NCBI RefSeq assembly: GCF_013166575.1 | Contig: NZ_JABKKE010000018.1 | Span: 1 to 64,000, forward strand | Direction of reading: 5' to 3' | From: Xylanibacter rodentium | Lineage (GTDB): Bacteria > Bacteroidota > Bacteroidia > Bacteroidales > Bacteroidaceae | DNA: 64,000 bases | In this document: positions 1 through 64,000 of the stretch, one piece after another | Layout: each line of letters begins with the position of its first letter | Position numbering within the stretch: position 1 is the stretch's first letter | Program-made: the position numbers and the translations under genes | The notes under the pieces: model-generated | The model's input: only the letters and a program-made list of their open reading frames with translations | Database searches by the model: none | Told to the model about the DNA's origin: nothing

Positions 1-91
1 TGAAAATCGCATAACAGGCATTCGGTTTGCCTCCTTTTCAACTCTTGAGTCTATTTATTGACGAACTCTTTCGAATCCTTTAATCAAAAGA

Positions 92-1474
92 CTACAACTC
101 ATATTTTATTCCCATTTGCAACACTCCGTAATGCTTGTTGCCATCAAAATAGTTTATCATCATATTGCCGTTGTCAACGGCATAGTGCTCACCAAATTCA
201 CCGAACAGGTTGAAGCCAGAACCTATGGCACAACGGATACCGAGAGAGGCATGCAGCGAAAACTGCACACGGTCGCGTTGTATGGCACGTCTGTGTGAGG
301 CCGTTGACATGGTAGCCGACACGCAGAAGTCGGCCGCGGCACCCATAGAGCAGTACAATGTGAGCGGACGCAGTCTTACCATGTCGAGAGTGGCTTGCAG
401 CGGTATGCCTACATAGTGCAGACGCTGTATGTCGACGGTACGGTGACGGCCGGCCTGTTGGGTGAAGTCTGTACGCAGATAGGTGTATGTAATGCCCGAC
501 TCAAGCGAAAAACGACGACCTATACGGTAACCGACAAGCATTCCGAAAGACACCGGAAGTTTGTGCTCTGTGGTCGATGAACACTCGTAAAGATACATCG
601 GCTCGCTATATTCTGTTCCGACAGGAGAACCGGACGACGGGGCGGAAGCCAATGGAGTGGCTCCAACGACGGGAGACATCACCGCACTGCCCGGGGCACG
701 CATCACCGCCGAAGCCATAAGCATCGGCTCAGAACTGACTTCGTTGCCTGCAAGATTTCCTGAAGCCGTAAGTCCGATAGTGAAATGGTGCAAGCCGTGA
801 GCTTTCAATTTACGCGACCCGACTTTGTGTGAACGGTAATTGCTCTGTGCCAACAATATATCACCGGTACTGGAATTTTGTGGTACAGACAAGTGTCTGC
901 TCTCCTTTGGAGATACATCGACGGTATCCTCAAAGGAGGACAATTGTCCGGATTCACTATTGTCATAGGATACTACGGCGGTTTGCCCACCGTCAGCCAC
1001 CGTCAGCGGACCGGCACTGTCCGTAGGGACATTGGACAAACCGGGCCTGGTATGCGGTACGGACTTACCGGACAGGGCGACGGATGGATTTCTTTGCCCG
1101 GCATCGTGCACCGCACCATCCGAAATGGCCTCAACCGTCACTGGCAGACGAGAAGAACGTACCGGCACACTGTTATCCGCAGTGGTATAACGGACATGTC
1201 CTGCCCGTCGGTAAAAATATCCCGTGCCGACAACGAGCATCACTGCCAGTGATGCAGCCACCGCCACGAAACGGTGCAGACGTGCCTTACGCCGCATCAC
1301 AGACACGCCAACTGGAGGCACCACGTTTTCATACGGAGAAGAATCGCAATCTCCGACATTTGTCATGTCTTCGCCGATACGCCTCTCTATACGGTTCCAC
1401 AGTTCGTCGGGCACAGGCTCATGCCATGTGTCCATACGCTCGCGCAGTTGTTGTTTCCAGTCTTCCTGTTTCAT
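92..1474 (-). CDS. Outer-membrane beta-barrel-like protein with N-terminal cytoplasmic segment and inner-membrane helix
   Basis: 460 residues. A charged N-terminus (1-65, WHEPVPDELWNRIERRI) is followed by one hydrophobic helix at about 68-86. A Ser/Pro-rich linker runs to about 220, and the C-terminal half (about 224-460) has the alternating aromatic/glycine pattern of a PorT-like small outer-membrane barrel (GLTASGN, GMLVGYRIGRRFSLESGI, LGIRCAIGSGFNLFGEFG). This architecture occurs in Bacteroidetes next to ECF sigma factors, where the N-terminal part may act like an anti-sigma factor; that role is inference. The ATG lies 2 bases past the sigma factor stop, so the two are translationally coupled. 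Nothing recognisable follows downstream to the window edge (1-91). Family confidence is moderate and the function is unknown. Confidence 0.7.
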   Translation of the reverse strand: MKQEDWKQQLRERMDTWHEPVPDELWNRIERRIGEDMTNVGDCDSSPYENVVPPVGVSVMRRKARLHRFVAVAASLAVMLVVGTGYFYRRAGHVRYTTADNSVPVRSSRLPVTVEAISDGAVHDAGQRNPSVALSGKSVPHTRPGLSNVPTDSAGPLTVADGGQTAVVSYDNSESGQLSSFEDTVDVSPKESRHLSVPQNSSTGDILLAQSNYRSHKVGSRKLKAHGLHHFTIGLTASGNLAGNEVSSEPMLMASAVMRAPGSAVMSPVVGATPLASAPSSGSPVGTEYSEPMYLYECSSTTEHKLPVSFGMLVGYRIGRRFSLESGITYTYLRTDFTQQAGRHRTVDIQRLHYVGIPLQATLDMVRLRPLTLYCSMGAAADFCVSATMSTASHRRAIQRDRVQFSLHASLGIRCAIGSGFNLFGEFGEHYAVDNGNMMINYFDGNKHYGVLQMGIKYEL

Positions 1475-1476
1475 CT

Positions 1477-2013
1477 CTAATGCTTGTTTTCGTAGTCTTT
1501 TACCATTCTTGCCAACATCTTCCTGGCTCGCAGATACTGCGACGCCGACGTGCTCTCCCCGATATCCAACATAGCAGCTATCTCCTTGTGGCTCTTCTGC
1601 TCGAGCACATAAAGATTGAACACAGTACGGTAGCCCGTGGGAAGCATGCCTATCATGCGCATTATCTCTTCCATCGGGACACGGCTCATATCCGGCCCGG
1701 TGTCGTCAGGCACATCGGGCAAGTCGTTACAGACACTGTTATGGGATTCATTCCTCAGATACCCGAGCGACATATTAACGGCTATACGATGTATCCAGGC
1801 CTTGAACGAGCCTTCACCACGATAGCTGAACTTGTGGAGCGAGGTGAACACTTGCACAAAACAATCCTGCAACACATCGCACGCAATGTCACGGTCGGCC
1901 ACATAACGGAGTGCCAAAGCCATGACATAGCCTGAATATCGGATATACAACTCGTGTCGTGCAGAGTTGTCACCGTTACTGGCGGAATGTATCAGATGTT
2001 CCTCTGGGGTCAC
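1477..2013 (-). CDS. ECF-type RNA polymerase sigma factor
   Basis: Sigma-70 family, ECF subgroup. Region 2 is visible as YVADRDIACDVLQDCFVQVF followed by SFKAWIHRIAVNMSLGYLR. Region 4 is GYRTVFNLYVLEQKSHKEIA with the helix-turn-helix end QYLRARKMLARMV. I place the start at a GTG (2013-2011) whose GTGA overlaps the stop of the upstream lipoprotein gene, giving 178 residues, normal for ECF factors. The longer open frame back to 2121 would add 36 residues lying wholly inside that upstream gene and is unlikely. The downstream TM-barrel gene starts 2 bases after this stop. The three-gene coupling suggests a cell-surface signalling unit; the target regulon cannot be read from the sequence. Confidence 0.9.
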   Translation of the reverse strand: MTPEEHLIHSASNGDNSARHELYIRYSGYVMALALRYVADRDIACDVLQDCFVQVFTSLHKFSYRGEGSFKAWIHRIAVNMSLGYLRNESHNSVCNDLPDVPDDTGPDMSRVPMEEIMRMIGMLPTGYRTVFNLYVLEQKSHKEIAAMLDIGESTSASQYLRARKMLARMVKDYENKH

Positions 2014-2600
2014 TTTAACATGTTCTTGTTTATCGCAGAGATAAGTGTAAGTGTCGGATTTCCACTGTTGTATACTTCGACGACGCGCCCGTCGATACTC
2101 ACTGTCCTGACAACGAGCCATAATGTCAAAGTGCCGGAATAACTGTTGTATGCCGCTTTACTGTCAAAAGCGAATCTCACGGTCAGCGTATGCCATCCAT
2201 CGTCGAGCCTGACACGGAATTTATAGTCGTCGGCATCGATATCGTAAACAGCTGCCTGTTGCGAATGGCCGGCCAAGGCAATACGCACGGCAAAACCCGA
2301 CACATCCCATACGGCAGACTTACACCGCACATTTGCAGAACAATCGTCGCCAACAGCCATCATAAGAAGCCGTTGGTCAGGCATCGAGGATATAAAGATG
2401 CTGTCACCTGTCATCGCTATCTGTACATCAACGGAAGTGCTGATTGGCGCTCCCTCGTCCCAGATGCCGTTGAAAAGTATAACACCGGAAAATCCGGCCG
2501 AGTCATAAATGCGGTGCGCGTCAGAATCGTCTGTACTTTCTTCTGTCGAACAGGAAAATAGTAAGAGCATCATTGATATTATATAAAATGTTCTTTTCAT
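2010..2600 (-). CDS. Small lipoprotein upstream of the ECF sigma factor
   Basis: 196 residues. The N-terminus is a lipoprotein signal: MKRT, a hydrophobic stretch, then LLFSC with the predicted lipidated Cys17, followed by STEESTDDSD. The mature part looks beta-rich, with short alternating strands (WHTLTVRFAFDSKAAY, GTLTLWLVV). I do not recognise the family. Its stop TGA overlaps the GTG start of the sigma factor gene, so the two are co-translated. As the first gene of the sigma operon it could be a ligand-binding or sensing component of the envelope; this rests only on position. Confidence 0.75.
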   Translation of the reverse strand: MKRTFYIISMMLLLFSCSTEESTDDSDAHRIYDSAGFSGVILFNGIWDEGAPISTSVDVQIAMTGDSIFISSMPDQRLLMMAVGDDCSANVRCKSAVWDVSGFAVRIALAGHSQQAAVYDIDADDYKFRVRLDDGWHTLTVRFAFDSKAAYNSYSGTLTLWLVVRTVSIDGRVVEVYNSGNPTLTLISAINKNMLK

Positions 2601-2929
2601 AAACCAATAGCATTTTTAATGTAAGAACGGGAAAAAACAAAAATCTTGCATCAGATTATGCTTTATTTTCCGGAATCAGTGAAAACATTTGCGGGTCTAT
2701 GCAAAAATCCGGCTTCACATGATAACAGTCAACCCATAAGTATGGCGGGAAATAACAAACGGTATATCTTATTTATCTATAATTAACATTTCGGGGGGGG
2801 TAAATTAAAGAATTATAACTACATTTGCAAATCATATAGCAAATTAGAATTGTAATGAAAGTAACAATCCGTACTATAAAATAACCAAGAAGAAAAACTT
2901 TATTCAATAACTTTTAAATTAAAGGGATT
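2601..2929. promoter_or_regulatory. Divergent intergenic region with a G8 tract in a promoter
   Basis: 329 bases between divergent genes. On the plus strand TACATTTG (2820-2827) matches the Bacteroidetes -7 consensus TAnnTTTG. The position where the -33 TTTG should sit (about 19 bases upstream) is filled by eight consecutive G (2793-2800). The transcript would start near 2834 and leave a leader of about 95 bases before the ATG at 2930. I see no convincing consensus for the minus-strand operon. Confidence 0.6.
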
Positions 2930-3955
2930 ATGAAAATCAAATCATTTATGAAAGTACTTAACGTTGGAAAGTATGCAGCCATGGCAGCATTACTGATGGG
3001 AACAATGGTTGCATGCAGCGATGATGACGATGACGACAATGGCGGAGGAAACAACTCCCAGTTCGAGACTCCGAAATACGAGGGCGAAGCTGCCAAGTAT
3101 GTAATAGACGACCAAAGAACATCACCATACAAGTCGATAGAACTGACGGCAAGCGGAAACTTCATCATTCAGCCGAGCGAATATGTGAACAATGCTCCCC
3201 AAAAGGTCCCCGTCGCCAGCAAGAAAAACATGTTACAGAGACTGGCCGGCATGATGAACGCACACATATCCATGCCTGAAACACGATACGAAGTGTATTC
3301 GTTGATTGCTTACGGCAAGTATACGAAGACCGGCGAAAATCATTATAACCTTGAAGGTTTCGGAACGCTGACAATAAATAAGGATGCCAATGGAACTGTA
3401 CGCTCGATAGTTCTGACGACAGCAGGGAAGCATCCGGAAGAGTATACAGCACACAGACAAAACACCAACATAAACAGCGACATGTCGAACAAACTTTGCC
3501 GCACATGGTGCATTGAAAGCTACCGTTACTATGCAAAGATTAATGGCAAAACATATGTAGACCTTGCAGCCGACACTTTTGCAGAAATGATTACAAAGAT
3601 GTATAACTGGTCAAAAAAGAACGACCCGGATTTTGACGAAAGCGAATGGGATGACATGGAAGATATGAAAAACGACCCTACCCCCGAGAATGTCATATTC
3701 ACAAAAACCGGCACTTACATCGTTCTATACTCCAACAAACAACTTGCTGTATCCACATGGATATGGCAGGATGAGAAAAATGGAATACTGCGCTATTCTT
3801 GGAATCCTGACAACTTCAATGACTACGATGAGGCTGGGGATGTAAAAATAGAATTCAAGAATAACAGACTCCACCTCACTGAAGGCGACTTTGACTATGA
3901 AGACGGCGAGTCGTATGAAGAAGGATTGACATACATCATGACAGAAGTAAAATAA
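2930..3955 (+). CDS. Putative surface-exposed lipoprotein
   Basis: 341 residues. A lipoprotein signal ends in GTMVAC (Cys29) and is followed directly by S and a run of six aspartates. An acidic stretch just after the lipid cysteine is the known lipoprotein export signal of Bacteroidetes that sends lipoproteins to the cell surface. The body contains no domain I recognise; it is rich in Tyr, Asp and Glu with probable beta strands (IVLYSNKQLAVSTWIWQDEK, NRLHLTEGDFDYEDG). It is monocistronic, with a G8 tract in its promoter and a hairpin terminator at 4021-4059. The homopolymer could make expression phase-variable. Function unknown. Confidence 0.8.
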   Translation: MKIKSFMKVLNVGKYAAMAALLMGTMVACSDDDDDDNGGGNNSQFETPKYEGEAAKYVIDDQRTSPYKSIELTASGNFIIQPSEYVNNAPQKVPVASKKNMLQRLAGMMNAHISMPETRYEVYSLIAYGKYTKTGENHYNLEGFGTLTINKDANGTVRSIVLTTAGKHPEEYTAHRQNTNINSDMSNKLCRTWCIESYRYYAKINGKTYVDLAADTFAEMITKMYNWSKKNDPDFDESEWDDMEDMKNDPTPENVIFTKTGTYIVLYSNKQLAVSTWIWQDEKNGILRYSWNPDNFNDYDEAGDVKIEFKNNRLHLTEGDFDYEDGESYEEGLTYIMTEVK

Positions 3956-4020
3956 TCTGTCGGTATATACGATACGGAGCCGTAACACCGGTACTGACAC
4001 CGGTCGGAACTCCTCAAGAT

Positions 4021-4059
4021 AAAGAAAGGCGACCCCTCCTTGCGGGGCCGCCTTCTTTC
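4021..4059. terminator. Bidirectional hairpin terminator between lipoprotein gene and dnaA
   Basis: GGCGACCCC and GGGGCCGCC pair around a short loop with one mismatch. The stem is flanked on one side by AAAGAAA and on the other by TTCTTTCTTATT, so it can serve both convergent genes. Confidence 0.7.
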
Positions 4060-4088
4060 TTATTCACAATTTAAATAACATGAAAAAA

Positions 4089-5507
4089 TCATTTCTTCAA
4101 TTTGAACGAATTCTCTATACTGCTAAGTTCTTCGCCAAAAGCCTTGTCCACCTTCAGACGCTTCTCTACAGTAGAACAACTGTGTATCACGGTGGAATGG
4201 TCGCGGTTGCCTATGAGCTGTCCGATACGCGAAGCTGGCATCTTGGTATACTTTTGGGCAAAATACATAGACACCTGACGAACTATCACATAATCGCGTT
4301 TGCGGCTGCGACTGAACACATTCTGCTGTGTCACATTATAGTGATTGCACACCTTATCCAATATATCGTCTACCGTCAACGGATGGTTGTCTATCTTTAC
4401 GGCACGCTTGATAACGCGCTCGGCCAGACGCATGTCTATATTGCAGTTGTAGACTACGGAATAGGCCATCAGCGAGTTGATGACTCCTTCAAGATCACGT
4501 ACACTGCCGTTGGCCGTCTCTGCAATAAACCGGATGACATCTACAGGAATCTTAAGTCCGTCACGGCGGCACTTCGTGCTCAGGATGTCCATGCAGAGCT
4601 GTGTATTAGGCTTCTCGAGCTCGGCTGTAAGCCCGCATTTGAATCGTGTCAGCAGGCGGTCTTTCATGCCTTGCAACTCAACCGGCGGGCGGTCGCTGGC
4701 CAGAATTATCTGTTTGCCGGTACGGAAAAGATGGTCGAATATATGGAAAAAGGTATCAAGCGTACGTGTTGCCGTCGCCCACTCCTGTATGTCGTCCACT
4801 ATCAGCACGTCAATGGTCTGATAGAAGTTTATGAAGTCGTTGGTAGTGTTGTGGCGCACGGAATCGGTAAACTGAACCTGAAAAAGACGTGCACTGACAT
4901 AAAGAACTCTCTTTTCAGGATATATCTCCTTACATTTCACACCGATAGCGTTGACAAGATGGGTCTTTCCGCATCCGGAAGGGCCATAGACGTAAAACGG
5001 GTTGAAAGCCGAACGGCCGGGATGTTCTGCTATCGACATGCCGACAGTGCGCGGCAACTTGTTGCTGTTGCCCTCAATATAATTGTTGAAAGTGTGCCTA
5101 AGATTAAGTTGCGGATTCAGATTGCGGAGACCGGAAGCAGCATTGGAAGAGACTTGAGGACGGTTGGACCGTGCCTGCGGGGCAGCGACTGTTTGCTCGA
5201 TCTCGGCCGGTTCGTCTGCCTCGACATCCTGTGAAATATTATGCGCCTTGTCGGTCACAATACGGTAAGTAAGTCTCACGTTTGTACCGAAACAGCGTGT
5301 AAGTACCTTGCTCAATAGTCCTACGTAGTATTGCTCCAAGTACTCATATACATATGGGCTCGGAACCTGAACCAACAGGGTCTTATTCGCCACGGAATAC
5401 GACTCGAAACCTATCGGTGCAAACCATGTTTTGAACTGTTGCTCTGTGACATTGTCCTTTATCATACCGAGACACTTGTCCCACAGCATCTTATGACTAT
5501 CAACCAT
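4089..5507 (-). CDS. dnaA: Chromosomal replication initiator protein DnaA
   Basis: 472 residues, the usual length. Domain I is at the start (LWDKCLGMIKDNVTEQQFKTWF). Domain III is an AAA+ module with Walker A GPSGCGKTHL at about 175-184 and Walker B VLIVDDIQ. The C-terminal domain IV carries the DnaA signature GNRDHSTVIHS near residue 434. DnaA binds DnaA boxes at oriC and opens the origin in its ATP form. No clear TTATCCACA-type boxes are visible in the 363 bases upstream, so proximity to oriC is not supported. It is transcribed alone and terminates at the shared hairpin at 4021-4059. Confidence 0.98.
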   Translation of the reverse strand: MVDSHKMLWDKCLGMIKDNVTEQQFKTWFAPIGFESYSVANKTLLVQVPSPYVYEYLEQYYVGLLSKVLTRCFGTNVRLTYRIVTDKAHNISQDVEADEPAEIEQTVAAPQARSNRPQVSSNAASGLRNLNPQLNLRHTFNNYIEGNSNKLPRTVGMSIAEHPGRSAFNPFYVYGPSGCGKTHLVNAIGVKCKEIYPEKRVLYVSARLFQVQFTDSVRHNTTNDFINFYQTIDVLIVDDIQEWATATRTLDTFFHIFDHLFRTGKQIILASDRPPVELQGMKDRLLTRFKCGLTAELEKPNTQLCMDILSTKCRRDGLKIPVDVIRFIAETANGSVRDLEGVINSLMAYSVVYNCNIDMRLAERVIKRAVKIDNHPLTVDDILDKVCNHYNVTQQNVFSRSRKRDYVIVRQVSMYFAQKYTKMPASRIGQLIGNRDHSTVIHSCSTVEKRLKVDKAFGEELSSIENSFKLKK

Positions 5508-5870
5508 TCGGGTGTTACTTTGCTATCGTTTCTTTATACAATATATAATGCTATAAGATTTTTGGAAATGCAAATTTCGTATTTTTTCCCGAGAAAAACA
5601 AATTTTAGGATTTCAATCTGCCAATAAAAATATCTGTAACAGTCTTATTATGGGGTTTTTAAGTGTATTTCGGACCTTTTAAACGCCATATTTCATTTGT
5701 CAGTTTATAATATCTTGTGTTTCAGATTGTTACATACAATCCTGCCGTATATTCACGTTTGTATGAATATACGGCAGAACATCGCAACCATCTATAAATA
5801 AGAGAGTTTGCCAATTTACAAGGCTTATTTCCCGGAGTCGGTCTATTTAGACTAAATAAAAATATACGGT
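5508..5870. other. Gene-free AT-rich spacer upstream of dnaA
   Basis: 363 bases with no supported gene. It should contain the dnaA promoter, but I do not see a clean TAnnTTTG box on the minus strand. The one strong structure is the perfect inverted repeat at 5743-5776. No DnaA-box cluster is apparent. Confidence 0.6.
5743..5776. terminator. Perfect 13-base inverted repeat downstream of the MCE gene
   Basis: TGCCGTATATTCA and TGAATATACGGCA flank an 8-base loop. It sits about 95 bases beyond the MCE gene stop. It lacks a strong T tract on either strand, so it may be a weak terminator, an mRNA-stabilising hairpin or a protein-binding site. Confidence 0.5.
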
Positions 5871-6773
5871 CTACTTGTCCTTCTTGCCAAATATGGAGAA
5901 GTGAACGTAACGCTTGGGATGCTGACGCAAATCTATAAGAAGCGAATCGGCGTTGCGCATGGTAGACGAAAGATTGTAGTAGAGTTGCGGATCGCGCATC
6001 AGCAGCCCTAAGGTTCCCTCCTTGCTGTTCAGAACTGTTGTCATCCGGTTTACGTTGTCAAGCGTAGCATCGACCTTTGCCATCGTCGCAGAAACGTCTA
6101 TACAACCTAATTTCCCTGTAAGGCGTTCAGTATTGTCGAGCACGTTGTCAGCCTTGTCCAACATTCCGGGCACTTTATTGTTAAGACTCGCGGTAAGTCT
6201 GTTTAGTTGCGACGTCGTAACAGCAAGATTGCCAGTTATACGATCCACATTTCGCAGGGAGTTTGTCAGCGCCTGATCGGCCAGCAGGGTATTAAGACTG
6301 GTCAATATGGAATCTATTTTCGGCAACATTTTCTCTACCGTCGGTAACATCTTGGCTGCTTTGCCCAACATCCCGGAATCCTTGCCACCATGTATCGTAT
6401 CACCCACAGCCACACTTTCCAAAGGATTACCGGCAAGCACCAGATTCATTTTCACATTTCCAAGCATGTCACTCTCTATCTCGGCCGTGGAGCCTTGAGG
6501 AAGACGCATGCCCTTGGAAAGCCCTACTGCCGCCACAATTTCTCCATCGCCACTGTAATTATAGACAATATCTTTAACTACACCGACCTTATACCCGTTT
6601 GCATATACTGGGCTTGAGGCTGACAAACCACTGATATCGTCAAAAGTAACATAATATGTGTCATCACTTGAAAACAGGCTCAGCCCCTTTAGAAACTGCA
6701 AGCCAAAGAACAAGACCACCACACCCAATATAGCCACACATGCTATCTGAACTTCTTTTGTAAAAAACTTCAT
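5871..6773 (-). CDS. MCE/MlaD family protein
   Basis: 300 residues. One N-terminal membrane helix at about 10-28 anchors the protein in the inner membrane, followed by an MCE domain at about 38-118 (DDTYYVTFDDISGLSASSPV, NGYKVGVVKDI, GSTAEIESDMLGNVKMNL). The remaining 180 residues are helical. MCE proteins form periplasmic rings or tubes that move phospholipids between membranes. The gene lies 5 bases after the amidase gene, a frequent arrangement in Bacteroidetes. No Mla ATPase or permease gene is in the window, so partners must be elsewhere. Confidence 0.9.
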   Translation of the reverse strand: MKFFTKEVQIACVAILGVVVLFFGLQFLKGLSLFSSDDTYYVTFDDISGLSASSPVYANGYKVGVVKDIVYNYSGDGEIVAAVGLSKGMRLPQGSTAEIESDMLGNVKMNLVLAGNPLESVAVGDTIHGGKDSGMLGKAAKMLPTVEKMLPKIDSILTSLNTLLADQALTNSLRNVDRITGNLAVTTSQLNRLTASLNNKVPGMLDKADNVLDNTERLTGKLGCIDVSATMAKVDATLDNVNRMTTVLNSKEGTLGLLMRDPQLYYNLSSTMRNADSLLIDLRQHPKRYVHFSIFGKKDK

Positions 6774-6778
6774 ATCGT

Positions 6779-8335
6779 CTATTTTTTGTTTCTGTTATTC
6801 TTAAATTCACGTATCGCCTCCGCAACATTCATCTTACGTCCATCCTTAAAAGCCACGACAAATGCTTCCGGAAACTTATCCAGTATGCCTTTCCGCAAAC
6901 GGGATATCTCATTATAATCGGCGGACGCACCGTAAGTAAACTTATAAAGTCCTCCTTCTTCATAAAAGCCAATGTTTTCCAAACCTTTGAACACGATGTC
7001 ATTACCTCTAATATTACGGCTGCTCGCCATTATCTGTACTTTGAATACCGGCTCACAATCTGTCGCCGTCACATCTGAACGCATTGTCAAAGAGTCGGTT
7101 GCCGGCAAAGATGAAGTTTCCGATGGCCTATTTTCTTTCCGAGAAACAATTGTTTTCTGTGAGGATTTGGCCAATTGTGACAACTTGATTTCCCCTGAAG
7201 CCTTTGCTGCAGACGAATCCTTCACACTGATTCCGATTGTCTGAATATCTTCTTTAGCGGTTTGCCGGGATTCTCTATCCGGGCCGGCCGAAGCATCGCC
7301 TGCAGAAGTATCTTTCACCATACCGCTGCGGGCATCGGACAACTCGGCAATGATACTTTTACTGTCAACAACAGCGACCTTACCGTCCGGTTGCGGATCA
7401 ACAGCAATACTCCTTGTACCGGATGACAAGCTACTACCGGATTTCGTCTTTATATTACCTTTGCGCTTATCACTTTTGCTTTCCGTATTTGCCGCCCCAA
7501 CCTCCTGTGGAACTACTGCAGGTATATTAATCTTCTGTCTTGTATCTGCCTTATACGGAACTGTCACCCTCTTGTCAAACTTGCTTCTATAATCCGCGAA
7601 TGCCTGATATATACCTTTGCCGAGAGCGTCTATTCCGGCTGCAGAATTCAGATACTGTTCCTCCTCAGGCGTAGTTATGAACCCTAATTCTATCAGACAA
7701 CTCGGCATTGACGTTTCGCGGAGCACAAGAAAACCGGCCTGCTTTACGCCCTTGTTCAGCCTTCCTGACGAAGCACAGGCCCTTCTCTGAACCACCTTCG
7801 CCAACTCTACGCTCTGTGCCATGTTCTTGTCTTGCATAAACTCAAACATGATATAACTCTCCGAAGAACGCGGGTCGAAGCCCTCATAACGCTGTTTATA
7901 GTCTTTCTCTATCAGAATCACAGAATTCTCACGTGCGGCAACATCAAAATTATCTGAAGCACGGTTCATACCCAACGTATATGTCTCCAGTCCGCGGGCA
8001 ATCTTTCCTTTTGGAAGTGCATTTGTATGAATGGATATAAACAAATCGGCCTTGTTCCGATTAGCTATATTAGCCCGCTCATGAAGGGGGATAAAGACAT
8101 CCGTTTTACGGGTGTATACCACTTTAACATCCGGACAGTTGCTCTCTACATAACGTCCGAAAGCCAAAGCAACTTTAAGATTTATATTCTTCTCCTTTGA
8201 GAATCTTCCCAAAGCCCCGGCATCATGTCCACCGTGTCCGGCATCGATAACGAGGGTAAACTTCCTGTCAGCGGCAAAGCCTGTCGCCGCAAAATACAAT
8301 ATCAACCACAAAAATATAACTATTTTTCTGCTCAT
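6779..8335 (-). CDS. N-acetylmuramoyl-L-alanine amidase with SPOR-like C-terminus
   Basis: 518 residues. A signal peptide (about 1-21, ending in GFAA) precedes an Amidase_3 zinc hydrolase domain. The zinc/catalytic signature is visible as DAGHGGHDAG (His34), SIHTNA (His103) and IELGFITTPEEEQYL (catalytic Glu near 217). A long Ser/Lys-rich linker (about 250-420) is probably disordered. The C-terminus (about 430-510, VFKVQIMASSRNI to KDGRKMNVAEAI) resembles a SPOR peptidoglycan-binding domain. It cleaves the peptide from MurNAc in the periplasm, typically for daughter-cell separation. A -7 box, TACTTTTG, lies at 8360-8353 on the minus strand. The MCE gene follows after 5 bases. Confidence 0.93.
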   Translation of the reverse strand: MSRKIVIFLWLILYFAATGFAADRKFTLVIDAGHGGHDAGALGRFSKEKNINLKVALAFGRYVESNCPDVKVVYTRKTDVFIPLHERANIANRNKADLFISIHTNALPKGKIARGLETYTLGMNRASDNFDVAARENSVILIEKDYKQRYEGFDPRSSESYIMFEFMQDKNMAQSVELAKVVQRRACASSGRLNKGVKQAGFLVLRETSMPSCLIELGFITTPEEEQYLNSAAGIDALGKGIYQAFADYRSKFDKRVTVPYKADTRQKINIPAVVPQEVGAANTESKSDKRKGNIKTKSGSSLSSGTRSIAVDPQPDGKVAVVDSKSIIAELSDARSGMVKDTSAGDASAGPDRESRQTAKEDIQTIGISVKDSSAAKASGEIKLSQLAKSSQKTIVSRKENRPSETSSLPATDSLTMRSDVTATDCEPVFKVQIMASSRNIRGNDIVFKGLENIGFYEEGGLYKFTYGASADYNEISRLRKGILDKFPEAFVVAFKDGRKMNVAEAIREFKNNRNKK

Positions 8336-8388
8336 ATCGCTGATAAATTACACAAAAGTAGTTATTTTCCTATTAAAACTGAAATATC

Positions 8389-8760
8389 TCAGATAGTTTT
8401 ATCATTTATTAAATGTATCTCCACTCCTGCACCATTACAATCGGCACCTATCGGTGGATTTACCTTAGTGACAGTAAGATCAACAGACAGTATATCCGGA
8501 CTATACCCGACAATAGCCTTGGCTATGCGTCCGGCGACATGCTCAAGCAACATGGACGGCACTGCCATCTCCTTCTTGACAATGCAATACAGATCGGCAT
8601 AGTTCAGAGTATCGCCTACATCATCGGTCATAACAGCCCGGCTGAAATCATAACCGACACGCAGGTTTACCACAAAATCTCCCCCTACTGTCCTTTCCTG
8701 AGGCATGACGCCATGGAAAGACCTGAAACGCAAATCGCGCAAAAATATAAAACTATTCAT
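8389..8760 (-). CDS. folB: Dihydroneopterin aldolase
   Basis: 123 residues, the normal FolB length. It converts 7,8-dihydroneopterin to 6-hydroxymethyl-dihydropterin and glycolaldehyde in folate synthesis. Family residues are recognisable: Glu22 in GVMPQE, Glu73 in LLEHVA, and Lys99 in TVTKVNPPIG. It lies between the ribonucleotide reductase gene (ending upstream at 8887) and the amidase, with its own spacing on each side, so it may be transcribed alone. The next folate enzyme, FolK, is encoded 43 kb away at 51532-51951. Confidence 0.95.
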   Translation of the reverse strand: MNSFIFLRDLRFRSFHGVMPQERTVGGDFVVNLRVGYDFSRAVMTDDVGDTLNYADLYCIVKKEMAVPSMLLEHVAGRIAKAIVGYSPDILSVDLTVTKVNPPIGADCNGAGVEIHLINDKTI

Positions 8761-8813
8761 CCGAGAAACCGATGAAAATTAAACTGATAAGAAACAAAGA
8801 ATAAAGAAAATCA

Positions 8814-8858
8814 AAAGTTGGAGACTGCAAAATTCTCCATATCCCAGTCCCCAACTTT
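8814..8858 (-). terminator. Intrinsic terminator of the ribonucleotide reductase gene
   Basis: AAAGTTGGAGACTG and CAGTCCCCAACTTT form a 14-base stem with one mismatch. On the minus strand the stem is followed by TTTTGATTTTC. Confidence 0.8.
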
Positions 8859-8886
8859 ATCATATCAAATACAAAATGTCAAAAGA

Positions 8887-11448
8887 TTATCCGCAACGTG
8901 ACGCTCCACAGTTCTTACACGTCAGGCATCCTTCCTGATACACAAGAGTCTCATGACCGCACGCCGGACATTTCTGTCCCTTTGCCTCTGTGCCATCCAC
9001 GATATACTTCTTAAGAGCACGCTCCACACCGTTTTTCCATGTGTTGATACTCTCGCTCTTCAACTGCAAAGAACCTACAAGTTTGATGACATGCTCTATC
9101 GGCATACGGTAACGAAGCACACCACTGATGAGTTTTGCATAGTTCCAATATTCTGGATTGAACTTTTCGCTAAGTCCCTCTACGGTAGTCTTGTATCCGC
9201 GCTTGTTCTCAAACTGGAAGTCATAGCGGTGGCGTCCGTCCTCACCCGTACTCTTTATTATTTTTCCCTTGGTCACGGTCTTGGGCAACACTATTCCTTC
9301 TTCATCATCCTGCAGACCTGTGAATATCTCGTAAGGATATCCGTTGAGCAATCCGACAAAAGCCACCCACTTCTCTTTGTTGTTCTGGAATCTCACCACA
9401 TCACATTCCAACTCTTTCGGTCTGACCTCTGTCACTTCCGGATGTTTGCATGGAACTGCATTATCAACCGTTTCCTCTTTTTTCTTTTTATCTTTTTTCG
9501 ACACCGAAATCATCACTCCCGAACGGCTGCCGTCACGATATATAGTGCATCCCTTACATCCGGAACGCCAAGCCTCTACATAGAGACGATTAACCAAAGC
9601 CTCATCCACATCGTTAGGCAGATTCACCGTTACACTGATAGAATGGTCGACCCACTTCTGTATAGCACCCTGCATCTTGACTTTCATCAGCCAGTCCACG
9701 TCGTTTGCCGTGGCCTTATAATAAGGCGAGCGGGCCACAAGAGCATCAATCTCTTCCTGGGTATATTTCTTTTTGGCATCTATACCGTTTGCCTCCATCC
9801 ATGTAATGAACTTGTGATGGTATACAATGTATTCCTCGAAAGAGTCTCCCACCTCGTCCACAAAGTCGACATGCACATCAGCATCATTAGGATTCACTTT
9901 CCGACGACGTTTGTACACAGGCATGAACACAGGCTCTATACCACTCGTGGTCTGTGTCATCAGGCTCGTGGTACCAGTCGGTGCTATAGTCAGACAGGCT
10001 ATATTTCGACGACCATATTTCGCCATATCCTCATAAAGCTGCGGATCGGTATCCTTCAGGCGCATTATGAACGGATTGTTTGCCTCACGTGCAGCATCAT
10101 AAACAGCGAAAGCACCACGCTCGCGAGCCATTGTCACCGACGAGCGATAGGCAGCAAGCGCCAGACTGCGATGCACCTCCACAGAAAAATCCGTAGCCTC
10201 CTGTGTTCCATAACGCAACCCCATTGCGGCTATCATGTCACCCTCGGCCGTTATGCCAACACCCGTACGGCGTCCCATGCCGCTCTTACGCTTGATTTTC
10301 TCCCACAGATGGTATTCTGCCTGTTTCACTTCATCGCTCTGAAGGTCTGTTTCAATCTTTGACATGATGCTGTCTATCTTCTCCAGTTCCAAATCGACGA
10401 TGTCGTCCATCAAGCGCTGCGCCGCAGCCACATGCTTGCCGAACAGTTCGTAATCGAAATATGCCTCTTGGGTAAACGGATTGACAACATACGAATACAA
10501 GTTTATGGACAGTAAACGACAAGAATCATAAGGGCACAGCGGAATCTCGCCACACGGATTGGTAGACACCGTACGGAATCCCAAGTCGGCATAGCAGTCG
10601 GGGATGCTCTCGCGCAGGATGGTGTCCCAAAACAGTACACCCGGCTCGGCGCTCTTCCATGCGTTATGCACTATCTTCTCCCAAAGAGCTTTGGCATTTA
10701 CCTCCTTACGGCATTGAGGGGTGTCACTGTCTATTGGAAACTTCTGGACATAAGGCCTGTCCTCCACTGCAGACCGCATAAACTCATCGTCAAGTTTCAC
10801 CGACACATTGGCACCTGTCACCTTCCCTTCCGTCATCTTCGCATCAATAAAAGCCTCACTGTCAGGATGCTTGATACTCACCGAAAGCATCAGCGCACCA
10901 CGGCGTCCGTCCTGTGCCACCTCGCGTGTAGAGTTGCTGTAACGCTCCATAAACGGAACAAGACCGGTCGACGTCAATGCAGAGTTGTTGACAGGGGAAC
11001 CTTTCGGACGTATGTGGCTCAAGTCGTGTCCCACACCACCGCGACGCTTCATCAGCTGCACCTGCTCCTCGTCTATCCGCATTATGGCGCCATAGGAATC
11101 GGCATTGCCGTCCAGACCTATCACAAAGCAGTTGCTCAACGATGCGACCTGATAGTCATTGCCAATACCTGTCATCGGACTGCCCGCAGGCACTATATAT
11201 CTGAAATGGTCAAGCAATTCGAATATATCTTCTTCCGTCATCGGGTTGGCATATTTCCGCTCAATACGGGCAATCTCCCGCGCTATACGCCAATGCATAT
11301 CCTCAGGCGATTTCTCGTAAATATTGCCGAAACTGTCCTTCATGGCATATTTGTTCACCCATACACGAGCCGCGAGTTCATCACCGCCGAAATATCTCAA
11401 TGAGGCATCGAAAGCCTCATCATAAGTAAAAGTTTTCTTATTGTCCAT
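8887..11448 (-). CDS. nrdJ: Adenosylcobalamin-dependent (class II) ribonucleotide reductase
   Basis: 853 residues. It reduces ribonucleotides to deoxyribonucleotides using vitamin B12 and works with or without oxygen. Recognisable parts are SNCFVIG, the GGVGHDLSHIRP segment, the NPCGEIPL active-site motif at about 295-302, the PTGTTSLM loop, and a C-terminal zinc ribbon with four CxxC-type cysteines (CPACG to CKNCGASRCG) from about 829. I choose the ATG at 11448. A longer frame opens at 11529, but a full promoter (11472-11503) lies inside that extension. The gene is monocistronic with a clear terminator. Dependence on B12 implies uptake or synthesis genes elsewhere. Confidence 0.95.
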   Translation of the reverse strand: MDNKKTFTYDEAFDASLRYFGGDELAARVWVNKYAMKDSFGNIYEKSPEDMHWRIAREIARIERKYANPMTEEDIFELLDHFRYIVPAGSPMTGIGNDYQVASLSNCFVIGLDGNADSYGAIMRIDEEQVQLMKRRGGVGHDLSHIRPKGSPVNNSALTSTGLVPFMERYSNSTREVAQDGRRGALMLSVSIKHPDSEAFIDAKMTEGKVTGANVSVKLDDEFMRSAVEDRPYVQKFPIDSDTPQCRKEVNAKALWEKIVHNAWKSAEPGVLFWDTILRESIPDCYADLGFRTVSTNPCGEIPLCPYDSCRLLSINLYSYVVNPFTQEAYFDYELFGKHVAAAQRLMDDIVDLELEKIDSIMSKIETDLQSDEVKQAEYHLWEKIKRKSGMGRRTGVGITAEGDMIAAMGLRYGTQEATDFSVEVHRSLALAAYRSSVTMARERGAFAVYDAAREANNPFIMRLKDTDPQLYEDMAKYGRRNIACLTIAPTGTTSLMTQTTSGIEPVFMPVYKRRRKVNPNDADVHVDFVDEVGDSFEEYIVYHHKFITWMEANGIDAKKKYTQEEIDALVARSPYYKATANDVDWLMKVKMQGAIQKWVDHSISVTVNLPNDVDEALVNRLYVEAWRSGCKGCTIYRDGSRSGVMISVSKKDKKKKEETVDNAVPCKHPEVTEVRPKELECDVVRFQNNKEKWVAFVGLLNGYPYEIFTGLQDDEEGIVLPKTVTKGKIIKSTGEDGRHRYDFQFENKRGYKTTVEGLSEKFNPEYWNYAKLISGVLRYRMPIEHVIKLVGSLQLKSESINTWKNGVERALKKYIVDGTEAKGQKCPACGHETLVYQEGCLTCKNCGASRCG

Positions 11449-11471
11449 GTTCTCTTGTTGAAATAGGATGG

Positions 11472-11503
11472 CAAAGTTATCAACTTTATTCCACACTACA
11501 AAA
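11472..11503 (-). promoter_or_regulatory. Bacteroidetes-type promoter of nrdJ
   Basis: On the minus strand TTTTG (11503-11499), a 19-base spacer, then TAACTTTG (11479-11472): an exact match to the Bacteroidetes -33/-7 consensus. It fixes the nrdJ start at 11448. Confidence 0.85.
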
Positions 11504-11615
11504 TATTCTTTTAATGATTTTCCGGACATAAAAAATCAGGATAAAAGCAGAACAGACCGGCCGCCTGATTCGACCTGCCTGTTCTCTACTATATTATATA
11601 TATGTGCGACGCACA

Positions 11616-12500
11616 TCAAAGCCCGTTAACCTCATCCAACGAAAGACCTGTTATAATAGATATAGTTTCCGGAGCGATACCGTGCGATTTCATACCCTTG
11701 GCCATATCTACGACGCCTTCTGCACGACCTTCTGCACGACCTTCTGCACGACCTTCTTCCCTGCCTTCCATCTTCGCGGTATCAAGCACATCTCTTTGCA
11801 CCATCATCGCATCAATATGACGATCGTAGTCAAGGCGATCCTTCTTGCTCATCGACAGATACTGCAACCGCTTGCGGGCTTCTTCAAGACCGGGCGCAGT
11901 GGTACCGTCCTTTATATGCCCGTTTTTCAGATAGTCAAGCCATTCCTCAAGCGGAGTGGTGGCCACCCTGTTAAACTCGTTAACACGTATTATGAAATAT
12001 TCCGGGAATATGTCTTCCGGGGTCTTCATACGTATGGCGTCGCGCTCCTTCGTATTCACCACAAGCGTATCATCCGTATGCACACCACGGAACGTAGTAC
12101 GGCCATGATAAAGATAGTCTGCGCCATGTCCCAAATCAAAATACAGGATGTTGATAGAGTAGACCTTCTTCACCTTGTCATACTTGTCACCGAGAGATAT
12201 ATGCTCCGTTATAGCCTTGGCCACACCGTACAGAATGCGTTCGAGATAGTAAAGCTCACGCGTCAGCTGTATCTCGACAATTATGATGTCACCCTTGCTG
12301 TTGGTGGCCTTTATGTCCACACGGTTGTACTTGTCGTACATATCTTCCTGATTGCCTTCACTCTCTAGTATTTCCACTATGTGTATCTTCTCGTTGAGAA
12401 GCACTGTCACAAGTCCTTCAAGGACACCGAAATTGGCCTTATCCCTGAGCATGCGCTTGGCAGCCCAGTCAAAACGTACATATTTGTTATTTTCGTTCAT
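11616..12500 (-). CDS. Rpn-family PD-(D/E)XK nuclease / putative transposase
   Basis: 294 residues. The fold is the PDDEXK_2 family: RVDIKA (Asp62) and IIIVEIQ (Glu76, Gln78) form the likely nuclease active site, preceded by DWAAKRMLRDKANFGVLEGL. Such proteins are annotated as Rpn (recombination-promoting nuclease) or PD-(D/E)XK transposases and promote RecA-independent recombination in E. coli. The C-terminus carries repeats of the motif GRAEG encoded by an exact 12-base repeat, then a helix-turn-helix-like tail (APETISIITGLSLDEV). A close paralog lies at 50110-51006. It has its own promoter and no IS-type terminal repeats that I can see. Confidence 0.9.
   Translation of the reverse strand: MNENNKYVRFDWAAKRMLRDKANFGVLEGLVTVLLNEKIHIVEILESEGNQEDMYDKYNRVDIKATNSKGDIIIVEIQLTRELYYLERILYGVAKAITEHISLGDKYDKVKKVYSINILYFDLGHGADYLYHGRTTFRGVHTDDTLVVNTKERDAIRMKTPEDIFPEYFIIRVNEFNRVATTPLEEWLDYLKNGHIKDGTTAPGLEEARKRLQYLSMSKKDRLDYDRHIDAMMVQRDVLDTAKMEGREEGRAEGRAEGRAEGVVDMAKGMKSHGIAPETISIITGLSLDEVNGL
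11716..11751. repeat. 12-base tandem repeat inside the first rpn gene
   Basis: Three exact copies of CCTTCTGCACGA with degenerate flanking units. Being in frame (4 codons) they encode repeated GRAE units near the C-terminus; copy-number change would lengthen or shorten the protein without a frameshift. Confidence 0.85.
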
Positions 12501-12519
12501 AGTAGAAAAATTATTTCCG

Positions 12520-12551
12520 CAAATATAACGAGTTTATGTGAAACGGCAAAA
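12520..12551 (-). promoter_or_regulatory. Bacteroidetes-type promoter of the first rpn gene
   Basis: On the minus strand TTTTG (12551-12547), a 19-base spacer, then TATATTTG (12527-12520). The ATG follows at 12500. Confidence 0.85.
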
Positions 12552-12561
12552 TTTATAATAC

Positions 12562-12602
12562 AAAAAAATGAGGAGACAACGTTATCACAACGTCACCTCC
12601 TC
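12562..12602 (-). terminator. Intrinsic terminator of the cohesin/dockerin operon
   Basis: Imperfect stem with GAGGAG and ACGTT paired to AACGT and CTCCTC (12570-12602), followed on the minus strand by a run of seven T. Confidence 0.75.
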
Positions 12603-12630
12603 CGTACTCTATATTATTTGTGAAATGAAA

Positions 12631-13947
12631 TTACTTGTTTATAACCACTTTTTTACCGTTGATGATGTATACGCCCTTGGCGAGCTTGCCGTTCACACGT
12701 ACACCGCCTATGGTATAAACTCTGTCCTTGCCTGATGCATCGACATTGATGCCATTGATTCCGTCAAAGATTACGACCTCGAACTCGAGAACAATCTCTT
12801 CATTGCATTTGGCACCGCTCTTTATCGGATCGATAGCGTCGTACTTCTCGTCGAAGATTACGCCCTCAGGTATTGTCATCACGTATTTGCCGTTAGTCTC
12901 TATAACGTTGTTCAGTGTAACAATCACCTCGGTACTGCCCTCAACAAGCGACATTGTTACGGGAACCTCGTCTACCGTCTCACCGTCCTTGGTTACAACA
13001 GCCTTGGCACCATCGGAAACACCGCCTACGGGAGCGCTCATCGTTATGACAACCTCGCTAAGTTTCTCCACTACGTCGGCTGTGTCGGGCGTTACGCTCT
13101 TCATGGCGAAACGGCCCATAACCTTGAACTCGGCTGCGATGGCGCTGTTGCACTTCGCACCGCTCATTAAGGGATCTGCCGCATCATATTTCTCGTCGAA
13201 GAGCAAGCCCTCGGCAATTGTCATTGTGTAAACACCGCTCTCGGTGATTGCGTTAGTCAGAACTACCTTAACGTCAGCACTGCCGGCCTCGATAGCGATC
13301 GGAGCCTCCTCGATTGTTACACCGTCCTTGGAGATAACTGCCTTTGCACCATCGGCTACACCGCCTACAGGAGCACTCATAGTTACCACAATCTCACTGA
13401 GGCTATTCACAACCTCATCCGCAGAAGGAACCACACTCAGCATATCGAACTTAGCCATAGCGCGGGTAACGTCGCCCTTTAGTCCCTCGATGTACTCGCC
13501 ACCGGCAAACTTCACGTTGGAGAACTCAATCTGCGACTTGGCAGCCAGGTCATCGGCAGCCTTCACACGGAACGAGATAAGATTCTTGCCCGATACGAAG
13601 GGAGTGGATGTCATGCTGAACGCGATGATACGCACCAGACTCTCGCTCTCCTTAACCTCAGTGATGATGTGGTCGGCAGCGGCGTCGCCCAGTTTTACAA
13701 TCTTGCCGTTCTCCTCGGATGCCACATAGGTAAGACCCTGTGGCAGAGTGATGTTCATCTGGAAGCTCTTGCGGTCGGTGTCGCTTTCGTAAGCCACAGT
13801 CACCTCTGCCTCTTCTCCAGGAACAATCTCTATAGGCGACACGGTAAGTGTCTCCTGAGCCTTGGCCATCGACAGTATGCCGAACAGCATCAGCATGGCA
13901 AGTCCCAACTTGACCGAGACTATATTATGGATTTTATTCTTCTTCAT
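12631..13947 (-). CDS. Secreted protein with cohesin-like domain, two Ig-like repeats and a T9SS-like C-terminal tail
   Basis: 438 residues from the ATG at 13947; a longer frame opens at 13977, but a normal signal peptide begins at MKKNKIHN and ends at AKAQ. A cohesin-like beta-sandwich follows (about 23-160: SFQMNITLPQGLTYV, NLISFRVKAADDL). Two similar Ig-like repeats come next, each with ..LSEIVVTMSAPVGGV.DGAKAV.. and ..FDEKYDA.DP..SGAKCN... The C-terminus, RVYTIGGVRVNGKLAKGVYI and KKVVINK, resembles a type IX secretion (Por) sorting tail. It is the last gene of the operon that starts at 21541. Surface location is likely; the binding partner is unknown, plausibly one of the dockerin-bearing neighbours. 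Confidence 0.75.
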   Translation of the reverse strand: MKKNKIHNIVSVKLGLAMLMLFGILSMAKAQETLTVSPIEIVPGEEAEVTVAYESDTDRKSFQMNITLPQGLTYVASEENGKIVKLGDAAADHIITEVKESESLVRIIAFSMTSTPFVSGKNLISFRVKAADDLAAKSQIEFSNVKFAGGEYIEGLKGDVTRAMAKFDMLSVVPSADEVVNSLSEIVVTMSAPVGGVADGAKAVISKDGVTIEEAPIAIEAGSADVKVVLTNAITESGVYTMTIAEGLLFDEKYDAADPLMSGAKCNSAIAAEFKVMGRFAMKSVTPDTADVVEKLSEVVITMSAPVGGVSDGAKAVVTKDGETVDEVPVTMSLVEGSTEVIVTLNNVIETNGKYVMTIPEGVIFDEKYDAIDPIKSGAKCNEEIVLEFEVVIFDGINGINVDASGKDRVYTIGGVRVNGKLAKGVYIINGKKVVINK

Positions 13948-13985
13948 AATCATTCGTTTAAAAAAATCTGTTAGCAATCGTTGGT

Positions 13986-15188
13986 CTATTCACCCTCGCC
14001 GGTCTGCACCGACTTCATGATGCGCTCTACTACAGCGTCGAGGTCGTCTACCTCAATCTTTCCGTCGCGTGTCACGTCGTAGCGGCGGTCTGTGTTCTTA
14101 CCGATAAAGGCTTCGTCAATCCACTGCTGGAGGTCGTCCACGTTCCACTTGCCGTCACCGGTGATATCGCTGACAGGATTAACCTTGAACGCAGGGGCAC
14201 CGTCGATGACATACGACGTACCATTGACGCTCGACACCTTAACATTATATACCTTCACCTCGCCGGCCTCAGCGAAGTCGGCCGATGTCTTCAGACTGAA
14301 TGAGAACAACGCACCGTTGTTGCCATCAAACACATCTGCAGTGATTGACGATATCACCACGCGATACTGATTGGCAGCGGTCACGCCCGACAGCTTGCTT
14401 GCCATGATGGTAACGTTGTCGCTCAGGCGGCCGTCGTTGCCGAACACGTACTCACCGTCCTCGTCTGTGAGCAGAGTCACACCGAGCGGCAGGGTGATGT
14501 CGGCCTGCAATCCGGTAACGCGGATATCGTTTTCAAGATTGAACCTCACCTCCTGCACGTCGCCGTCGGTCCACATCGACAAATCGTCAGTGCGGTCGAG
14601 AGTGGCTGTGCCCACATGCAGATTGGCCTTGTACTCGTCGCATGTCAGTTCAACCGACTTTGATGCCACCCACTTGCCGTTCTCCACAATCTCTGTCGAA
14701 CCATAGCCGTTGTTGATGATGATTGTTCCCTCACGGAAGCTCGACTCAGCCACCACCGTGATTACCATTATAGCACCGTGGTTGCCCTTGAGGGCTGCCT
14801 TGGTCATGTCAGTAGCATTGGTGAGCAGGCCGGCACGGTAAACAGTATGCTGGTAGGTGTCCAAATCAGGCTGCGGCTCAAACATAAGCGTAAAGCCGTT
14901 CTTTGTCATTCGCGAAAGATCCTTGGCGGCTTTCTTATACTTCAGTCCGGCGGGCAGCGCTATGTCAAACTGCACCGACGAGATGGGTGTCTCGTTGTCA
15001 AGTTCGATGACAATGTCCTTTTCCTCACCCGGAATGAATGTCAGCCCGGCCTCCTGATTGATGCTCAGCTTGTTCACACCGAAGTCGTCTTGCGCCATAG
15101 CGGCCATGCTGCCGACTACGAACAGGACGACGGCGGCACAAAGACGTACTGTCAGGCGGCCCATGAATATATAGTTATTCTTGTTCAT
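13986..15188 (-). CDS. Secreted protein with two cohesin-like modules and a dockerin-like C-terminus
   Basis: 400 residues. A signal peptide (to about AAMAQ, residue 33) is followed by two cohesin-like beta-sandwich modules: SVQFDIALPAGLKYKKA and GLQADITLPLGVTLLTDEDG with later SFSLKTSADFAEAGEV. The C-terminus contains two calcium-loop repeats of dockerin type I, DITGDGKWNVDDLQQWI and YDVTRDGKIEVDDLDAVV. Dockerins bind cohesins with high affinity in cellulosomes, so one protein carrying both could self-assemble or chain to its neighbours. It lacks the sorting tail seen in the flanking gene products. It lies 38 bases before the last operon gene. The domain calls rest on motif reading only. Confidence 0.75.
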   Translation of the reverse strand: MNKNNYIFMGRLTVRLCAAVVLFVVGSMAAMAQDDFGVNKLSINQEAGLTFIPGEEKDIVIELDNETPISSVQFDIALPAGLKYKKAAKDLSRMTKNGFTLMFEPQPDLDTYQHTVYRAGLLTNATDMTKAALKGNHGAIMVITVVAESSFREGTIIINNGYGSTEIVENGKWVASKSVELTCDEYKANLHVGTATLDRTDDLSMWTDGDVQEVRFNLENDIRVTGLQADITLPLGVTLLTDEDGEYVFGNDGRLSDNVTIMASKLSGVTAANQYRVVISSITADVFDGNNGALFSFSLKTSADFAEAGEVKVYNVKVSSVNGTSYVIDGAPAFKVNPVSDITGDGKWNVDDLQQWIDEAFIGKNTDRRYDVTRDGKIEVDDLDAVVERIMKSVQTGEGE

Positions 15189-15292
15189 GTTACATTTACT
15201 TGTTTTATTTTGATGACAAGTCGTTCAGTTGAAAGGTACGGGGCCGGCCTTATGACCGGACGCCCCATTCCTTACCTAAACTAACCATCTTT
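15189..15292. other. Intercistronic spacer of the cohesin/dockerin operon
   Basis: 104 bases without a gene. A short GC-rich partial hairpin (GGGGCCGG facing CCGGACGCCCC) near 15240-15266 could attenuate transcription or stabilise mRNA between the giant gene and the next one. Confidence 0.4.
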
Positions 15293-18200
15293 TTATTTGT
15301 TAAAGACTTTCTTTGTCGTTCCGTCAGAACCTACGATGATGTTCACGCCCTTCTTCACGGCTTTCATCATCTGTCCGCCCACAGAGTAGATGCGCTCTTT
15401 CACTGTAGGAGCAGTGATGTCGGTGATACCCGTAGCCTCGTTGGAGCCTGCTCCGGCCAACTTATAAACGAGGCCCTTGGCATCGGAGAATATCACGTTG
15501 GAGAGTTCAACGTCGCCACCCTTGTAGTCGCCGCTCACCTCAACGTCGAGGTAAAGCATGGCGCCCGAGTTGCCCATGAAAGCGTTGTTGTCGAGCATCG
15601 AGACGAGCACGCGGTGCCATCCTCCGGCTATGTCGGCCGACATGAGCTCGTGGCCGTTGGCACGGTCGGTGAGGCTCTCGCCGGCGAGGGTCATGCCCTC
15701 GGGCAGCTTCACGTCAAGCTGGTAGCCAACATACTCGACAGCGTTGTCGAGGTTGACGGCCAGACAAACCTTCTTGCCGAAAATTGTTGTCTCCTCCGAC
15801 TCAACAGCCATCGTAACAGCGTCGGCAGTCTGCACCGGCACTGCCATCATGGCTCTTGCCATTGCAGGCGAAGCAGCCGGTTTGTCGGTCTCTTCGTCGG
15901 TCCATGCCCAGTCGTTGTGGAACATTAGGTTAGACACGCAGGTGAGGTCGCTCACGTTGATTTCCCTGTCGCCGTTCACGTCGGCACCGCCAGCCTTGGC
16001 CTCGCTCAGCTTGTCGAATGTGCTGTTCTCCGGATCGAGGATGTATGCACGGATGGTGTTGTAGTCGGACACGTTCACCAGTCCGTCGGCATTGGCATCG
16101 CCCACGTAGAAGCTCTTCTCTTCGGCATCCTTCACCAGCTGCTCAACCTCGGTCTTCAGCGTCTGATACTTGGCCTCTATCTCGTCGGCCACATCCATAT
16201 ATCCGCCTTCGAGCGTTACAGGAGCCGGATTCTCGTCCTTGTCGAGATACGGGTTGCCGTCGATGTCTCTGTTCAGCACACCGTTATCGGCCTCTCCATT
16301 GTAGTCATTTAGAGCAGACAGTGCATTGAGTATATCCCAGTACTTGCCACGCAGCTCGTTCTCTACCGACGGAAGATAGCGCTTGATCTTGCTCTGCTTG
16401 CCGTTGTCCGGATTTGCAGAGTTTGCGTTGAGCTTTCCCATCACATCATCAAGATCACCAAACTTGTCTGACATTCTCACTGCGGCGAATACGTATGTAG
16501 ACTTGGCGAGCAAATATTCGGTACCCTTCTCGATATTAGCCTTGTTGTCAACATCCACATCGTCCTTTGTCAGAACCACATCGGCATAATCCTTGTCGAG
16601 TGCCTCGGTAGATGCGGCAATGATGTCCTTAACGCCGTTGTACCAGTATGTGCGGTAGTCAACCCACTTGTATTCCTGCTTCTCTGCATCTACGAGCACG
16701 TCCGTTCCCGGGAACTGCACGTCCTCTTCCTCGTAGGCCATCACCTTGGTGTACACCTCGTCGAGAGCTGTTGTCAAGGTGCCCATCTGAGCGGTGAGCG
16801 CGGTGTAGGCGTCCTTGTTCTCTCTGTACTTCTGGTAAACAGTCTCCAGACCGCCAGCCTTCAGTATCTCGTCGAGCATGGCCTTCACGCCGTCGAGGTC
16901 GTTGTCGAGGTTGTCCTTGTGGAAGAGCAGCGACTCGTCGGCCTTCTTGCTCTCGATGTCAGCCCTTAGTTCGGCAAGAGCCTCTTTCACATCGTCCACA
17001 GCGTCACCGTAAGTAGACTTGGGCGAACCGAACTCGATGTCCTTGATGTTCTCGAACTCGGCAAACCAGCTGTCGATAGTGGCCAAAGTGGCGTCGATAC
17101 CACCGCAAGCTCCGTCGAGAGCCTCCACAGCCTCGTCGAATGCACCGGTCTTCTCCTCGTTCAGGTCGATGAGCTTCTTATACAGGCCTGCAATCTCCTT
17201 CTCAATGGCCAGATAGGCAGTCTGTGCAGCTGTCTCGGCAGCGGCTACGTTGTTAGGATTCTCAGCAATGGCCGTATTGTAAGTAATAACAACATCGTCC
17301 ACCTTGCCGGTGATGGCGTTGATGGCAGCCTCTATCTCCTTATCGGCCTTGTTCAGATCCTGAGCCACAACGTCGTTGTACAGTCCTTTCAGTACCGTAA
17401 CCTGACCCTTGAGGGCAATCGGCTCATACTGGGTGAGCATCTTGACACGCAGTTCACTAACCAAGACGCTGATAGTGCCGGGTATCTCCTCGGAACCCTC
17501 GCAGTAAGCCTTGGCACGTGTCAGAACGTCAGCGCAGTTGCCCTTGGTATAACCGGCCTCAGCGTCACTCAGGAACTTGTCGAGAGCAGCCTCTATATTC
17601 TGTAAATCTTTGGCAGAAGCGCTACCATCATGATGAGCCTCGAAGAACGAGTTGATGAAATCGATCGTCCCGGCCAGTCCCTCACGGGCCTTTGCCACCA
17701 CAGCGAATACATCGTCGAATGCCTTCTTGTTCAGTCCGTCGGCAAAGAGATCGTTGTAGATAAGGGCAAAGTTCTTTGTCTGCATCTGCTCCTTGTCTTC
17801 ATACACAATCGTTGTGTTAAACTTGGGCAGTCCGTTCAAAGCCACGGTCAGACTCTCGTATCTCTGGTCGCCGGCAATTTCAGTATAAGCCTTCTGTGCA
17901 GCCTCTATGTCCTTCGCAAACTGCTCGTTGAACTTCTTGGCAGCGTCGATACGCTCCTGTGTCACCTTGGGCTGACCGTCAGGACCGAGTATAGCGCTCG
18001 GCTCGAAGCCTGCGAGCATCTCTGCCTCCCACTGTATCTTGGTCTGAGCCTCAGCCTTGCGGTAGTTCCATTCCTTGTTGGCCAGCACGTCGTTCTCGGC
18101 GGTGATGAGGTCGGCGATAGAGTTGAGAGTCTCCAGATACGACTGCACCTTGTAAGCGAACAGCGGGTCGATTGTGCCGTTGGCATTCAGCAGTCCGGCC

Positions 18201-21200
18201 ATCTCCTTAGCCTCGGTCACGCTCTTGGTGATGTCGGCATAAGCCTCCTTGCGCACCTCCTCAGAGTAGCCTCTCGATACGAGTTCGGTGTTGGCGGCGG
18301 CAATGGCATTGTCGGCATCTGTTATCAGATTATCGTAGATAGCCTTGGCTGCTGTGTTGAGAGTGGTGCGATACTCCTCCATCTTGGCGTCAATATCATC
18401 ATTGTATTCGTTGGCCTTATTCACCCAAACGCCCACCTCGTACAGCTCGGTAACCTTGTCGCCGGTAGCCTTGTAGGGGCTGTAAGCGGCATCCTCGTCG
18501 ATATAGAGCTGGCGCAACTTGTCCACATATTCGTAAATTTTGGTGTGCACTTCAAGCAGTTCACCAGAAACGACGTTCTTGAGCTGCGGGTCTGTGATAG
18601 AAGCGAACAGGCTGAGGTCCTTGACTGCAGCCGAGAATGTCTCGTTGGCAGTGTTGTATGCAGCGACGAAGCGCTCATGGTTAGCCTGATTGGTGGCAAT
18701 CATGGCCTGCTTGTATTCGTCACCGGTAATCTCCTTGCCCAGACGGTCAACCATATCCTGTATGGTCTTCTGGAGATCGGCCACCTCTTTCTTGTCGGTA
18801 TCCGACAGTCCGGCAGCAAACTTGTCGGCAATCATCTTCTTGAGTTGCTCGATTGTGGTGGCGCGTGCCTCCTCTATCTCTGCCAGACGGCGTGTTGCCT
18901 CGCTGGTCTTGTCCTCTGTCTGTATCTTGTTGTAGAGCTTGTTTACATCGTTCTCCAACTTGGTGAAAGCGTCAACCTGGCTGTTGTGGGCCTTTTCGTT
19001 GGCATCCACCCTGCCCTGAACCTTATCTATCTCTTTCTTCAGATTGTCAAGAGCTGCTTTCGTTACAAGAGCATCCTTGGTGTGGCATGCCACTTTCTCC
19101 AAGTCGGTAGCGAGGTCTGTAACAGCCTTGTTGTACTGTGCCTCGTATCCCTCGGTGAGCACCTTGTCATAAAAGTAGTTGAGACCCGCTGCACCGTATG
19201 TTGAACGCTTGCTATCTATATAGTTTTTCTGCTTCGTTATTGCAGCCTCAATATCGTTCAACTGCTTGACACGGGCATTATATTCCTTGTAGCTCTTCTT
19301 GGCATTGTCGAGAGCCGTCTCCAGCTCTTCCACCTGTGCGGTATAGCTCTTCTCTGCATCGGTACCGATGTTTGCCTTTGCTATAAAGTCGGTCACAGCC
19401 TTAGAGAAAGCCGTAGCGGCAGCATGCTTCTTGTTGAAGATTTCATCTTCGGTATCGCCGGTAACTTCATCTATGGCGTTGTATTTTGTTTTCAGTTCAT
19501 CAAATGCCGTAGCTATCGTTGTGCTGAGCGCATCAGCCTTAGTACCAATAGCCGTACTCTGTGCGTCACCACAATCTGTCGCTGTGGCACCATTCTTCAC
19601 ATCGGTTATACGATTGCCAAGTCCGTTGGCAAGTCTCTGTGCCGTGCCCAGCATTGTTTCGGCAGCGTCGATGGTCACCTGCTTGTCGTAGTGAGCCTTG
19701 TCGGCGGCGAAAGCGCCCTTCAAGGCGATAAGTTGCTCGGCGGTGTATCCAATACTCCACTTAGCGACCCGCTCCATTTCGAGAATATGGTCGGCACCAT
19801 CCTTTTTGTTGGCACCGGCAATGCCATCGGTAATCTTAGTGGTATCGGCCTTTACAGCATCAATAACATTGCCATAGCTCTTGTCTTCATAACCTTCCAA
19901 AAGAATAGGCACTGTGGTGTTCTTGCCAACGATGTCGGTCAGGTCGGTAAGCGACGGCTCGATAGCTTCAATTTTACCGCGGGCTGTATTGTAAGCATCA
20001 AGACCTCTTTTCCAACGACCCACATACTCTTTCTTAATAAGATTCTTGATCGTGGTAAGACTTTTCAAGAATGCGTCCTTGTTGACCACGGCAGTACCAT
20101 CCTTGTAATATCCGTCGGCCTCGGTAGCTTTGGCGGCCAACGCATCGCGGTGCGTCTTCTCCACTCCGGTGAAGTGAGCACCGGCATTGTAAAGTCCGTC
20201 TTCCGACAGTGTCTCGGTGGCCTCCTTTACTGTCTCATCCAGATAAGCCACAACCTTGCCCACCTCGTCGGTCATGGTGAAATGAGCGTTAAACTCGGCC
20301 ACAGCAGTGTTTGTCTTGTCCTGTAGAGCGGTGAACTGAGTGTTGATGCTCTCCATTGCAGCAGCAGTGTCGAACACTGTCTTGTCCTCAGTACCCGATG
20401 TGCGGCCCTCGGTGAGTTTGTCCTTCAGAGCATCGATTTCACCACGAATCTTGTCCACAGCCTCCTTGTTCTCGTCAAGCAAGCCGGCACCGGTGAGACC
20501 CTCTACATACTTGTTGAACGATGTTTCAAAGTCGGTCACCTCTTTCCAAGCATCGTCGTAAGCCTGTTTCAGGTCAGTATACTTTTCAAGTACGGTAGGA
20601 ACGGTAGTAAGCAGTGCGTTTGCATCAGTAAGCAGCGACTCGATGGTTGCCTTTACGCCACCATCAGCATCGTCGGCATAGCCCACCTTCTTGGTATCGT
20701 CGTTGGCCACATTGCCGAGCGTATATGCCTCGTCAATCTTGTTGGCAGCCACACTCAGTTCTTTCTTGGCTTTCTCATACCATGCCAAGTAGTCATTCTT
20801 ATCAGGTGTCAGATTCTTCACAAGTCCTTCGAGCTGTCCGTCGTAATTGGTGCGAAGATCTTTCACCTTTTCATTCAGTTCGGTCTTGGCGGCATCGTTG
20901 GCAGCGTAAGTGGCAGCCTTTGCGTCCATAACGGCACGTCCGTCACTACCGGTATTGGCAGCGGCCACATTGCGGAGTTCCTTGGTCAGGTTCTCGATAT
21001 CTTTCGACAGGCTTTCCGACTTTTCGTTCAGTTCGTCACCTTTTTCGATATATCCCTTTTCGTCCTTATAGTCTGTTATCTGCTTTCCCTTTGCGTCGAT
21101 TTTCAAACCATCAATTTGTCCATTCTTATAATCGCAGAACGCTTTCGTATATTCAGGAGTGTGCGACATATTCAACCAATCTTTCCAGAATTTCTTCTCT

Positions 21201-21541
21201 TCTGCAAGAGCATCGAATTTCTTTGTCAGATCATTGAATGTGAGATAGTAAGAAAGCTCCTTGATAGACCGTGCGTCGATATCATTCATCTTGTCACGAT
21301 AGTACTTCTCGCCTTTAGCCAATTCTGTATCGGCGGTGAGTTCTGTCTGCAAGGTGGTGAGTTCGAGAACATAATTGTCTCTGCTTCCCTCATACAAATC
21401 CCCGTATAGACTTATCTTCTGAATAAGCACACCGATCTCCGTTAACAGCTGACTGTGAATTTCTTGAGGTGTAGCGGCCTGCGCTGATACAGACACGCTC
21501 ACCGCCGCCATGGCGGCCAAAGAAAGTGTAGTTTTGTTCAT
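15293..21541 (-). CDS. Giant secreted coiled-coil protein with dockerin-like, cohesin-like and sorting-tail modules
   Basis: 2,082 residues. A signal peptide (about 1-22, SVSVSAQA) precedes roughly 1,780 residues that are almost wholly charged and helical (Asp, Glu, Lys and Ala rich, few Pro or Cys), suggesting a very long rod or many helical bundles. At about 1810-1877 are two dockerin-type calcium loops (GDANADGLVNVSD and DVNGDREINVSD). At about 1915-2028 is a cohesin-like domain (VEYVGYQLDVKLPEGMTL, SGAMLYLDVEVSGDY). The end (RIYSVGGQMMKAVKKGVNI, TKKVFNK) looks like a T9SS sorting tail. A -7 box TATCTTTG (21607-21600, minus) sits upstream. It is first of three co-directional genes. I infer a surface scaffold or filament; no enzyme domain is visible. 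Confidence 0.8.
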   Translation of the reverse strand: MNKTTLSLAAMAAVSVSVSAQAATPQEIHSQLLTEIGVLIQKISLYGDLYEGSRDNYVLELTTLQTELTADTELAKGEKYYRDKMNDIDARSIKELSYYLTFNDLTKKFDALAEEKKFWKDWLNMSHTPEYTKAFCDYKNGQIDGLKIDAKGKQITDYKDEKGYIEKGDELNEKSESLSKDIENLTKELRNVAAANTGSDGRAVMDAKAATYAANDAAKTELNEKVKDLRTNYDGQLEGLVKNLTPDKNDYLAWYEKAKKELSVAANKIDEAYTLGNVANDDTKKVGYADDADGGVKATIESLLTDANALLTTVPTVLEKYTDLKQAYDDAWKEVTDFETSFNKYVEGLTGAGLLDENKEAVDKIRGEIDALKDKLTEGRTSGTEDKTVFDTAAAMESINTQFTALQDKTNTAVAEFNAHFTMTDEVGKVVAYLDETVKEATETLSEDGLYNAGAHFTGVEKTHRDALAAKATEADGYYKDGTAVVNKDAFLKSLTTIKNLIKKEYVGRWKRGLDAYNTARGKIEAIEPSLTDLTDIVGKNTTVPILLEGYEDKSYGNVIDAVKADTTKITDGIAGANKKDGADHILEMERVAKWSIGYTAEQLIALKGAFAADKAHYDKQVTIDAAETMLGTAQRLANGLGNRITDVKNGATATDCGDAQSTAIGTKADALSTTIATAFDELKTKYNAIDEVTGDTEDEIFNKKHAAATAFSKAVTDFIAKANIGTDAEKSYTAQVEELETALDNAKKSYKEYNARVKQLNDIEAAITKQKNYIDSKRSTYGAAGLNYFYDKVLTEGYEAQYNKAVTDLATDLEKVACHTKDALVTKAALDNLKKEIDKVQGRVDANEKAHNSQVDAFTKLENDVNKLYNKIQTEDKTSEATRRLAEIEEARATTIEQLKKMIADKFAAGLSDTDKKEVADLQKTIQDMVDRLGKEITGDEYKQAMIATNQANHERFVAAYNTANETFSAAVKDLSLFASITDPQLKNVVSGELLEVHTKIYEYVDKLRQLYIDEDAAYSPYKATGDKVTELYEVGVWVNKANEYNDDIDAKMEEYRTTLNTAAKAIYDNLITDADNAIAAANTELVSRGYSEEVRKEAYADITKSVTEAKEMAGLLNANGTIDPLFAYKVQSYLETLNSIADLITAENDVLANKEWNYRKAEAQTKIQWEAEMLAGFEPSAILGPDGQPKVTQERIDAAKKFNEQFAKDIEAAQKAYTEIAGDQRYESLTVALNGLPKFNTTIVYEDKEQMQTKNFALIYNDLFADGLNKKAFDDVFAVVAKAREGLAGTIDFINSFFEAHHDGSASAKDLQNIEAALDKFLSDAEAGYTKGNCADVLTRAKAYCEGSEEIPGTISVLVSELRVKMLTQYEPIALKGQVTVLKGLYNDVVAQDLNKADKEIEAAINAITGKVDDVVITYNTAIAENPNNVAAAETAAQTAYLAIEKEIAGLYKKLIDLNEEKTGAFDEAVEALDGACGGIDATLATIDSWFAEFENIKDIEFGSPKSTYGDAVDDVKEALAELRADIESKKADESLLFHKDNLDNDLDGVKAMLDEILKAGGLETVYQKYRENKDAYTALTAQMGTLTTALDEVYTKVMAYEEEDVQFPGTDVLVDAEKQEYKWVDYRTYWYNGVKDIIAASTEALDKDYADVVLTKDDVDVDNKANIEKGTEYLLAKSTYVFAAVRMSDKFGDLDDVMGKLNANSANPDNGKQSKIKRYLPSVENELRGKYWDILNALSALNDYNGEADNGVLNRDIDGNPYLDKDENPAPVTLEGGYMDVADEIEAKYQTLKTEVEQLVKDAEEKSFYVGDANADGLVNVSDYNTIRAYILDPENSTFDKLSEAKAGGADVNGDREINVSDLTCVSNLMFHNDWAWTDEETDKPAASPAMARAMMAVPVQTADAVTMAVESEETTIFGKKVCLAVNLDNAVEYVGYQLDVKLPEGMTLAGESLTDRANGHELMSADIAGGWHRVLVSMLDNNAFMGNSGAMLYLDVEVSGDYKGGDVELSNVIFSDAKGLVYKLAGAGSNEATGITDITAPTVKERIYSVGGQMMKAVKKGVNIIVGSDGTTKKVFNK

Positions 21542-21599
21542 ACGTCGAAATAATATATATTAATATTGTTTGATTACTTTTTGAATTAATTCCTGTGGG

Positions 21600-21607
21600 C
21601 AAAGATA
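21600..21607 (-). promoter_or_regulatory. -7 box upstream of the giant coiled-coil gene
   Basis: TATCTTTG on the minus strand, 59 bases before the ATG at 21541. The nearest upstream TTG is 16 bases away, shorter than the usual spacer, so the promoter may need an activator; the LytTR protein encoded just upstream is a candidate (inference). Confidence 0.5.
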
Positions 21608-21691
21608 AACATTTAAATTACGGCAACGGTTATAAAAAAATGTGGTTTCCGTGAACCTGCCGGTTTATTTCGCGAATCTCTGCGGTGACGC

Positions 21692-22054
21692 CTACTGCGG
21701 CCTCATATTGTCTATCAATGTGCGCAACACGGGCTTGGGGATCTTCACCGCCACGGTGCCGCCGCTGTCGTCGGCCAAGAGCAGTTGCTGCTTGATGGTG
21801 CTCACATGGAATATGCGACGTGTGTTGACAATGTGCTTCCGCCCCAACCGCACGAATGCCTCGCTGCCCTCGGGCTGTTCGCCGATGGCAGACTCCACTT
21901 TCGACAGTCCGAAAGGCAGCATGAAGTGAGTGCCCGAGGCGTAGTATACGTGCGAGTAATGGTCGTCGGCCTGGAAGTACATCACCTGTCCGAGGTCGAC
22001 CACATACAGTTCGTCGTAAAGTCCGAAGCACAGCCGGCCGGTACGTGTATCCAT
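21692..22054 (-). CDS. Stand-alone LytTR DNA-binding regulator
   Basis: 120 residues consisting almost entirely of a LytTR domain: LYVVDLGQVMYFQADDHYSHVYYASG, then EAFVRLGRKHIVNTRRIFHV, then VKIPKPVLRTLIDNM. LytTR domains bind direct repeats as dimers and usually sit behind a receiver domain; here there is none, so control must come from expression level or another input. A -7 box TACCTTTG is at 22125-22118 on the minus strand. It lies 150 bases upstream of the giant cohesin/dockerin gene in the same direction, which makes it the obvious candidate regulator of that operon. Confidence 0.88.
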   Translation of the reverse strand: MDTRTGRLCFGLYDELYVVDLGQVMYFQADDHYSHVYYASGTHFMLPFGLSKVESAIGEQPEGSEAFVRLGRKHIVNTRRIFHVSTIKQQLLLADDSGGTVAVKIPKPVLRTLIDNMRPQ

Positions 22055-22629
22055 TGTTTTTTATATTATATAATGTATCTGATGTGGTATAGTTAATTTC
22101 AGCTATATTCCGTGTTGCAAAGGTAGTTTGAAACAGTAAGAAAACACATGTATGGGCGTCTCAGATATCAAGACACCGTGTTATGAATATTACCACATAT
22201 TGTCAAACAAATCGTTACAGAACCGAATAAACCATATCATACCCCTACAAAAAGCACATTACCGGAGATGTTTTCTCGAATATAATTCTTAACTTTGCAT
22301 TCGGATGCCCGCTCCGGCGGCTCCGCGACACATTTGGAAAAGAAGCGTTTTTTGCTTTATCCTTTATTCGAAATTTCGCCAAAATTTTATCCGAAGGAGA
22401 AAAGCAGTCGAAGACGCCTCCGCATGTCGTATATCCACTCCCGCCAAGGGAACAAGATATCCGATAAAGGCGTAGGAGTGGACTGTTTATTTCGGATAGG
22501 GCGTTTGGCGATGCCTCGAATAAGATAAACGGCACATCGTCCTGCGCTTTTTTGTGTCGGTGACATTCAAACGATTTGCAAAGCCGCAAGAAGGACGTAC
22601 GTGGCATAACGAAAAGTAGACAACAAAAA
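22055..22629. other. 575-base non-coding region holding a long imperfect palindrome
   Basis: Between the divergent LytTR and HTH genes. Its main content is the inverted repeat at 22293-22583, described separately. A plus-strand -7 box, TAACTTTG (22290-22297), stands right at the left edge of the palindrome, so the palindrome would be transcribed as leader of the HTH gene or as a separate RNA. Confidence 0.6.
22293..22583. repeat. Long imperfect palindrome, about 290 bases
   Basis: The left half read forward matches the right half read backward over its whole length, centred near 22440. Shared blocks in order are CTTTGCA, GACACA, AAAA.AGCG, TTTATC, TTATTCGA, TCGCCAAA, TATCCGAA, CAGTC, ACGCCT and ATATC. 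Substitutions and small gaps separate the blocks, so it is an old inverted duplication or a selected RNA or DNA hairpin. Confidence 0.75.
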
Positions 22630-22848
22630 ATGATTCACGTAGGCAAGATGATCAAGGCCGAGCTCGCCAGGCACCCCAAAGCGCACACCGTGACTTGGTT
22701 TGCCGAACAACTGCATTGCAAACGCACCAATGTTTATGATATCTTCAACCGGGCCAACGTGGACACCGGACTGCTCACACGGATATCACGTGTGCTGGAA
22801 CACGACTTTTTCCATGATCTTTCAGAAAACCTGAAAGAGGATGTATAA
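22630..22848 (+). CDS. Small helix-turn-helix DNA-binding protein
   Basis: 72 residues starting at MIHVGKMIKAELARHPK. The segment VTWFAEQLHCKRTNVYDIFNRANVDTGLLTRISRVL has the spacing of an XRE/Cro-type helix-turn-helix. This family is common in Bacteroidetes as very small single-domain proteins. A longer frame opens at 22576, but the added residues look unlike coding sequence for this family. It is preceded by the long palindrome and followed after about 50 bases by a dispersed repeat. Its target is unknown; autoregulation through the palindrome is a testable idea only. Confidence 0.8.
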   Translation: MIHVGKMIKAELARHPKAHTVTWFAEQLHCKRTNVYDIFNRANVDTGLLTRISRVLEHDFFHDLSENLKEDV

Positions 22849-23294
22849 CGGGATGTGGTCCGATGAAGCGGCAGGCGGATTAAAGATTTTTCTAAAAAAA
22901 CGCCACTTCTTCTTTCTCATTCTGGAAAAGCCGCGAGGCCGTCTCTGCTTTCTTTACACGCATTTTCACCATCGTAACCTTGCCGCGGCGGCCTCCCGAG
23001 GTTCCCGTTACGGCCCCGTTGGAGTGTCATAAGGCCGTAACGGGAAAGCCGCGAGGCCGCCGCGGCAACACCGGGAGGCCCTCTCTGCTTTTCTTACACG
23101 GCTCTGCAGCAGTCATACACACGTAACACACTGATTATCAACGCTTCCTATTTCAACGTAAAAATGGCGTTTTTCGGACTGTAACCGGCAAAAGGCGATT
23201 TTGTGACGGACGACGAAGTGTTTTGTAAAAGATATATCACAGGCTCCTATAATTCTCCAAGGAGAATACTGAGCGCGCACATTGCATATTTGAT
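22849..23294. other. 446-base non-coding interval containing repeat copy A
   Basis: No gene supported. The repeat fills most of it; the remaining 60-odd bases next to the ATPase gene show nothing clear. Confidence 0.6.
22901..23226. repeat. Dispersed intergenic repeat, copy A, with a long GC-rich hairpin
   Basis: About 325 bases clearly related to 49649-49974. Within it a stem of 36 bases per arm, with only about four mismatches, runs from TTGCCGCGGCGGCCTC to GAGGCCGCCGCGGCAA. Direct copies of CTCTGCTTTtCTTACACG flank the stem. The distal 100 bases (CTGATTATCAACGC, TCCTATTTCAACG, GACGAAGTGTTTTGT) are nearly identical in the two copies. No open frame is conserved, so it is a non-coding element. 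Confidence 0.8.
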
Positions 23295-24548
23295 TCACTT
23301 CCATATATCCGCCCTGCCCAACAGGAAGTCGTAAAGACTCACCATCAGTATGCCGTTCTCATTATATCCAGATGAATAGCGGTCTCCGGCAACAATAATT
23401 TTTCTGAAACCATCGTCCACCTGTAAGAGCGACGCCTGTTCCTGAGCCACCTTTTCCATAGTAGGCAAAGCATAAGCAGATTGGATATACAGCCGTTCAT
23501 CGTGTCTATTGACCACAAAGTCAATCTCCAGATTTCTTCTCAGAACTCTCCCACCTGTTCCTCGCTTAAAACTTTCAACAAGGCCCACATCTACAGAAAA
23601 TCCATTGCGGCACAATTCATTGTATATAACATTCTCCATAGCATGGGTCGGCTCAAGCTGACGAAAGTCCAACACTGCATTGCGAATGCCCATGTCCTCA
23701 AAATAATACTTCGTTTCGGTTCCGATGTATTTTCTTCCCTTCACATCATAACGCAAAGCCTCGTTTATAAAAAATGCGTCTTCAAGACACTTTATATACC
23801 TGCCGATGGTTGCCGGAGCTATGTCCATCGCAACAACGGTATTAAATGTATTTGCTATACGTCGTACGTTAGTACCCGACCCCATGCCTGATGCAAGAAT
23901 CCTTACGAGTTCACGCATGCCTTCTGCATTTTTCAAGTTGTTGCGTTCCAAAACGTCCTTCAGATAAACAGTTTCATAGATTTCACGCAGATAGTTCTGC
24001 CTGTCCTCCACTCTTTCAAATTGGGCTACTGCGGGCAAGCCTCCATATTTGTAATACAGTTCTAAAGCCTCAGCCTTTTCACCACCTACAACTTCGTAGT
24101 ATTCGGAAAAACTAAGTGGATGTATCCTGATTTCCCATCCTCGCCCACGAAATTCGGTAATGACATCTTTAGAAAGGAACTTTGCATTGGAACCTGTAAC
24201 GTAAACCTCTGCGTTGGGAATGCCTAAATACGAATTTAACACATCTTCAAACTCCTTTACCAACTGTACCTCATCGAGCATGATATAGTATTTGCAGGAA
24301 TCTTTCATCTGAGAATCAATATATTGAAGCAGACAGTCCGGGTCACGGAATTTCTTGTTTCTGCGGTCTTCCAGATTTACTTGAATGATATGGTCTGAAG
24401 ATACCCCACGCGCAAGAAGTTTTTCGCGGAAGAGATTAAATAACAGATACGACTTGCCACAACGACGTATGCCGGTTATGACTTTAATCATTCCATTACC
24501 ATCTGCCCGTAGCAGTTGGTCAAGATAATATTTTCGTTCAAAAAGCAT
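23295..24548 (-). CDS. AAA_14 / DUF4143 family ATPase
   Basis: 417 residues. The N-terminal P-loop domain shows Walker A GIRRCGKS (about 26-33) and Walker B YIMLDEVQ, followed by VTGSNAKFLSKDV, typical of AAA_14. The C-terminal DUF4143 domain (about 205-380) has a restriction-nuclease-like fold in the family and contains RRNLEIDFVVN. These proteins are frequent in Bacteroidales as mobile, multi-copy genes of unknown role. The gene stands alone between repeat copy A and the G9-tract region. Regulation is not evident. Confidence 0.9.
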   Translation of the reverse strand: MLFERKYYLDQLLRADGNGMIKVITGIRRCGKSYLLFNLFREKLLARGVSSDHIIQVNLEDRRNKKFRDPDCLLQYIDSQMKDSCKYYIMLDEVQLVKEFEDVLNSYLGIPNAEVYVTGSNAKFLSKDVITEFRGRGWEIRIHPLSFSEYYEVVGGEKAEALELYYKYGGLPAVAQFERVEDRQNYLREIYETVYLKDVLERNNLKNAEGMRELVRILASGMGSGTNVRRIANTFNTVVAMDIAPATIGRYIKCLEDAFFINEALRYDVKGRKYIGTETKYYFEDMGIRNAVLDFRQLEPTHAMENVIYNELCRNGFSVDVGLVESFKRGTGGRVLRRNLEIDFVVNRHDERLYIQSAYALPTMEKVAQEQASLLQVDDGFRKIIVAGDRYSSGYNENGILMVSLYDFLLGRADIWK

Positions 24549-24803
24549 GTTCTATGTTATATTTTCGTGACATGACACAGATTTGTGAAGCAAAAATACA
24601 CTTTTCTATTCAAATCACCAAAAAATCCTGTTTCCGGTTCTCCATTTTTAACAATCAAGTAAGTATCACACATTTAATTCCGTAAAACAGTTATTAGACA
24701 GGCGAATCCGTTAATCAATATTAAAAAATGGGGGGGGGTGAAACATTTTCCATGTCACATTCGTCTATATTATACGTAGATTTAACGACAAAACTAAAAA
24801 AGT
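24549..24803. promoter_or_regulatory. Divergent intergenic region with a G9 tract
   Basis: 255 bases. Nine consecutive G lie at 24730-24738, 65 bases before the ATG of the receptor gene. Candidate plus-strand -7 boxes (TATATTAT at 24766, TAGATTTA at 24777) are imperfect and would place the G tract at or just upstream of the -33 position. Confidence 0.5.
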
Positions 24804-27320
24804 ATGAAAAGAGAATTCGCAGCAATGCTGCTCGTGCTCGCGGCGGCATCGGCTGCAACGGCACAAAACAAGGAAAATGTCTTTACGGTGAAAGGAATAC
24901 TGGCCGATTCGCTGACAAAACAGGGAGAGCCATACGCCACCGTCAGGATAACCCGTAAGGGAGAACCGGCAAAGGCGCTGAAAATGATTGCCACCGACAA
25001 GGACGGAAACTTCAAGGTTAGCATGAGCGGCAACGGCACGATGACGCTGACGGCAAGTTCGATGGGCCGCAAGGATGTTGTAAGAGACTTCACCGTGACG
25101 CCCGGCCGCAAGACAGTGGACATGGACACGCTCTTTATCGGCAATGCCGACAACGAGTTGCAACAGGTGGTGGTGACAGCGCAGAAACCGTTAGTGAAAG
25201 CCGACATCGACAAGATAGCATACAGTATCGAGGACGACCCCGACTCGAAATCAAACACCGTTCTGGAAATGCTGCGCAAGGTGCCGATGGTGACTGTCGA
25301 CGGCGAGGACAATATAAAGGTCAACGGAAAGTCATCGTTTAAAGTCTACGTAAACGGCAAACCCAACAAGATGATGAGCGACAACCCTACTGACGTGCTG
25401 AAAAGCCTGCCGGCCAACACGGTAAAGCGCATAGAGGTGATAACCAACCCGGGACCTAAGTACGACGCCGAGGGTGTTGGCGGCATAATCAACATCATCA
25501 CCACCGAAGGCGGTTTCGAGGGATATACCGTAACGCTGAGCGGCAATGCCGGCAACAGAGGAGCCGGTGGCGGAGCTTTCGGCACGGTGAAGCAAGGCAA
25601 GCTGACCGTGAGCGCACGCTACAACTACAACCACAACGAAAACCCCGAAAACAAGTCGGAAGGCACAAGGCTTACCATAGGGAATGTCACCGAGGCGTCG
25701 TCCGACCTGTTATCGACGGGCACGAACAAAAGCAGATACGACTCGCACTCGGGAAGCCTTGAGGCCAGCTACGAGATAGACACGCTGCGTCTGGTGACAA
25801 TGGAATTCGGACTGTGGGGACACGACAGCAAGGCACAAGGCGGCGGCACGGCTCAGGGCAAGGAGCCGGGAACCGACCGCGAACTGTATTTCGGCAGGAC
25901 AGCAACCTCCAACGACTACTCACGATTCTCTATAAACGGAGGAATTGACTATCAACGGACATTCGCCAACGTGAAAGACCGCATGCTCACCCTGTCATAC
26001 AAGATAAGCACAAACCCGCAGACAAGCGATTCTCACTCGAGCTATCTCGACATGAGGGCTACAGACAGCCAATGGCAGGATTTTGTAAACAAGCTGAACG
26101 AACAGCGCAACGACGGACAGCAAAACTCTACGGAACATACATTCCAGGCAGACTATACCACGCCGATAGGAAAGATACACACTCTGGAGGCCGGTGTGAA
26201 ATACATACTGAGAAACAACACATCGGAGAATGACAGGTGGGAGCGCAAACTTACCGACAACGATTTCGCTCCCGACACCGACCACAGTTCACACTACAAA
26301 CACCGCAACGACATCATGGCCGCATACACCGGCTACGGACTGAAGCTGAACAAACTGTCCGGACGCCTAGGACTGAGATATGAACACACCATGCAGGACG
26401 TAGAGTATATCCTCGGACGGGGAGCCGATTTCAGCAAAAATTTCGACGACATCGTACCGTCGGCAAGCATCGGCTATAAACTGACTGATATGCAGAACAT
26501 CAGATTAGGATACAACATGCGTATATACCGACCGGGCATATGGTATCTCAATCCATATTTCGATGACAGCAATCCCACGTACATCACCCAAGGAAATCCG
26601 GAACTGACATCGGAAAAGACACACACTGTGAACTTCAGCTACAGCAACTTCACACCTAAGGTGAACATCAACATATATACGGGATACTCAGCCACAAACA
26701 ACAGTATAGAAGACGTGACGGAACTGGTATCTGACGTGACGCTGGTAGACAAGGGACTTCAGAATCCTACGGGAAAGGATGTCATATATTCTACATACCA
26801 AAACATCGGCAAGGTAAGAAGTTTCGACATCAGCGGATATGTCAACTGGAACGCCACTGCCTCCACACGAATCTACGCCAATGTATACGGACGCTATTCG
26901 CATCTGGAGAACGGACGTGAACTGCGCAACCACGGATGGTATATGAGTACAAACGGAGGCGTACAGCAGACGCTGCCGAAAGATTGGCGGCTGAGCATGA
27001 ACTGCTTCTACCAGACACCGTGGATAATGCTCCAGGGTAAGGGAAATACATGGCTGAACTACAGCATGAACGTGAACAAATCATTCATGAAAAAGCGGCT
27101 CACCATATCGGCCTTTGCAAGCAACTTTTTCAAGAAATACAGAACGACGAAATGGACCGAACAGAACACCAACTTCATCAGCGAAAACCGCAACCGCATG
27201 CAGTTGATGCGCTATGGAGTCAGCGTTAACTTCAGAATAGGAGAACTCAAAGCGGGAGTGAAGAAAGCTGAACGCACCATCAACAACGACGATACAAAGA
27301 GCGGAGGAAACAATTCTTAA
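24804..27320 (+). CDS. Outer-membrane beta-barrel receptor (TonB-dependent-receptor-like)
   Basis: 838 residues. A signal peptide (about 1-20, AASAATAQ) is followed by a carboxypeptidase-regulatory-like beta-sandwich (about 27-110). A plug-like domain follows (VVVTAQKPLVKADIDKIAYSI, MLRKVPMVTVDGEDNIKVNG, IEVITNPGPKYDAEGVGGIINI), then a long C-terminal barrel of the OMP_b-brl_3 type. Such proteins import large or chelated substrates across the outer membrane; this subfamily usually lacks a SusD partner, and none is present here. It is monocistronic, with a G9 tract upstream and a hairpin at 27350-27384. The ligand cannot be told from sequence. Confidence 0.9.
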   Translation: MKREFAAMLLVLAAASAATAQNKENVFTVKGILADSLTKQGEPYATVRITRKGEPAKALKMIATDKDGNFKVSMSGNGTMTLTASSMGRKDVVRDFTVTPGRKTVDMDTLFIGNADNELQQVVVTAQKPLVKADIDKIAYSIEDDPDSKSNTVLEMLRKVPMVTVDGEDNIKVNGKSSFKVYVNGKPNKMMSDNPTDVLKSLPANTVKRIEVITNPGPKYDAEGVGGIINIITTEGGFEGYTVTLSGNAGNRGAGGGAFGTVKQGKLTVSARYNYNHNENPENKSEGTRLTIGNVTEASSDLLSTGTNKSRYDSHSGSLEASYEIDTLRLVTMEFGLWGHDSKAQGGGTAQGKEPGTDRELYFGRTATSNDYSRFSINGGIDYQRTFANVKDRMLTLSYKISTNPQTSDSHSSYLDMRATDSQWQDFVNKLNEQRNDGQQNSTEHTFQADYTTPIGKIHTLEAGVKYILRNNTSENDRWERKLTDNDFAPDTDHSSHYKHRNDIMAAYTGYGLKLNKLSGRLGLRYEHTMQDVEYILGRGADFSKNFDDIVPSASIGYKLTDMQNIRLGYNMRIYRPGIWYLNPYFDDSNPTYITQGNPELTSEKTHTVNFSYSNFTPKVNINIYTGYSATNNSIEDVTELVSDVTLVDKGLQNPTGKDVIYSTYQNIGKVRSFDISGYVNWNATASTRIYANVYGRYSHLENGRELRNHGWYMSTNGGVQQTLPKDWRLSMNCFYQTPWIMLQGKGNTWLNYSMNVNKSFMKKRLTISAFASNFFKKYRTTKWTEQNTNFISENRNRMQLMRYGVSVNFRIGELKAGVKKAERTINNDDTKSGGNNS

Positions 27321-27349
27321 ACAATACTGAGTTGTGTATCAAAACCACA

Positions 27350-27384
27350 GCACCGGTAGAGACGTGTAGCGTACCTACCGGTGC
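27350..27384 (+). terminator. Hairpin after the receptor gene
   Basis: Perfect 10-base stem GCACCGGTAG / CTACCGGTGC with a 15-base loop, 30 bases past the stop. No T tract follows, so termination is probable rather than certain. Confidence 0.55.
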
Positions 27385-27496
27385 CACGGTAAATTCCATA
27401 TCATGAAATACCCTCATTCTTTATCTTCGGCATTCAATATGCCTTTTTCTCGATTTTAAACGTTATATTTGCACACGAAACAAATATAACAAGACG

Positions 27497-28234
27497 ATGA
27501 AGACTATCAACACACGACGGACCATCCGTAAATATTCAGACAAAGAAGTGTCTGACGAACTGCTCGACAGACTGCTGACAGAGGCGGCACGCACACAGAC
27601 CATGGGCAATCTGCAATTGTACAGCGTGGTGGTGACACGCTCGATGGAAGGCAAGGAGCGTCTGGCACCGGCACATTTTAACCAACCCATGGTAACAGGC
27701 GCCCCTGTGGTACTGACCATCTGTGCCGACTATAACCGTACGTCGACATGGTGCCGCAACCGCAAGGCCGAACCAGGATACGACAATTTCCTGTCGTTCG
27801 TCAATGCAGCCACCGATGCTCTGCTCTATACGCAGACTTTCTGTAATCTGGCCGAAGAAGAGGGATTAGGATTATGCTATCTCGGCACCACGGTATATAT
27901 GCCGCAGATGATTATCGACGCTCTCAATCTGCCCAAACTCGTGATGCCGGTGGCCACAATAACACTCGGATGGCCCGACGAGCAACCCGTTCTGACCGAC
28001 CGGTTGCCGACAGCATCGTTCGTGCACTACGAGACTTACCACGACTACACTCCCGAAGACATCAACCTGCATTATGCCGCCAAGGAGGCACTTGAGGAAA
28101 ACCGCCGCTTCTGTGAAATAAACAACAAGGAAACACTGGCACAGATATTCACCGACATCCGATATACAAAGAAAGACAACGAGGCTATGTCGGAAGGTAT
28201 GATGGAAGCGCTGAAGAAACAAGGGTTTCTTTAA
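27497..28234 (+). CDS. Nitroreductase-family oxidoreductase
   Basis: 245 residues, FMN-dependent nitroreductase fold. The N-terminal motif TRRTIRKYSDKEV, the segment TQTMGNLQLYSVVV, and GLCYLGTTVYMPQMIIDALNLP with VATITLGWPDE are characteristic and place it nearer the NfsA/FRP branch. It would reduce quinones, nitro compounds or flavins with NAD(P)H in the cytosol; the natural substrate is unknown. A -7 box TATATTTG is at 27464-27471. It converges on the MFS transporter gene across a large inverted repeat that begins at its stop codon. Confidence 0.92.
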   Translation: MKTINTRRTIRKYSDKEVSDELLDRLLTEAARTQTMGNLQLYSVVVTRSMEGKERLAPAHFNQPMVTGAPVVLTICADYNRTSTWCRNRKAEPGYDNFLSFVNAATDALLYTQTFCNLAEEEGLGLCYLGTTVYMPQMIIDALNLPKLVMPVATITLGWPDEQPVLTDRLPTASFVHYETYHDYTPEDINLHYAAKEALEENRRFCEINNKETLAQIFTDIRYTKKDNEAMSEGMMEALKKQGFL

Positions 28235-28410
28235 AGTTCAGAACGAAGAGTAAAGGGTGAAGAGGTATGATTACCTTTGTTATATGAGGATTGGAATAAC
28301 ATCACAATCTGGCAACAAAGGTAATCATACCTCTTCACTCTTTACTCTTATCTCTGAACTGTGAAAAAGGTAATCATACCTCTTCACCCTTTACTCTTCG
28401 TTCTGAACTT
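28234..28410. repeat. Large inverted repeat between convergent genes
   Basis: A left arm of about 45 bases (28234-28278; AAGTTCAGAACGAAGAG at its start, GAGGTATGATTACC at its end) pairs almost perfectly with 28366-28410 and nearly as well with a second right arm at 28314-28359. The arms touch the stop codons of both genes. It probably acts as a bidirectional terminator and belongs to a local family (see 29946-30167 and 33605-33768). Confidence 0.8.
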
Positions 28411-29863
28411 AATCAAGTATTATCGGCTTGTACTTAGGAACAAGTGTCTTCATGATACACCAAGCCAGCAGATAGGCTATAGCGCAGATGCAGAACACGA
28501 TCATATAACCAGCGGGCTTGCCTTCAAAACCGAGGAATGTGAATGCAGCGCCCTGCTCCTCAGCGAATGTGAAGAGCTGGCCGGAACCCTTGTTGATAAG
28601 GAAAGAACCGACACCGCCGGCCATACCGCCTATACCCGTAACAGTAGCAATGGCACTCTTCGGGAACATATCGCCTACGGTAGAAAATATATTTGCCGAC
28701 CAAGCCTGATGACCGGCACCTACAAGACCTATAATGACAGCCGGCCACCATGCCGAATATGCACCCAAAGGCTGGGCTGCGACGCATACCAAAGGAATGA
28801 ACGCGATAAACATCATAGCCAGCATACGACCGGCATATGGATTCATGCCTTTTTTGTCAACGAAATATGTCGGCAACTTGCAGATATAAATGGAAAGAAA
28901 CGTCACAATGGCATACAATGTCATAATCAACAGCATACCTGTACCTGAAGACGCCTTGTAGCCATAAACATCCTGAAAATATCCCGGAGCCCAAAACAAG
29001 AAGAACCACCATACACCGTCTGTGAAGAACTTGCCGACGATGAATGCCCATGTCTGCTTGTATCCGAAACACTGAAGAAAAGGTATCTGCTTCTCTTCTT
29101 TAACATCTTCTTCTTTCTTGGTGTCTTCTGTCTCATCGTCCTGATGGATATACAACAACTCTGCCTTGTTTACTTTTGAAGACTTCTCCGGTTTGTCGTA
29201 CCATTTAACGAAGAATCCCATCCAGACAAAACCAAGGGCACCGATGATGATAAAAGCCATCTCCCAACCGAATGCCTTCGCCAAAGGCGGTATCATAAGC
29301 GGTGCAGCCAAAGCACCGACAGAAGCACCGGCATTGAAAATAGACGTAGCATAAGCACGGTCCTTTTTCGGGAAATACTCTGCCGTAACCTTGATGGCAG
29401 CCGGGAAATTACCGGCCTCACCAAGACCAAGAATAGCACGACAAACAAGGAACAGCCAGACTCCTGTCGAAGCTATCGCTATAGCCGCAGAACTGCCTTC
29501 CTCAACGGCACGCATAGCATCAAGGCTGTCCAAACCGTGAATATATTGTGTGGCTACGGCTGTACCTGCATGGATACATGCTCCGAAACTCCACACTCCG
29601 ATAGCCCAAAGGTATCCTTTCTTTGTTCCCATCCAGTCTACGAACTTACCTGCAAACAACATGCAGATAGCATAGAAGATAGAGAAATAAGCTGTAATGT
29701 TACCATAGTCTTCATCTGTCCAATGGAAATCAGGATAGATAAACTCCTTTGCTGTCAGCGACAGCACCTGTCGGTCAAGATAGTTGACTGTTGTCGCAAC
29801 GAACAACAATCCACAAATCCACCAACGCCAATTTGTCATTTTTGTAGTTTGTACGGGACTCAT
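28409..29863 (-). CDS. MFS transporter, hexuronate/anion:cation symporter type
   Basis: 484 residues with about 12 membrane helices. NYLDRQVLSLTAKEF and the loop GTKKGYLWAIGVWSF with RAILGLGEAGNFPAAIKVTAEYFPKKDRAYATSIFNAG are typical of the anion:cation symporter branch (ExuT/GarP-like), which imports sugar acids such as hexuronates with protons. A central acidic cytoplasmic loop (DDETEDTKKEEDVKEEK) separates the two halves. No uronate catabolic gene adjoins it, so the substrate stays open. A -7 box TATCTTTG lies at 29907-29900 on the minus strand. Confidence 0.88.
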   Translation of the reverse strand: MSPVQTTKMTNWRWWICGLLFVATTVNYLDRQVLSLTAKEFIYPDFHWTDEDYGNITAYFSIFYAICMLFAGKFVDWMGTKKGYLWAIGVWSFGACIHAGTAVATQYIHGLDSLDAMRAVEEGSSAAIAIASTGVWLFLVCRAILGLGEAGNFPAAIKVTAEYFPKKDRAYATSIFNAGASVGALAAPLMIPPLAKAFGWEMAFIIIGALGFVWMGFFVKWYDKPEKSSKVNKAELLYIHQDDETEDTKKEEDVKEEKQIPFLQCFGYKQTWAFIVGKFFTDGVWWFFLFWAPGYFQDVYGYKASSGTGMLLIMTLYAIVTFLSIYICKLPTYFVDKKGMNPYAGRMLAMMFIAFIPLVCVAAQPLGAYSAWWPAVIIGLVGAGHQAWSANIFSTVGDMFPKSAIATVTGIGGMAGGVGSFLINKGSGQLFTFAEEQGAAFTFLGFEGKPAGYMIVFCICAIAYLLAWCIMKTLVPKYKPIILD

Positions 29864-29945
29864 TTTTGTTTATTTTAGGTCTTAATTTAATTGCTTTTGC
29901 AAAGATATGTAAAATAATTGATATTCTAATAATAAATCGGGAATC

Positions 29946-30167
29946 TTTTATAATTGAGAGTTGAAAGTTGAGAATATCTATAATTGAGAATTGAAAGTTT
30001 AGAATTGAGAATTATGATTACCCCTGTTAATATCACAGGTCATCAGTATATACTGATTCTACAAAAGGTTATCATAATTCTCAATTCTAAACTTTCAATT
30101 CTCAATTATAGATATTCTCAACTTTCAATTCTCAATTATAGATATTCTCAACTCTCAATTATAAAAA
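29946..30167. repeat. AT-rich inverted repeat between transporter and murF-alr genes
   Basis: The left arm (29946-30022) is made of units such as AATTGAGAATTGAAAGTT and ends in ATTATGATTACC. The right arm (30067-30167) is its reverse complement with one extra internal unit. It fills most of the 308-base spacer. It may terminate or stabilise transcripts; simple AATTGAGA-type repeats are familiar from Prevotella intergenic DNA. Confidence 0.75.
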
Positions 30168-30171
30168 ATGT

Positions 30172-32748
30172 TCAGTCCTGATAATACACTTTCTTCACCC
30201 TGCCGCTCACGCTCGTAAGTATTTCATACGGTATTGTGCCGATGGCATCCGAAAGCACAGTGACAGGCAGTTCCGGACCGAAAATCTCAACAGCGTCACC
30301 CTCCTTACAATCTATATCGGTCACGTCTATCATGGCAACATCCATGCATATGTTGCCCACATAAGGCGCTTTCTTACCGTTGACGATACAATAACACCTG
30401 CCATTGCCCAAATGACGGTTGAGCCCGTCGGCATAACCAATCGGTATGGCACCTATCACGCTGTCACGGCTGAGCACACCGCGGCGGCTGTAGCCCACGG
30501 TTTCGTAGACAGGCACATGCCGCAGTTGCAGGATGGTGGTGCGGAGCGTGCTTACGGTGTTCAGGATACGGTTGTCACAAGGGTCTACGCCGTAAAGCCC
30601 AAGCCCCAGACGGCACATGTCGAGCTGACGTTCGGGGAACTGCTCTATACCGGCCGAATTGTCCATGTGACGCAGTATGCGGTGGTCGAAGGCTGACTGC
30701 AACTTGCGGCTGGCATCATCGAACAGCCGGAACTGACGGGCCGAGAATTCATCGAAGCCATGACTGTCTGACCCTACGAAATGCGAGAACACCGAGCGCG
30801 GGATGATGGCGTTCTGCCCTTTCAAGCGACGTATCACCTCGTCAATATCCCGTTCGGGGTCGAAACCGAGGCGGTGCATGCCTGTGTCGAGTTTTATATG
30901 AACGGGCCATCCGGTGATGCCCTCTTTCTCAGCGGCATGTATGAGAGCGTCCATCAGCCTGAAGCTGTACACCTCCGGTTCAAGATCGTAATCGAATATG
31001 GTCTTGAAAGCCGTCATCTCCGGATTCATAATCATTATATTGCCGGTGATGCCGTTCTTGCGCAGTATCACTCCCTCGTCAGCCACGGCCACAGCCATAT
31101 AGTCCACACGATGGTCCTGCAACGTCTTGGCCACCTCAACAGCTCCCGCTCCATAGGCATCGGCCTTGACCATACAAACGAGTTTGGTCTCCGGGTGCAT
31201 GAACGAGCGGTAGTAGTTAAGATTGGCAACTACGGCATTGAGATTGACTTCAAGTATGGTCTCGTGCACCTTCCGCTCAAGAAGTTCGGTGATATGGTCA
31301 AAGCCGAACGATCGCGAACCTTTTATCAATATGACTTCATCACGCAACGAACGGAACACGTCGCTGCTGATGAACTCATTCACATCGGCAAAGAACCACT
31401 TCTCTCCGATGCGGAAACTATCCGCCTGACGACACAGGGCCTTGCCAATGCCTATGAACTTCTCCACACCGCGCTTCACGGCCAGTTCGGCCACCTCCTT
31501 ATACAGCGTCTCCTCACTCTCGCCGCTCTGATATATATCGCTGAGCACCAACGTGCGGCGGCGTCCGTGATGGTCAGGCCGACGGCTCATGAAGTCGAGG
31601 GCAATGTCCAGCGAGTTGACATCAGAATTGTACGAATCGTTGATGATGGTGCAGCCGTTGCGGCCTTCTTTTACTTCCAGACGCATGGCTACCGGCTCCA
31701 GACGCGACATGCGTCTGTCGAGTTCTTCCGGCACGACACCGAGATAGAGTGCCACACAGGCACAGGCTATGGAGCACTTCACCGAAGCCTCGTCCATAAA
31801 CGGCAAACGATAAGTGCCGGCCACACCTTTATATATATAATGTATCATGGTGGTGACTGTCTCGTGCCGTGCATCCGTACCGGCAATGCTGCCGGCTTCA
31901 TTGTCCGCTGCCACATCGCTGTCGGCCCCACGCTCCACCCAAACCGTCATGCCGACAGCATCGGCCGAGCGTCCGGAAACTACGTCATCGAACTGTCCGG
32001 AAGAAACAATGCTCCACCCTATCTTATCACCGCCGAATCCGGAACGGCGTATACAGCGGCTCACGATGTCATCGTCGGAATCATAGACAATCACCTGTGC
32101 GTCGTGAAACAATTCAAGTTTCTCACGACATTTCTCCTCCATCGTGCGGAAGTTCTCCTGATGCGGTGCGCCAAGCGACGTGAGCACGCCTATCGTCGGC
32201 TGAATGATGTCGCGCAGAGCCTGCATCTCGCCCGGTTCACTGATACCTGCCTCAAACAGCCCCACCTCGGTATGCTCGCCTATCAGCCACACCGACAGCG
32301 GCACACCTATCTGCGAATTGTACGACCGTGGCGAGCGCGTCACAACCATCTGAGGCGAGAGCAGCTGATAGAGCCACTCCTTTACAATAGTCTTGCCGTG
32401 CGAACCGGTAATGCCCACCACCGGGATGTCAAACTCGTCCCGATGTCTCTCGGCCAGACGTTGTAGGGCTGCCCGCGGACTCACAACTTTCAGGAAGTTG
32501 GCGTCAGCGTATTCAGTTGCAGCTGTTTCAGGCACATGCTCCACCACAAAATTACGCACTCCACGGCGATAAAGGTCGTGTATATAGTTATGTCCGTCGT
32601 TACGCTCTGAACGCAGGGCAAAAAACAACGTCTCTTCAGGAAAACACAGCGAGCGGCTATCAGTAAGTATCCACCCGATGTTTGCGTCGGCCCGGCCGAT
32701 GCGACGCGCTCCAATGAGCGTGATTACTTTCTCGATAGAATATTTCAT
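30172..32748 (-). CDS. murF-alr: Bifunctional UDP-MurNAc-tripeptide:D-Ala-D-Ala ligase / alanine racemase
   Basis: 858 residues, a fusion known in Bacteroidetes. The N-terminal half is MurF, which adds D-Ala-D-Ala to the peptidoglycan precursor: ATP-binding GITGSHGKTIVK near residue 113 and INDSYNSDVNSLDIAL. The C-terminal half is a PLP-dependent alanine racemase: VCMVKADAYGAGAVEV with the PLP lysine near 526, and IPIGYADGLNRHLG. The enzyme thus makes D-Ala and uses its dimer for wall synthesis. I choose the ATG at 32748, where MKYSIEKVI fits the family start. A GTG at 32793 overlapping the GSCFA stop is possible. The upstream GSCFA gene is 41 bases away, so the two are probably one operon. 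Confidence 0.95.
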   Translation of the reverse strand: MKYSIEKVITLIGARRIGRADANIGWILTDSRSLCFPEETLFFALRSERNDGHNYIHDLYRRGVRNFVVEHVPETAATEYADANFLKVVSPRAALQRLAERHRDEFDIPVVGITGSHGKTIVKEWLYQLLSPQMVVTRSPRSYNSQIGVPLSVWLIGEHTEVGLFEAGISEPGEMQALRDIIQPTIGVLTSLGAPHQENFRTMEEKCREKLELFHDAQVIVYDSDDDIVSRCIRRSGFGGDKIGWSIVSSGQFDDVVSGRSADAVGMTVWVERGADSDVAADNEAGSIAGTDARHETVTTMIHYIYKGVAGTYRLPFMDEASVKCSIACACVALYLGVVPEELDRRMSRLEPVAMRLEVKEGRNGCTIINDSYNSDVNSLDIALDFMSRRPDHHGRRRTLVLSDIYQSGESEETLYKEVAELAVKRGVEKFIGIGKALCRQADSFRIGEKWFFADVNEFISSDVFRSLRDEVILIKGSRSFGFDHITELLERKVHETILEVNLNAVVANLNYYRSFMHPETKLVCMVKADAYGAGAVEVAKTLQDHRVDYMAVAVADEGVILRKNGITGNIMIMNPEMTAFKTIFDYDLEPEVYSFRLMDALIHAAEKEGITGWPVHIKLDTGMHRLGFDPERDIDEVIRRLKGQNAIIPRSVFSHFVGSDSHGFDEFSARQFRLFDDASRKLQSAFDHRILRHMDNSAGIEQFPERQLDMCRLGLGLYGVDPCDNRILNTVSTLRTTILQLRHVPVYETVGYSRRGVLSRDSVIGAIPIGYADGLNRHLGNGRCYCIVNGKKAPYVGNICMDVAMIDVTDIDCKEGDAVEIFGPELPVTVLSDAIGTIPYEILTSVSGRVKKVYYQD

Positions 32749-32789
32749 AATAAGAATAAGTTCCTCTGCCCACCACCGGGCGGAAGCTA

Positions 32790-33590
32790 TCACATTGCAA
32801 AGTTCGGATATTTTTTTGATAACGCCGCCACTTTATCAACTGTTTTTTTCATAAACTCACGGTATTCTTCGCTCTCGGGATTAAACGGCCTGTGCCCCAG
32901 CGCCTCTTTCAACGGACGCCACTCCTCGATGAAGCGTTTGGCCTCCGTACTGAAATAAGCATCAGCAAACAGTTCCCAAATGTAGCCGACGGCCTGTTCG
33001 GAAGGATGCAACATGTCGGGCTTGTAGAAACGATAGTCGCGCAGTTCGTCGTTCATCACCTCGTATGCCGGGAAATACACGCAGCGGCTGTCCTCGCACA
33101 CAAGCCTGTCGGCAGCCAGCAAAAGCACGGCCTTCGACAACCGACTACCATGATAACCGTATTTGGCATAGCGTATAGGGCTCACCGTCACCACCACCCT
33201 AACCTCGGGATTGCGTACGGTAAGGACGTCCACCGCACGACGCAGATAGCCGTAACACTCGTCTACCGTCAGTTCTTCCTCACTGAACAGCCGCTGCGGC
33301 CGCTTACGGCAGTTGTCCACAATCTCACCCGTCTCGCGCAGCCGGTACACACGATTGGTGCCGAGCGTGAACAGCGCCACCCGCGGGGCTTCACCGCAAC
33401 GTTCCACCGTGTGCAGTATACTCGCCGGATTGTACATCACGCCAAACGGATTGACCACAGCCCGAAATTTCTCGTCCTTGGCCCGCTGTCCTATACCTTC
33501 GGCAAAGCACGACCCCACGAAGAGCATACGTTCGTTGGGCCCTATCGCAAAGTCGGGCTTTGGTATGTCTACTTTTGTAATTAATTCCAT
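32790..33590 (-). CDS. GSCFA domain protein
   Basis: 266 residues. The name-giving motif GSCFA is at 26-30 (MLFVGSCFAEGIGQRA), followed by NPFGVMYNPASI. Later segments TLGTNRVYR, VVTVSPIRYAKYG and DMLHPSEQAVGYIW recall SGNH-type hydrolases. The biochemical role is not established. It sits directly upstream of murF-alr, a common Bacteroidetes arrangement that hints at a cell-wall or envelope role. Its stop overlaps a possible GTG start of the next gene. Confidence 0.92.
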   Translation of the reverse strand: MELITKVDIPKPDFAIGPNERMLFVGSCFAEGIGQRAKDEKFRAVVNPFGVMYNPASILHTVERCGEAPRVALFTLGTNRVYRLRETGEIVDNCRKRPQRLFSEEELTVDECYGYLRRAVDVLTVRNPEVRVVVTVSPIRYAKYGYHGSRLSKAVLLLAADRLVCEDSRCVYFPAYEVMNDELRDYRFYKPDMLHPSEQAVGYIWELFADAYFSTEAKRFIEEWRPLKEALGHRPFNPESEEYREFMKKTVDKVAALSKKYPNFAM

Positions 33591-33604
33591 AACATATAAG
33601 GTCA

Positions 33605-33768
33605 GAGTTCAGAATGATGAATGAAGAGGTATGATTACCTTATTCAGTTTAGAATGAAGAGTGAGGAGTGATGAGGTATGATTACCCTTGTCTCCATACA
33701 AGTATCACACATTATTCGCGACCTGAAGGTAATCACACCTCTGCACTCATCACTCTTACCTCTGAACT
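33605..33768. repeat. Inverted repeat cluster between fkp and the GSCFA gene
   Basis: Two tandem left arms (33605-33639 and 33647-33686), each ending in GAGGTATGATTACC, face one right arm (33728-33768) beginning GGTAATCACACCTC. Same family as 28234-28410. It probably separates the fkp transcript from the GSCFA-murF operon. Confidence 0.75.
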
Positions 33769-33773
33769 ATGAA

Positions 33774-36542
33774 TTAGCTCCTGCTTACCTGCATTCCTTT
33801 GCGGCTCAATGACATCTCCACGAAGCGTGCGTTGGAATTTGGCCGGTTGGCATTGAGGGTCTGTTTGATGCGCGCAGCCGCCTCGGGGTCCTTGGCCACC
33901 ATATACAGATAGCCGCCCCCACCTGCTCCCGGGAGTTTATATCCGAGGCAAAGGTCGTCTATCAGGTCGGTCATAGCCCGTACGGCCGGCGGATTGGTGC
34001 CGGCGTCGATAGCCTGGTTCTGCATCCACGACTTACCTACAAGACGTCCGGCCTGATTGAAATCGTGGCGCTGTATAGCCTCATACATATCCATGGTATG
34101 CGCTTTCATCTCCCGCTGCAGGCGCAGTTGTGCTCCGTTGTTGAGGAACATGCGGCGCACTATCTCCGAAAGAATATTCTTGGCCGTACGCGTGATACCC
34201 GTATAGTACAACAGATGGCACTGCGCATATTCCGGCTGTGTGTATATATCGTCAGGCAGCCAGCGCACCAAAGGGTTCTGGCTGAAACCGCGCTGCGTCT
34301 GCAACAGTTTCACGCCATGAAGCACACCTCCGAACTGATCCTGCCATCCGCCGCCCGTAGTGAGCATCTGCTCAAGCACGAGCGTACGCCGGCCTATCTC
34401 GTTCTTGTCCCATGCCAGCGAGCAGAAATCGCTCACGGCGCCAAGCACCGTGGCTGCAAGAATGCTGCTCGTGCCCAGTCCGCTGCCGGCGGGTATGGCC
34501 GAGAGCAGGGTCAGCTCTATGCCACAGCCGAAATCCTCCAGCTGAGCACGCAGCGACGGATAGCGCACCGTGCTGAATCCGGGTTGGAACCCTGCCAGTA
34601 CGAGCGCTGCCTTAGGTATAGAGAACGGGCTGCCCACATGACTGAAATCGGCCAGCTGTCCGTATGTATCTATCACCTCCACGGCTCCAAGGTCTATGCT
34701 GCGGCACACGATGTGCGGTTCGCGGCACGGCCTTACGTATGTCTGCAACGGCGGCTGGCCGTTGAGCTCAATAGCCAGATTGATCACGTTTCCACCCTCC
34801 ATGAGACAGAAAGGCGGAGTGTCGGTCCATCCGCCGGCAATGTCGATGCGCACGGGACTGCGTCCCCACACTATCTGATCGCTATAGACAGACATGCGCG
34901 GCTGCTGTTTCTCGGCAAGTACGGATGCCGTGAGCCCTTCACGCAGAAGCGAGAAAGCCCGCTGCTCGTCTGTCTGCCATTCACCGCCTTTAAGGCGGCA
35001 CACCTCCGAACGGAACATTGCATCGTGAATGCGCGTGAGCAACGGCAGGTCGTTGCCTATGGGGCGCGGCATCTCTATACCGGCCGAGGCAAACGAACGG
35101 GCAGCGTCGTCGAGGTCAAGCTGATAGAACACACTATGCTCATGATTGCGGGCCAATGCGGCCCAATTAGTCTTTCGGAAGTCGCGCCGCTGAGCCACAA
35201 GACGCACAAGATTGGCTTCGTTGGATATTTCTTCGGCACTCATCATCCGATGACCGGCAAGTTCGGCGGCAAAAGACGCTTCGGTGTCTGTCTCACAACG
35301 GGTGACATAGTCGGTGGAAAGCATCCACGACAGCATACGGCCCATATCCGACAAATCGTCGGTAACGGGAAATATGCGGGCCTGCTGCATGGAACCGGCA
35401 AACTTGGAACCTATATTATATGTACGTATTACAAAAGAGACGTCGCCCACTGGCACAATGTCGACACACTGTCCGGGAGCAAGGCTTATGTCCCAATCAT
35501 TGCGCGGCACACCGGTAATGACATTGTCGTGGCTTACGGTCCAGCCCTTGCCAACATGACTGTTCTCAATCCACATATTGGTATTGCCGGGCGTAATCTC
35601 TATATCCGTCAGCGCATTCTGAATGAATATCGACGGATGGGGCTTGCGGCCGCGGTGCATTATCTCACGCTGGTCGTTGACGATGTTCTGCACGGCCAGT
35701 GTCGACGATATCATCTCGCGACTCGTTCCATAGTGATAGAACTCGCCGCCGGGCAATGGAAGAATCTCCACACGCAGCGAGCGCAATTCGTCGTCGGCAA
35801 TCTGCGGATCCGTGCCCAAAGCGCAGCCAAATTCGCTGTACAGATCGTACTCTACGATATCGTTGCCGCGCTTGGAACGTTTCATCAGCAATTCGACAGC
35901 ACGGTCGCTGAGCAGCCACACACCGATGTCTGTAAGGTAGAAATGGTCCTGAAGCAGATCGTTAAGTGTCTGCACCGACGGCTTCTGAAGCATACACTTG
36001 AGCACCGACGGCGTGCGGCGGTCGGAAACAAAGACACCATGGTCGGTGGCCACAGACGAGTCGAGCCACAGGCCATAGCACACCACATCGGCATCCGGCA
36101 CGGGCGGCAGTTGCTCGGCGGCACGTATATAGACGTCGCCACTCACTATCATAGTGTTGATGCCCTTGGGCGCAAGATCCATCAGACGCTCGTAGAGCGG
36201 CAGTTGCAGGTCGAGCAATGTCTGGCTGAGTCGCTGGCCTCGTTCCCAGCGGAACACCGGTACGGGCGTGAGTATCTTTCCTGACGGTGCATACGACGGC
36301 AACCTCCGGCTCTGTCCGCCGGCATGCAGCAATATGCGGCGGTCGCCATGCAGCCATTCACCGAAACTTTCCCCTTTGTTCCACGCACGGTAGCACTCTT
36401 CAAGCAGCCACGTAGTGCCGCCGCCGCTACCAAGTTTATGTCCAACGGGGTCGTTGGTACAAAAATATTCTTCGGGCGAAAACCCTGTTATTTCATGAAA
36501 TGACGCCACCAGATTAGGCGGCAATGACAGCAACTTTTTCAT
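33774..36542 (-). CDS. fkp: Bifunctional L-fucokinase / L-fucose-1-phosphate guanylyltransferase
   Basis: 922 residues, near the length of Bacteroides Fkp. The N-terminal half is the guanylyltransferase (GHKLGSGGGTTWLL, ILLHAGGQSRRLPSYAPSGKI). The C-terminal half is a GHMP kinase with the ATP-binding signature IPAGSGLGTSSILAATVLGA at about 680-695 and GAGGGGYLYMVAKD near the end. The enzyme phosphorylates L-fucose at C1 and converts it to GDP-L-fucose, used in Bacteroides for capsule and glycoprotein fucosylation. A -7 box TATCTTTG is at 36571-36564 on the minus strand. The fucose permease gene is transcribed divergently 193 bases away. Confidence 0.97.
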   Translation of the reverse strand: MKKLLSLPPNLVASFHEITGFSPEEYFCTNDPVGHKLGSGGGTTWLLEECYRAWNKGESFGEWLHGDRRILLHAGGQSRRLPSYAPSGKILTPVPVFRWERGQRLSQTLLDLQLPLYERLMDLAPKGINTMIVSGDVYIRAAEQLPPVPDADVVCYGLWLDSSVATDHGVFVSDRRTPSVLKCMLQKPSVQTLNDLLQDHFYLTDIGVWLLSDRAVELLMKRSKRGNDIVEYDLYSEFGCALGTDPQIADDELRSLRVEILPLPGGEFYHYGTSREMISSTLAVQNIVNDQREIMHRGRKPHPSIFIQNALTDIEITPGNTNMWIENSHVGKGWTVSHDNVITGVPRNDWDISLAPGQCVDIVPVGDVSFVIRTYNIGSKFAGSMQQARIFPVTDDLSDMGRMLSWMLSTDYVTRCETDTEASFAAELAGHRMMSAEEISNEANLVRLVAQRRDFRKTNWAALARNHEHSVFYQLDLDDAARSFASAGIEMPRPIGNDLPLLTRIHDAMFRSEVCRLKGGEWQTDEQRAFSLLREGLTASVLAEKQQPRMSVYSDQIVWGRSPVRIDIAGGWTDTPPFCLMEGGNVINLAIELNGQPPLQTYVRPCREPHIVCRSIDLGAVEVIDTYGQLADFSHVGSPFSIPKAALVLAGFQPGFSTVRYPSLRAQLEDFGCGIELTLLSAIPAGSGLGTSSILAATVLGAVSDFCSLAWDKNEIGRRTLVLEQMLTTGGGWQDQFGGVLHGVKLLQTQRGFSQNPLVRWLPDDIYTQPEYAQCHLLYYTGITRTAKNILSEIVRRMFLNNGAQLRLQREMKAHTMDMYEAIQRHDFNQAGRLVGKSWMQNQAIDAGTNPPAVRAMTDLIDDLCLGYKLPGAGGGGYLYMVAKDPEAAARIKQTLNANRPNSNARFVEMSLSRKGMQVSRS

Positions 36543-36735
36543 AATTTGTATCTAATTGGTCCACAAAGATACATAAAAGTTCAAATAAATTCCCATTTAT
36601 AATATATTTATCGTAATTTTGTCACCGTAAGCGTATTGCCACACGCCCGCATAGATTCGATCATACACACATTTATACGGCTGCGCGTGTGCACAACGTC
36701 ACAAGAAAAGTTGCAAATCAAAACATAATTAATCT

Positions 36736-38067
36736 ATGGACAAAAACAACGGATTGCTGGCCAAAGACGGTGTCAGCTTCTTAATCCCGTTCGTACTCAT
36801 CACATCGTGCTTCGCACTATGGGGCTTTGCCAACGACATAACAGGGCCGATGGTAAAGGCGTTTTCAAAAATCTTCCGCATGAGCGTCACCGAGGGGGCG
36901 CTGGTTCAGGTGGCGTTCTATCTGGGTTATTTCGTGATGGCATTTCCGGCAGCGCTGTTCATTCAGCGCTACTCGTTCAAGGCGGGTGTGCTCACCGGTC
37001 TGACACTCTACACCGCAGGTGCACTGATGTTCATCCCGGCACAAGCCGTCGGCATGTACTACCCGTTTCTCCTCGCCTATTTCATCATGACGTGCGGACT
37101 TTCTTTTCTCGAGACAAGCTGCAATCCCTACATCTACTGCATGGGTAGCGAGGATACAGCCACACAGCGCCTCAACCTCGCACAAGCCTTCAACCCAATG
37201 GGAGCATTGGCCGGCATGTTTGTGGCCATGCAATATGTACAGGCCAGGATGAGCCCTATGGACTCCGCGGCACGTGCCGAACTTTCAGACACACAGTTTG
37301 ACATGGTCAAGAACCACGACCTCGAAGTGCTCATACAGCCATACATCTTCATCGGGGCCGTGGTGATACTGCTGCTCGTGCTCATCAGGCTGATGAAAAT
37401 GCCGAAAGCGGGCGATACGCGCTCAAAGAAAAGCCTGCGCACAGCACTCGGCGAACTGGTAAAAATAAAGAATTATCGCGAGGGGGTCATCGCCCAATTC
37501 TTCTACGTGGGCGTACAAGTGATGTGCTGGACATTCATCATCCAGTACGGAACACGTGTGTTCATGGACGAAGGCATGGACGAGCGCGGCGCCGAGATTC
37601 TGTCTCAGAAATACAATATCCTTGCCATGGTATTCTTCACGTTCAGCCGCTTTATCTGTACATGGTTCCTCAAATATCTTCAGCCGGGCCGCCTGCTCTC
37701 CATACTGGCTGTCTGCGGTGCAGTGGCTGTGTGCGGTGCAATCCTTTTCACCGACCGTAACGGCGTATACTGTCTCGTGGCCGTAAGCGCCTGCATGTCA
37801 CTGATGTTCCCGACTATCTATGGGATAGCCCTGCGCGGACTGGGCGACAATGTCAAATTCGGCGGAGCCGGACTGATAATGTCCATCCTCGGCGGCTCGG
37901 TATTCCCACCGCTTCAAGCGGCGCTCATCGACTCTGGAATATCTTTCTGTGGTCTGCCTTCGACAAACATCTCTTTCATCATACCGCTTATATGTTTCGT
38001 CGTGATTGCCACATACGGGCACAGAGCGTATGTAAGGCACAACATCACTCACGATTACAATTCGTAG
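36736..38067 (+). CDS. fucP: L-fucose:proton symporter
   Basis: 443 residues, 12 membrane helices, MFS sugar-porter of the FucP family. Recognisable segments are TSCFALWGFANDITGPMVKAF, the conserved ETSCNPYIYCMGSEDTATQRLNLAQAFNPMGALAG, and FGGAGLIMSILGGSVFPPLQ. It imports free fucose released from host or plant glycans and is coupled here to Fkp rather than to fucose isomerase or aldolase genes. A -7-like TAATTTTG is at 36614-36621. A stem at 38093-38143 follows the stop. Confidence 0.95.
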   Translation: MDKNNGLLAKDGVSFLIPFVLITSCFALWGFANDITGPMVKAFSKIFRMSVTEGALVQVAFYLGYFVMAFPAALFIQRYSFKAGVLTGLTLYTAGALMFIPAQAVGMYYPFLLAYFIMTCGLSFLETSCNPYIYCMGSEDTATQRLNLAQAFNPMGALAGMFVAMQYVQARMSPMDSAARAELSDTQFDMVKNHDLEVLIQPYIFIGAVVILLLVLIRLMKMPKAGDTRSKKSLRTALGELVKIKNYREGVIAQFFYVGVQVMCWTFIIQYGTRVFMDEGMDERGAEILSQKYNILAMVFFTFSRFICTWFLKYLQPGRLLSILAVCGAVAVCGAILFTDRNGVYCLVAVSACMSLMFPTIYGIALRGLGDNVKFGGAGLIMSILGGSVFPPLQAALIDSGISFCGLPSTNISFIIPLICFVVIATYGHRAYVRHNITHDYNS

Positions 38068-38092
38068 ACCGGAACAGACACGGCGACATACC

Positions 38093-38143
38093 GGACGGAC
38101 GCACTAATGTAAATCCATGGCAGACTATACATTGCGTCCGTCC
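38093..38143 (+). terminator. Hairpin after fucP
   Basis: Perfect 11-base arms GGACGGACGCA and TGCGTCCGTCC around a 29-base loop, extended outward by GACAT/ATGTC. No T tract, so termination is presumed from position. Confidence 0.5.
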
Positions 38144-38181
38144 ATGCCATGTCGTGCAAAATCCGTATTGTTGTCATTCTG

Positions 38182-38335
38182 GTACAAGGCCGTTGAACTG
38201 ACAGTACAAAGCCGCTGAACTGACAGTACAAGGCCGCTGAACTGACAGTACAAGGCCGCTGAACTGACAGTACAAGGCCGTTGAACCGACAGTACAAGGC
38301 CGTTGAACCGACAGTACAAGGCCGTTGAACCGGCA
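38182..38335. repeat. 22-base minisatellite, seven tandem copies
   Basis: Unit GTACAAGGCCGCTGAACTGA plus CA. Copies differ at only a few positions: T or C in GC(C)G(C/T)TGAA, and ACTGACA or ACCGACA, with the last copy ending GGCA. The unit length is not a multiple of three and no gene is present, so it is a non-coding array. There are no spacers, so it is not CRISPR. Confidence 0.92.
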
Positions 38336-38444
38336 CCATGTCACCGTACGATATTGTCTGTACTTATTTAGCGGCCCGCAAATCCTACTGTTGCCTTACT
38401 GAGCAGGGGTATATCTGGAAATCGCGAATCCGCCCGCAATATAT

Positions 38445-38533
38445 AAGTTAGTCAACAAAATCAATACGTATAATATGTTTTCTGACTTTAAATTCATTGC
38501 GGAATTATTTAAATTAATTTTGTTGACTAACTT
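38445..38533. mobile_element. 89-base element with 21-base terminal inverted repeats
   Basis: Left end AAGTTAGTCAACAAAAT then CAAT (38445-38465); right end 38513-38533 is its reverse complement with one mismatch. The 47-base interior is AT-rich and has no frame. It has the shape of a MITE or a collapsed insertion sequence; no target-site duplication is obvious, so a plain hairpin is the alternative. Confidence 0.5.
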
Positions 38534-38543
38534 AAAAACAAAA

Positions 38544-38590
38544 CTGCAACAGGAACATTATCCCAAACCGGAATAATCATCCTGTTGCAG
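38544..38590 (-). terminator. Intrinsic terminator of the yfhO gene
   Basis: 11-base arms CTGCAACAGGA / TCCTGTTGCAG with additional inner pairing, followed on the minus strand by TTTTGTTTTT. It lies 22 bases past the stop. Confidence 0.85.
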
Positions 38591-38611
38591 TTCGCTATTC
38601 AGCTTTAGATT

Positions 38612-41125
38612 CTATTTCTCTTCCGATAATTTTGACGCCTTATCGTTCTTTTTTCTCCAACCGATGACAATCATCAGTATTATCACAGCCAAAAGCACGG
38701 CGTAGGCTGTGTAAGCGATGGTCTCAGTGGTGTCTACCGTCTTGGGGAAGAACGACAGTTCAACCTTGTGGCTGCCCGGCTCTACACGGATGGCACGCAA
38801 GATGTAGTTGACACGGCCCACGGGCACCTCCTTACCGTCGACTGTAGCCGTCCAACCCGGATAATAGACCTCGGAGAACACTATCACACCACCCTTGGCC
38901 GACGCCACGTCGTAGGTAAGACGGTTGGCATCATACGACGTTATGCTGACAATACTCGTACTGTCCTGGGCCACACTCTGCCCTATCACATCGCTGAAAC
39001 GGTTGTCGGCTACTGCCTCATGACGCAAACTGAGTGTACCGATCATGTCAATCTCGGCATTGGCATTGTCCACATAATGAATCTGGTCGACAAACCACGC
39101 ATTGCCGTATACATACGGATTCTGAACGGGTACGGTCTGTCCGCCCTGCATTGGCAATATGAAGTATTTGGCATTGAGCATGTTGAGCACTGGGAAAATG
39201 GAGTCGCCGTTCACCTGCGTCATGTCGCCTCCAGCCTCGGCCACAGCTCCGTATATGTTCTTCATCTCAGGTGAGATGTACCTCTCGACCATCTCCTGAT
39301 AACGGCGCAGCTTGGCCGGATGGTAACCGCCGATGCTCTTCAGGTAATATGAAGTCTCATTCTCGTTGAAAGTATTTGTAGCAAGATTAAGCACACGATA
39401 GTCGAGCGACTTGTCCTGCAATATCCTGTCCTCGGTGGCTGTCTTGGTTATCGGAGTCTCGCGCACACTCTTCTCTACAAACATGCTGTCATTGAGATAA
39501 CGCTTGTTCACCTGCCACATGTCGACGAGACAGAGCACAATCATCGCACCTACCATATAGGATGCCCTAAGTTTCCCGGCCTTATAGAACAACAAAAGCA
39601 ACGTGCCTATGACAATGATTGTCAACGAACGCCAGCAGTCGGCCGTGAATACAGCCTTGCGCATCTCTGTGAGATTTGACAGCAGAGGCTGAATATGCTC
39701 CGAAGGCAACTGACCTATAGCCTGCATCTCGGACGAAGAGACGAAACTGTCAAAGAACACTCCAGGCATCATCGCAAAAAGCAGACACACGCCCCCGGTA
39801 AGGGAGAAACTGACATATACAAACTTTATCTTACGCGTAAGCAGTTCCGGCTCGTCAACCACCTTTTTCAGCGCGAGCATGGCCAGCAACGGGATAGTGA
39901 ACTCGGCAATGACAAGTATCGACGCTACCGTACGGAATTTGGAATACATCGGCATATAGTCGATGAACAGGTCGGTAAACCACATCATGTTGTGCCCCCA
40001 CGACAGCATCACGGACAGGACCGTGGCCGCAAGCAAAGCCCACTTCAACGGTCCTTTCACTATGAACAGACCGAGCACAAAGAGCATCATAACAAAGGCA
40101 CCAACATATACAGGACCGCTCGTGCCCGGTTGCTCGCCCCAGTACTGTCCGATCTGCTGGTATACCGGAAGATAGGTATTGTCGGCATGCTCCATCGCTG
40201 TCTTGCTCATGCTCAATGGCATTGAGGCCCCTCCCTTGGCATTTGGAACGAGCAATGTCCATGTCTCGTCAATGCCATAGCTCCATTGCGTGATATAGTC
40301 TCGCTCCAGTCCACTGTCGGTCTGGTTGTCCGAATTCGGCTTTACCAGTTCGCTCTTTCCGCGCATCGACTCCTTGGAGTATTCCCAAGTATGATAAAGA
40401 TTGGAAATATTGATACACACACCTATCACGACACCGGCCACACACACTGCCGTAGCTTTGGCAAAGGCAGGCAGAACCTTGTTGCGCAGAGCATCGACAA
40501 AATATGCGATGACCATGAACAGCACCACAAAGAAATAGTAGTATGTCATCTGCACGTGGTTGGCATTGATTTCAAGTGCCGTAAACAATGCTGTAAGCAA
40601 CAGTCCCCACAAATATTTCCCACGATAGGCCAGCACAATGCCCGCAATCATCGGCGGCAGATAGCCCAATGCCATAACTTTCCATATATGGCCTGCGGCA
40701 ATGATGATAAAGAAATAGCTGCTGAAAGCCCATATCACCGAGCCGAGCACCGCCAGATGCTGACGGAAATCGAAAGCCCGCAACAAGATATAGAAACCGA
40801 GCATATACACAAATACATACCATACGTTTTCAGGCAGCCAAAGATGAAAAGCCTTACTTACACCGCCAATCACCTTGTCGCTATTGTACGACGGAGCTAT
40901 CTGATAAGTGGGCATGCCGCAGAAAAGCGAGTTGGTCCAGCGGGTACGCTCTCCGGTACGCTCCAGATATTCTGACTGCTCCTGCCCCATTCCACGTCCG
41001 GCCGACGAGTCGTGACGGTAGAGGATGCGACCCTCGATGTCAGCCGGGAAGAAATAGGCAAACGAAAGCACCGCAAATAACAGCACTGCCAACACATCGG
41101 GCAGGCATTGTTTCCATGTTCTCAT
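38612..41125 (-). CDS. YfhO-family polytopic membrane protein
   Basis: 837 residues. A first helix follows MRTWKQCLPDV, and about 11-13 further helices are spread over residues 10-560. A mainly extracytoplasmic domain follows (RILQDKSLDYRVLNLATNTFNENETSYYLKSIGGYHPAKLRRYQEMVE, YPGWTATVDGKEVPVGRVN), then a last helix and a Lys-rich tail. This matches YfhO proteins, GT-C-like membrane proteins implicated in Gram-positives in glycosylating wall polymers; the Bacteroidetes role is unsettled. A -7 box TATCTTTG is at 41244-41237 on the minus strand, divergent from pfs. Confidence 0.9.
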   Translation of the reverse strand: MRTWKQCLPDVLAVLLFAVLSFAYFFPADIEGRILYRHDSSAGRGMGQEQSEYLERTGERTRWTNSLFCGMPTYQIAPSYNSDKVIGGVSKAFHLWLPENVWYVFVYMLGFYILLRAFDFRQHLAVLGSVIWAFSSYFFIIIAAGHIWKVMALGYLPPMIAGIVLAYRGKYLWGLLLTALFTALEINANHVQMTYYYFFVVLFMVIAYFVDALRNKVLPAFAKATAVCVAGVVIGVCINISNLYHTWEYSKESMRGKSELVKPNSDNQTDSGLERDYITQWSYGIDETWTLLVPNAKGGASMPLSMSKTAMEHADNTYLPVYQQIGQYWGEQPGTSGPVYVGAFVMMLFVLGLFIVKGPLKWALLAATVLSVMLSWGHNMMWFTDLFIDYMPMYSKFRTVASILVIAEFTIPLLAMLALKKVVDEPELLTRKIKFVYVSFSLTGGVCLLFAMMPGVFFDSFVSSSEMQAIGQLPSEHIQPLLSNLTEMRKAVFTADCWRSLTIIVIGTLLLLFYKAGKLRASYMVGAMIVLCLVDMWQVNKRYLNDSMFVEKSVRETPITKTATEDRILQDKSLDYRVLNLATNTFNENETSYYLKSIGGYHPAKLRRYQEMVERYISPEMKNIYGAVAEAGGDMTQVNGDSIFPVLNMLNAKYFILPMQGGQTVPVQNPYVYGNAWFVDQIHYVDNANAEIDMIGTLSLRHEAVADNRFSDVIGQSVAQDSTSIVSITSYDANRLTYDVASAKGGVIVFSEVYYPGWTATVDGKEVPVGRVNYILRAIRVEPGSHKVELSFFPKTVDTTETIAYTAYAVLLAVIILMIVIGWRKKNDKASKLSEEK

Positions 41126-41325
41126 AAGTTGATATATAAACGTTTATAAAATTTTCCGAATGCAACGATAATGCAAATCGAGAGCAGAATCTCCAAACTC
41201 GTCTGGAAGTTATGCCGAGATGCAGCTTATCTTCTGCAAAGATAGGGAATAATTGTGAATTAACTATTAAAAAACTAATAATTCATAATTATTCCATAAC
41301 TTTGCACACACAAAACAATAATTAT

Positions 41326-42018
41326 ATGAAGATAGGAATCATCATAGCCATGGACAAGGAATTCGACCGAATCAGCGCAATGCTCGACAATACGGCCGAA
41401 ACGATCCACGGAGGACGACGATACGTCACCGGAACAATGGGACACAACACCATCATACTCCACCAATGCGGCATCGGCAAAGTGAATGCCGCCGCCGGAA
41501 CCACCGACATGATCGGCACCTTCGCCCCCGATGCCGTAATATCAACAGGCGTGGCCGGTGGCGCATCGACAGAACTGCAGGTACAGGAGGTGGTGGCTGC
41601 AAGCCAGACATGCTATCATGATGCCTATTGCGGAAGCGAGGTGGCCTACGGACAGATAATCGGTCTTCCGGCACGCTTCGAGGCCGACGCGCGGCTGCTC
41701 GACTGCGCCACATCGATAGACTGCGGAACAAAGATACACACAGGACTTACAGTAACAGGAGACTGGTTTGTGGACTCACGCGAGAAGATGAGCCAAATCA
41801 TTGACCGCTTCCCCGAAGCTATGGCTGTGGACATGGAGTCAGCGGCAATAGCACACGTGTGCCATCAGCGTGGGGTGGCATTCATCAGCTTCCGGATCAT
41901 CAGCGACATTCCTCTGAGCGACCATAAGGCACAGCAGTATTTCAACTTTTGGGACACCATGGCCGACCGCTCGTTTCACGTAACAAAAGCTTTTCTTGAA
42001 AACATACAGGACAAATGA
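41326..42018 (+). CDS. pfs: 5'-methylthioadenosine/S-adenosylhomocysteine nucleosidase
   Basis: 230 residues from the ATG at 41326; an upstream in-frame extension to 41212 contains the promoter and is rejected. It cleaves adenine from S-adenosylhomocysteine and methylthioadenosine. Family landmarks: MKIGIIIAMDKEF, GIGKVNAAAGT, STGVAGGA, the catalytic region AVDMESAAIAHV and FISFRIISDIPL with the base-contacting Asp. A -7 box TAACTTTG is at 41297-41304. The stop overlaps the luxS start (ATGA), so the pair is translated together. Confidence 0.95.
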   Translation: MKIGIIIAMDKEFDRISAMLDNTAETIHGGRRYVTGTMGHNTIILHQCGIGKVNAAAGTTDMIGTFAPDAVISTGVAGGASTELQVQEVVAASQTCYHDAYCGSEVAYGQIIGLPARFEADARLLDCATSIDCGTKIHTGLTVTGDWFVDSREKMSQIIDRFPEAMAVDMESAAIAHVCHQRGVAFISFRIISDIPLSDHKAQQYFNFWDTMADRSFHVTKAFLENIQDK

Positions 42019-42494
42019 ACAAGATTCCAAGTTTCACAATCGACCACAATCGCCTGCTCCGCGGCATATACGTATCACGCAAGGACAACGTTGCAGACGA
42101 AGTAATCACTACATTCGACATCCGCATGAAGGAACCAAACCGTGAGCCTGCCATGCACCCCGGAGCGCTGCACACCATTGAACATCTGGCGGCAACCTAT
42201 CTGCGCAACGATCCGGAATGGAAAGACCGCATCGTATACTGGGGACCAATGGGATGCCTCACCGGCAATTACCTGTTGCTGCGCGGTGACTTTACGAGCC
42301 GTGACATCGTTGAACTGATGCGCCGCACATTCCGGTTCATAGCAGAATTTGAGGGCGACATACCCGGTGCGGCTCCGCGCGACTGCGGCAACTGGCTGCT
42401 CCACGACCTGCCCATGGCCCGCTGGGAGGCATGCAAATACCTCTACGAAGTGCTCGACTGTATAAAGGAAGAGAACCTTGTTTATCCGGAGTAA
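42015..42494 (+). CDS. luxS: S-ribosylhomocysteine lyase
   Basis: 159 residues, the standard length. The metal site is complete: His53 and His57 in HTIEH and Cys124 in PRDCGN; the catalytic cysteine is Cys81 in GPMGCLTG. LuxS converts S-ribosylhomocysteine (the Pfs product) to homocysteine and DPD, the precursor of autoinducer-2. Together with pfs it forms the activated-methyl recycling pathway. The 4-base overlap with pfs ties their synthesis. The next gene starts 354 bases away and differs in base composition. Confidence 0.97.
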   Translation: MNKIPSFTIDHNRLLRGIYVSRKDNVADEVITTFDIRMKEPNREPAMHPGALHTIEHLAATYLRNDPEWKDRIVYWGPMGCLTGNYLLLRGDFTSRDIVELMRRTFRFIAEFEGDIPGAAPRDCGNWLLHDLPMARWEACKYLYEVLDCIKEENLVYPE

Positions 42495-42848
42495 TCTCCA
42501 TGGTATGTCGAAATCGAACTATCATTTTGCTAATATTGTAAAATACAGACATTAAAGACCAACAATTTCCTGTAATAGCCAAGAATGGCAATCTTTTCGT
42601 TATAACATGAATTGTTGAATAATCAAACCCGACATTTCAAACCAAAGAACTGCATCATTTAGAGAAAAACAAAAAACTATAATTATAATATTTTCATAGT
42701 CAAACAATTACATAGTTTGAAGAAAAATACCTAACTTTGCATTATATAATGGTATCCATGGAAGTTAGCAAGTTCTGATATTGTGCTTATCGGATTAAAG
42801 CATTATAATAAGAAACGAAAAGTATAGGAATCCTATAAAATTATCGAT
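42495..42848. promoter_or_regulatory. AT-rich intergenic region with promoter of the ATPase-DUF4276 pair
   Basis: 354 bases without a gene. A plus-strand -7 box TAACTTTG (42732-42739) would start transcription about 100 bases before the ATPase ATG. A -33 TTTG at the normal distance is missing. Repeated CATAGT..AAAC motifs near 42695-42719 could be operator-like. Confidence 0.5.
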
Positions 42849-43940
42849 ATGATAGAAAGAATAGAAATATTTAACTACAAGTCAATAAAAAATGCACATA
42901 TTGACTTGACAAAACTAAATATTCTTATCGGTGCAAATGGCGCAGGTAAAAGCAATTTTATATCATTCTTTGAGCTGACACAACATTTGCTTAATCAACG
43001 TCTGGGCCGCTATATGCTAGAACATGGTGGAATAGACTCTATGCTGTATCATGGACGTAAAGAATCAGACAGCATATCTTCCTTAATTGATTTTGAAAAC
43101 AGAAACGCTTTCACTTTTAAATTAAGACCTACAGCCGGCCCAAAGGCATATATTGAATATACAAGAGACTATTTTAACAACAAAGGTCTATCAGACAAGC
43201 AATATCAAGACAGCTGGCATCCATGCAATTGGGATTCTAATGTAGAGGAATCAGAAATTCTCAACAAGCCACAGTGGAGAGCAGAATATATTCGTGTTTT
43301 TTTACATAGTTTCACCGTTTATCACTTTCATGACACAAGTTTGTCTTCACCTATGCGTCATCCTTCAAGGGTGGGTGACAACGAATTCATGCGACATGAC
43401 GGATCTAATATAGCGGCCTATTTATATCGGCTGAAAGATAAAGATGAAACAACTTACAATCTTATTGAAAGTACCATACGCTCCATAGCACCATACTTTA
43501 AAAGGTTCAAATTGATTCCTAATAAAAATATGGAAGGGTTTATCTCCTTGGAATGGGAAGAAAAAGATTCAGACATGTATTTGGACGCAACCAACCTATC
43601 TGACGGCACACTGCGCTTTATTGCTCTGGCAACCCTATTACTTCAACCTAATTTGCCACATACTATAATAATTGATGAGCCGGAACTTGGATTACATCCG
43701 GCTGCTATCAACAAACTCGGAGCATTAATAAAAAGAGCCTCGGCAAAAAACCAACTCATTATTGCAACACAATCAATTGAACTTATCAACAATTTCTCTA
43801 TTGATGATTTAATCATTGTAGAAAGAAACAACAATCAATCCACATTCTCACGACTCAATGAAGAGGACTTCTCTAATTGGCGTGAAGAATATTCTGTTGG
43901 TGAGTTATGGGAAAAGAATGTAATCGGAGGAAGGCCATGA
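42849..43940 (+). CDS. AAA (AAA_21/OLD-like) ATPase, candidate defence component
   Basis: 363 residues with an ABC/SMC-type ATPase head. Visible: Walker A GANGAGKS (28-35), the signature LSDGTLRF, Walker B TIIIDEPE followed by the LGLHP D-loop, and a switch segment LIIATQS. The middle (about 60-230) is specific and has no known motif. ATPases of this kind pair with a nuclease or TOPRIM subunit in several anti-phage systems (PARIS, AbiL, Gabija, Septu). The downstream DUF4276 gene overlaps by ATGA. The pair is visibly more AT-rich than its neighbours luxS and typA, consistent with acquisition by transfer. Confidence 0.85.
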   Translation: MIERIEIFNYKSIKNAHIDLTKLNILIGANGAGKSNFISFFELTQHLLNQRLGRYMLEHGGIDSMLYHGRKESDSISSLIDFENRNAFTFKLRPTAGPKAYIEYTRDYFNNKGLSDKQYQDSWHPCNWDSNVEESEILNKPQWRAEYIRVFLHSFTVYHFHDTSLSSPMRHPSRVGDNEFMRHDGSNIAAYLYRLKDKDETTYNLIESTIRSIAPYFKRFKLIPNKNMEGFISLEWEEKDSDMYLDATNLSDGTLRFIALATLLLQPNLPHTIIIDEPELGLHPAAINKLGALIKRASAKNQLIIATQSIELINNFSIDDLIIVERNNNQSTFSRLNEEDFSNWREEYSVGELWEKNVIGGRP

Positions 43941-44587
43941 AAAAAAGACTCTACATCGTAGTTGAAGGTCAGAGCGAAGAGGAATTTGTAAATAGCTTGC
44001 TTGCTCCATACTTCCTGTCGTACGACATTTATATCTTTCCTATGATTATACATACAAGTAAAGGACACAAAGGAGGATTTGTAAATTATCATCATCTGAA
44101 AAATGACATCAATAAGCTATTGTCTTCTCAAGGAAAGGATGCCGTTGTGACAACATTTTTTGATTTCTTCCGTTGTCCAGAACTACCTTACAAAGAAAAA
44201 TGGTCTGATATTCCTGACCATACCAAACGTGTGACGGAAATGGAAGCTGCGTTAAACAAAGACATTCAGGATTTTAGATTCATACCATATATCCAACTTC
44301 ATGAATTCGAAGCATTATTGTTTTCTTCAGGAGATGGGTTCAAAAAATATTTCGATGAAAAAACAAATAAAACTCTTCAAGACATTATTGATTTATACAA
44401 CAATCCGGAAGATATAAACAGTTCACCGGATAATGCCCCTTCAAAACGGTTACTACGAATTGTTCCAGAATACGATAAAGTAATATATGGAAATATAATA
44501 GCATTAGAAATAGGTATCAAAACAATACTAAACAGATGTCCAAGATTCAGGAATTGGATAGAAAAACTTATAACACACTGTAACTAA
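43937..44587 (+). CDS. DUF4276 family protein, putative TOPRIM-like partner of the ATPase
   Basis: 216 residues from the ATG at 43937 that overlaps the ATPase stop. The N-terminus LYIVVEGQSEEEFV (Glu10, Gly11, Glu14) and the later TTFFDFF and LHEFEALLFS match DUF4276, whose EGxSE pattern resembles the TOPRIM acidic site of nucleases and topoisomerases. In family context DUF4276 proteins are encoded with AAA ATPases. I infer an effector nuclease controlled by the ATPase; catalysis has not been shown by anything here. A bidirectional hairpin terminator follows at 44594-44647. Confidence 0.82.
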   Translation: MKKRLYIVVEGQSEEEFVNSLLAPYFLSYDIYIFPMIIHTSKGHKGGFVNYHHLKNDINKLLSSQGKDAVVTTFFDFFRCPELPYKEKWSDIPDHTKRVTEMEAALNKDIQDFRFIPYIQLHEFEALLFSSGDGFKKYFDEKTNKTLQDIIDLYNNPEDINSSPDNAPSKRLLRIVPEYDKVIYGNIIALEIGIKTILNRCPRFRNWIEKLITHCN

Positions 44588-44593
44588 CCGGCA

Positions 44594-44647
44594 TTTTTCA
44601 ATGCGAAGACACAAAGCATCTTGGCTTTGCTTCTCCGCATTGAAAAA
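44594..44647. terminator. Bidirectional terminator between the DUF4276 gene and typA
   Basis: Perfect 12-base arms TTTTTCAATGCG / CGCATTGAAAAA with an inner CAAAGC/GCTTTG stem. The outer A/T runs supply a U tract for both strands. Confidence 0.85.
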
Positions 44648-44677
44648 GCATCATTACTGCTTTATCTCAAATAAATT

Positions 44678-46480
44678 CTATTCCTTGTTGGCCCGTTTGC
44701 GGTCGTTATGGTCGAGAATCGTCTTACGCATACGCATACTCTTTGGTGTCACCTCGACAAGTTCGTCGGCCTTGATATACTCAAGAGCCTCCTCAAGCGA
44801 AAGGATTGTGCGGGGCACGATGCGGGCCTTGTCGTCGGAGCCGCTGGCGCGGGTGTTGGTGAGCTGCTTGGCCTTAGCCACATTGATTACAAGGTCGTTG
44901 TCGTGGATATGCTCACCGACCACCTCACCGATATAAACCTCCTCGCCCGGGTCGATGAAGAACTTGCCGCGGTCCTGAAGTTTGTCTATAGAATAGGCAT
45001 AGGCAGTACCCGTCTCGAGAGCAATCATAGAGCCGTTCACACGACGGGATATCTCACCCTTGTACGGCTGGTAATTCTTGAAACGGTGGGCCATGATAGC
45101 CTCGCCCTGACTGGCTGTGAGCACGTTGGTACGCAAGCCGATGATGCCGCGCGAAGGTATCTCAAACTCAATGTTGACGCGTTCGCCCTGGCTTTCCATC
45201 GAAGTCATCTCACCCTTACGGCGTGTCACCATATCAATCATCTTACTGGCAAACTCCTCGGGCACGTTGATGGTCAGTTCCTCTACCGGCTCGCAACGCT
45301 GTCCGTCAATCTCCTTGTATATAACCTGCGGCTGTCCAACCTGCAGTTCGTAACCCTCGCGGCGCATAGTCTCGATAAGCACGGAAAGATGGAGCACGCC
45401 ACGGCCGCTGACAACCCACTTGTCTGTGGAATCTTCAAACTGGCTGACGCGAAGTGCAAGATTCTTCTCAAGTTCTTTCGTAAGACGGTCGTTGATGTGG
45501 CGGCTGGTGACAAACTTACCCTCGCGGCCGAAGAAAGGAGAATCGTTAATCATGAAGAGCATCGACATCGTCGGTTCATCAATAGCTATGGGCGGCAACG
45601 GTTCCGGATTTTCAAAATCACAAATGCTATCACCTATCTCGAAACGTTCAAGACCGATAATTGCGCAAATATCACCGCTTTGCACCTCAGGAGTCTTCAC
45701 ATGTCCCATTCCCTCAAAAGTATGCAGTTCCTTGATACGGGTCTTCTCGGCAGAGCCATCACGATGGCAGATTGTTATGTTCATGCCTTCACGAAGCACA
45801 CCACGGTGCACACGCCCAACGGCTATACGACCTGTATAGCTGGAGTAGTCGAGGCTGGTGATAAGCATTTGGGGTGTTCCCTCTATGATTTTCGGAGCCG
45901 GTATCACCTCGACTATCTTGTCAAGCAAATATGTTATGTTGTCTGTAGGCTGCTTGTAGTCGGCACTCATCCATCCGTTCTTTGCCGAACCGTAAACGAC
46001 GGGGAAATCAAGCTGGTCTTCCGTCGCATTGAGTGAGAACATCAAGTCGAATACCATCTCGTATACCTCCTCGGGACGACAGTTGGGTTTGTCCACCTTG
46101 TTGACCACAACTATCGGCTTCAGACCTATCTCCAAAGCTTTCTGCAACACAAAGCGTGTCTGCGGCATCGGTCCCTCGAAAGCGTCGACAAGGAGCAGAC
46201 ATCCGTCGGCCATGTTGAGCACGCGCTCCACCTCGCCGCCGAAATCGGAGTGTCCCGGAGTGTCGATAATGTTTATCTTCACGCCTTTCCAGTTTATGGA
46301 AACATTTTTCGACAATATAGTTATGCCTCGTTCACGCTCGAGGTCGTTGCTGTCCAAAACTTGATCACTGAGATTCTGTCCGTCACGAAAAAGATGTCCG
46401 GCCAACATCATCTTGTCCACGAGAGTAGTCTTGCCATGGTCCACGTGGGCGATAATGGCTATGTTTCTGATGTCTTGCAT
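44678..46480 (-). CDS. typA: Translational GTPase TypA/BipA
   Basis: 600 residues from the ATG at 46480 ([20 protein letters not shown]); the open frame continues upstream to 46633, but through the promoter and repeat region. Motifs: G1 AHVDHGKT (10-17), RGITI switch, [15 protein letters not shown], and the EF-G-like domains V and BipA C-terminal domain ending with [15 protein letters not shown]. TypA binds the ribosome and assists 50S assembly under stress. A -7 box TAACTTTG is at 46515-46508 on the minus strand. Confidence 0.97.
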
Positions 46481-46526
46481 TTTAATTAATACCTTAAAAG
46501 TCGGGTGCAAAGTTACTGCTTTTGCT

Positions 46527-46554
46527 GAAGAATGAAGAATGAAGAATGAAGAAT
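46527..46554. repeat. GAAGAAT heptamer, four tandem copies
   Basis: Exact tandem repeats of GAAGAAT just upstream of the typA -7 box on the minus strand, overlapping where a -33 element would lie. Confidence 0.85.
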
Positions 46555-46878
46555 TTATCACAAAATATGAAATAAGGCAATCGGCAATCAACTTTTCCAT
46601 ACGATATGCGGAATAGACACCTGCCAACATCATACTATTATTTATTTTTGCTTCCGGTCAACCGTACTACCCTTATGCTCACCTCATAGAGAAGAAAAGC
46701 GGTACTGTGACCAAAGCGAGGGTCATCAGGTCCAGAAGAGTTCATTACAGCCGTAACAACCATTATCAACAGTTAGGAACAATTCATATAATATATTTTA
46801 AGGTGAAGTGCCGAGCTATACAAGATAGTATGCTAACGATACAAACATTGCATCATCCATGTGGACAAAGCAGATAGC

Positions 46879-46914
46879 TTTGAGGGTGTTGCAGAACACA
46901 GCAACACCCTCAAA
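46879..46914 (-). terminator. Perfect hairpin downstream of the small outer-membrane protein gene
   Basis: 14-base arms TTTGAGGGTGTTGC / GCAACACCCTCAAA with an 8-base loop, 30 bases past the stop on the minus strand. No T run follows. Confidence 0.6.
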
Positions 46915-46943
46915 TGATTATACTATTCCCTCACCTCTACCGG

Positions 46944-47588
46944 TTAAAAGAAATAGTGCAAGGAGGCGTAGAAGCCGGCCATTGTGACAGAAGTGGAGGA
47001 GGCTTCCGAACTCCAAGGTGTCATCATGCCCCCAAAGCCTCCGGCATACAGTCCCCAATGTTTGCCTTCATAGCCCAAGCCGCCATCTATACCGATTTTC
47101 ATGCCGACAGTAGATTCGAGATGATAGTAGGAGGATATAGCCTTTCCTTCTTTTTCCTGGGGCACACCAATTTCCAACGGACAGAAATCTATACCTGCCT
47201 TTACAATCCATTTGCCACGGGTAGACAACGGATTAAGGATGTATTTCGCATTACACGGTATGGTAAACAGTCCGATGCAGAAGATGTCTTCATCTATTCC
47301 CCTTTTTCTGCCGGAATAAACGGCTTTACTTTTACTGAAATCAATACCCAAACCCGTCTCGAACGCCCAGTGGCTCTCTGTATTCTTCGGTTTCAGAAGT
47401 CCGGAGAGACTCCAATACACTTCACCTGTAAAGCCAGCGTCACAATCCCATCCGTCAATGGAATACGAAGCCATGCCACCCTTCACAACAATACCTTGCT
47501 TGACGGTTTTCTCTTTCTTTACCTTACCAGATTGCGAAAAAGCTGATGTAGCCAACAGCATACAACAGAATAACAATAGTTTTTTCAT
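46944..47588 (-). CDS. Small outer-membrane beta-barrel protein
   Basis: 214 residues. A signal peptide (about 1-19, ATSAFSQ) precedes alternating strands with terminal aromatics (GEVYWSLSGLL, WAFETGLGIDFSK, IGIDGGLGYEGKHWGLYAGGFGG) and a C-terminal MAGFYASLHYFF ending in Phe, the usual signal for outer-membrane insertion. It looks like the PorT/OmpW size class. It lies 28 bases after the PDZ-type gene in the same direction, so the two probably form an operon. Function unknown. Confidence 0.75.
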   Translation of the reverse strand: MKKLLLFCCMLLATSAFSQSGKVKKEKTVKQGIVVKGGMASYSIDGWDCDAGFTGEVYWSLSGLLKPKNTESHWAFETGLGIDFSKSKAVYSGRKRGIDEDIFCIGLFTIPCNAKYILNPLSTRGKWIVKAGIDFCPLEIGVPQEKEGKAISSYYHLESTVGMKIGIDGGLGYEGKHWGLYAGGFGGMMTPWSSEASSTSVTMAGFYASLHYFF

Positions 47589-47616
47589 AAAAGTTTTTTG
47601 AATGATTATAAAATGT

Positions 47617-48963
47617 TTATTTGATAAATACGTAATTACAAAACTCAGTAATTCCCCCTTTCGTTATCTTCTGCTTCCCTATCTGCATCATGTTTGCCGT
47701 CTTGATTATTCTGTCTCGGTAAAAATTCTCCCCAGGTCTGTAAGTGCAGAAATCCCCATCGGTATCATTGTATCTCACATATTTTATCACGTCATCCTTC
47801 TTGCATCCCAAGGCTTCAGCCTTACTGCCCGGTACAACATCCGATATAGTTGGATTTACGGCAAAGTTCTCGCACAACACACCCCATGTGGCTATATACT
47901 CTCCGAACATGCTCTCATGGAATGGATATTGAAGCATGTATTTGCCGAGGTGCTCTTTCACATATTCAAGAAGCCTGATTTCCGAGGTCTTGTGTTCGCT
48001 GTACGTAAGCTGCCAGATGACGGGCGGCGTGTCACTGTTCAGTTTGGAAGCCTCCAGCACCGACAGCTCCAGATAGGCATCTGCCGTCACGTTGGTGCGC
48101 ATTGTGCCCGTTTCTTCCGTCCGTGTAGTAGCCTTCCCCGTATTGCCGCCCACACTCACACCCCTTATACCCAAAAAGTTGGATATGCCGATGCCGGTAT
48201 CTCCGGTAGTTGTCGTGGTGGTATAGGAAGGAACGTATACCGATTCTATCTTCTGGTTAACGTCCTTGGTAAGATAGAGATAAATGTCCGGGGCGGTTGT
48301 GCTTCTCTTCAATCCCTTGGCTTTCAAATGTTCCGCAAAAACCTCCATGATGGTCTTGTCCATCAGTTGGTCGTCTCCCATCAGCCGGTAATCGAATGTG
48401 TTGAACTTAAAGAAGTCGATGTCACTGTCCGACAACAGCGATACTGTAGGCATAATTTCAGCCGACGGGTAAGTACTTGCAAGCAACTTCCCTTTTCTCT
48501 TTTTCAACGTACACTTGTATTCCTTGTTCTGCCCCATCACCTTAGTCTGATAGACGAGCATCACCTCCTCTTCCGAATCAATGATACGGTAGAAATCGCT
48601 TTCCTCCATATCTCTCGTGTCCTGACCGTTGACGGAAACTATCACCGACATGCACTTCAGATTTGTTGTCACCGGCGCAAATGTCATGTTGTTCCAAGTG
48701 TTGGTAACGGTAAGATATTCAGGGGCCCAATTCGACAGCCGTTTCACCTCTATCATGTGTTCGGCCTGGTACTGGGCAGACGACCGTAGAGTACCTGCAC
48801 AGAGAAAAAGCAGCATGGACACAACGGCCTGCAAAAGCCCGAGGTGACACAAACCATGTAATGATAACCTGGCATCATACTTTGCCGTTCCGTTGCAGAG
48901 ACCTGTAAATGGCATCCGCATACATGTAGCCTCTTTCGGCCTGTGATTATAAAAATGCAACAT
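47617..48963 (-). CDS. Secreted protein with DUF4136-like core flanked by PDZ-like segments
   Basis: 448 residues if read from the first ATG; the signal-like stretch VVSMLLFLCAGTLRSSAQ ends near residue 64, so a later start is likely (for example at MPFTGLCNG). Three parts can be seen. About 85-150 is PDZ-like (CMSVIVSVNGQDTRDMEESDF). About 165-345 resembles DUF4136 (FFKFNTFDYRL, HLKAKGLKRSTTAPDIYLYL). About 365-448 is a second PDZ-like segment (ISDVVPGSKAEALGCKKDDVIKYV). PDZ domains bind peptide termini; with a DUF4136-like centre this suggests a periplasmic or surface assembly factor. Not recognised as a named gene. Confidence 0.65.
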   Translation of the reverse strand: MLHFYNHRPKEATCMRMPFTGLCNGTAKYDARLSLHGLCHLGLLQAVVSMLLFLCAGTLRSSAQYQAEHMIEVKRLSNWAPEYLTVTNTWNNMTFAPVTTNLKCMSVIVSVNGQDTRDMEESDFYRIIDSEEEVMLVYQTKVMGQNKEYKCTLKKRKGKLLASTYPSAEIMPTVSLLSDSDIDFFKFNTFDYRLMGDDQLMDKTIMEVFAEHLKAKGLKRSTTAPDIYLYLTKDVNQKIESVYVPSYTTTTTTGDTGIGISNFLGIRGVSVGGNTGKATTRTEETGTMRTNVTADAYLELSVLEASKLNSDTPPVIWQLTYSEHKTSEIRLLEYVKEHLGKYMLQYPFHESMFGEYIATWGVLCENFAVNPTISDVVPGSKAEALGCKKDDVIKYVRYNDTDGDFCTYRPGENFYRDRIIKTANMMQIGKQKITKGGITEFCNYVFIK

Positions 48964-49052
48964 CTGTAACTATTTTTTTGTTTCTGTTTAATATATAACA
49001 CTCCCAAATGTACAGACACAAAAAAGCGTGGAAATCGTGCCTGTCACCCGTT

Positions 49053-49290
49053 CCACGTCTTGAGGCTCTCGCATTGCCCGATGTTGTTGAACGAGCAACG
49101 CGAAACCCACGCCGATGAGTTTATATAATTATCCCTATCCCATACGTACAATACATCATCATCTACCACATGAATACAACGATGACATATACAAATATGG
49201 ATATAAGGATGCCTATAAAAACATCCCATGGGCATCTACCGTTGCTATGTTCAAGACAACATCTGAAACTTGCGAGATTCCAAGACGTCA
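49053..49290. repeat. Long imperfect palindrome, about 240 bases
   Basis: The left half matches the reverse complement of the right half across its length. Shared blocks are ACGTCTTG, TCTCGCA, GATGTTGT, TGAAC, AGCAACG, GATG and TTTATA, then similar CCTATCC/CCTTATATCC and CATACGTAC/CATATTTGT segments close to the centre near 49170. It resembles 22293-22583 in design but not in sequence. Confidence 0.7.
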
Positions 49291-49648
49291 AGAACAAAGC
49301 GTCAAAGTAAACGCCTTTCTATATATAGCGACTCTCTCCCACCCTTCTGCCGCTGTCAGCATATGATCGTCACGGATTTTCCGGTCCGCTCCATAATCAA
49401 GTCCTACAGCCTGGCGTGGGCAAAACATCCTGCTCCTTATGCAAAACGACAGCGAATACGTTCACCAGCGTCTCACGGAACAAGAAGTTCCAAGAATCAT
49501 CTGCAAAAATAATAAAATGTTTTGAAATCCAAGTATTTAAAAAGAAAATATTTCGCGATAAACTTTATTTCATTGCAAACAGAGTGACCGGACTGAGACA
49601 AGAGCAACAGACCGCCACTTCATCCATGTACATTCTTTTCTTAATTTT

Positions 49649-49974
49649 CCGCACTTCTTTTTCTTCGAAATAGAAAAGCTGCAAGACCCTCTCTGCTTTC
49701 TTGACACACATTCCGGTCTTCGTGATTTTGCCGCAGGGGCCTCCCGACACTCCCGCAACGGCACCGTTGGCCTCCAACGACGGCCTTGATACAATGCCGC
49801 GAGGCCCTCGTGGCAACCTCAGGAGGGCCTCTCTGCTTTTCTTACATGGCACCACCGTCTGCCAACAAGCGTAACACTCTGATTATCAATGCATCCTATT
49901 TCAACGCAAAAGTCGCTATTTTCGGACCATCGTCAGGAAAATGAGATTTTGTGACGAACGACGAAGTGTTTTGT
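49649..49974. repeat. Dispersed intergenic repeat, copy B
   Basis: Related to 22901-23226 over about 325 bases. The hairpin is kept although its sequence has drifted (TTGCCGCAGGGGCCTC facing GAGGCCCTCGTGGCAA). The distal part is strongly conserved (CTGATTATCAATGC, TCCTATTTCAACG, GATTTTGTGACGAACGACG). It ends 136 bases before the second rpn gene. Confidence 0.8.
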
Positions 49975-50048
49975 CTCATTTTTTACACAATCCGACCGTC
50001 CTTGAGAACACCACACAAAAAATAATTAATCAAGAAATCAACAAAATC

Positions 50049-50080
50049 TTTGCCATTTAACAAATTATACACTATCTTTG
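50049..50080 (+). promoter_or_regulatory. Bacteroidetes-type promoter of the second rpn gene
   Basis: TTTG (50049-50052), a 20-base spacer, then TATCTTTG (50073-50080). It supports the ATG at 50110, since an earlier ATG at 50050 lies inside it. Confidence 0.85.
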
Positions 50081-50109
50081 CAATATTCCAACCAAAACAT
50101 GTTACAATC

Positions 50110-51006
50110 ATGAAAATCAACAACCAATACATACGTTTCGACTGGGCCGCCAAGCGTATGCTTCGCGACAAGGCAAACTTCGGTGTCCTTGAGGGACTCG
50201 TTACAGTGTTGCTGGGCGAACAGATACACATCATTGAAATACTTGAAAGCGAAGGCAATCAGGAATCGCCCGAAGACAAGTTCAACCGCGTGGACATCAA
50301 GGCCCGCAACAGCAAGGACGAGATAATAATTGTCGAGATACAGCTCACACGCGAACTGTACTACCTCGAAAGGATTCTTTACGGAGTGGCAAAGGCCATT
50401 ACCGAGCATATCTCGCTCGGCGACATGTACGACAAAGTGAAGAAGGTGTACTCGATAAACATCCTCTACTTCGACCTCGGACAGGGTTCTGACTATCTGT
50501 ACCACGGGCAGACCGTGTTCCGCGGAGTGCATACCAACGACACACTTACGATAAACACAAAAGAGGACAACATGATAAGGATGAAGACACCGGCGGAAAT
50601 TTATCCCGAATATTTCATCATACGTGTCAACGAGTTCAACAAGGTGGCGACAACTCCGCTTGAGGAATGGCTCGACTACTTAAAGAACGGACATATAAAG
50701 GACGACACTACAGCTCCAGGCCTGCACGAGGCAAAGGAAAAGCTTAAGGTACTCACCATGACACGGCAGGATAAACTGTCGTACGAGCGCCATTTGGACG
50801 CCATCATGATACAGAACGACGTAATAAACACTGCTATGCAGGAAGGAAAAGCCGAGGGAAGAGCTGAGGGACTGATTGAAGGAATTGAAAAAGGTAAAAC
50901 AGAAACAAAGATTCAACATGCAAAAATAATGAAAGACCTTGGCATTGAAACAAACAAAATTGCCACCATAACCGGATTGACAATGGAAGAAATCAAGAAA
51001 TTGTGA
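50110..51006 (+). CDS. Rpn-family PD-(D/E)XK nuclease / putative transposase, second copy
   Basis: 298 residues, very similar to the product of 11616-12500 through the whole nuclease domain (KRMLRDKANFGVLEGLVTVLL, RVDIKARNSKDEIIIVEIQ with the same Asp, Glu and Gln). The C-terminus differs: only one KAEGRAEG stretch, then GLIEGIEKGKTETKIQHAK and a tail TNKIATITGLTMEEIKKL. Located between dispersed repeat copy B and rpsO, on the opposite strand from its paralog. Both copies appear intact, so both may be active. Whether the nearby repeat is a substrate is unknown. Confidence 0.9.
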   Translation: MKINNQYIRFDWAAKRMLRDKANFGVLEGLVTVLLGEQIHIIEILESEGNQESPEDKFNRVDIKARNSKDEIIIVEIQLTRELYYLERILYGVAKAITEHISLGDMYDKVKKVYSINILYFDLGQGSDYLYHGQTVFRGVHTNDTLTINTKEDNMIRMKTPAEIYPEYFIIRVNEFNKVATTPLEEWLDYLKNGHIKDDTTAPGLHEAKEKLKVLTMTRQDKLSYERHLDAIMIQNDVINTAMQEGKAEGRAEGLIEGIEKGKTETKIQHAKIMKDLGIETNKIATITGLTMEEIKKL

Positions 51007-51217
51007 AAGGCGGATGCCATTCTGCAACAGCAATCGTTAAAACAGGTTAATATATAATACTATTCTTAATTCTTAATTCTCAATTCTTAATTAAAAGCAG
51101 TACCTTTGCACCCACAAATCCGGAAAATCCGGTGCATTCGAAGATGTTGGCCGTTGTGATTAAGGCGGCATGCGTCTGAGATATGTAATCAAAACAACAA
51201 ATTAATCATCAACAATT

Positions 51218-51487
51218 ATGTATTTGAACATTGAGAAAAAGCAAGAGATTTTTGGAAAGCACGGTAAAGGCACAACAGACACTGGTTCGGCAGAAAGCCA
51301 GATAGCGCTGTTCACATACCGCATTTCGCATTTGACGGAGCACTTGAAGAAAAATCGCAAGGACTATGTGACAGCCCGTTCGCTGACACAACTCGTAGGA
51401 AAGCGCCGTGCACTGCTCAATTATCTCTATGACCGCGACGTTAACCGCTATCGCGCAATAATCAAGGCTTTAGGTCTGCGCAAATAA
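51218..51487 (+). CDS. rpsO: 30S ribosomal protein S15
   Basis: 89 residues, exact family length: GKHGKGTTDTGSAESQIALFTYRISHLTEHLKKN and the RNA-binding GKRRALLNYLYDRD. S15 binds 16S rRNA early in 30S assembly. A -7 box TACCTTTG is at 51101-51108, giving a leader of about 105 bases where autoregulation of the kind known for rpsO could occur (inference). A strong bidirectional terminator lies at 51514-51550. Confidence 0.98.
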   Translation: MYLNIEKKQEIFGKHGKGTTDTGSAESQIALFTYRISHLTEHLKKNRKDYVTARSLTQLVGKRRALLNYLYDRDVNRYRAIIKALGLRK

Positions 51488-51513
51488 GACATTAAGTCTG
51501 AAACAAATAACAG

Positions 51514-51550
51514 AAAACTCCCGCAAATCAATCAGACTTGCGGGAGTTTT
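51514..51550. terminator. Bidirectional terminator shared by rpsO and folK
   Basis: Perfect 13-base arms AAAACTCCCGCAA / TTGCGGGAGTTTT. The right arm is inside the folK reading frame, encoding its last residues. Confidence 0.9.
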
Positions 51551-51951
51551 CTTATTTCACTGAGCGGACGCATTACGAAATCACGTTCACTCATAAGCGG
51601 ATGAGGTATCTTGAGATCCGGTTCGTCAACACTGATGTCATCGTATAGTAGTATGTCGATATCTATCACACGGTCGTGGTAGCACCCGCCGGTCGACTTT
51701 TCCGTGCGTCCCAACTCGCGTTCAATAGACTGCGTAAGTTCAAGAACGGTACGCGGAGAGAATTGTGTGGTGCAACACACGGCAGCATTGACGAATCTGT
51801 TGGACGACCGGAATCCCCAAGGCTCGGTTTCATAAAAAGCAGACCGGCGCACTATCGTGCCGATCTGCTTTTCCATCAGTTCAATAGCCTTGAGCAATGT
51901 CGCCTCACGGTCACCGATGTTAGCGCCAAGACAGAAATAGACGATGTGCAT
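51532..51951 (-). CDS. folK: 2-amino-4-hydroxy-6-hydroxymethyldihydropteridine diphosphokinase
   Basis: 139 residues. HPPK transfers pyrophosphate from ATP to the pterin made by FolB. The signature YHDRVIDIDILLYDD (Asp97 and Asp99, magnesium ligands) and the N-terminal CLGANIGDREATL plus RRSAFYETEPWGF identify it. It is the last gene of the ftsX-DUF3098-uppP-truB-queA-folK cluster. Slightly short compared with E. coli FolK (159), with the C-terminal end formed by the terminator hairpin. Confidence 0.95.
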   Translation of the reverse strand: MHIVYFCLGANIGDREATLLKAIELMEKQIGTIVRRSAFYETEPWGFRSSNRFVNAAVCCTTQFSPRTVLELTQSIERELGRTEKSTGGCYHDRVIDIDILLYDDISVDEPDLKIPHPLMSERDFVMRPLSEIRKLPQV

Positions 51952-51965
51952 ATATACAACTATTA

Positions 51966-53126
51966 TCAGTCGTCCACTATAAGAAGGGCATCACCGTAGC
52001 ATCCGAACTTATATCCGTTCTTCACGGCCATATCGTAGGCCTCCATAACGATGTCGTATCCGCCGAAAGCCGCTGTTGTCATTAGCATGGTCGACTCGGA
52101 ATGATAGAAATTGGATATCATACAATTAGCCATACCGAAATCGTAAGGCGGGAAAATAAACTTGTTGGTCCATCCCTCATATTCCTTCAGCAGTCCGTCG
52201 GTACCTACTGCTGTCTCCGTGGCACGCACAGTGCTCACTCCCACAGCACAGATACGATGTCCTGCCGTCTTGGCATCATTGACTGTGCGGCATGCCTCGG
52301 CACCCACAATCATCTGCTCGGAATTCATCTTGTGCTTGGTGAGATCTTCCACCTCTATGGGATCGAAGCTGCCCAATCCGCAATGAACGGTGATATAAGA
52401 GAAGTGTATGCCGCGTATCTCCATCAGCTTTAACAGTTCACGACTGAAGTGCAGCCCCGACGAAGGAGCAGTCACGGCACCCTCGTTACGTGCATAGATG
52501 GTCTGGAAATTGTCCATATCGTCCTCGTTTGCAGGACGACGGTCTATGATATATCGGGGCAGCGGTGCTTCGCCAAGAGCAAAAAGCTCGCGTTTGAATT
52601 CGTCGTGAGGACAGTCGTAAAGGAAACGGAGCGTACGCCCACGGCTCGTGGTATTGTCAATCACCTCGGCCACCATGGGACCATCCTCGTCGAAAAAGAG
52701 TTTGTTGCCGATACGAATCTTTCGCGCCGGTTCTACAAGCACATCCCAAAGACGCAGTTCCTCGTTGAGCTCACGAAGCAGGAACACCTCGATTTTGGCA
52801 TCGGTCTTCTCCTTGGTGCCGTACAGACGCGCTGGAAATACCTTAGTGTCGTTGAAGATAAAGGCATCACCTTCGTCAAAATAGTTCATTATATCACGAA
52901 AACCGAGATAGACAGGCTTGCCCTCGGCGTCGGTAACGTCGTTGCCATCAGCATCTTTCTTATACATGTCGATGGTCTGACTCTTACGATGAACCACCAT
53001 AAGACGGCAGCCATCACGGTTATACACTTTCTCTACTGTGCCGTCTTCATTGTCGAAAGCACGATGCGGCGGCTCCAGTGCCAACTGGGATTCCGGCAAT
53101 TTAAACTTGAATTGTGACAGTTTCAT
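51966..53126 (-). CDS. queA: S-adenosylmethionine:tRNA ribosyltransferase-isomerase
   Basis: 386 residues, longer than E. coli QueA (356) because of an insertion around 52-75 ([20 protein letters not shown]). It adds the ribosyl part of SAM to preQ1 in tRNA during queuosine synthesis. Family segments: [44 protein letters not shown] and [10 protein letters not shown]. It lies between truB and folK with short spacers (27 and 14 bases). Confidence 0.96.
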
Positions 53127-53153
53127 AATGTATGTTTCTCCTTTCTTTATTTT

Positions 53154-53864
53154 TTACATTTGCAAATCCTCTATTGTCTGGGCATCAAGCCATGCCGGAA
53201 AGTCTTCGAGCGTAAGACAGTCCTCAACACGCACATCGCCAAGCCTTGTACGGCACAACGTCGTAAGGAAAGCACCGCTGCCAAGGGCCTGCCCTATGTC
53301 GCGAGCCAAAGCACGTATATACGTACCTTTGCCACACACTACACGTATGCTCATCTGCATCCGCTCACGATCGAATGAGGTCAGTTCTATCTCGTCTATC
53401 CGCAGTGTCTTGGCTTTAAGCTCCACATCCTGTCCTTTCCGTTTCAATTTATAGGCACGCTTGCCCCCCACCTTACAGGCCGAATATTCCGGCGGCACCT
53501 GTTGTATTTCGCCCACAAAGCGCGGCAACACAGATTCGATAAGCTCGCGGGTGATATGCAAAGCGGGATAAGTAAAATCTACAGTGTGCTCGCGGTCAAA
53601 ACTGGGAGTGGTTGCACCGAGCTGCAACGTGGCTGTATATTCTTTGGAATGATATTGCAATGTCTCTATCTCCTTTGTCTTGCGTCCGGTGCAAAGTATC
53701 AGGACTCCGGTTGCCAACGGGTCAAGCGTACCGGCATGCCCTATCTTGATCTTGCGTCTGCCTATGCGCTGCGATATAAGCGTACGGACACGTGCCAATG
53801 CCCCGAAACTTGACATTCCGTATGGCTTGTTTATGTATATTATATCTCCTTCGGTTATGTTCAT
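53154..53864 (-). CDS. truB: tRNA pseudouridine(55) synthase
   Basis: 236 residues from the ATG at 53864. It converts U55 of tRNA to pseudouridine. The catalytic motif GHAGTLDPLATG places Asp48 in the active site; EIQQVPPEYSACKVGGKRAY and VVCGKGTYIRALARDIG are further family motifs. An upstream start at 53906 would overlap uppP by 32 bases and is less likely. Part of the minus-strand cluster running from ftsX. Confidence 0.96.
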   Translation of the reverse strand: MNITEGDIIYINKPYGMSSFGALARVRTLISQRIGRRKIKIGHAGTLDPLATGVLILCTGRKTKEIETLQYHSKEYTATLQLGATTPSFDREHTVDFTYPALHITRELIESVLPRFVGEIQQVPPEYSACKVGGKRAYKLKRKGQDVELKAKTLRIDEIELTSFDRERMQMSIRVVCGKGTYIRALARDIGQALGSGAFLTTLCRTRLGDVRVEDCLTLEDFPAWLDAQTIEDLQM

Positions 53865-53874
53865 TACATTAATA

Positions 53875-54672
53875 TTATAACATTGAGAATGCAACTGTAA
53901 CCGCACCGACTATAGCACAATATATGCCAAAGTATACGAGCTTGCCTCTCTTGACAATATTAATCATCCACTTGCATGCAACACATCCCGAAACGAATGC
54001 CGCTACGAAACCGACAGCAAGAGGAAATGTATCGATGCCGCCAAAAGCGGCCTCTCCCTTCATGGCCTTCAACACGTCAAGCAGAGCTTCGCCGAGTATC
54101 GGGGGGATAACCATGAGAAACGAGAACTGGGCCAGTTTTTCCTTCTTGTTACCAAGAATTATACCTGTAGCAATAGTGCTGCCCGAACGTGACAAGCCCG
54201 GCATTACGGCACAAGCCTGAGCGATGCCTATCACCAAAGCGTCACGCCAACCGATATTGTCCTTCTGTCGCGGCTTGGCATAGTAAGAATATGTGAGCAA
54301 AAACGCCGTTACAAGCAGCATGCAGCCTACGATGAGCAATCCGGAACCGAATATATCCTCTACCTTATCCTTAAAAAAGACTCCGACAATACCGATGGGA
54401 ATCATCGATATTACGATATTGAGAGCATACTTTGTCTCGTCATTCATCCTGAACTTGAACAGTCCGCGGAATATCCAGTCTATCTCACTCCAAAGTATTA
54501 CAAGCGTACTAAACACGGTAGCCACATGAACAAGTACGGTAAACGTGAGATTCTCTTCTCCGTTGATACCGAAAAGATAAGAACCGATCGTCAGATGACC
54601 GCTACTGCTGACAGGAAGATACTCCGTGAGTCCCTGTATCAGGCCGAGAATAAGTGCTTCAAACCAATTCAT
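53875..54672 (-). CDS. uppP: Undecaprenyl-diphosphatase
   Basis: 265 residues, BacA/UppP family. It dephosphorylates undecaprenyl pyrophosphate to recycle the carrier for wall and polysaccharide synthesis. Motifs: [20 protein letters not shown] and [18 protein letters not shown]; about eight membrane helices. The start overlaps the DUF3098 gene stop by four bases. Homologues can raise bacitracin resistance. Confidence 0.96.
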
Positions 54673-54944
54673 ATGACTTTTGTCTCCTCTCTCTTCTCCT
54701 CTTCAGACACGATGATATCGGTATCCTTAGGTTTGCGCACAATGGCATATATTATCGAAACAAAGCCTACAAGACATACCACTGGGGCTATCTTGATACG
54801 ACGCACACTGAATATGTCCGGCTCATATGTGGTATCAGTCGACCCCGGACCGCTCATCAGAAGAAAACCAATAATTACCACAGCCATACCGACAGCAAGC
54901 AGTATGAAATTCATCCGGTCAAATGCAAAATTTCTTTTGTCCAT
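54669..54944 (-). CDS. DUF3098 small membrane protein
   Basis: 91 residues with two membrane helices (about 11-30 and 52-69) and a charged C-terminal tail. The start [19 protein letters not shown] and the loop around [16 protein letters not shown] fit DUF3098, which is found in Bacteroidetes between ftsX and uppP. Function unknown. It overlaps uppP by four bases, so it is tightly coupled to it. Confidence 0.85.
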
Positions 54945-54996
54945 ATATCTCTATAGTTTACTTTAATATTAAAAACTGGATTTTCTTGAAAAAGCA

Positions 54997-55875
54997 TCAA
55001 ATCTTATACAACTCGCCGGCTGTCATCCTAAGGAACTTATTAACAGAAAAATAAGCACACAACAAGGTAATGACTATGCCGAAAAGAAACACCGATATGC
55101 CTGTAGCTGCTATCTCACGCCATGTAATCACCAGAAGAAGACCCGGCTCGTAAGCGTAAAGGACATAAATACCACCACCAAGAGCAATACAGGCCAAAAG
55201 TGCGGCAATCAGACCTATACCCATCGCACGGCGTAAGAACGGACGGCGTATGAATCCCCACGATGCTCCTACAAGCTTCATCGTATGGATTAGGAATCGG
55301 CGCGAATAAACACTCAGACGTACGCTGTTGCTGATAAGCGAAAACGACACGCAAGTCAACAGTACTGCCAGCACAAGCAATACCATACCCAACTTCCTGA
55401 GATTGCTGTTGACCTTGTCCATCAGGTCTTCCTGATATGCCACATCCGTAACGGCAGGATTGCGCTTCAACTCTGCTGATATCCATTTGAGTGAATCGCA
55501 GTTTGCATAGTCAGACTTCATCTGAATCTCGAGTGTGGCCACAAAAGGATTGAATCCGAGAAACTCCGACGGGTCAGATCCCATTGCAGCACATTGCTCG
55601 CGTTGCGCCTGTTCCTTGCTGATATGACTTACATGACGTGTATAAGGACGACGATAAAGCTCACGGCATAATATACGGGCCTGATTGGTGGTAACCTTGT
55701 CGCCAAGCATCACGGTAACAGTGAGATTCTCCTTGACATAAGAAGACAGATTGTGGGCTGTCAACACAGAAAACACCATAATGCCCAACAATATGAGCAC
55801 CAAAGTTGTGCTTATACACAATGTCACAGCCTGCAAACCTGTACGATTGCGGGCTTTGGTTCGTCTTTTTTTCAT
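54997..55875 (-). CDS. ftsX: Cell division protein FtsX-like permease
   Basis: 292 residues with four membrane helices: one near 18-38, then three in the C-terminal half. A periplasmic domain lies between the first and second (SSYVKENLTVTVMLGDKVT, LGFNPFVATLEIQMKSDYANC). The cytoplasmic segment RFLIHTMKLVGASWGFIRRPFL is the family coupling region. FtsX with the ATPase FtsE controls wall hydrolases at the division site; ftsE is not in this window. A -7 box TACTTTTG is at 55917-55910 on the minus strand. First gene of the cluster to folK. Confidence 0.94.
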   Translation of the reverse strand: MKKRRTKARNRTGLQAVTLCISTTLVLILLGIMVFSVLTAHNLSSYVKENLTVTVMLGDKVTTNQARILCRELYRRPYTRHVSHISKEQAQREQCAAMGSDPSEFLGFNPFVATLEIQMKSDYANCDSLKWISAELKRNPAVTDVAYQEDLMDKVNSNLRKLGMVLLVLAVLLTCVSFSLISNSVRLSVYSRRFLIHTMKLVGASWGFIRRPFLRRAMGIGLIAALLACIALGGGIYVLYAYEPGLLLVITWREIAATGISVFLFGIVITLLCAYFSVNKFLRMTAGELYKI

Positions 55876-56011
55876 TTCTTTTAAAAGATGTAATACACCT
55901 AATTTGCTGCAAAAGTAACAAAAAAACCAATAACAGCACTTTGATTTAACATGTATTAACCGCCATTATATTGTATTTTTGTATACCTTTGAATTGCATA
56001 AACAAAAGAAC

Positions 56012-56791
56012 ATGAGTACAGTTATATATCCATCACCTATTTTCGGTCCTGTGCACAGCCGCAGACTTGGTGTTTCTCTCGGCATTAACCTTTTGCCATC
56101 CGACGGCAAGGTATGTACATTCGACTGCATATATTGTGAATGCGGATTCAATCACAACCACATACCAACCAGACCTCTGCCGTCGCGCAAAGAGGTGGCA
56201 AAGTCCTTGGAAGAACGTCTGCGCGACATGAAACAGAACGGTCCCGCTCCAGACGTACTGACATTTGCCGGCAACGGAGAACCGACAATCCATCCCCACT
56301 TTGCAGAAATAATAGATGACACCATATGTCTGAGAGACAGGTATTTCCCCAAAGCACGGATTTCGGTACTGAGCAATGCTACACAGATTCACCGCAATGA
56401 CGTGCACGACGCACTGATGCGTGTGGACAATAACATTCTAAAATTAGACACCATTGCTCCTGAATATATAAAAAGGATTGATCGGCCTACGGGAAACTAT
56501 TCGGTAGAAAACACAATCGAACGTATGAAGGCATTCAACGGACACCTCATCATACAGACGATTTTTATGAAAGGAACAACAGAAGACGGTATTGATACTG
56601 ACAATACCGGTAATGAATATGTTATCCCTTGGCTGAAAGTTGTGAAAGAAATCGCTCCGGAAAGCGTTATGATATATACTATAGACCGTGAGACACCGAC
56701 ACATGGATTGACAAAAGCCTCACCCGAAGAACTTGACAACATACGCGACCGGGTGATAGCGGCAGGCATACCGTGCACAGCATCATATTAA
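56012..56791 (+). CDS. Radical SAM protein
   Basis: 259 residues. The iron-sulfur cluster motif is Cys35, Cys39 and Cys42 in CTFDCIYCECG, preceded by PVHSRRLGVSLGINLLP, and followed by LTFAGNGEPTIHP (SAM-binding GNGEP) and SNATQ. It belongs to the small class often annotated as Fe-S oxidoreductase. The substrate is unknown. I choose the ATG at 56012, because an upstream ATG at 55979 overlaps the -7 box TACCTTTG (55984-55991). It is divergent from ftsX. Confidence 0.9.
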   Translation: MSTVIYPSPIFGPVHSRRLGVSLGINLLPSDGKVCTFDCIYCECGFNHNHIPTRPLPSRKEVAKSLEERLRDMKQNGPAPDVLTFAGNGEPTIHPHFAEIIDDTICLRDRYFPKARISVLSNATQIHRNDVHDALMRVDNNILKLDTIAPEYIKRIDRPTGNYSVENTIERMKAFNGHLIIQTIFMKGTTEDGIDTDNTGNEYVIPWLKVVKEIAPESVMIYTIDRETPTHGLTKASPEELDNIRDRVIAAGIPCTASY

Positions 56792-56908
56792 CAACGTTTT
56801 CGTCAAGCCAAATGAGCAGAACGATACTTGTCTCAGCTATGCCATAGCGAGATAATGCGCATGAATATGAACATTAATATAGCCCAAAGGCATGACAATA
56901 AAAAAACG

Positions 56909-56943
56909 CGGATCGCACGAGCATCTACATCTCGTGCAATCCG
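56909..56943 (-). terminator. Intrinsic terminator of lpxA
   Basis: GCACGAG/CTCGTGC plus GGAT/ATCC stem (one mismatch), followed on the minus strand by CGTTTTTTTATTG. Confidence 0.85.
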
Positions 56944-56986
56944 AGTTTCATATTGCCTCATGTAAACGGCTGCAATTATTACAGGC

Positions 56987-57760
56987 CTACATTTTCCCTA
57001 TAATACCAAGTTGGGTGCCCTGTATGAACTTGATGATAGTACGTACCTCATCACCATCCGGAACCTGTTGCTCTATCTGCTTTACAGCATCAAAGACCGA
57101 AGTCTGCCCATGGAACACAAGACGATATGCATTGGCAATATGTCCCTGCACTTTTTCACTCACCTTATGGTTCTCAAGGGTGAGTTTGTTGACACCTCCG
57201 TACTGCACAGGATTGCCGCAAGCCACGATGTACGGCGGCACATCCTTACTGATACGGCAACCACTCGATATCATCGCCGATGTACCGATGCGCACCTTAG
57301 GGTTTATGATGACACTTGACGACAGGATTACACGATTATTGATTTCGCAGTCTCCAGCTATCTTCACACCGTATCCGAACACACAAGCATCGGTAATCTT
57401 TGTATCATGCGATATGTGCACTCCTTCCATGAGGAAGTTGCGGTTGCCGATTACGGTCTGCCCGCTGCTGAACGTGGCACGGTTGATAACCACATTCTCA
57501 CGTATGGTATTGTCATCACCGATTATCAGCGATGTATCGTCGCCCTTGTAATAAAAATCCTGAGGCATAGCTCCAAGCACCGTGTTCTGGAACACCTTGT
57601 TGTTCCGACCGAGACGCGTACCCTTCATTATGCTCACGTATGGGAATATGACGCAGTTGTCGCCAATTTCCACATCGTCCTCTATATATGCGAAAGGATA
57701 GATGGTGACATTCTTGCCAATCTTCGCTTTCGGACTGATTTCTGCTTTTTCGCTTATCAT
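56987..57760 (-). CDS. lpxA: UDP-N-acetylglucosamine O-acyltransferase
   Basis: 257 residues. The left-handed beta-helix is evident from hexapeptide repeats (AEISPKAKIGKNVTIYPFAYIEDDVEIG as spaced units). The catalytic histidine is His118 in GVHISHDTKI, with His115 also conserved. LpxA performs the first step of lipid A synthesis. In many Bacteroidetes it is fused to or follows lpxC; here it stands with the efflux operon upstream and its own terminator downstream. Confidence 0.96.
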   Translation of the reverse strand: MISEKAEISPKAKIGKNVTIYPFAYIEDDVEIGDNCVIFPYVSIMKGTRLGRNNKVFQNTVLGAMPQDFYYKGDDTSLIIGDDNTIRENVVINRATFSSGQTVIGNRNFLMEGVHISHDTKITDACVFGYGVKIAGDCEINNRVILSSSVIINPKVRIGTSAMISSGCRISKDVPPYIVACGNPVQYGGVNKLTLENHKVSEKVQGHIANAYRLVFHGQTSVFDAVKQIEQQVPDGDEVRTIIKFIQGTQLGIIGKM

Positions 57761-57779
57761 AAGTCTTTCTTTTATTTAC

Positions 57780-59171
57780 TTAATTCCTTCCTCCGCCAAG
57801 AGCACTGTACAGACTAACAACAGCCTGCATCTTACTGAAATCATCGGCTGCCTTGGACAACTCAGCATTAAGCAGGTTTGTCTGTGCACTGATAACCTCG
57901 AGATATGTGCTGCCACTGCTAATGTACAGTTGCTTTGTATCCTCAACGTTTTTCTTCAACACCTCAATCTGCTTGGCCTCAAGTCTCGACTTCTCATCAG
58001 ATGAGTTGTACTGTACAAGCGCATTACTAACCTCGCTACCAGCCTTCAGTATTGCATTCTGCCAGTCGTTATATGCCTGCTCCTGCTGTGCCTTGGCCAC
58101 CTTCAGACCGGCTATCAACTGACCGCGTTGGAATATAGGCTGCACCAGACTGCCGACTGCCGACAACAACCACTTTCCGGGATTGACAATCCCCATGCCA
58201 CCATTATTAGTGTATGCACCGGTGCCACTGATGGTTATATTGGGATAGAATCGGCTGCGTGCCGTCTCTGTGTCATAGAAACACTGAGCGAGCTTCATCT
58301 CGGCGGCATGAACATCGGGGCGGTTGTTGAGCATCTGTATAGCCACACCGGTACTCAACTCTGTCGGTAGCGACTGAGCGTCAAGTTTGCCACGGGCTAT
58401 CGTCTGCGCGGGCTGTCCGAGCAACAGCGAAAGCGAGTTTTCAATCTCACGGACCTGACGACGCAGATCGGATGCCTGGGCTTGTACTGAGTAATAGTTG
58501 GCCTCAGCCGACTGGACACTCGTTGAACGTGCACGTCCCAACTCCATCTGAAGTTTCATCATTTCCCAAGTCTCCTTTGTCAAACCCTCCATATCTGTAA
58601 CTATCTCCAACTGACGGTCAAGCATCAGAAGTGTATAGTACATATTGGCAATGCCGGCTATCACATTGCTTCGCACTGCCATCTGATAGTCCTTTGTTGC
58701 CAAAAGAGCTACCTGCGCACTGCGTTTCTGCGAAAGCAGATTGCCGAACAGGTCGAGATTCCAGCTTGCCGTCACAGGCAATGAGTATGTCTTGGTCGGC
58801 GTATGTCCGTCCCATGAGGAAAGTGTTCCCTGCGGTGAGAACGTGAACGACGGTACGAAAGCCAGTCTGGCAGCCATCAGCTGAGCCTTAATCATTTTGA
58901 CATTGAGTGCTGCGTTGAGCAAATCGGGGTTGTTCGCCAGTCCTGTCTCAATGAGGCTCTGTAACTGCGGGTCTGTAAAAACACTACGCCACGGCATATT
59001 GCCAAAGCTCGTGGTATCAGTGACGGCCAACGTATCTGTAAGTGAATTTACATCTCGCACCAACCCTGTGGTGTTCACATCTGGACGATCATATTTGTTG
59101 TAGAGTCCGCAGCTGCCCAAAAGCAGCGATGCGGACATTATCATAATCAGTTTCTTCATATCAGTCTTCAT
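57780..59171 (-). CDS. TolC/OprM-type outer-membrane efflux lipoprotein
   Basis: 463 residues. Lipoprotein signal LLLGSC with Cys21, then two repeats of the outer-membrane efflux protein family with long helices (about 60-250 and 265-455; LNLDLFGNLLSQKRSAQVALLATK, LLVQPIFQRGQLIAGLKVAKAQQ-like segments). It forms the trimeric exit duct of a tripartite pump. The start codon overlaps the RND transporter stop (TAATG); a second in-frame ATG at 59159 is possible. It is the last gene of the efflux operon. Confidence 0.95.
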   Translation of the reverse strand: MKTDMKKLIMIMSASLLLGSCGLYNKYDRPDVNTTGLVRDVNSLTDTLAVTDTTSFGNMPWRSVFTDPQLQSLIETGLANNPDLLNAALNVKMIKAQLMAARLAFVPSFTFSPQGTLSSWDGHTPTKTYSLPVTASWNLDLFGNLLSQKRSAQVALLATKDYQMAVRSNVIAGIANMYYTLLMLDRQLEIVTDMEGLTKETWEMMKLQMELGRARSTSVQSAEANYYSVQAQASDLRRQVREIENSLSLLLGQPAQTIARGKLDAQSLPTELSTGVAIQMLNNRPDVHAAEMKLAQCFYDTETARSRFYPNITISGTGAYTNNGGMGIVNPGKWLLSAVGSLVQPIFQRGQLIAGLKVAKAQQEQAYNDWQNAILKAGSEVSNALVQYNSSDEKSRLEAKQIEVLKKNVEDTKQLYISSGSTYLEVISAQTNLLNAELSKAADDFSKMQAVVSLYSALGGGRN

Positions 59172-62100
59172 TATTTTTGCAACTCTACAGGACGCGTATA
59201 CTGCATGAGTTCCGTGTCTATCTGTGCATTATCATCTGCAAATTCAAGCGGCTTTATCTTCTCCTGAATCTTCTGGAAGATGAAGAAGAGGGCAGGAACG
59301 ACCATAATCTGGCAAAGCATACCGATAAGCATGCCGCCTACGGCAGCAGCACCCAATGTCATATTACCATTGTAACCTACACCCATAGGAACGAGCAACG
59401 GCAACAGACCGATAATCATGGCCAACGATGTCATCAGAATCGGACGCAGACGGGCTGCAGCACCAAGCACAGCAGACCATGATATGGCCATACCCGTACG
59501 ACGGCGTTCAAGGGCGAACTCGACGATAAGGATGGCGTTCTTGGCTAACAGACCGATAAGCATGATGAGGGCGATCTGCATGTAAATGTCGTTCTGGTTC
59601 TTGAACAATATAGTGAACAGGAATGCTCCCGCCAGACCGAACGGAATGGAGAGGATAACAGCAAGCGGCAGTACATAGCTCTCGTACTGTGCCGACAGAA
59701 TAAGATATACGAACGTCAGACAGAGCGCGAAGATGATAGCCGTAGAATTGCTTGACTCTTGCTCTGAACGTGTCAGACCGGAGAATTCATAAGAATAACC
59801 GTCCGGCAGGTTTGTAGCTGCCACTTCCTCCATAGCTTTAATGACGTCACCGGTAGAATATCCGTCAGCTGGAGATGCATTGACGTTGATAGAAGTGAAC
59901 AGGTTGAAACGGTCAATCTCCTGTGGAGCATATATCTTCGTAAGGTTCACATACTCATTGATAGGACTCATACCTTTGTTAGTACGCACATAAATGTTGT
60001 TAAGACTCTTCAAGTCGCCACGGAACTCATACGAAGCCTGTATCATCACACGGTAAAGTTTACCATAGCTGTTGAAGTTAGAAGCATATAGACCACCAAA
60101 ATAGCCCTGCATCGTTGTAAGAACCACCGACGGGTCTATACCGCTCTGTTTACACTTGGCCACATCAACATCCATCATATACTGCGGGTACTTCGAGTTA
60201 TACTGAGTCATCGCACTGGACACTTCCGGGCGCTTGTTGAGTTCACCGAGGAACTTCTGTGTCACGTCGAAGAACTTGTTCACATCGCCACCGGTACGGT
60301 CCTGCATGGAGAATGTCAGACCGTTGGTTGCCGAGAATCCCTGCACCATAGGCGGTTGGAAAGCCAATATCTGTGCGTCCTTGATGGCGGCAGTCTGCTT
60401 GTAAATCATGCCAAGCACCATCTTAGAGCCGAGATTGTGTACACCTATAAGTTTCAGTGGACCTTCCGCACCGTTACGTTCCTCAAAGCTCTTCAGTTTC
60501 ACGATGAACGTACCCTGGTTAGAGCCCTGACCACCGATGAAACTGTACCCCGTGATACGCAACGTACTCTGCACGGCCGGGTTGGACTTCAGCATGTTGT
60601 CCACACGGTTCATCACCTCATCTGTCCTGTTAAGACTCGTACCGGGATTAGTGGCTACCGTAACAAACAATGTTCCAGTATCTTCATCCGGTACAAGACC
60701 GGTACGGGTATTGGCCATCATAACTCCCATTGCCGTTATACCGACAATAACAGAAACTACTGCTATTATAGGACGCTCCACAACACGGCGCACACCACTC
60801 TGATATTTCTTCAGAACCTTGTCGTACGAAGCATTGAACGCCGTATGGAATCTGTCTATTACCGACATCTTGCGCACCGAGCCATCCTCATTGTGAGGTT
60901 TCAGCAATATGGCACAAAGTGCGGGAGACAGCGTCAGAGCGTTAAGAGCCGAGATAACGATAGATATAGCCATCGTCACACCAAACTCACGATAGAAAGT
61001 TCCGCTCGTTCCTCCAAGGAATGACACAGGCACAAACACAGCCGACATCACAAGTGTAATGGAAATGATGGCTCCAGATATCTCATTCATGGCATCCTTC
61101 GAAGCCAGAGTCGTGTTCTTGTATCCAAGGTCGAGCTTGGCGTGAACAGCTTCGACCACCACTATGGCATCGTCCACCACTATGGCGATGGCAAGCACAA
61201 GAGCAGCCAGCGTCAGCAGGTTAAGCGAGAAACCGAACACATAGAGGAAGAAGAATGTACCCACCAACGACACAGGCACCGCTATAAGCGGGATAAGTGT
61301 AGAGCGAAAATCCTGCAAGAAGATATACACAACGATGAACACAAGTATAAAAGCCTCGACAAGCGTCTTGATAAGTTCATGTATAGACGCGTCAAGAAAC
61401 TCCGTGACATCCTGCATTATCTTCACCTCCACTCCAGGAGGCAACGTCTTCCCGGCTTCGGCCAACACTGCTTTCACATCGTCAGCAATCTGCGTGGCGT
61501 TACTGCCGGCCATCTGCGTTACCATCATCATTATAGACGGTTTGCCGTCAACAGCCTGTTTGAACGAATAATACAGACCACCCAGTTCTACATTGGCAAC
61601 ATCCTTCACACGCACCGTCTGACCGTCGGTGTCGCTCGTAATGATCATTTCAGAAAATTCCTCCGGGGTTTTCAGACGTCCTTTATACCGGATGGTATAC
61701 TCATACTGGTTGTCTGTCTGTTCACCGAATTTACCTGGAGCAGCCTCTATGTTCTGCTGAGCAAGAATACCGGTGATGTCACCCGGCATAAGATTATGGT
61801 TCTTCATCTTCACCGGGTCAAGCCACAGACGCATCGTATACGACTGCAAGCCCATTGCCTGACACTCACCTACACCGTTAACACGCTTGATGGCAGGGAT
61901 GATGTTGATGTCGGCATAGTTGCCGAGGAACTGATTGTCATATTTCTCAGGGTCACCTGTAAGTGCAAAGATCAGCACATTACTGTTTTGGCGCTTCATC
62001 ACCTGCACACCGGCACGTGTAACCTCTGCCGGCAGCAGTGCCGACGCCTGCGACACACGGTTCTGCACATTCACCTGGGCCATATCGGCATTTGCTCCCT

Positions 62101-62389
62101 GCTTGAAATACACAGTAATGGAAGCCGAACCGTCATTGGTTGCCGATGATGTCATATAAGTCATGCCTTCCACACCGTTTATCTGTTCCTCAAGCGGCGC
62201 AATCACAGAGTTAAGTACGGTCTCGGCATTAGCACCACTATAAGAGGCACGCACCATCACCGTTGGCGGAGCGATGTCAGGATACTGCTCGATAGGCAGC
62301 GACACCAATCCTATAAAACCCAGAATCACTGTCAGGATGGAAATCACCGTAGACAGCACCGGGCGTTCTATAAATCTATCTAACTTCAT
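59171..62389 (-). CDS. RND efflux transporter, HAE1/AcrB type
   Basis: 1,072 residues, typical for AcrB-like pumps. The N-terminus MKLDRFIERPVLSTVISILT, the transmembrane proton-relay Asp pair in AIVVDDAIVVVEA, and the repeated halves with large periplasmic loops identify it. It forms a homotrimer that exports drugs, bile salts or other amphiphiles with proton influx. Gene order adaptor-pump-duct is the standard hydrophobe-amphiphile operon. No local TetR or MarR regulator is visible in the window. Confidence 0.97.
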   Translation of the reverse strand: MKLDRFIERPVLSTVISILTVILGFIGLVSLPIEQYPDIAPPTVMVRASYSGANAETVLNSVIAPLEEQINGVEGMTYMTSSATNDGSASITVYFKQGANADMAQVNVQNRVSQASALLPAEVTRAGVQVMKRQNSNVLIFALTGDPEKYDNQFLGNYADINIIPAIKRVNGVGECQAMGLQSYTMRLWLDPVKMKNHNLMPGDITGILAQQNIEAAPGKFGEQTDNQYEYTIRYKGRLKTPEEFSEMIITSDTDGQTVRVKDVANVELGGLYYSFKQAVDGKPSIMMMVTQMAGSNATQIADDVKAVLAEAGKTLPPGVEVKIMQDVTEFLDASIHELIKTLVEAFILVFIVVYIFLQDFRSTLIPLIAVPVSLVGTFFFLYVFGFSLNLLTLAALVLAIAIVVDDAIVVVEAVHAKLDLGYKNTTLASKDAMNEISGAIISITLVMSAVFVPVSFLGGTSGTFYREFGVTMAISIVISALNALTLSPALCAILLKPHNEDGSVRKMSVIDRFHTAFNASYDKVLKKYQSGVRRVVERPIIAVVSVIVGITAMGVMMANTRTGLVPDEDTGTLFVTVATNPGTSLNRTDEVMNRVDNMLKSNPAVQSTLRITGYSFIGGQGSNQGTFIVKLKSFEERNGAEGPLKLIGVHNLGSKMVLGMIYKQTAAIKDAQILAFQPPMVQGFSATNGLTFSMQDRTGGDVNKFFDVTQKFLGELNKRPEVSSAMTQYNSKYPQYMMDVDVAKCKQSGIDPSVVLTTMQGYFGGLYASNFNSYGKLYRVMIQASYEFRGDLKSLNNIYVRTNKGMSPINEYVNLTKIYAPQEIDRFNLFTSINVNASPADGYSTGDVIKAMEEVAATNLPDGYSYEFSGLTRSEQESSNSTAIIFALCLTFVYLILSAQYESYVLPLAVILSIPFGLAGAFLFTILFKNQNDIYMQIALIMLIGLLAKNAILIVEFALERRRTGMAISWSAVLGAAARLRPILMTSLAMIIGLLPLLVPMGVGYNGNMTLGAAAVGGMLIGMLCQIMVVPALFFIFQKIQEKIKPLEFADDNAQIDTELMQYTRPVELQK

Positions 62390-62407
62390 TGTCTGTCAAT
62401 AAAAATT

Positions 62408-63610
62408 TTACTTACCCATTGCCTTCTTAAACTCATTCAGATCACCCTGTGCCTCACCGAGTTTTTCCGCTTTCTGCAATTTCTCGGCATACTGGGCCTC
62501 TGTGAGCTGTTTGATTTCCGTTCCGTCCGTAAGTCCGGTAACACCATACACAACGATTGTCTCACCTGATTTCAATCCACTTTCAATAATATAGTTCTTG
62601 CCGTCATTCTCGGGATTGACCGTCACAGAAGTATATTTGACCTTGTTGTCCTTGCCAACCACATATACGAAAAACTTATCCTGCACCTGCATCACGGCTG
62701 ACTGTGGTATCACAATGGCGTCCTGTGCCGTCTGAGGAACAATGACCGAACCGGAAGCACCGCTCTTCAATTTCTGACCGGGATTGTCAAAATCGGCACG
62801 CACCTGCACAGTACCTGTAGCAGCATCTATAACACCACTCACCGCAGCCACATGCCCCTCAGTACCGTATATGCTGCCGTCTGCCAACTGAAGTTTCACG
62901 CCGGGGAAGTCTTTGATTGCAGCTTCCACACCTCCTTCGGAGTGTGACAGACCCATCAATTCCTTTTCCGTCAGCGAAAAGTATACCTGCATCGTCTTGT
63001 TGTCCGATACTGTTGTCAGTGGCTGTTGGCTTGACGAACTGACAAGCGCGCCCACCTTATAAGGCAACTCACCTATCACACCGTTGGCAGGACTGGTGAC
63101 ATAACAGAAATCAAGATTCTGCTTGGCTGAAACATAACTGGCCTCAGCCTGTGCAAATGCAGCCTTGGCCGATTCATATGCATTCTGTGCCGATTGTAGT
63201 TCAAAATCGCCAATTACTTTGTTATCAAACAGTTTCTTGCTGTTTTCGTATGTCAGTTTTGATGTATTCAACTGTGCCTTTGCCGAATTTACAGCGGCTT
63301 TGGCTTGACGTGCCGCTGCCTCATATGTCACATTGTCTATTACAAAAAGTACTTGCCCTTTTTTTACAGACTGACCTTCCTTAACATTAATCTTTGTAAT
63401 GAATCCTGCTATTTTCGGACGTATCTCCACATCTTGTACGCCTCTGACAGTTGCAGGATAAGAAGTCTGCAACTCTGCGCTCTGCGCCTTCACCGTCCTC
63501 ACGGCATACTCATTGTCGCCAAAGTTAGGCTTGCCCTGGCTTCCGCCACCACACGAAGCAAGCACAGCCGCGGCCAGTGCCGTAATGATAAACATCTTTT
63601 TCTGTTTCAT
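62408..63610 (-). CDS. Periplasmic adaptor (membrane fusion) protein, AcrA type
   Basis: 400 residues from the ATG at 63610. Lipoprotein signal AAAVLASC with Cys20. The HlyD-like lipoyl halves are KINVKEGQSVKKGQVLFVID and LDFCYVTSPANGVIGELPY, separated by an alpha-helical hairpin (about 85-150). Beta-barrel and membrane-proximal domains follow. It links the pump to the outer-membrane duct. First gene of the efflux operon, with a perfect promoter at 63702-63732; the pump gene begins 18 bases after the stop. Confidence 0.95.
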   Translation of the reverse strand: MKQKKMFIITALAAAVLASCGGGSQGKPNFGDNEYAVRTVKAQSAELQTSYPATVRGVQDVEIRPKIAGFITKINVKEGQSVKKGQVLFVIDNVTYEAAARQAKAAVNSAKAQLNTSKLTYENSKKLFDNKVIGDFELQSAQNAYESAKAAFAQAEASYVSAKQNLDFCYVTSPANGVIGELPYKVGALVSSSSQQPLTTVSDNKTMQVYFSLTEKELMGLSHSEGGVEAAIKDFPGVKLQLADGSIYGTEGHVAAVSGVIDAATGTVQVRADFDNPGQKLKSGASGSVIVPQTAQDAIVIPQSAVMQVQDKFFVYVVGKDNKVKYTSVTVNPENDGKNYIIESGLKSGETIVVYGVTGLTDGTEIKQLTEAQYAEKLQKAEKLGEAQGDLNEFKKAMGK

Positions 63611-63701
63611 ACCTATTTTTATATACACATTAAATTGTTATTAATCATACATTAAGCCTTAAAAAACGGAAACTTTTGTTCCATTCCAAGTTTTCGAGTT
63701 G

Positions 63702-63732
63702 CAAATATACACATAAATAATATACTGACAAA
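63702..63732 (-). promoter_or_regulatory. Bacteroidetes-type promoter of the efflux operon
   Basis: On the minus strand TTTG (63732-63729), a 19-base spacer, then TATATTTG (63709-63702). The ATG lies 92 bases downstream. Confidence 0.85.
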
Positions 63733-63889
63733 CAATCAGAACTTCATATTTAAGAATATTTATTCGGTACTTAACTATTTATAACTTTTTCACTCCGAAC
63801 ATCAGTTCATGTAAAGTCCAAACTACACGACGCGCAGGAACAGCGCCCATCGACAAAGGCCTCCGTTCCTGCGCTCCATAACGCGGTTA

Positions 63890-64000
63890 TCAGCAGTCTA
63901 TGGCTGAGGCCTGACGCCGGTTGGGACGCCGGACCGTGTACGATACGTGGAGCCATCGGCAACCGTTGGACATACGGTGCTCGAAAAGCAACTGGTCGAA
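63890..64000 (-). CDS. 3' end of a truncated gene, possibly an M15-like peptidase
   Basis: An open frame enters from the right edge and ends at a TGA (63892-63890), giving the last 36 residues. The segment FDQLLFEHR followed by RWLHVSYTVRRPNRRQ resembles the C-terminus of phage-type M15 D-Ala-D-Ala carboxypeptidases of Bacteroidetes, where a WxHVSY motif holds the last zinc ligand. The rest of the gene is outside the window, so the family call is tentative. Confidence 0.4.
   Translation of the reverse strand, partial: FDQLLFEHRMSNGCRWLHVSYTVRRPNRRQASAIDC

Follow-up and report, generated by a model that had tools for sequence, protein, structure and literature searches.

A LytTR-adjacent operon of cohesin and dockerin proteins with predicted type IX secretion tails in Xylanibacter rodentium

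Several described systems share parts with the locus we report here. Cellulosome scaffoldins (e.g. the Acetivibrio cellulolyticus ScaA dyad, 3l8q) resemble it in their cohesin fold, in a C-terminal dockerin that comes after tandem cohesins, and in dockerin repeats with mirrored recognition residues. Unlike cellulosome systems, our genome is without a dockerin-bearing glycoside hydrolase, anchoring is predicted to be through type IX secretion system (T9SS) tails and the passenger is a helical rod. By fold, the nearest solved single-module cohesins are those of the non-cellulosomal Clostridium perfringens pairs (2jh2, 2w1n, 2vo8), which likewise join secreted proteins by cohesin and dockerin outside cellulosomes. 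In that Gram-positive bacterium the modules belong to carbohydrate-active enzymes (glycoside hydrolases), whereas here we find a rod and non-enzymatic T9SS-tailed proteins in a Gram-negative one.

Bacteroidota are often described as being without cohesins and dockerins (e.g. PMC5831590). Rumen surveys assign such sequences to Bacteroidetes and read them as possible cellulosome parts (PMC4035507, PMC6071333); they concern the same phylum and the habitat of many relatives, but T9SS tails, pairing and rod are undescribed there. The tails of our genes 1 and 3 resemble the short C-terminal domains (CTDs) of Prevotella intermedia T9SS cargo (PMC11969387) in length, in a cleavage-like site T|GI, in motifs B and E, and in motif D (GxN or GxY followed by Ile). 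Our gene 2 differs from that cargo in having a dockerin in the tail's place, and dockerins go unmentioned in PMC11969387. In the literature we found no description of a cohesin-dockerin link to T9SS and LytTR, or of a dockerin replacing a sorting tail.

Regulators of the LytTR family have known direct-repeat operators with a period of about 21 bp. Our operon likewise has paired direct repeats of 21-bp period upstream and an adjoining LytTR gene; unlike the family as known, the regulator here is without a receiver domain and adjoins a surface rod operon, an arrangement for which our literature search returned no published case.

Module composition of the three proteins

The window, by which we mean the whole 64,000-nucleotide stretch analysed (NZ_JABKKE010000018.1, positions 1 to 64,000), carries on its minus strand three co-directional open reading frames, which encode secreted proteins of 2082 aa (gene 1), 400 aa (gene 2) and about 438 aa (gene 3). 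Their modules are as follows.

15293..21541 (-) gene 1, secreted rod protein, 2082 aa (ORF call)
16142..21475 (-) gene 1 helical rod, about residues 23-1800, length conserved (self-BLAST, partial model)
15911..16108 (-) gene 1 dockerin, residues 1812-1877 (Pfam, PDB profile)
15440..15820 (-) gene 1 cohesin, residues 1908-2034 (structure model, Foldseek)
15296..15430 (-) gene 1 predicted T9SS short CTD, GxN subgroup, residues 2038-2082 (motifs against PMC11969387)
13986..15188 (-) gene 2, secreted, 400 aa, cohesin-cohesin-dockerin without a sorting tail (ORF call, model)
14685..15077 (-) gene 2 cohesin A, residues 38-168 (AlphaFold model, fold match)
14181..14621 (-) gene 2 cohesin B, residues 190-336 (AlphaFold model, fold match)
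14013..14174 (-) gene 2 C-terminal dockerin, residues 339-392 (family profile, model)
12631..13947 (-) gene 3, secreted, about 438 aa, cohesin, two Big_5 domains and sorting tail (ORF call, Pfam)
13468..13863 (-) gene 3 cohesin, about residues 29-160 (hhalign)
12850..13455 (-) two gene 3 Big_5 Ig-like domains (Pfam Big_5, E 3.4e-8)
12634..12762 (-) gene 3 predicted T9SS short CTD, GxY type (motifs against PMC11969387)
12570..12602 (-) terminator-like hairpin 3' of gene 3, 15 pairs then a T run (pattern scan; shuffles give about as many)

For gene 3, the ATG at 13947 is the more likely start compared to the TTG at 13977. The signal peptides that the preliminary description gave for all three products are upheld. 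In the modelled part of the rod, helices are 25-40 residues long. Internal sequence repeats, for which the preliminary description had pointed to the first 1,800 residues of gene 1, were not found in the rod by self-BLAST. NCBIfam matches of the rod to SMC/Rad50 reflect coiled-coil composition only and were discarded.

Beyond the rod, the gene 1 dockerin is recognised by Pfam Dockerin_1 above the cut-off (residues 1814-1871, E 1.8e-7), and the C-terminus is cohesin-like: 24 of its 26 Foldseek matches in the PDB at E<=0.001 are cohesins or cohesin complexes. Dockerin and cohesin lie side by side in gene 1 of every orthologue. The AlphaFold model of gene 2 (pLDDT 84.8) has 3l8q, a type II cohesin dyad of A. 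cellulolyticus, as its top PDB match and reaches TM 0.74-0.77 against the C. perfringens cohesin 2jh2. Its dockerin is sub-threshold in Pfam (E 0.33); with a family profile, solved dockerins rank first (6kgc, E 1.9e-4), and the model shows two helices. Judged by their two 12-residue calcium-loop/helix units, the dockerins of genes 1 and 2 are both predicted to be type I-like. The cohesin of gene 3 aligns to a gene 2 cohesin with an hhalign probability of 99.2%. The two Big_5 domains of gene 3, present in the window's protein, are missing from short orthologues in the alignment. For genes 1 and 2, structure models and Foldseek give the nine-stranded jelly-roll beta-sandwich of cohesins; for gene 3 it is recognised by hhalign alignment to these two. 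The operon's cohesins all fall below the Pfam cut-off. The dockerins and cohesin folds that had been proposed are therefore upheld. The idea of parts that each carry both partners does not hold, because gene 3 carries a cohesin and two Big_5 domains and has no dockerin.

Conservation, sorting tails and the LytTR gene

The same arrangement was found in 15 other loci of Prevotella, Paraprevotella and Bacteroidales, so the genes are conserved as a unit. Among the outcomes that the preliminary description named as refuting it were folds other than cohesin or dockerin and a lack of such conservation; neither was observed. These relatives were recovered with an alignment query; a single-protein query against genome contigs found none.

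The sorting-like tails that had been noted in genes 1 and 3 match T9SS short CTDs by motif, and together with the signal peptides these motifs predict both proteins to be T9SS cargo. Gene 2 has no T9SS sorting tail and does not qualify as a short-CTD protein. The TIGR04183 model gives no match to the window's tails, yet recognises 13 of 22 like-placed tails. The genome encodes the T9SS machinery (SprA, 2660 bits; PorU, 977 bits), and SprA is present in 13/13 genomes tested, that is, this one and 12/12 others.

Upstream of gene 1 lie the following features.

21692..22054 (-) LytTR DNA-binding regulator, 120 aa, without a receiver domain (Pfam LytTR, E 1.2e-6)
21648..21676 (-) putative LytTR operator, direct repeats TTCGCGAA / TTCACGGA, 21-bp period (conserved repeat pair)
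21600..21626 (-) Bacteroidota-like promoter match TTG-N19-TATCTTTG (pattern match only)

The LytTR gene is co-directional with gene 1 and 150 bp upstream of it, and LytTR genes adjoin the operon in relatives too. The repeat pair precedes gene 1 in 9 of 15 loci against 0.02 expected. Operators of a TTCRCG-N15-TTCRCG type and of a TTCRTC type are distinguished, and operator type co-varies with LytTR type across relatives. With an adjacent LytTR gene and a putative operator of direct repeats about 21 bp apart that matches it across relatives, the operon is probably under LytTR control. The promoter pattern is present in just a minority of relatives. The LytTR gene and putative operator, like the predicted T9SS anchoring and the dockerin-for-tail replacement, had not been seen in the preliminary description.

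Alternation of dockerin and sorting tail

The end of gene 2 differs between lineages. Gene 3 is present in 9/9 operons whose gene 2 carries a dockerin and absent in 7/7 in which gene 2 terminates with a tail of its own. The cultured Prevotella sp. P2-180 has the three-gene type, and Paraprevotella clara has the two-gene type with a tailed gene 2. On the tree this pattern is a single switch, which rules out counting it as 16 independent cases: in one derived clade, the gene 2 sorting tail was replaced by a dockerin, and gene 3, with its cohesin and tail, arrived together with it. A natural cassette swap in one genome (locus L088, a metagenome assembly) moved the gene 2 dockerin and gene 3 cohesin together; since the two pieces lie next to each other, their joint transfer might be due to linkage alone. 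Evolutionary distances of the gene 2 dockerin and gene 3 cohesin correlate at 0.75, or 0.55 without L088, compared to 0.48 for the dockerin and gene 2 cohesin B.

A similar alternation is seen elsewhere. In all 16 complete cases, the C-terminus of C10 peptidases is formed by exactly one of the two, tail or dockerin. All dockerins and cohesins of this genome fall into three clusters, each holding both, and near-copied pairs of dockerin and cohesin-tail sit on unrelated proteins. Where a protein ends in dockerin-cohesin, the downstream gene encodes a cohesin protein in 65 of 97 cases. Such adjacency is common and not universal: two other genomes have C10 peptidases that end in a dockerin with no cohesin gene next to them. 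Six-cohesin proteins also occur in some Bacteroidales loci.

Within this operon family, a terminal dockerin is best read as a probable substitute for the T9SS tail. On the evidence here, it seems that a dockerin can stand in for a sorting tail, and how tail-less secreted proteins get to the surface of T9SS bacteria and are retained there becomes a question testable in cultured strains.

A proposed surface tether and competing explanations

We think it somewhat probable that the operon, under LytTR control, builds a T9SS-anchored surface fibre layer in which gene 3 tethers gene 2 and gene 2 clamps the rods. As a rough estimate, the layer would measure 80-100 nm if the rod is a chain of short helical bundles. 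PorU should cleave the sorting tail of gene 1 and join its new C-terminus to surface polysaccharide. The rod of some 1,800 residues would then face outward, with the gene 1 cohesin and dockerin at its base close to the cell. Gene 3 would be a small T9SS-anchored cohesin protein. The C-terminal dockerin of the tail-less gene 2 would dock in the gene 3 cohesin, presumably with calcium, and in this way keep gene 2 at the surface. For the two gene 2 cohesins, the most likely partners would be the dockerins at the base of one rod or of two, so that gene 2 probably clamps or cross-links a rod layer that may serve in adhesion or as a coat. These pairings within the operon are suggested by its evolution. 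It is possible, if rather doubtful, that a dockerin serves in these Bacteroidota as a relay export signal: a tail-less protein would bind its tailed cohesin partner in the periplasm, and both would pass the SprA pore and become attached to the surface as a pair (piggyback T9SS export).

The preliminary description had the proteins snap together into a surface scaffold or filament with the rod as spacer. A scaffold with a spacer is still the best reading; in place of a self-snapping filament, the evidence points to an asymmetric tether of gene 2 dockerin and gene 3 cohesin. Were gene 1 to polymerise, each rod docking by its dockerin into the cohesin of its neighbour, with genes 2 and 3 as caps or branch points, its dockerin-cohesin order in every orthologue, which recurs in 97 proteins, would be explained. 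Mirror-tree distances of the two gene 1 modules do correlate (r 0.61, partial 0.44), but not above those of its dockerin with gene 2 cohesin B (0.63) or the rod (0.65), so that shared history would explain the correlation. Over 56 pairs, the partial correlation is 0.25 with the protein's own cohesin and higher, 0.35, with the cohesin encoded by the next gene downstream. A C-terminal anchor would put both modules at the base, favouring lateral links over end-to-end growth. We therefore regard polymerisation as unlikely. Less likely again is that the modules are structural calcium-binding and Ig-like domains without mutual pairing, in three separate surface proteins. This could account for cohesin sequences diverged past Pfam recognition, for the sub-threshold gene 2 dockerin and for the second calcium loop of gene 1, which reads NGDRE where glycine is usual. 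It sits poorly with the mirrored recognition positions of gene 2 dockerins, which agree at 22/27 positions within and 62/216 between dockerins and differ between operon copies in one genome; the mirroring is less clear for the gene 1 dockerin. The cassette swap, the joint gain of dockerin and gene 3, and the recurrence of dockerin/cohesin pairing in unrelated clusters also argue against it.

It is highly improbable that the cohesins present polysaccharide-degrading enzymes with dockerins, as in a cellulosome. The module types are the same, and proteins with six cohesins are known from some Bacteroidales loci; however, besides genes 1 and 2, only a CARDB-like protein, a C10 peptidase and one PKD-like cohesin protein carry dockerins in this genome. 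Genome-wide dockerin searches gave no dockerin-bearing glycoside hydrolase or carbohydrate-active enzyme, and because of this inventory we rule out a cellulosome and agree with the earlier view that no hydrolase is attached. In relatives, the passengers with terminal dockerins are peptidases, a serpin, LRR and InlB-like proteins. Rather than hinting at cellulosomes, cohesin-dockerin pairs of Bacteroidota may be a modular means by which T9SS-anchored surface proteins hold rods, peptidases, serpins and LRR proteins. We find it improbable that gene 2 stays in the periplasm, unexported for want of a tail, and uses its dockerin to retain the products of gene 1 or 3 until they are exported, as a chaperone or for queueing. 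Its signal peptide without a tail would fit, but gene 2 of other lineages carries its own sorting tail and the ancestral protein was therefore probably exported. C10 peptidases, which are usually tailed, likewise bear dockerins instead.

Operon layout, regulation and the rod

The genome carrying the window (3.53 Mb, 67 contigs, 99.95% complete) has Prevotella as its nearest named relatives. On re-reading the sequence, the positions of the three genes reported in the preliminary description were confirmed, all on the minus strand, and two operon-associated parts absent from it, a LytTR-only regulator gene and a direct-repeat operator, complete the layout:

12631-13947 (-), gene 3, secreted protein of about 438 aa: cohesin, two Big_5 domains, type IX secretion system (T9SS) sorting tail
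13986-15188 (-), gene 2, secreted protein of 400 aa: cohesins A and B, C-terminal dockerin
15293-21541 (-), gene 1, secreted rod protein of 2082 aa: helical rod, dockerin, cohesin, T9SS tail
21648-21676, putative LytTR operator upstream of gene 1, TTCACGAA-like direct repeats
21692-22054 (-), LytTR-only regulator gene, co-directional, 150 bp upstream of gene 1

The intergenic gaps are 104 bp and then 38 bp, and a pattern scan places a terminator-like hairpin of 15 pairs 3' of gene 3. Upstream of gene 1, direct repeats of the TTCACGAA type, spaced by exactly 21 bp, occur in 9 of 15 loci, with 0.02 expected. Loci L083, L084 and L088 have TTCRTC-N15-TTCRTC in their place, and the LytTR regulators of these three form a second type, 74–95% identical mutually and 29–38% identical to the first. 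Regulator type agrees with operator type at all loci for which the two could be compared (the L080 regulator was taken from a neighbouring contig of the same metagenome assembly, MAG). This match across loci is good sequence-level evidence that a LytTR protein controls the operon.

The rod of gene 1 has a hydrophobic periodicity of 3.4–3.6 residues, and the search for internal repeats in its first ~1,800 residues, as proposed in the preliminary description, found none. Its length up to the dockerin is conserved (1809 ± 110 aa, n = 15 proteins) despite identities of about 22–27%. Such periodicity, lack of repeats and kept length at low identity are as would be expected of a structural spacer.

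Domain identities and sorting tails

The gene 1 dockerin lies above the Pfam cut-off, and the profile of its family hits dockerins of known structure (e.g., 4fl4, E 7.2e-9). As a single sequence the gene 2 C-terminus falls under the cut-off; with its family profile, solved dockerins rank first, so both dockerins described earlier stand. None of the operon's cohesins passes the Pfam cut-off, but their folds do match cohesin. The predicted structure of gene 2 (pLDDT 84.8) combines two beta-sandwiches with a dockerin of two helices. It matches an A. cellulolyticus cohesin dyad best in the PDB, and the C. perfringens cohesin 2jh2 gives a TM of 0.74–0.77. For the gene 1 C-terminus, cohesins, alone or in complexes, account for 24 of 26 PDB matches at E ≤ 0.001, and sequence comparison shows the gene 3 cohesin to be homologous to those of the other operon proteins. 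Cohesin-like beta-sandwiches in all three proteins are thus borne out, by predicted fold for genes 1 and 2 and by homology for gene 3. The proposal that each part carries both partners fails for gene 3, which has a cohesin and no dockerin. In L081 (17098-19935), gene 3 encodes 945 aa, its cohesin and tail being separated by a long insertion where the window has two Big_5 domains, so this slot varies.

The C-terminal 43–45 residues of genes 1 and 3 combine a cleavage-like GI site, which reads T|GI in gene 1, with motif B (Y..GG), motif D (GxN or GxY, then Ile) and a basic motif E. They share this site and these motifs with the short T9SS C-terminal domains described in P. intermedia, GxN subgroup included (PMC11969387), which upholds the earlier recognition of sorting-like tails. 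TIGR04183 gives no match to the window's tail variant; it detects 13 of 22 equally placed tails on similarly built proteins. SprA is encoded in the source genome and in 12 of 12 other genomes tested (0 of 14 controls), and PorU is also encoded in the source genome. In the T9SS, PorU joins the cargo's new C-terminus to surface polysaccharide; here that C-terminus would lie directly after the cohesin.

Terminal dockerins and sorting tails

The operon switch, locus L088, distances, repeat positions, genome clusters and C10 peptidases suggest that a terminal dockerin replaces a sorting tail. Nine operons have both a dockerin at the end of gene 2 and a gene 3; seven others, whose gene 2 carries a tail of its own, lack gene 3. 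On the gene 1 C-terminus tree (support 95/94) this pattern is a single switch, which, as read from these sequences, combines tail loss and dockerin gain on gene 2 with gain of the cohesin-plus-tail gene.

In L088 (MAG SUG722), the rod and gene 2 cohesins resemble copy L080 of MAG SUG272, and an L080-like flank returns beyond gene 3. The dockerin of its gene 2 and the cohesin of its gene 3 have 90% and 88% amino-acid identity to copy L083, and 42% and 38% to L080. Distances correlate with r 0.75 for the gene 2 dockerin and the cohesin of gene 3, and with 0.20 for gene 2 cohesin B, which lies equally near; without L088 the values are 0.55 and 0.48, so the correlation mostly repeats the L088 swap. 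At positions 10, 11 and 14, gene 2 dockerin repeats agree in 22/27 cases within a dockerin and 62/216 between dockerins, and residues at these positions differ between two operon copies of one genome. Two diverged whole-operon copies, with differing dockerin recognition residues, occur in SUG272 (L083 and L080) and SRR5976186_bin.22 (L089 and L090); the gene 3 tails of the SUG272 copies are identical, which suggests gene conversion.

A genome-wide search confines all dockerin and cohesin domains of the source genome to three clusters. The second (L006, contig 7) encodes a 2,338-aa cohesin...dockerin protein and the third (L007, contig 24) an unrelated dockerin protein of 809 aa that resembles C10 peptidases; in both clusters a cohesin-tail protein comes next. 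These followers are 82% identical; the dockerin proteins are 61% identical over their last 75 residues, dockerin included, and 15% over the preceding 300. Among 16 complete C10 peptidases of the genus, picked without regard to dockerins, 15 end in a tail (some judged by eye), one in a dockerin and none in both or neither; further cases conform. Terminal dockerins are also found on a serpin, an M6 peptidase, BspA-type LRR proteins and an InlB-repeat protein of gut and rumen Bacteroidales (L107:23426-24847, L123:16666-20418, L143:1304-9662, L095, L100, L139).

Conservation and proposed assembly

A rod orthologue with a matching downstream cohesin gene is present in 15 other loci, including Prevotella sp. 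P2-180, Paraprevotella clara YIT 11840 and P. xylaniphila YIT 11841; the genes are therefore conserved as a unit, a check raised in the preliminary description. Among 97 non-redundant proteins ending dockerin-cohesin, 65 have a cohesin-protein gene as downstream neighbour; the collection was gathered by searching for the first protein alone, which puts no selection on the second. Of 63 downstream proteins in such runs, 23 have a terminal dockerin, and nearly all the remaining complete ones end in a tail (some judged by eye).

In the assembly we propose, gene 1 rods would stand on the cell surface, connected at their base. Gene 3, a T9SS-fixed cohesin, would hold gene 2 through its dockerin, and the two gene 2 cohesins probably grip rod dockerins, so that rods are clamped or cross-linked; for the gene 1 dockerin, the sequences lean slightly towards the downstream gene's cohesin as partner. 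The two-gene, Paraprevotella-type form would perform the same task with gene 2 anchored by its own tail. Such an assembly might serve in adhesion, in biofilms or as a coat. It seems rather unlikely that tail-less gene 2 is carried over the outer membrane together with its cohesin partner.

Rumen surveys note Bacteroidetes dockerins and cohesins and tentatively link them to cellulosomes (PMC4035507; PMC6071333); other authors report none in Bacteroidetes (PMC5831590). We found no open-access report tying these domains in Bacteroidetes to T9SS tails, LytTR control or a rod protein.

Larger arrangements also occur. In Muribaculaceae/Bacteroidales (L098:9047-13530; also L101, L105, L106, L113, L116 and L117), a protein of about 915 aa with six cohesins and a C-terminal dockerin immediately follows a dockerin-cohesin-tail protein, a scaffoldin-like architecture beside a T9SS-tailed partner. 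Four-gene versions (L074/L118 and L075) include proteins of 2.4–2.6 thousand residues; every protein has cohesins and its own sorting tail, and most also have dockerins.
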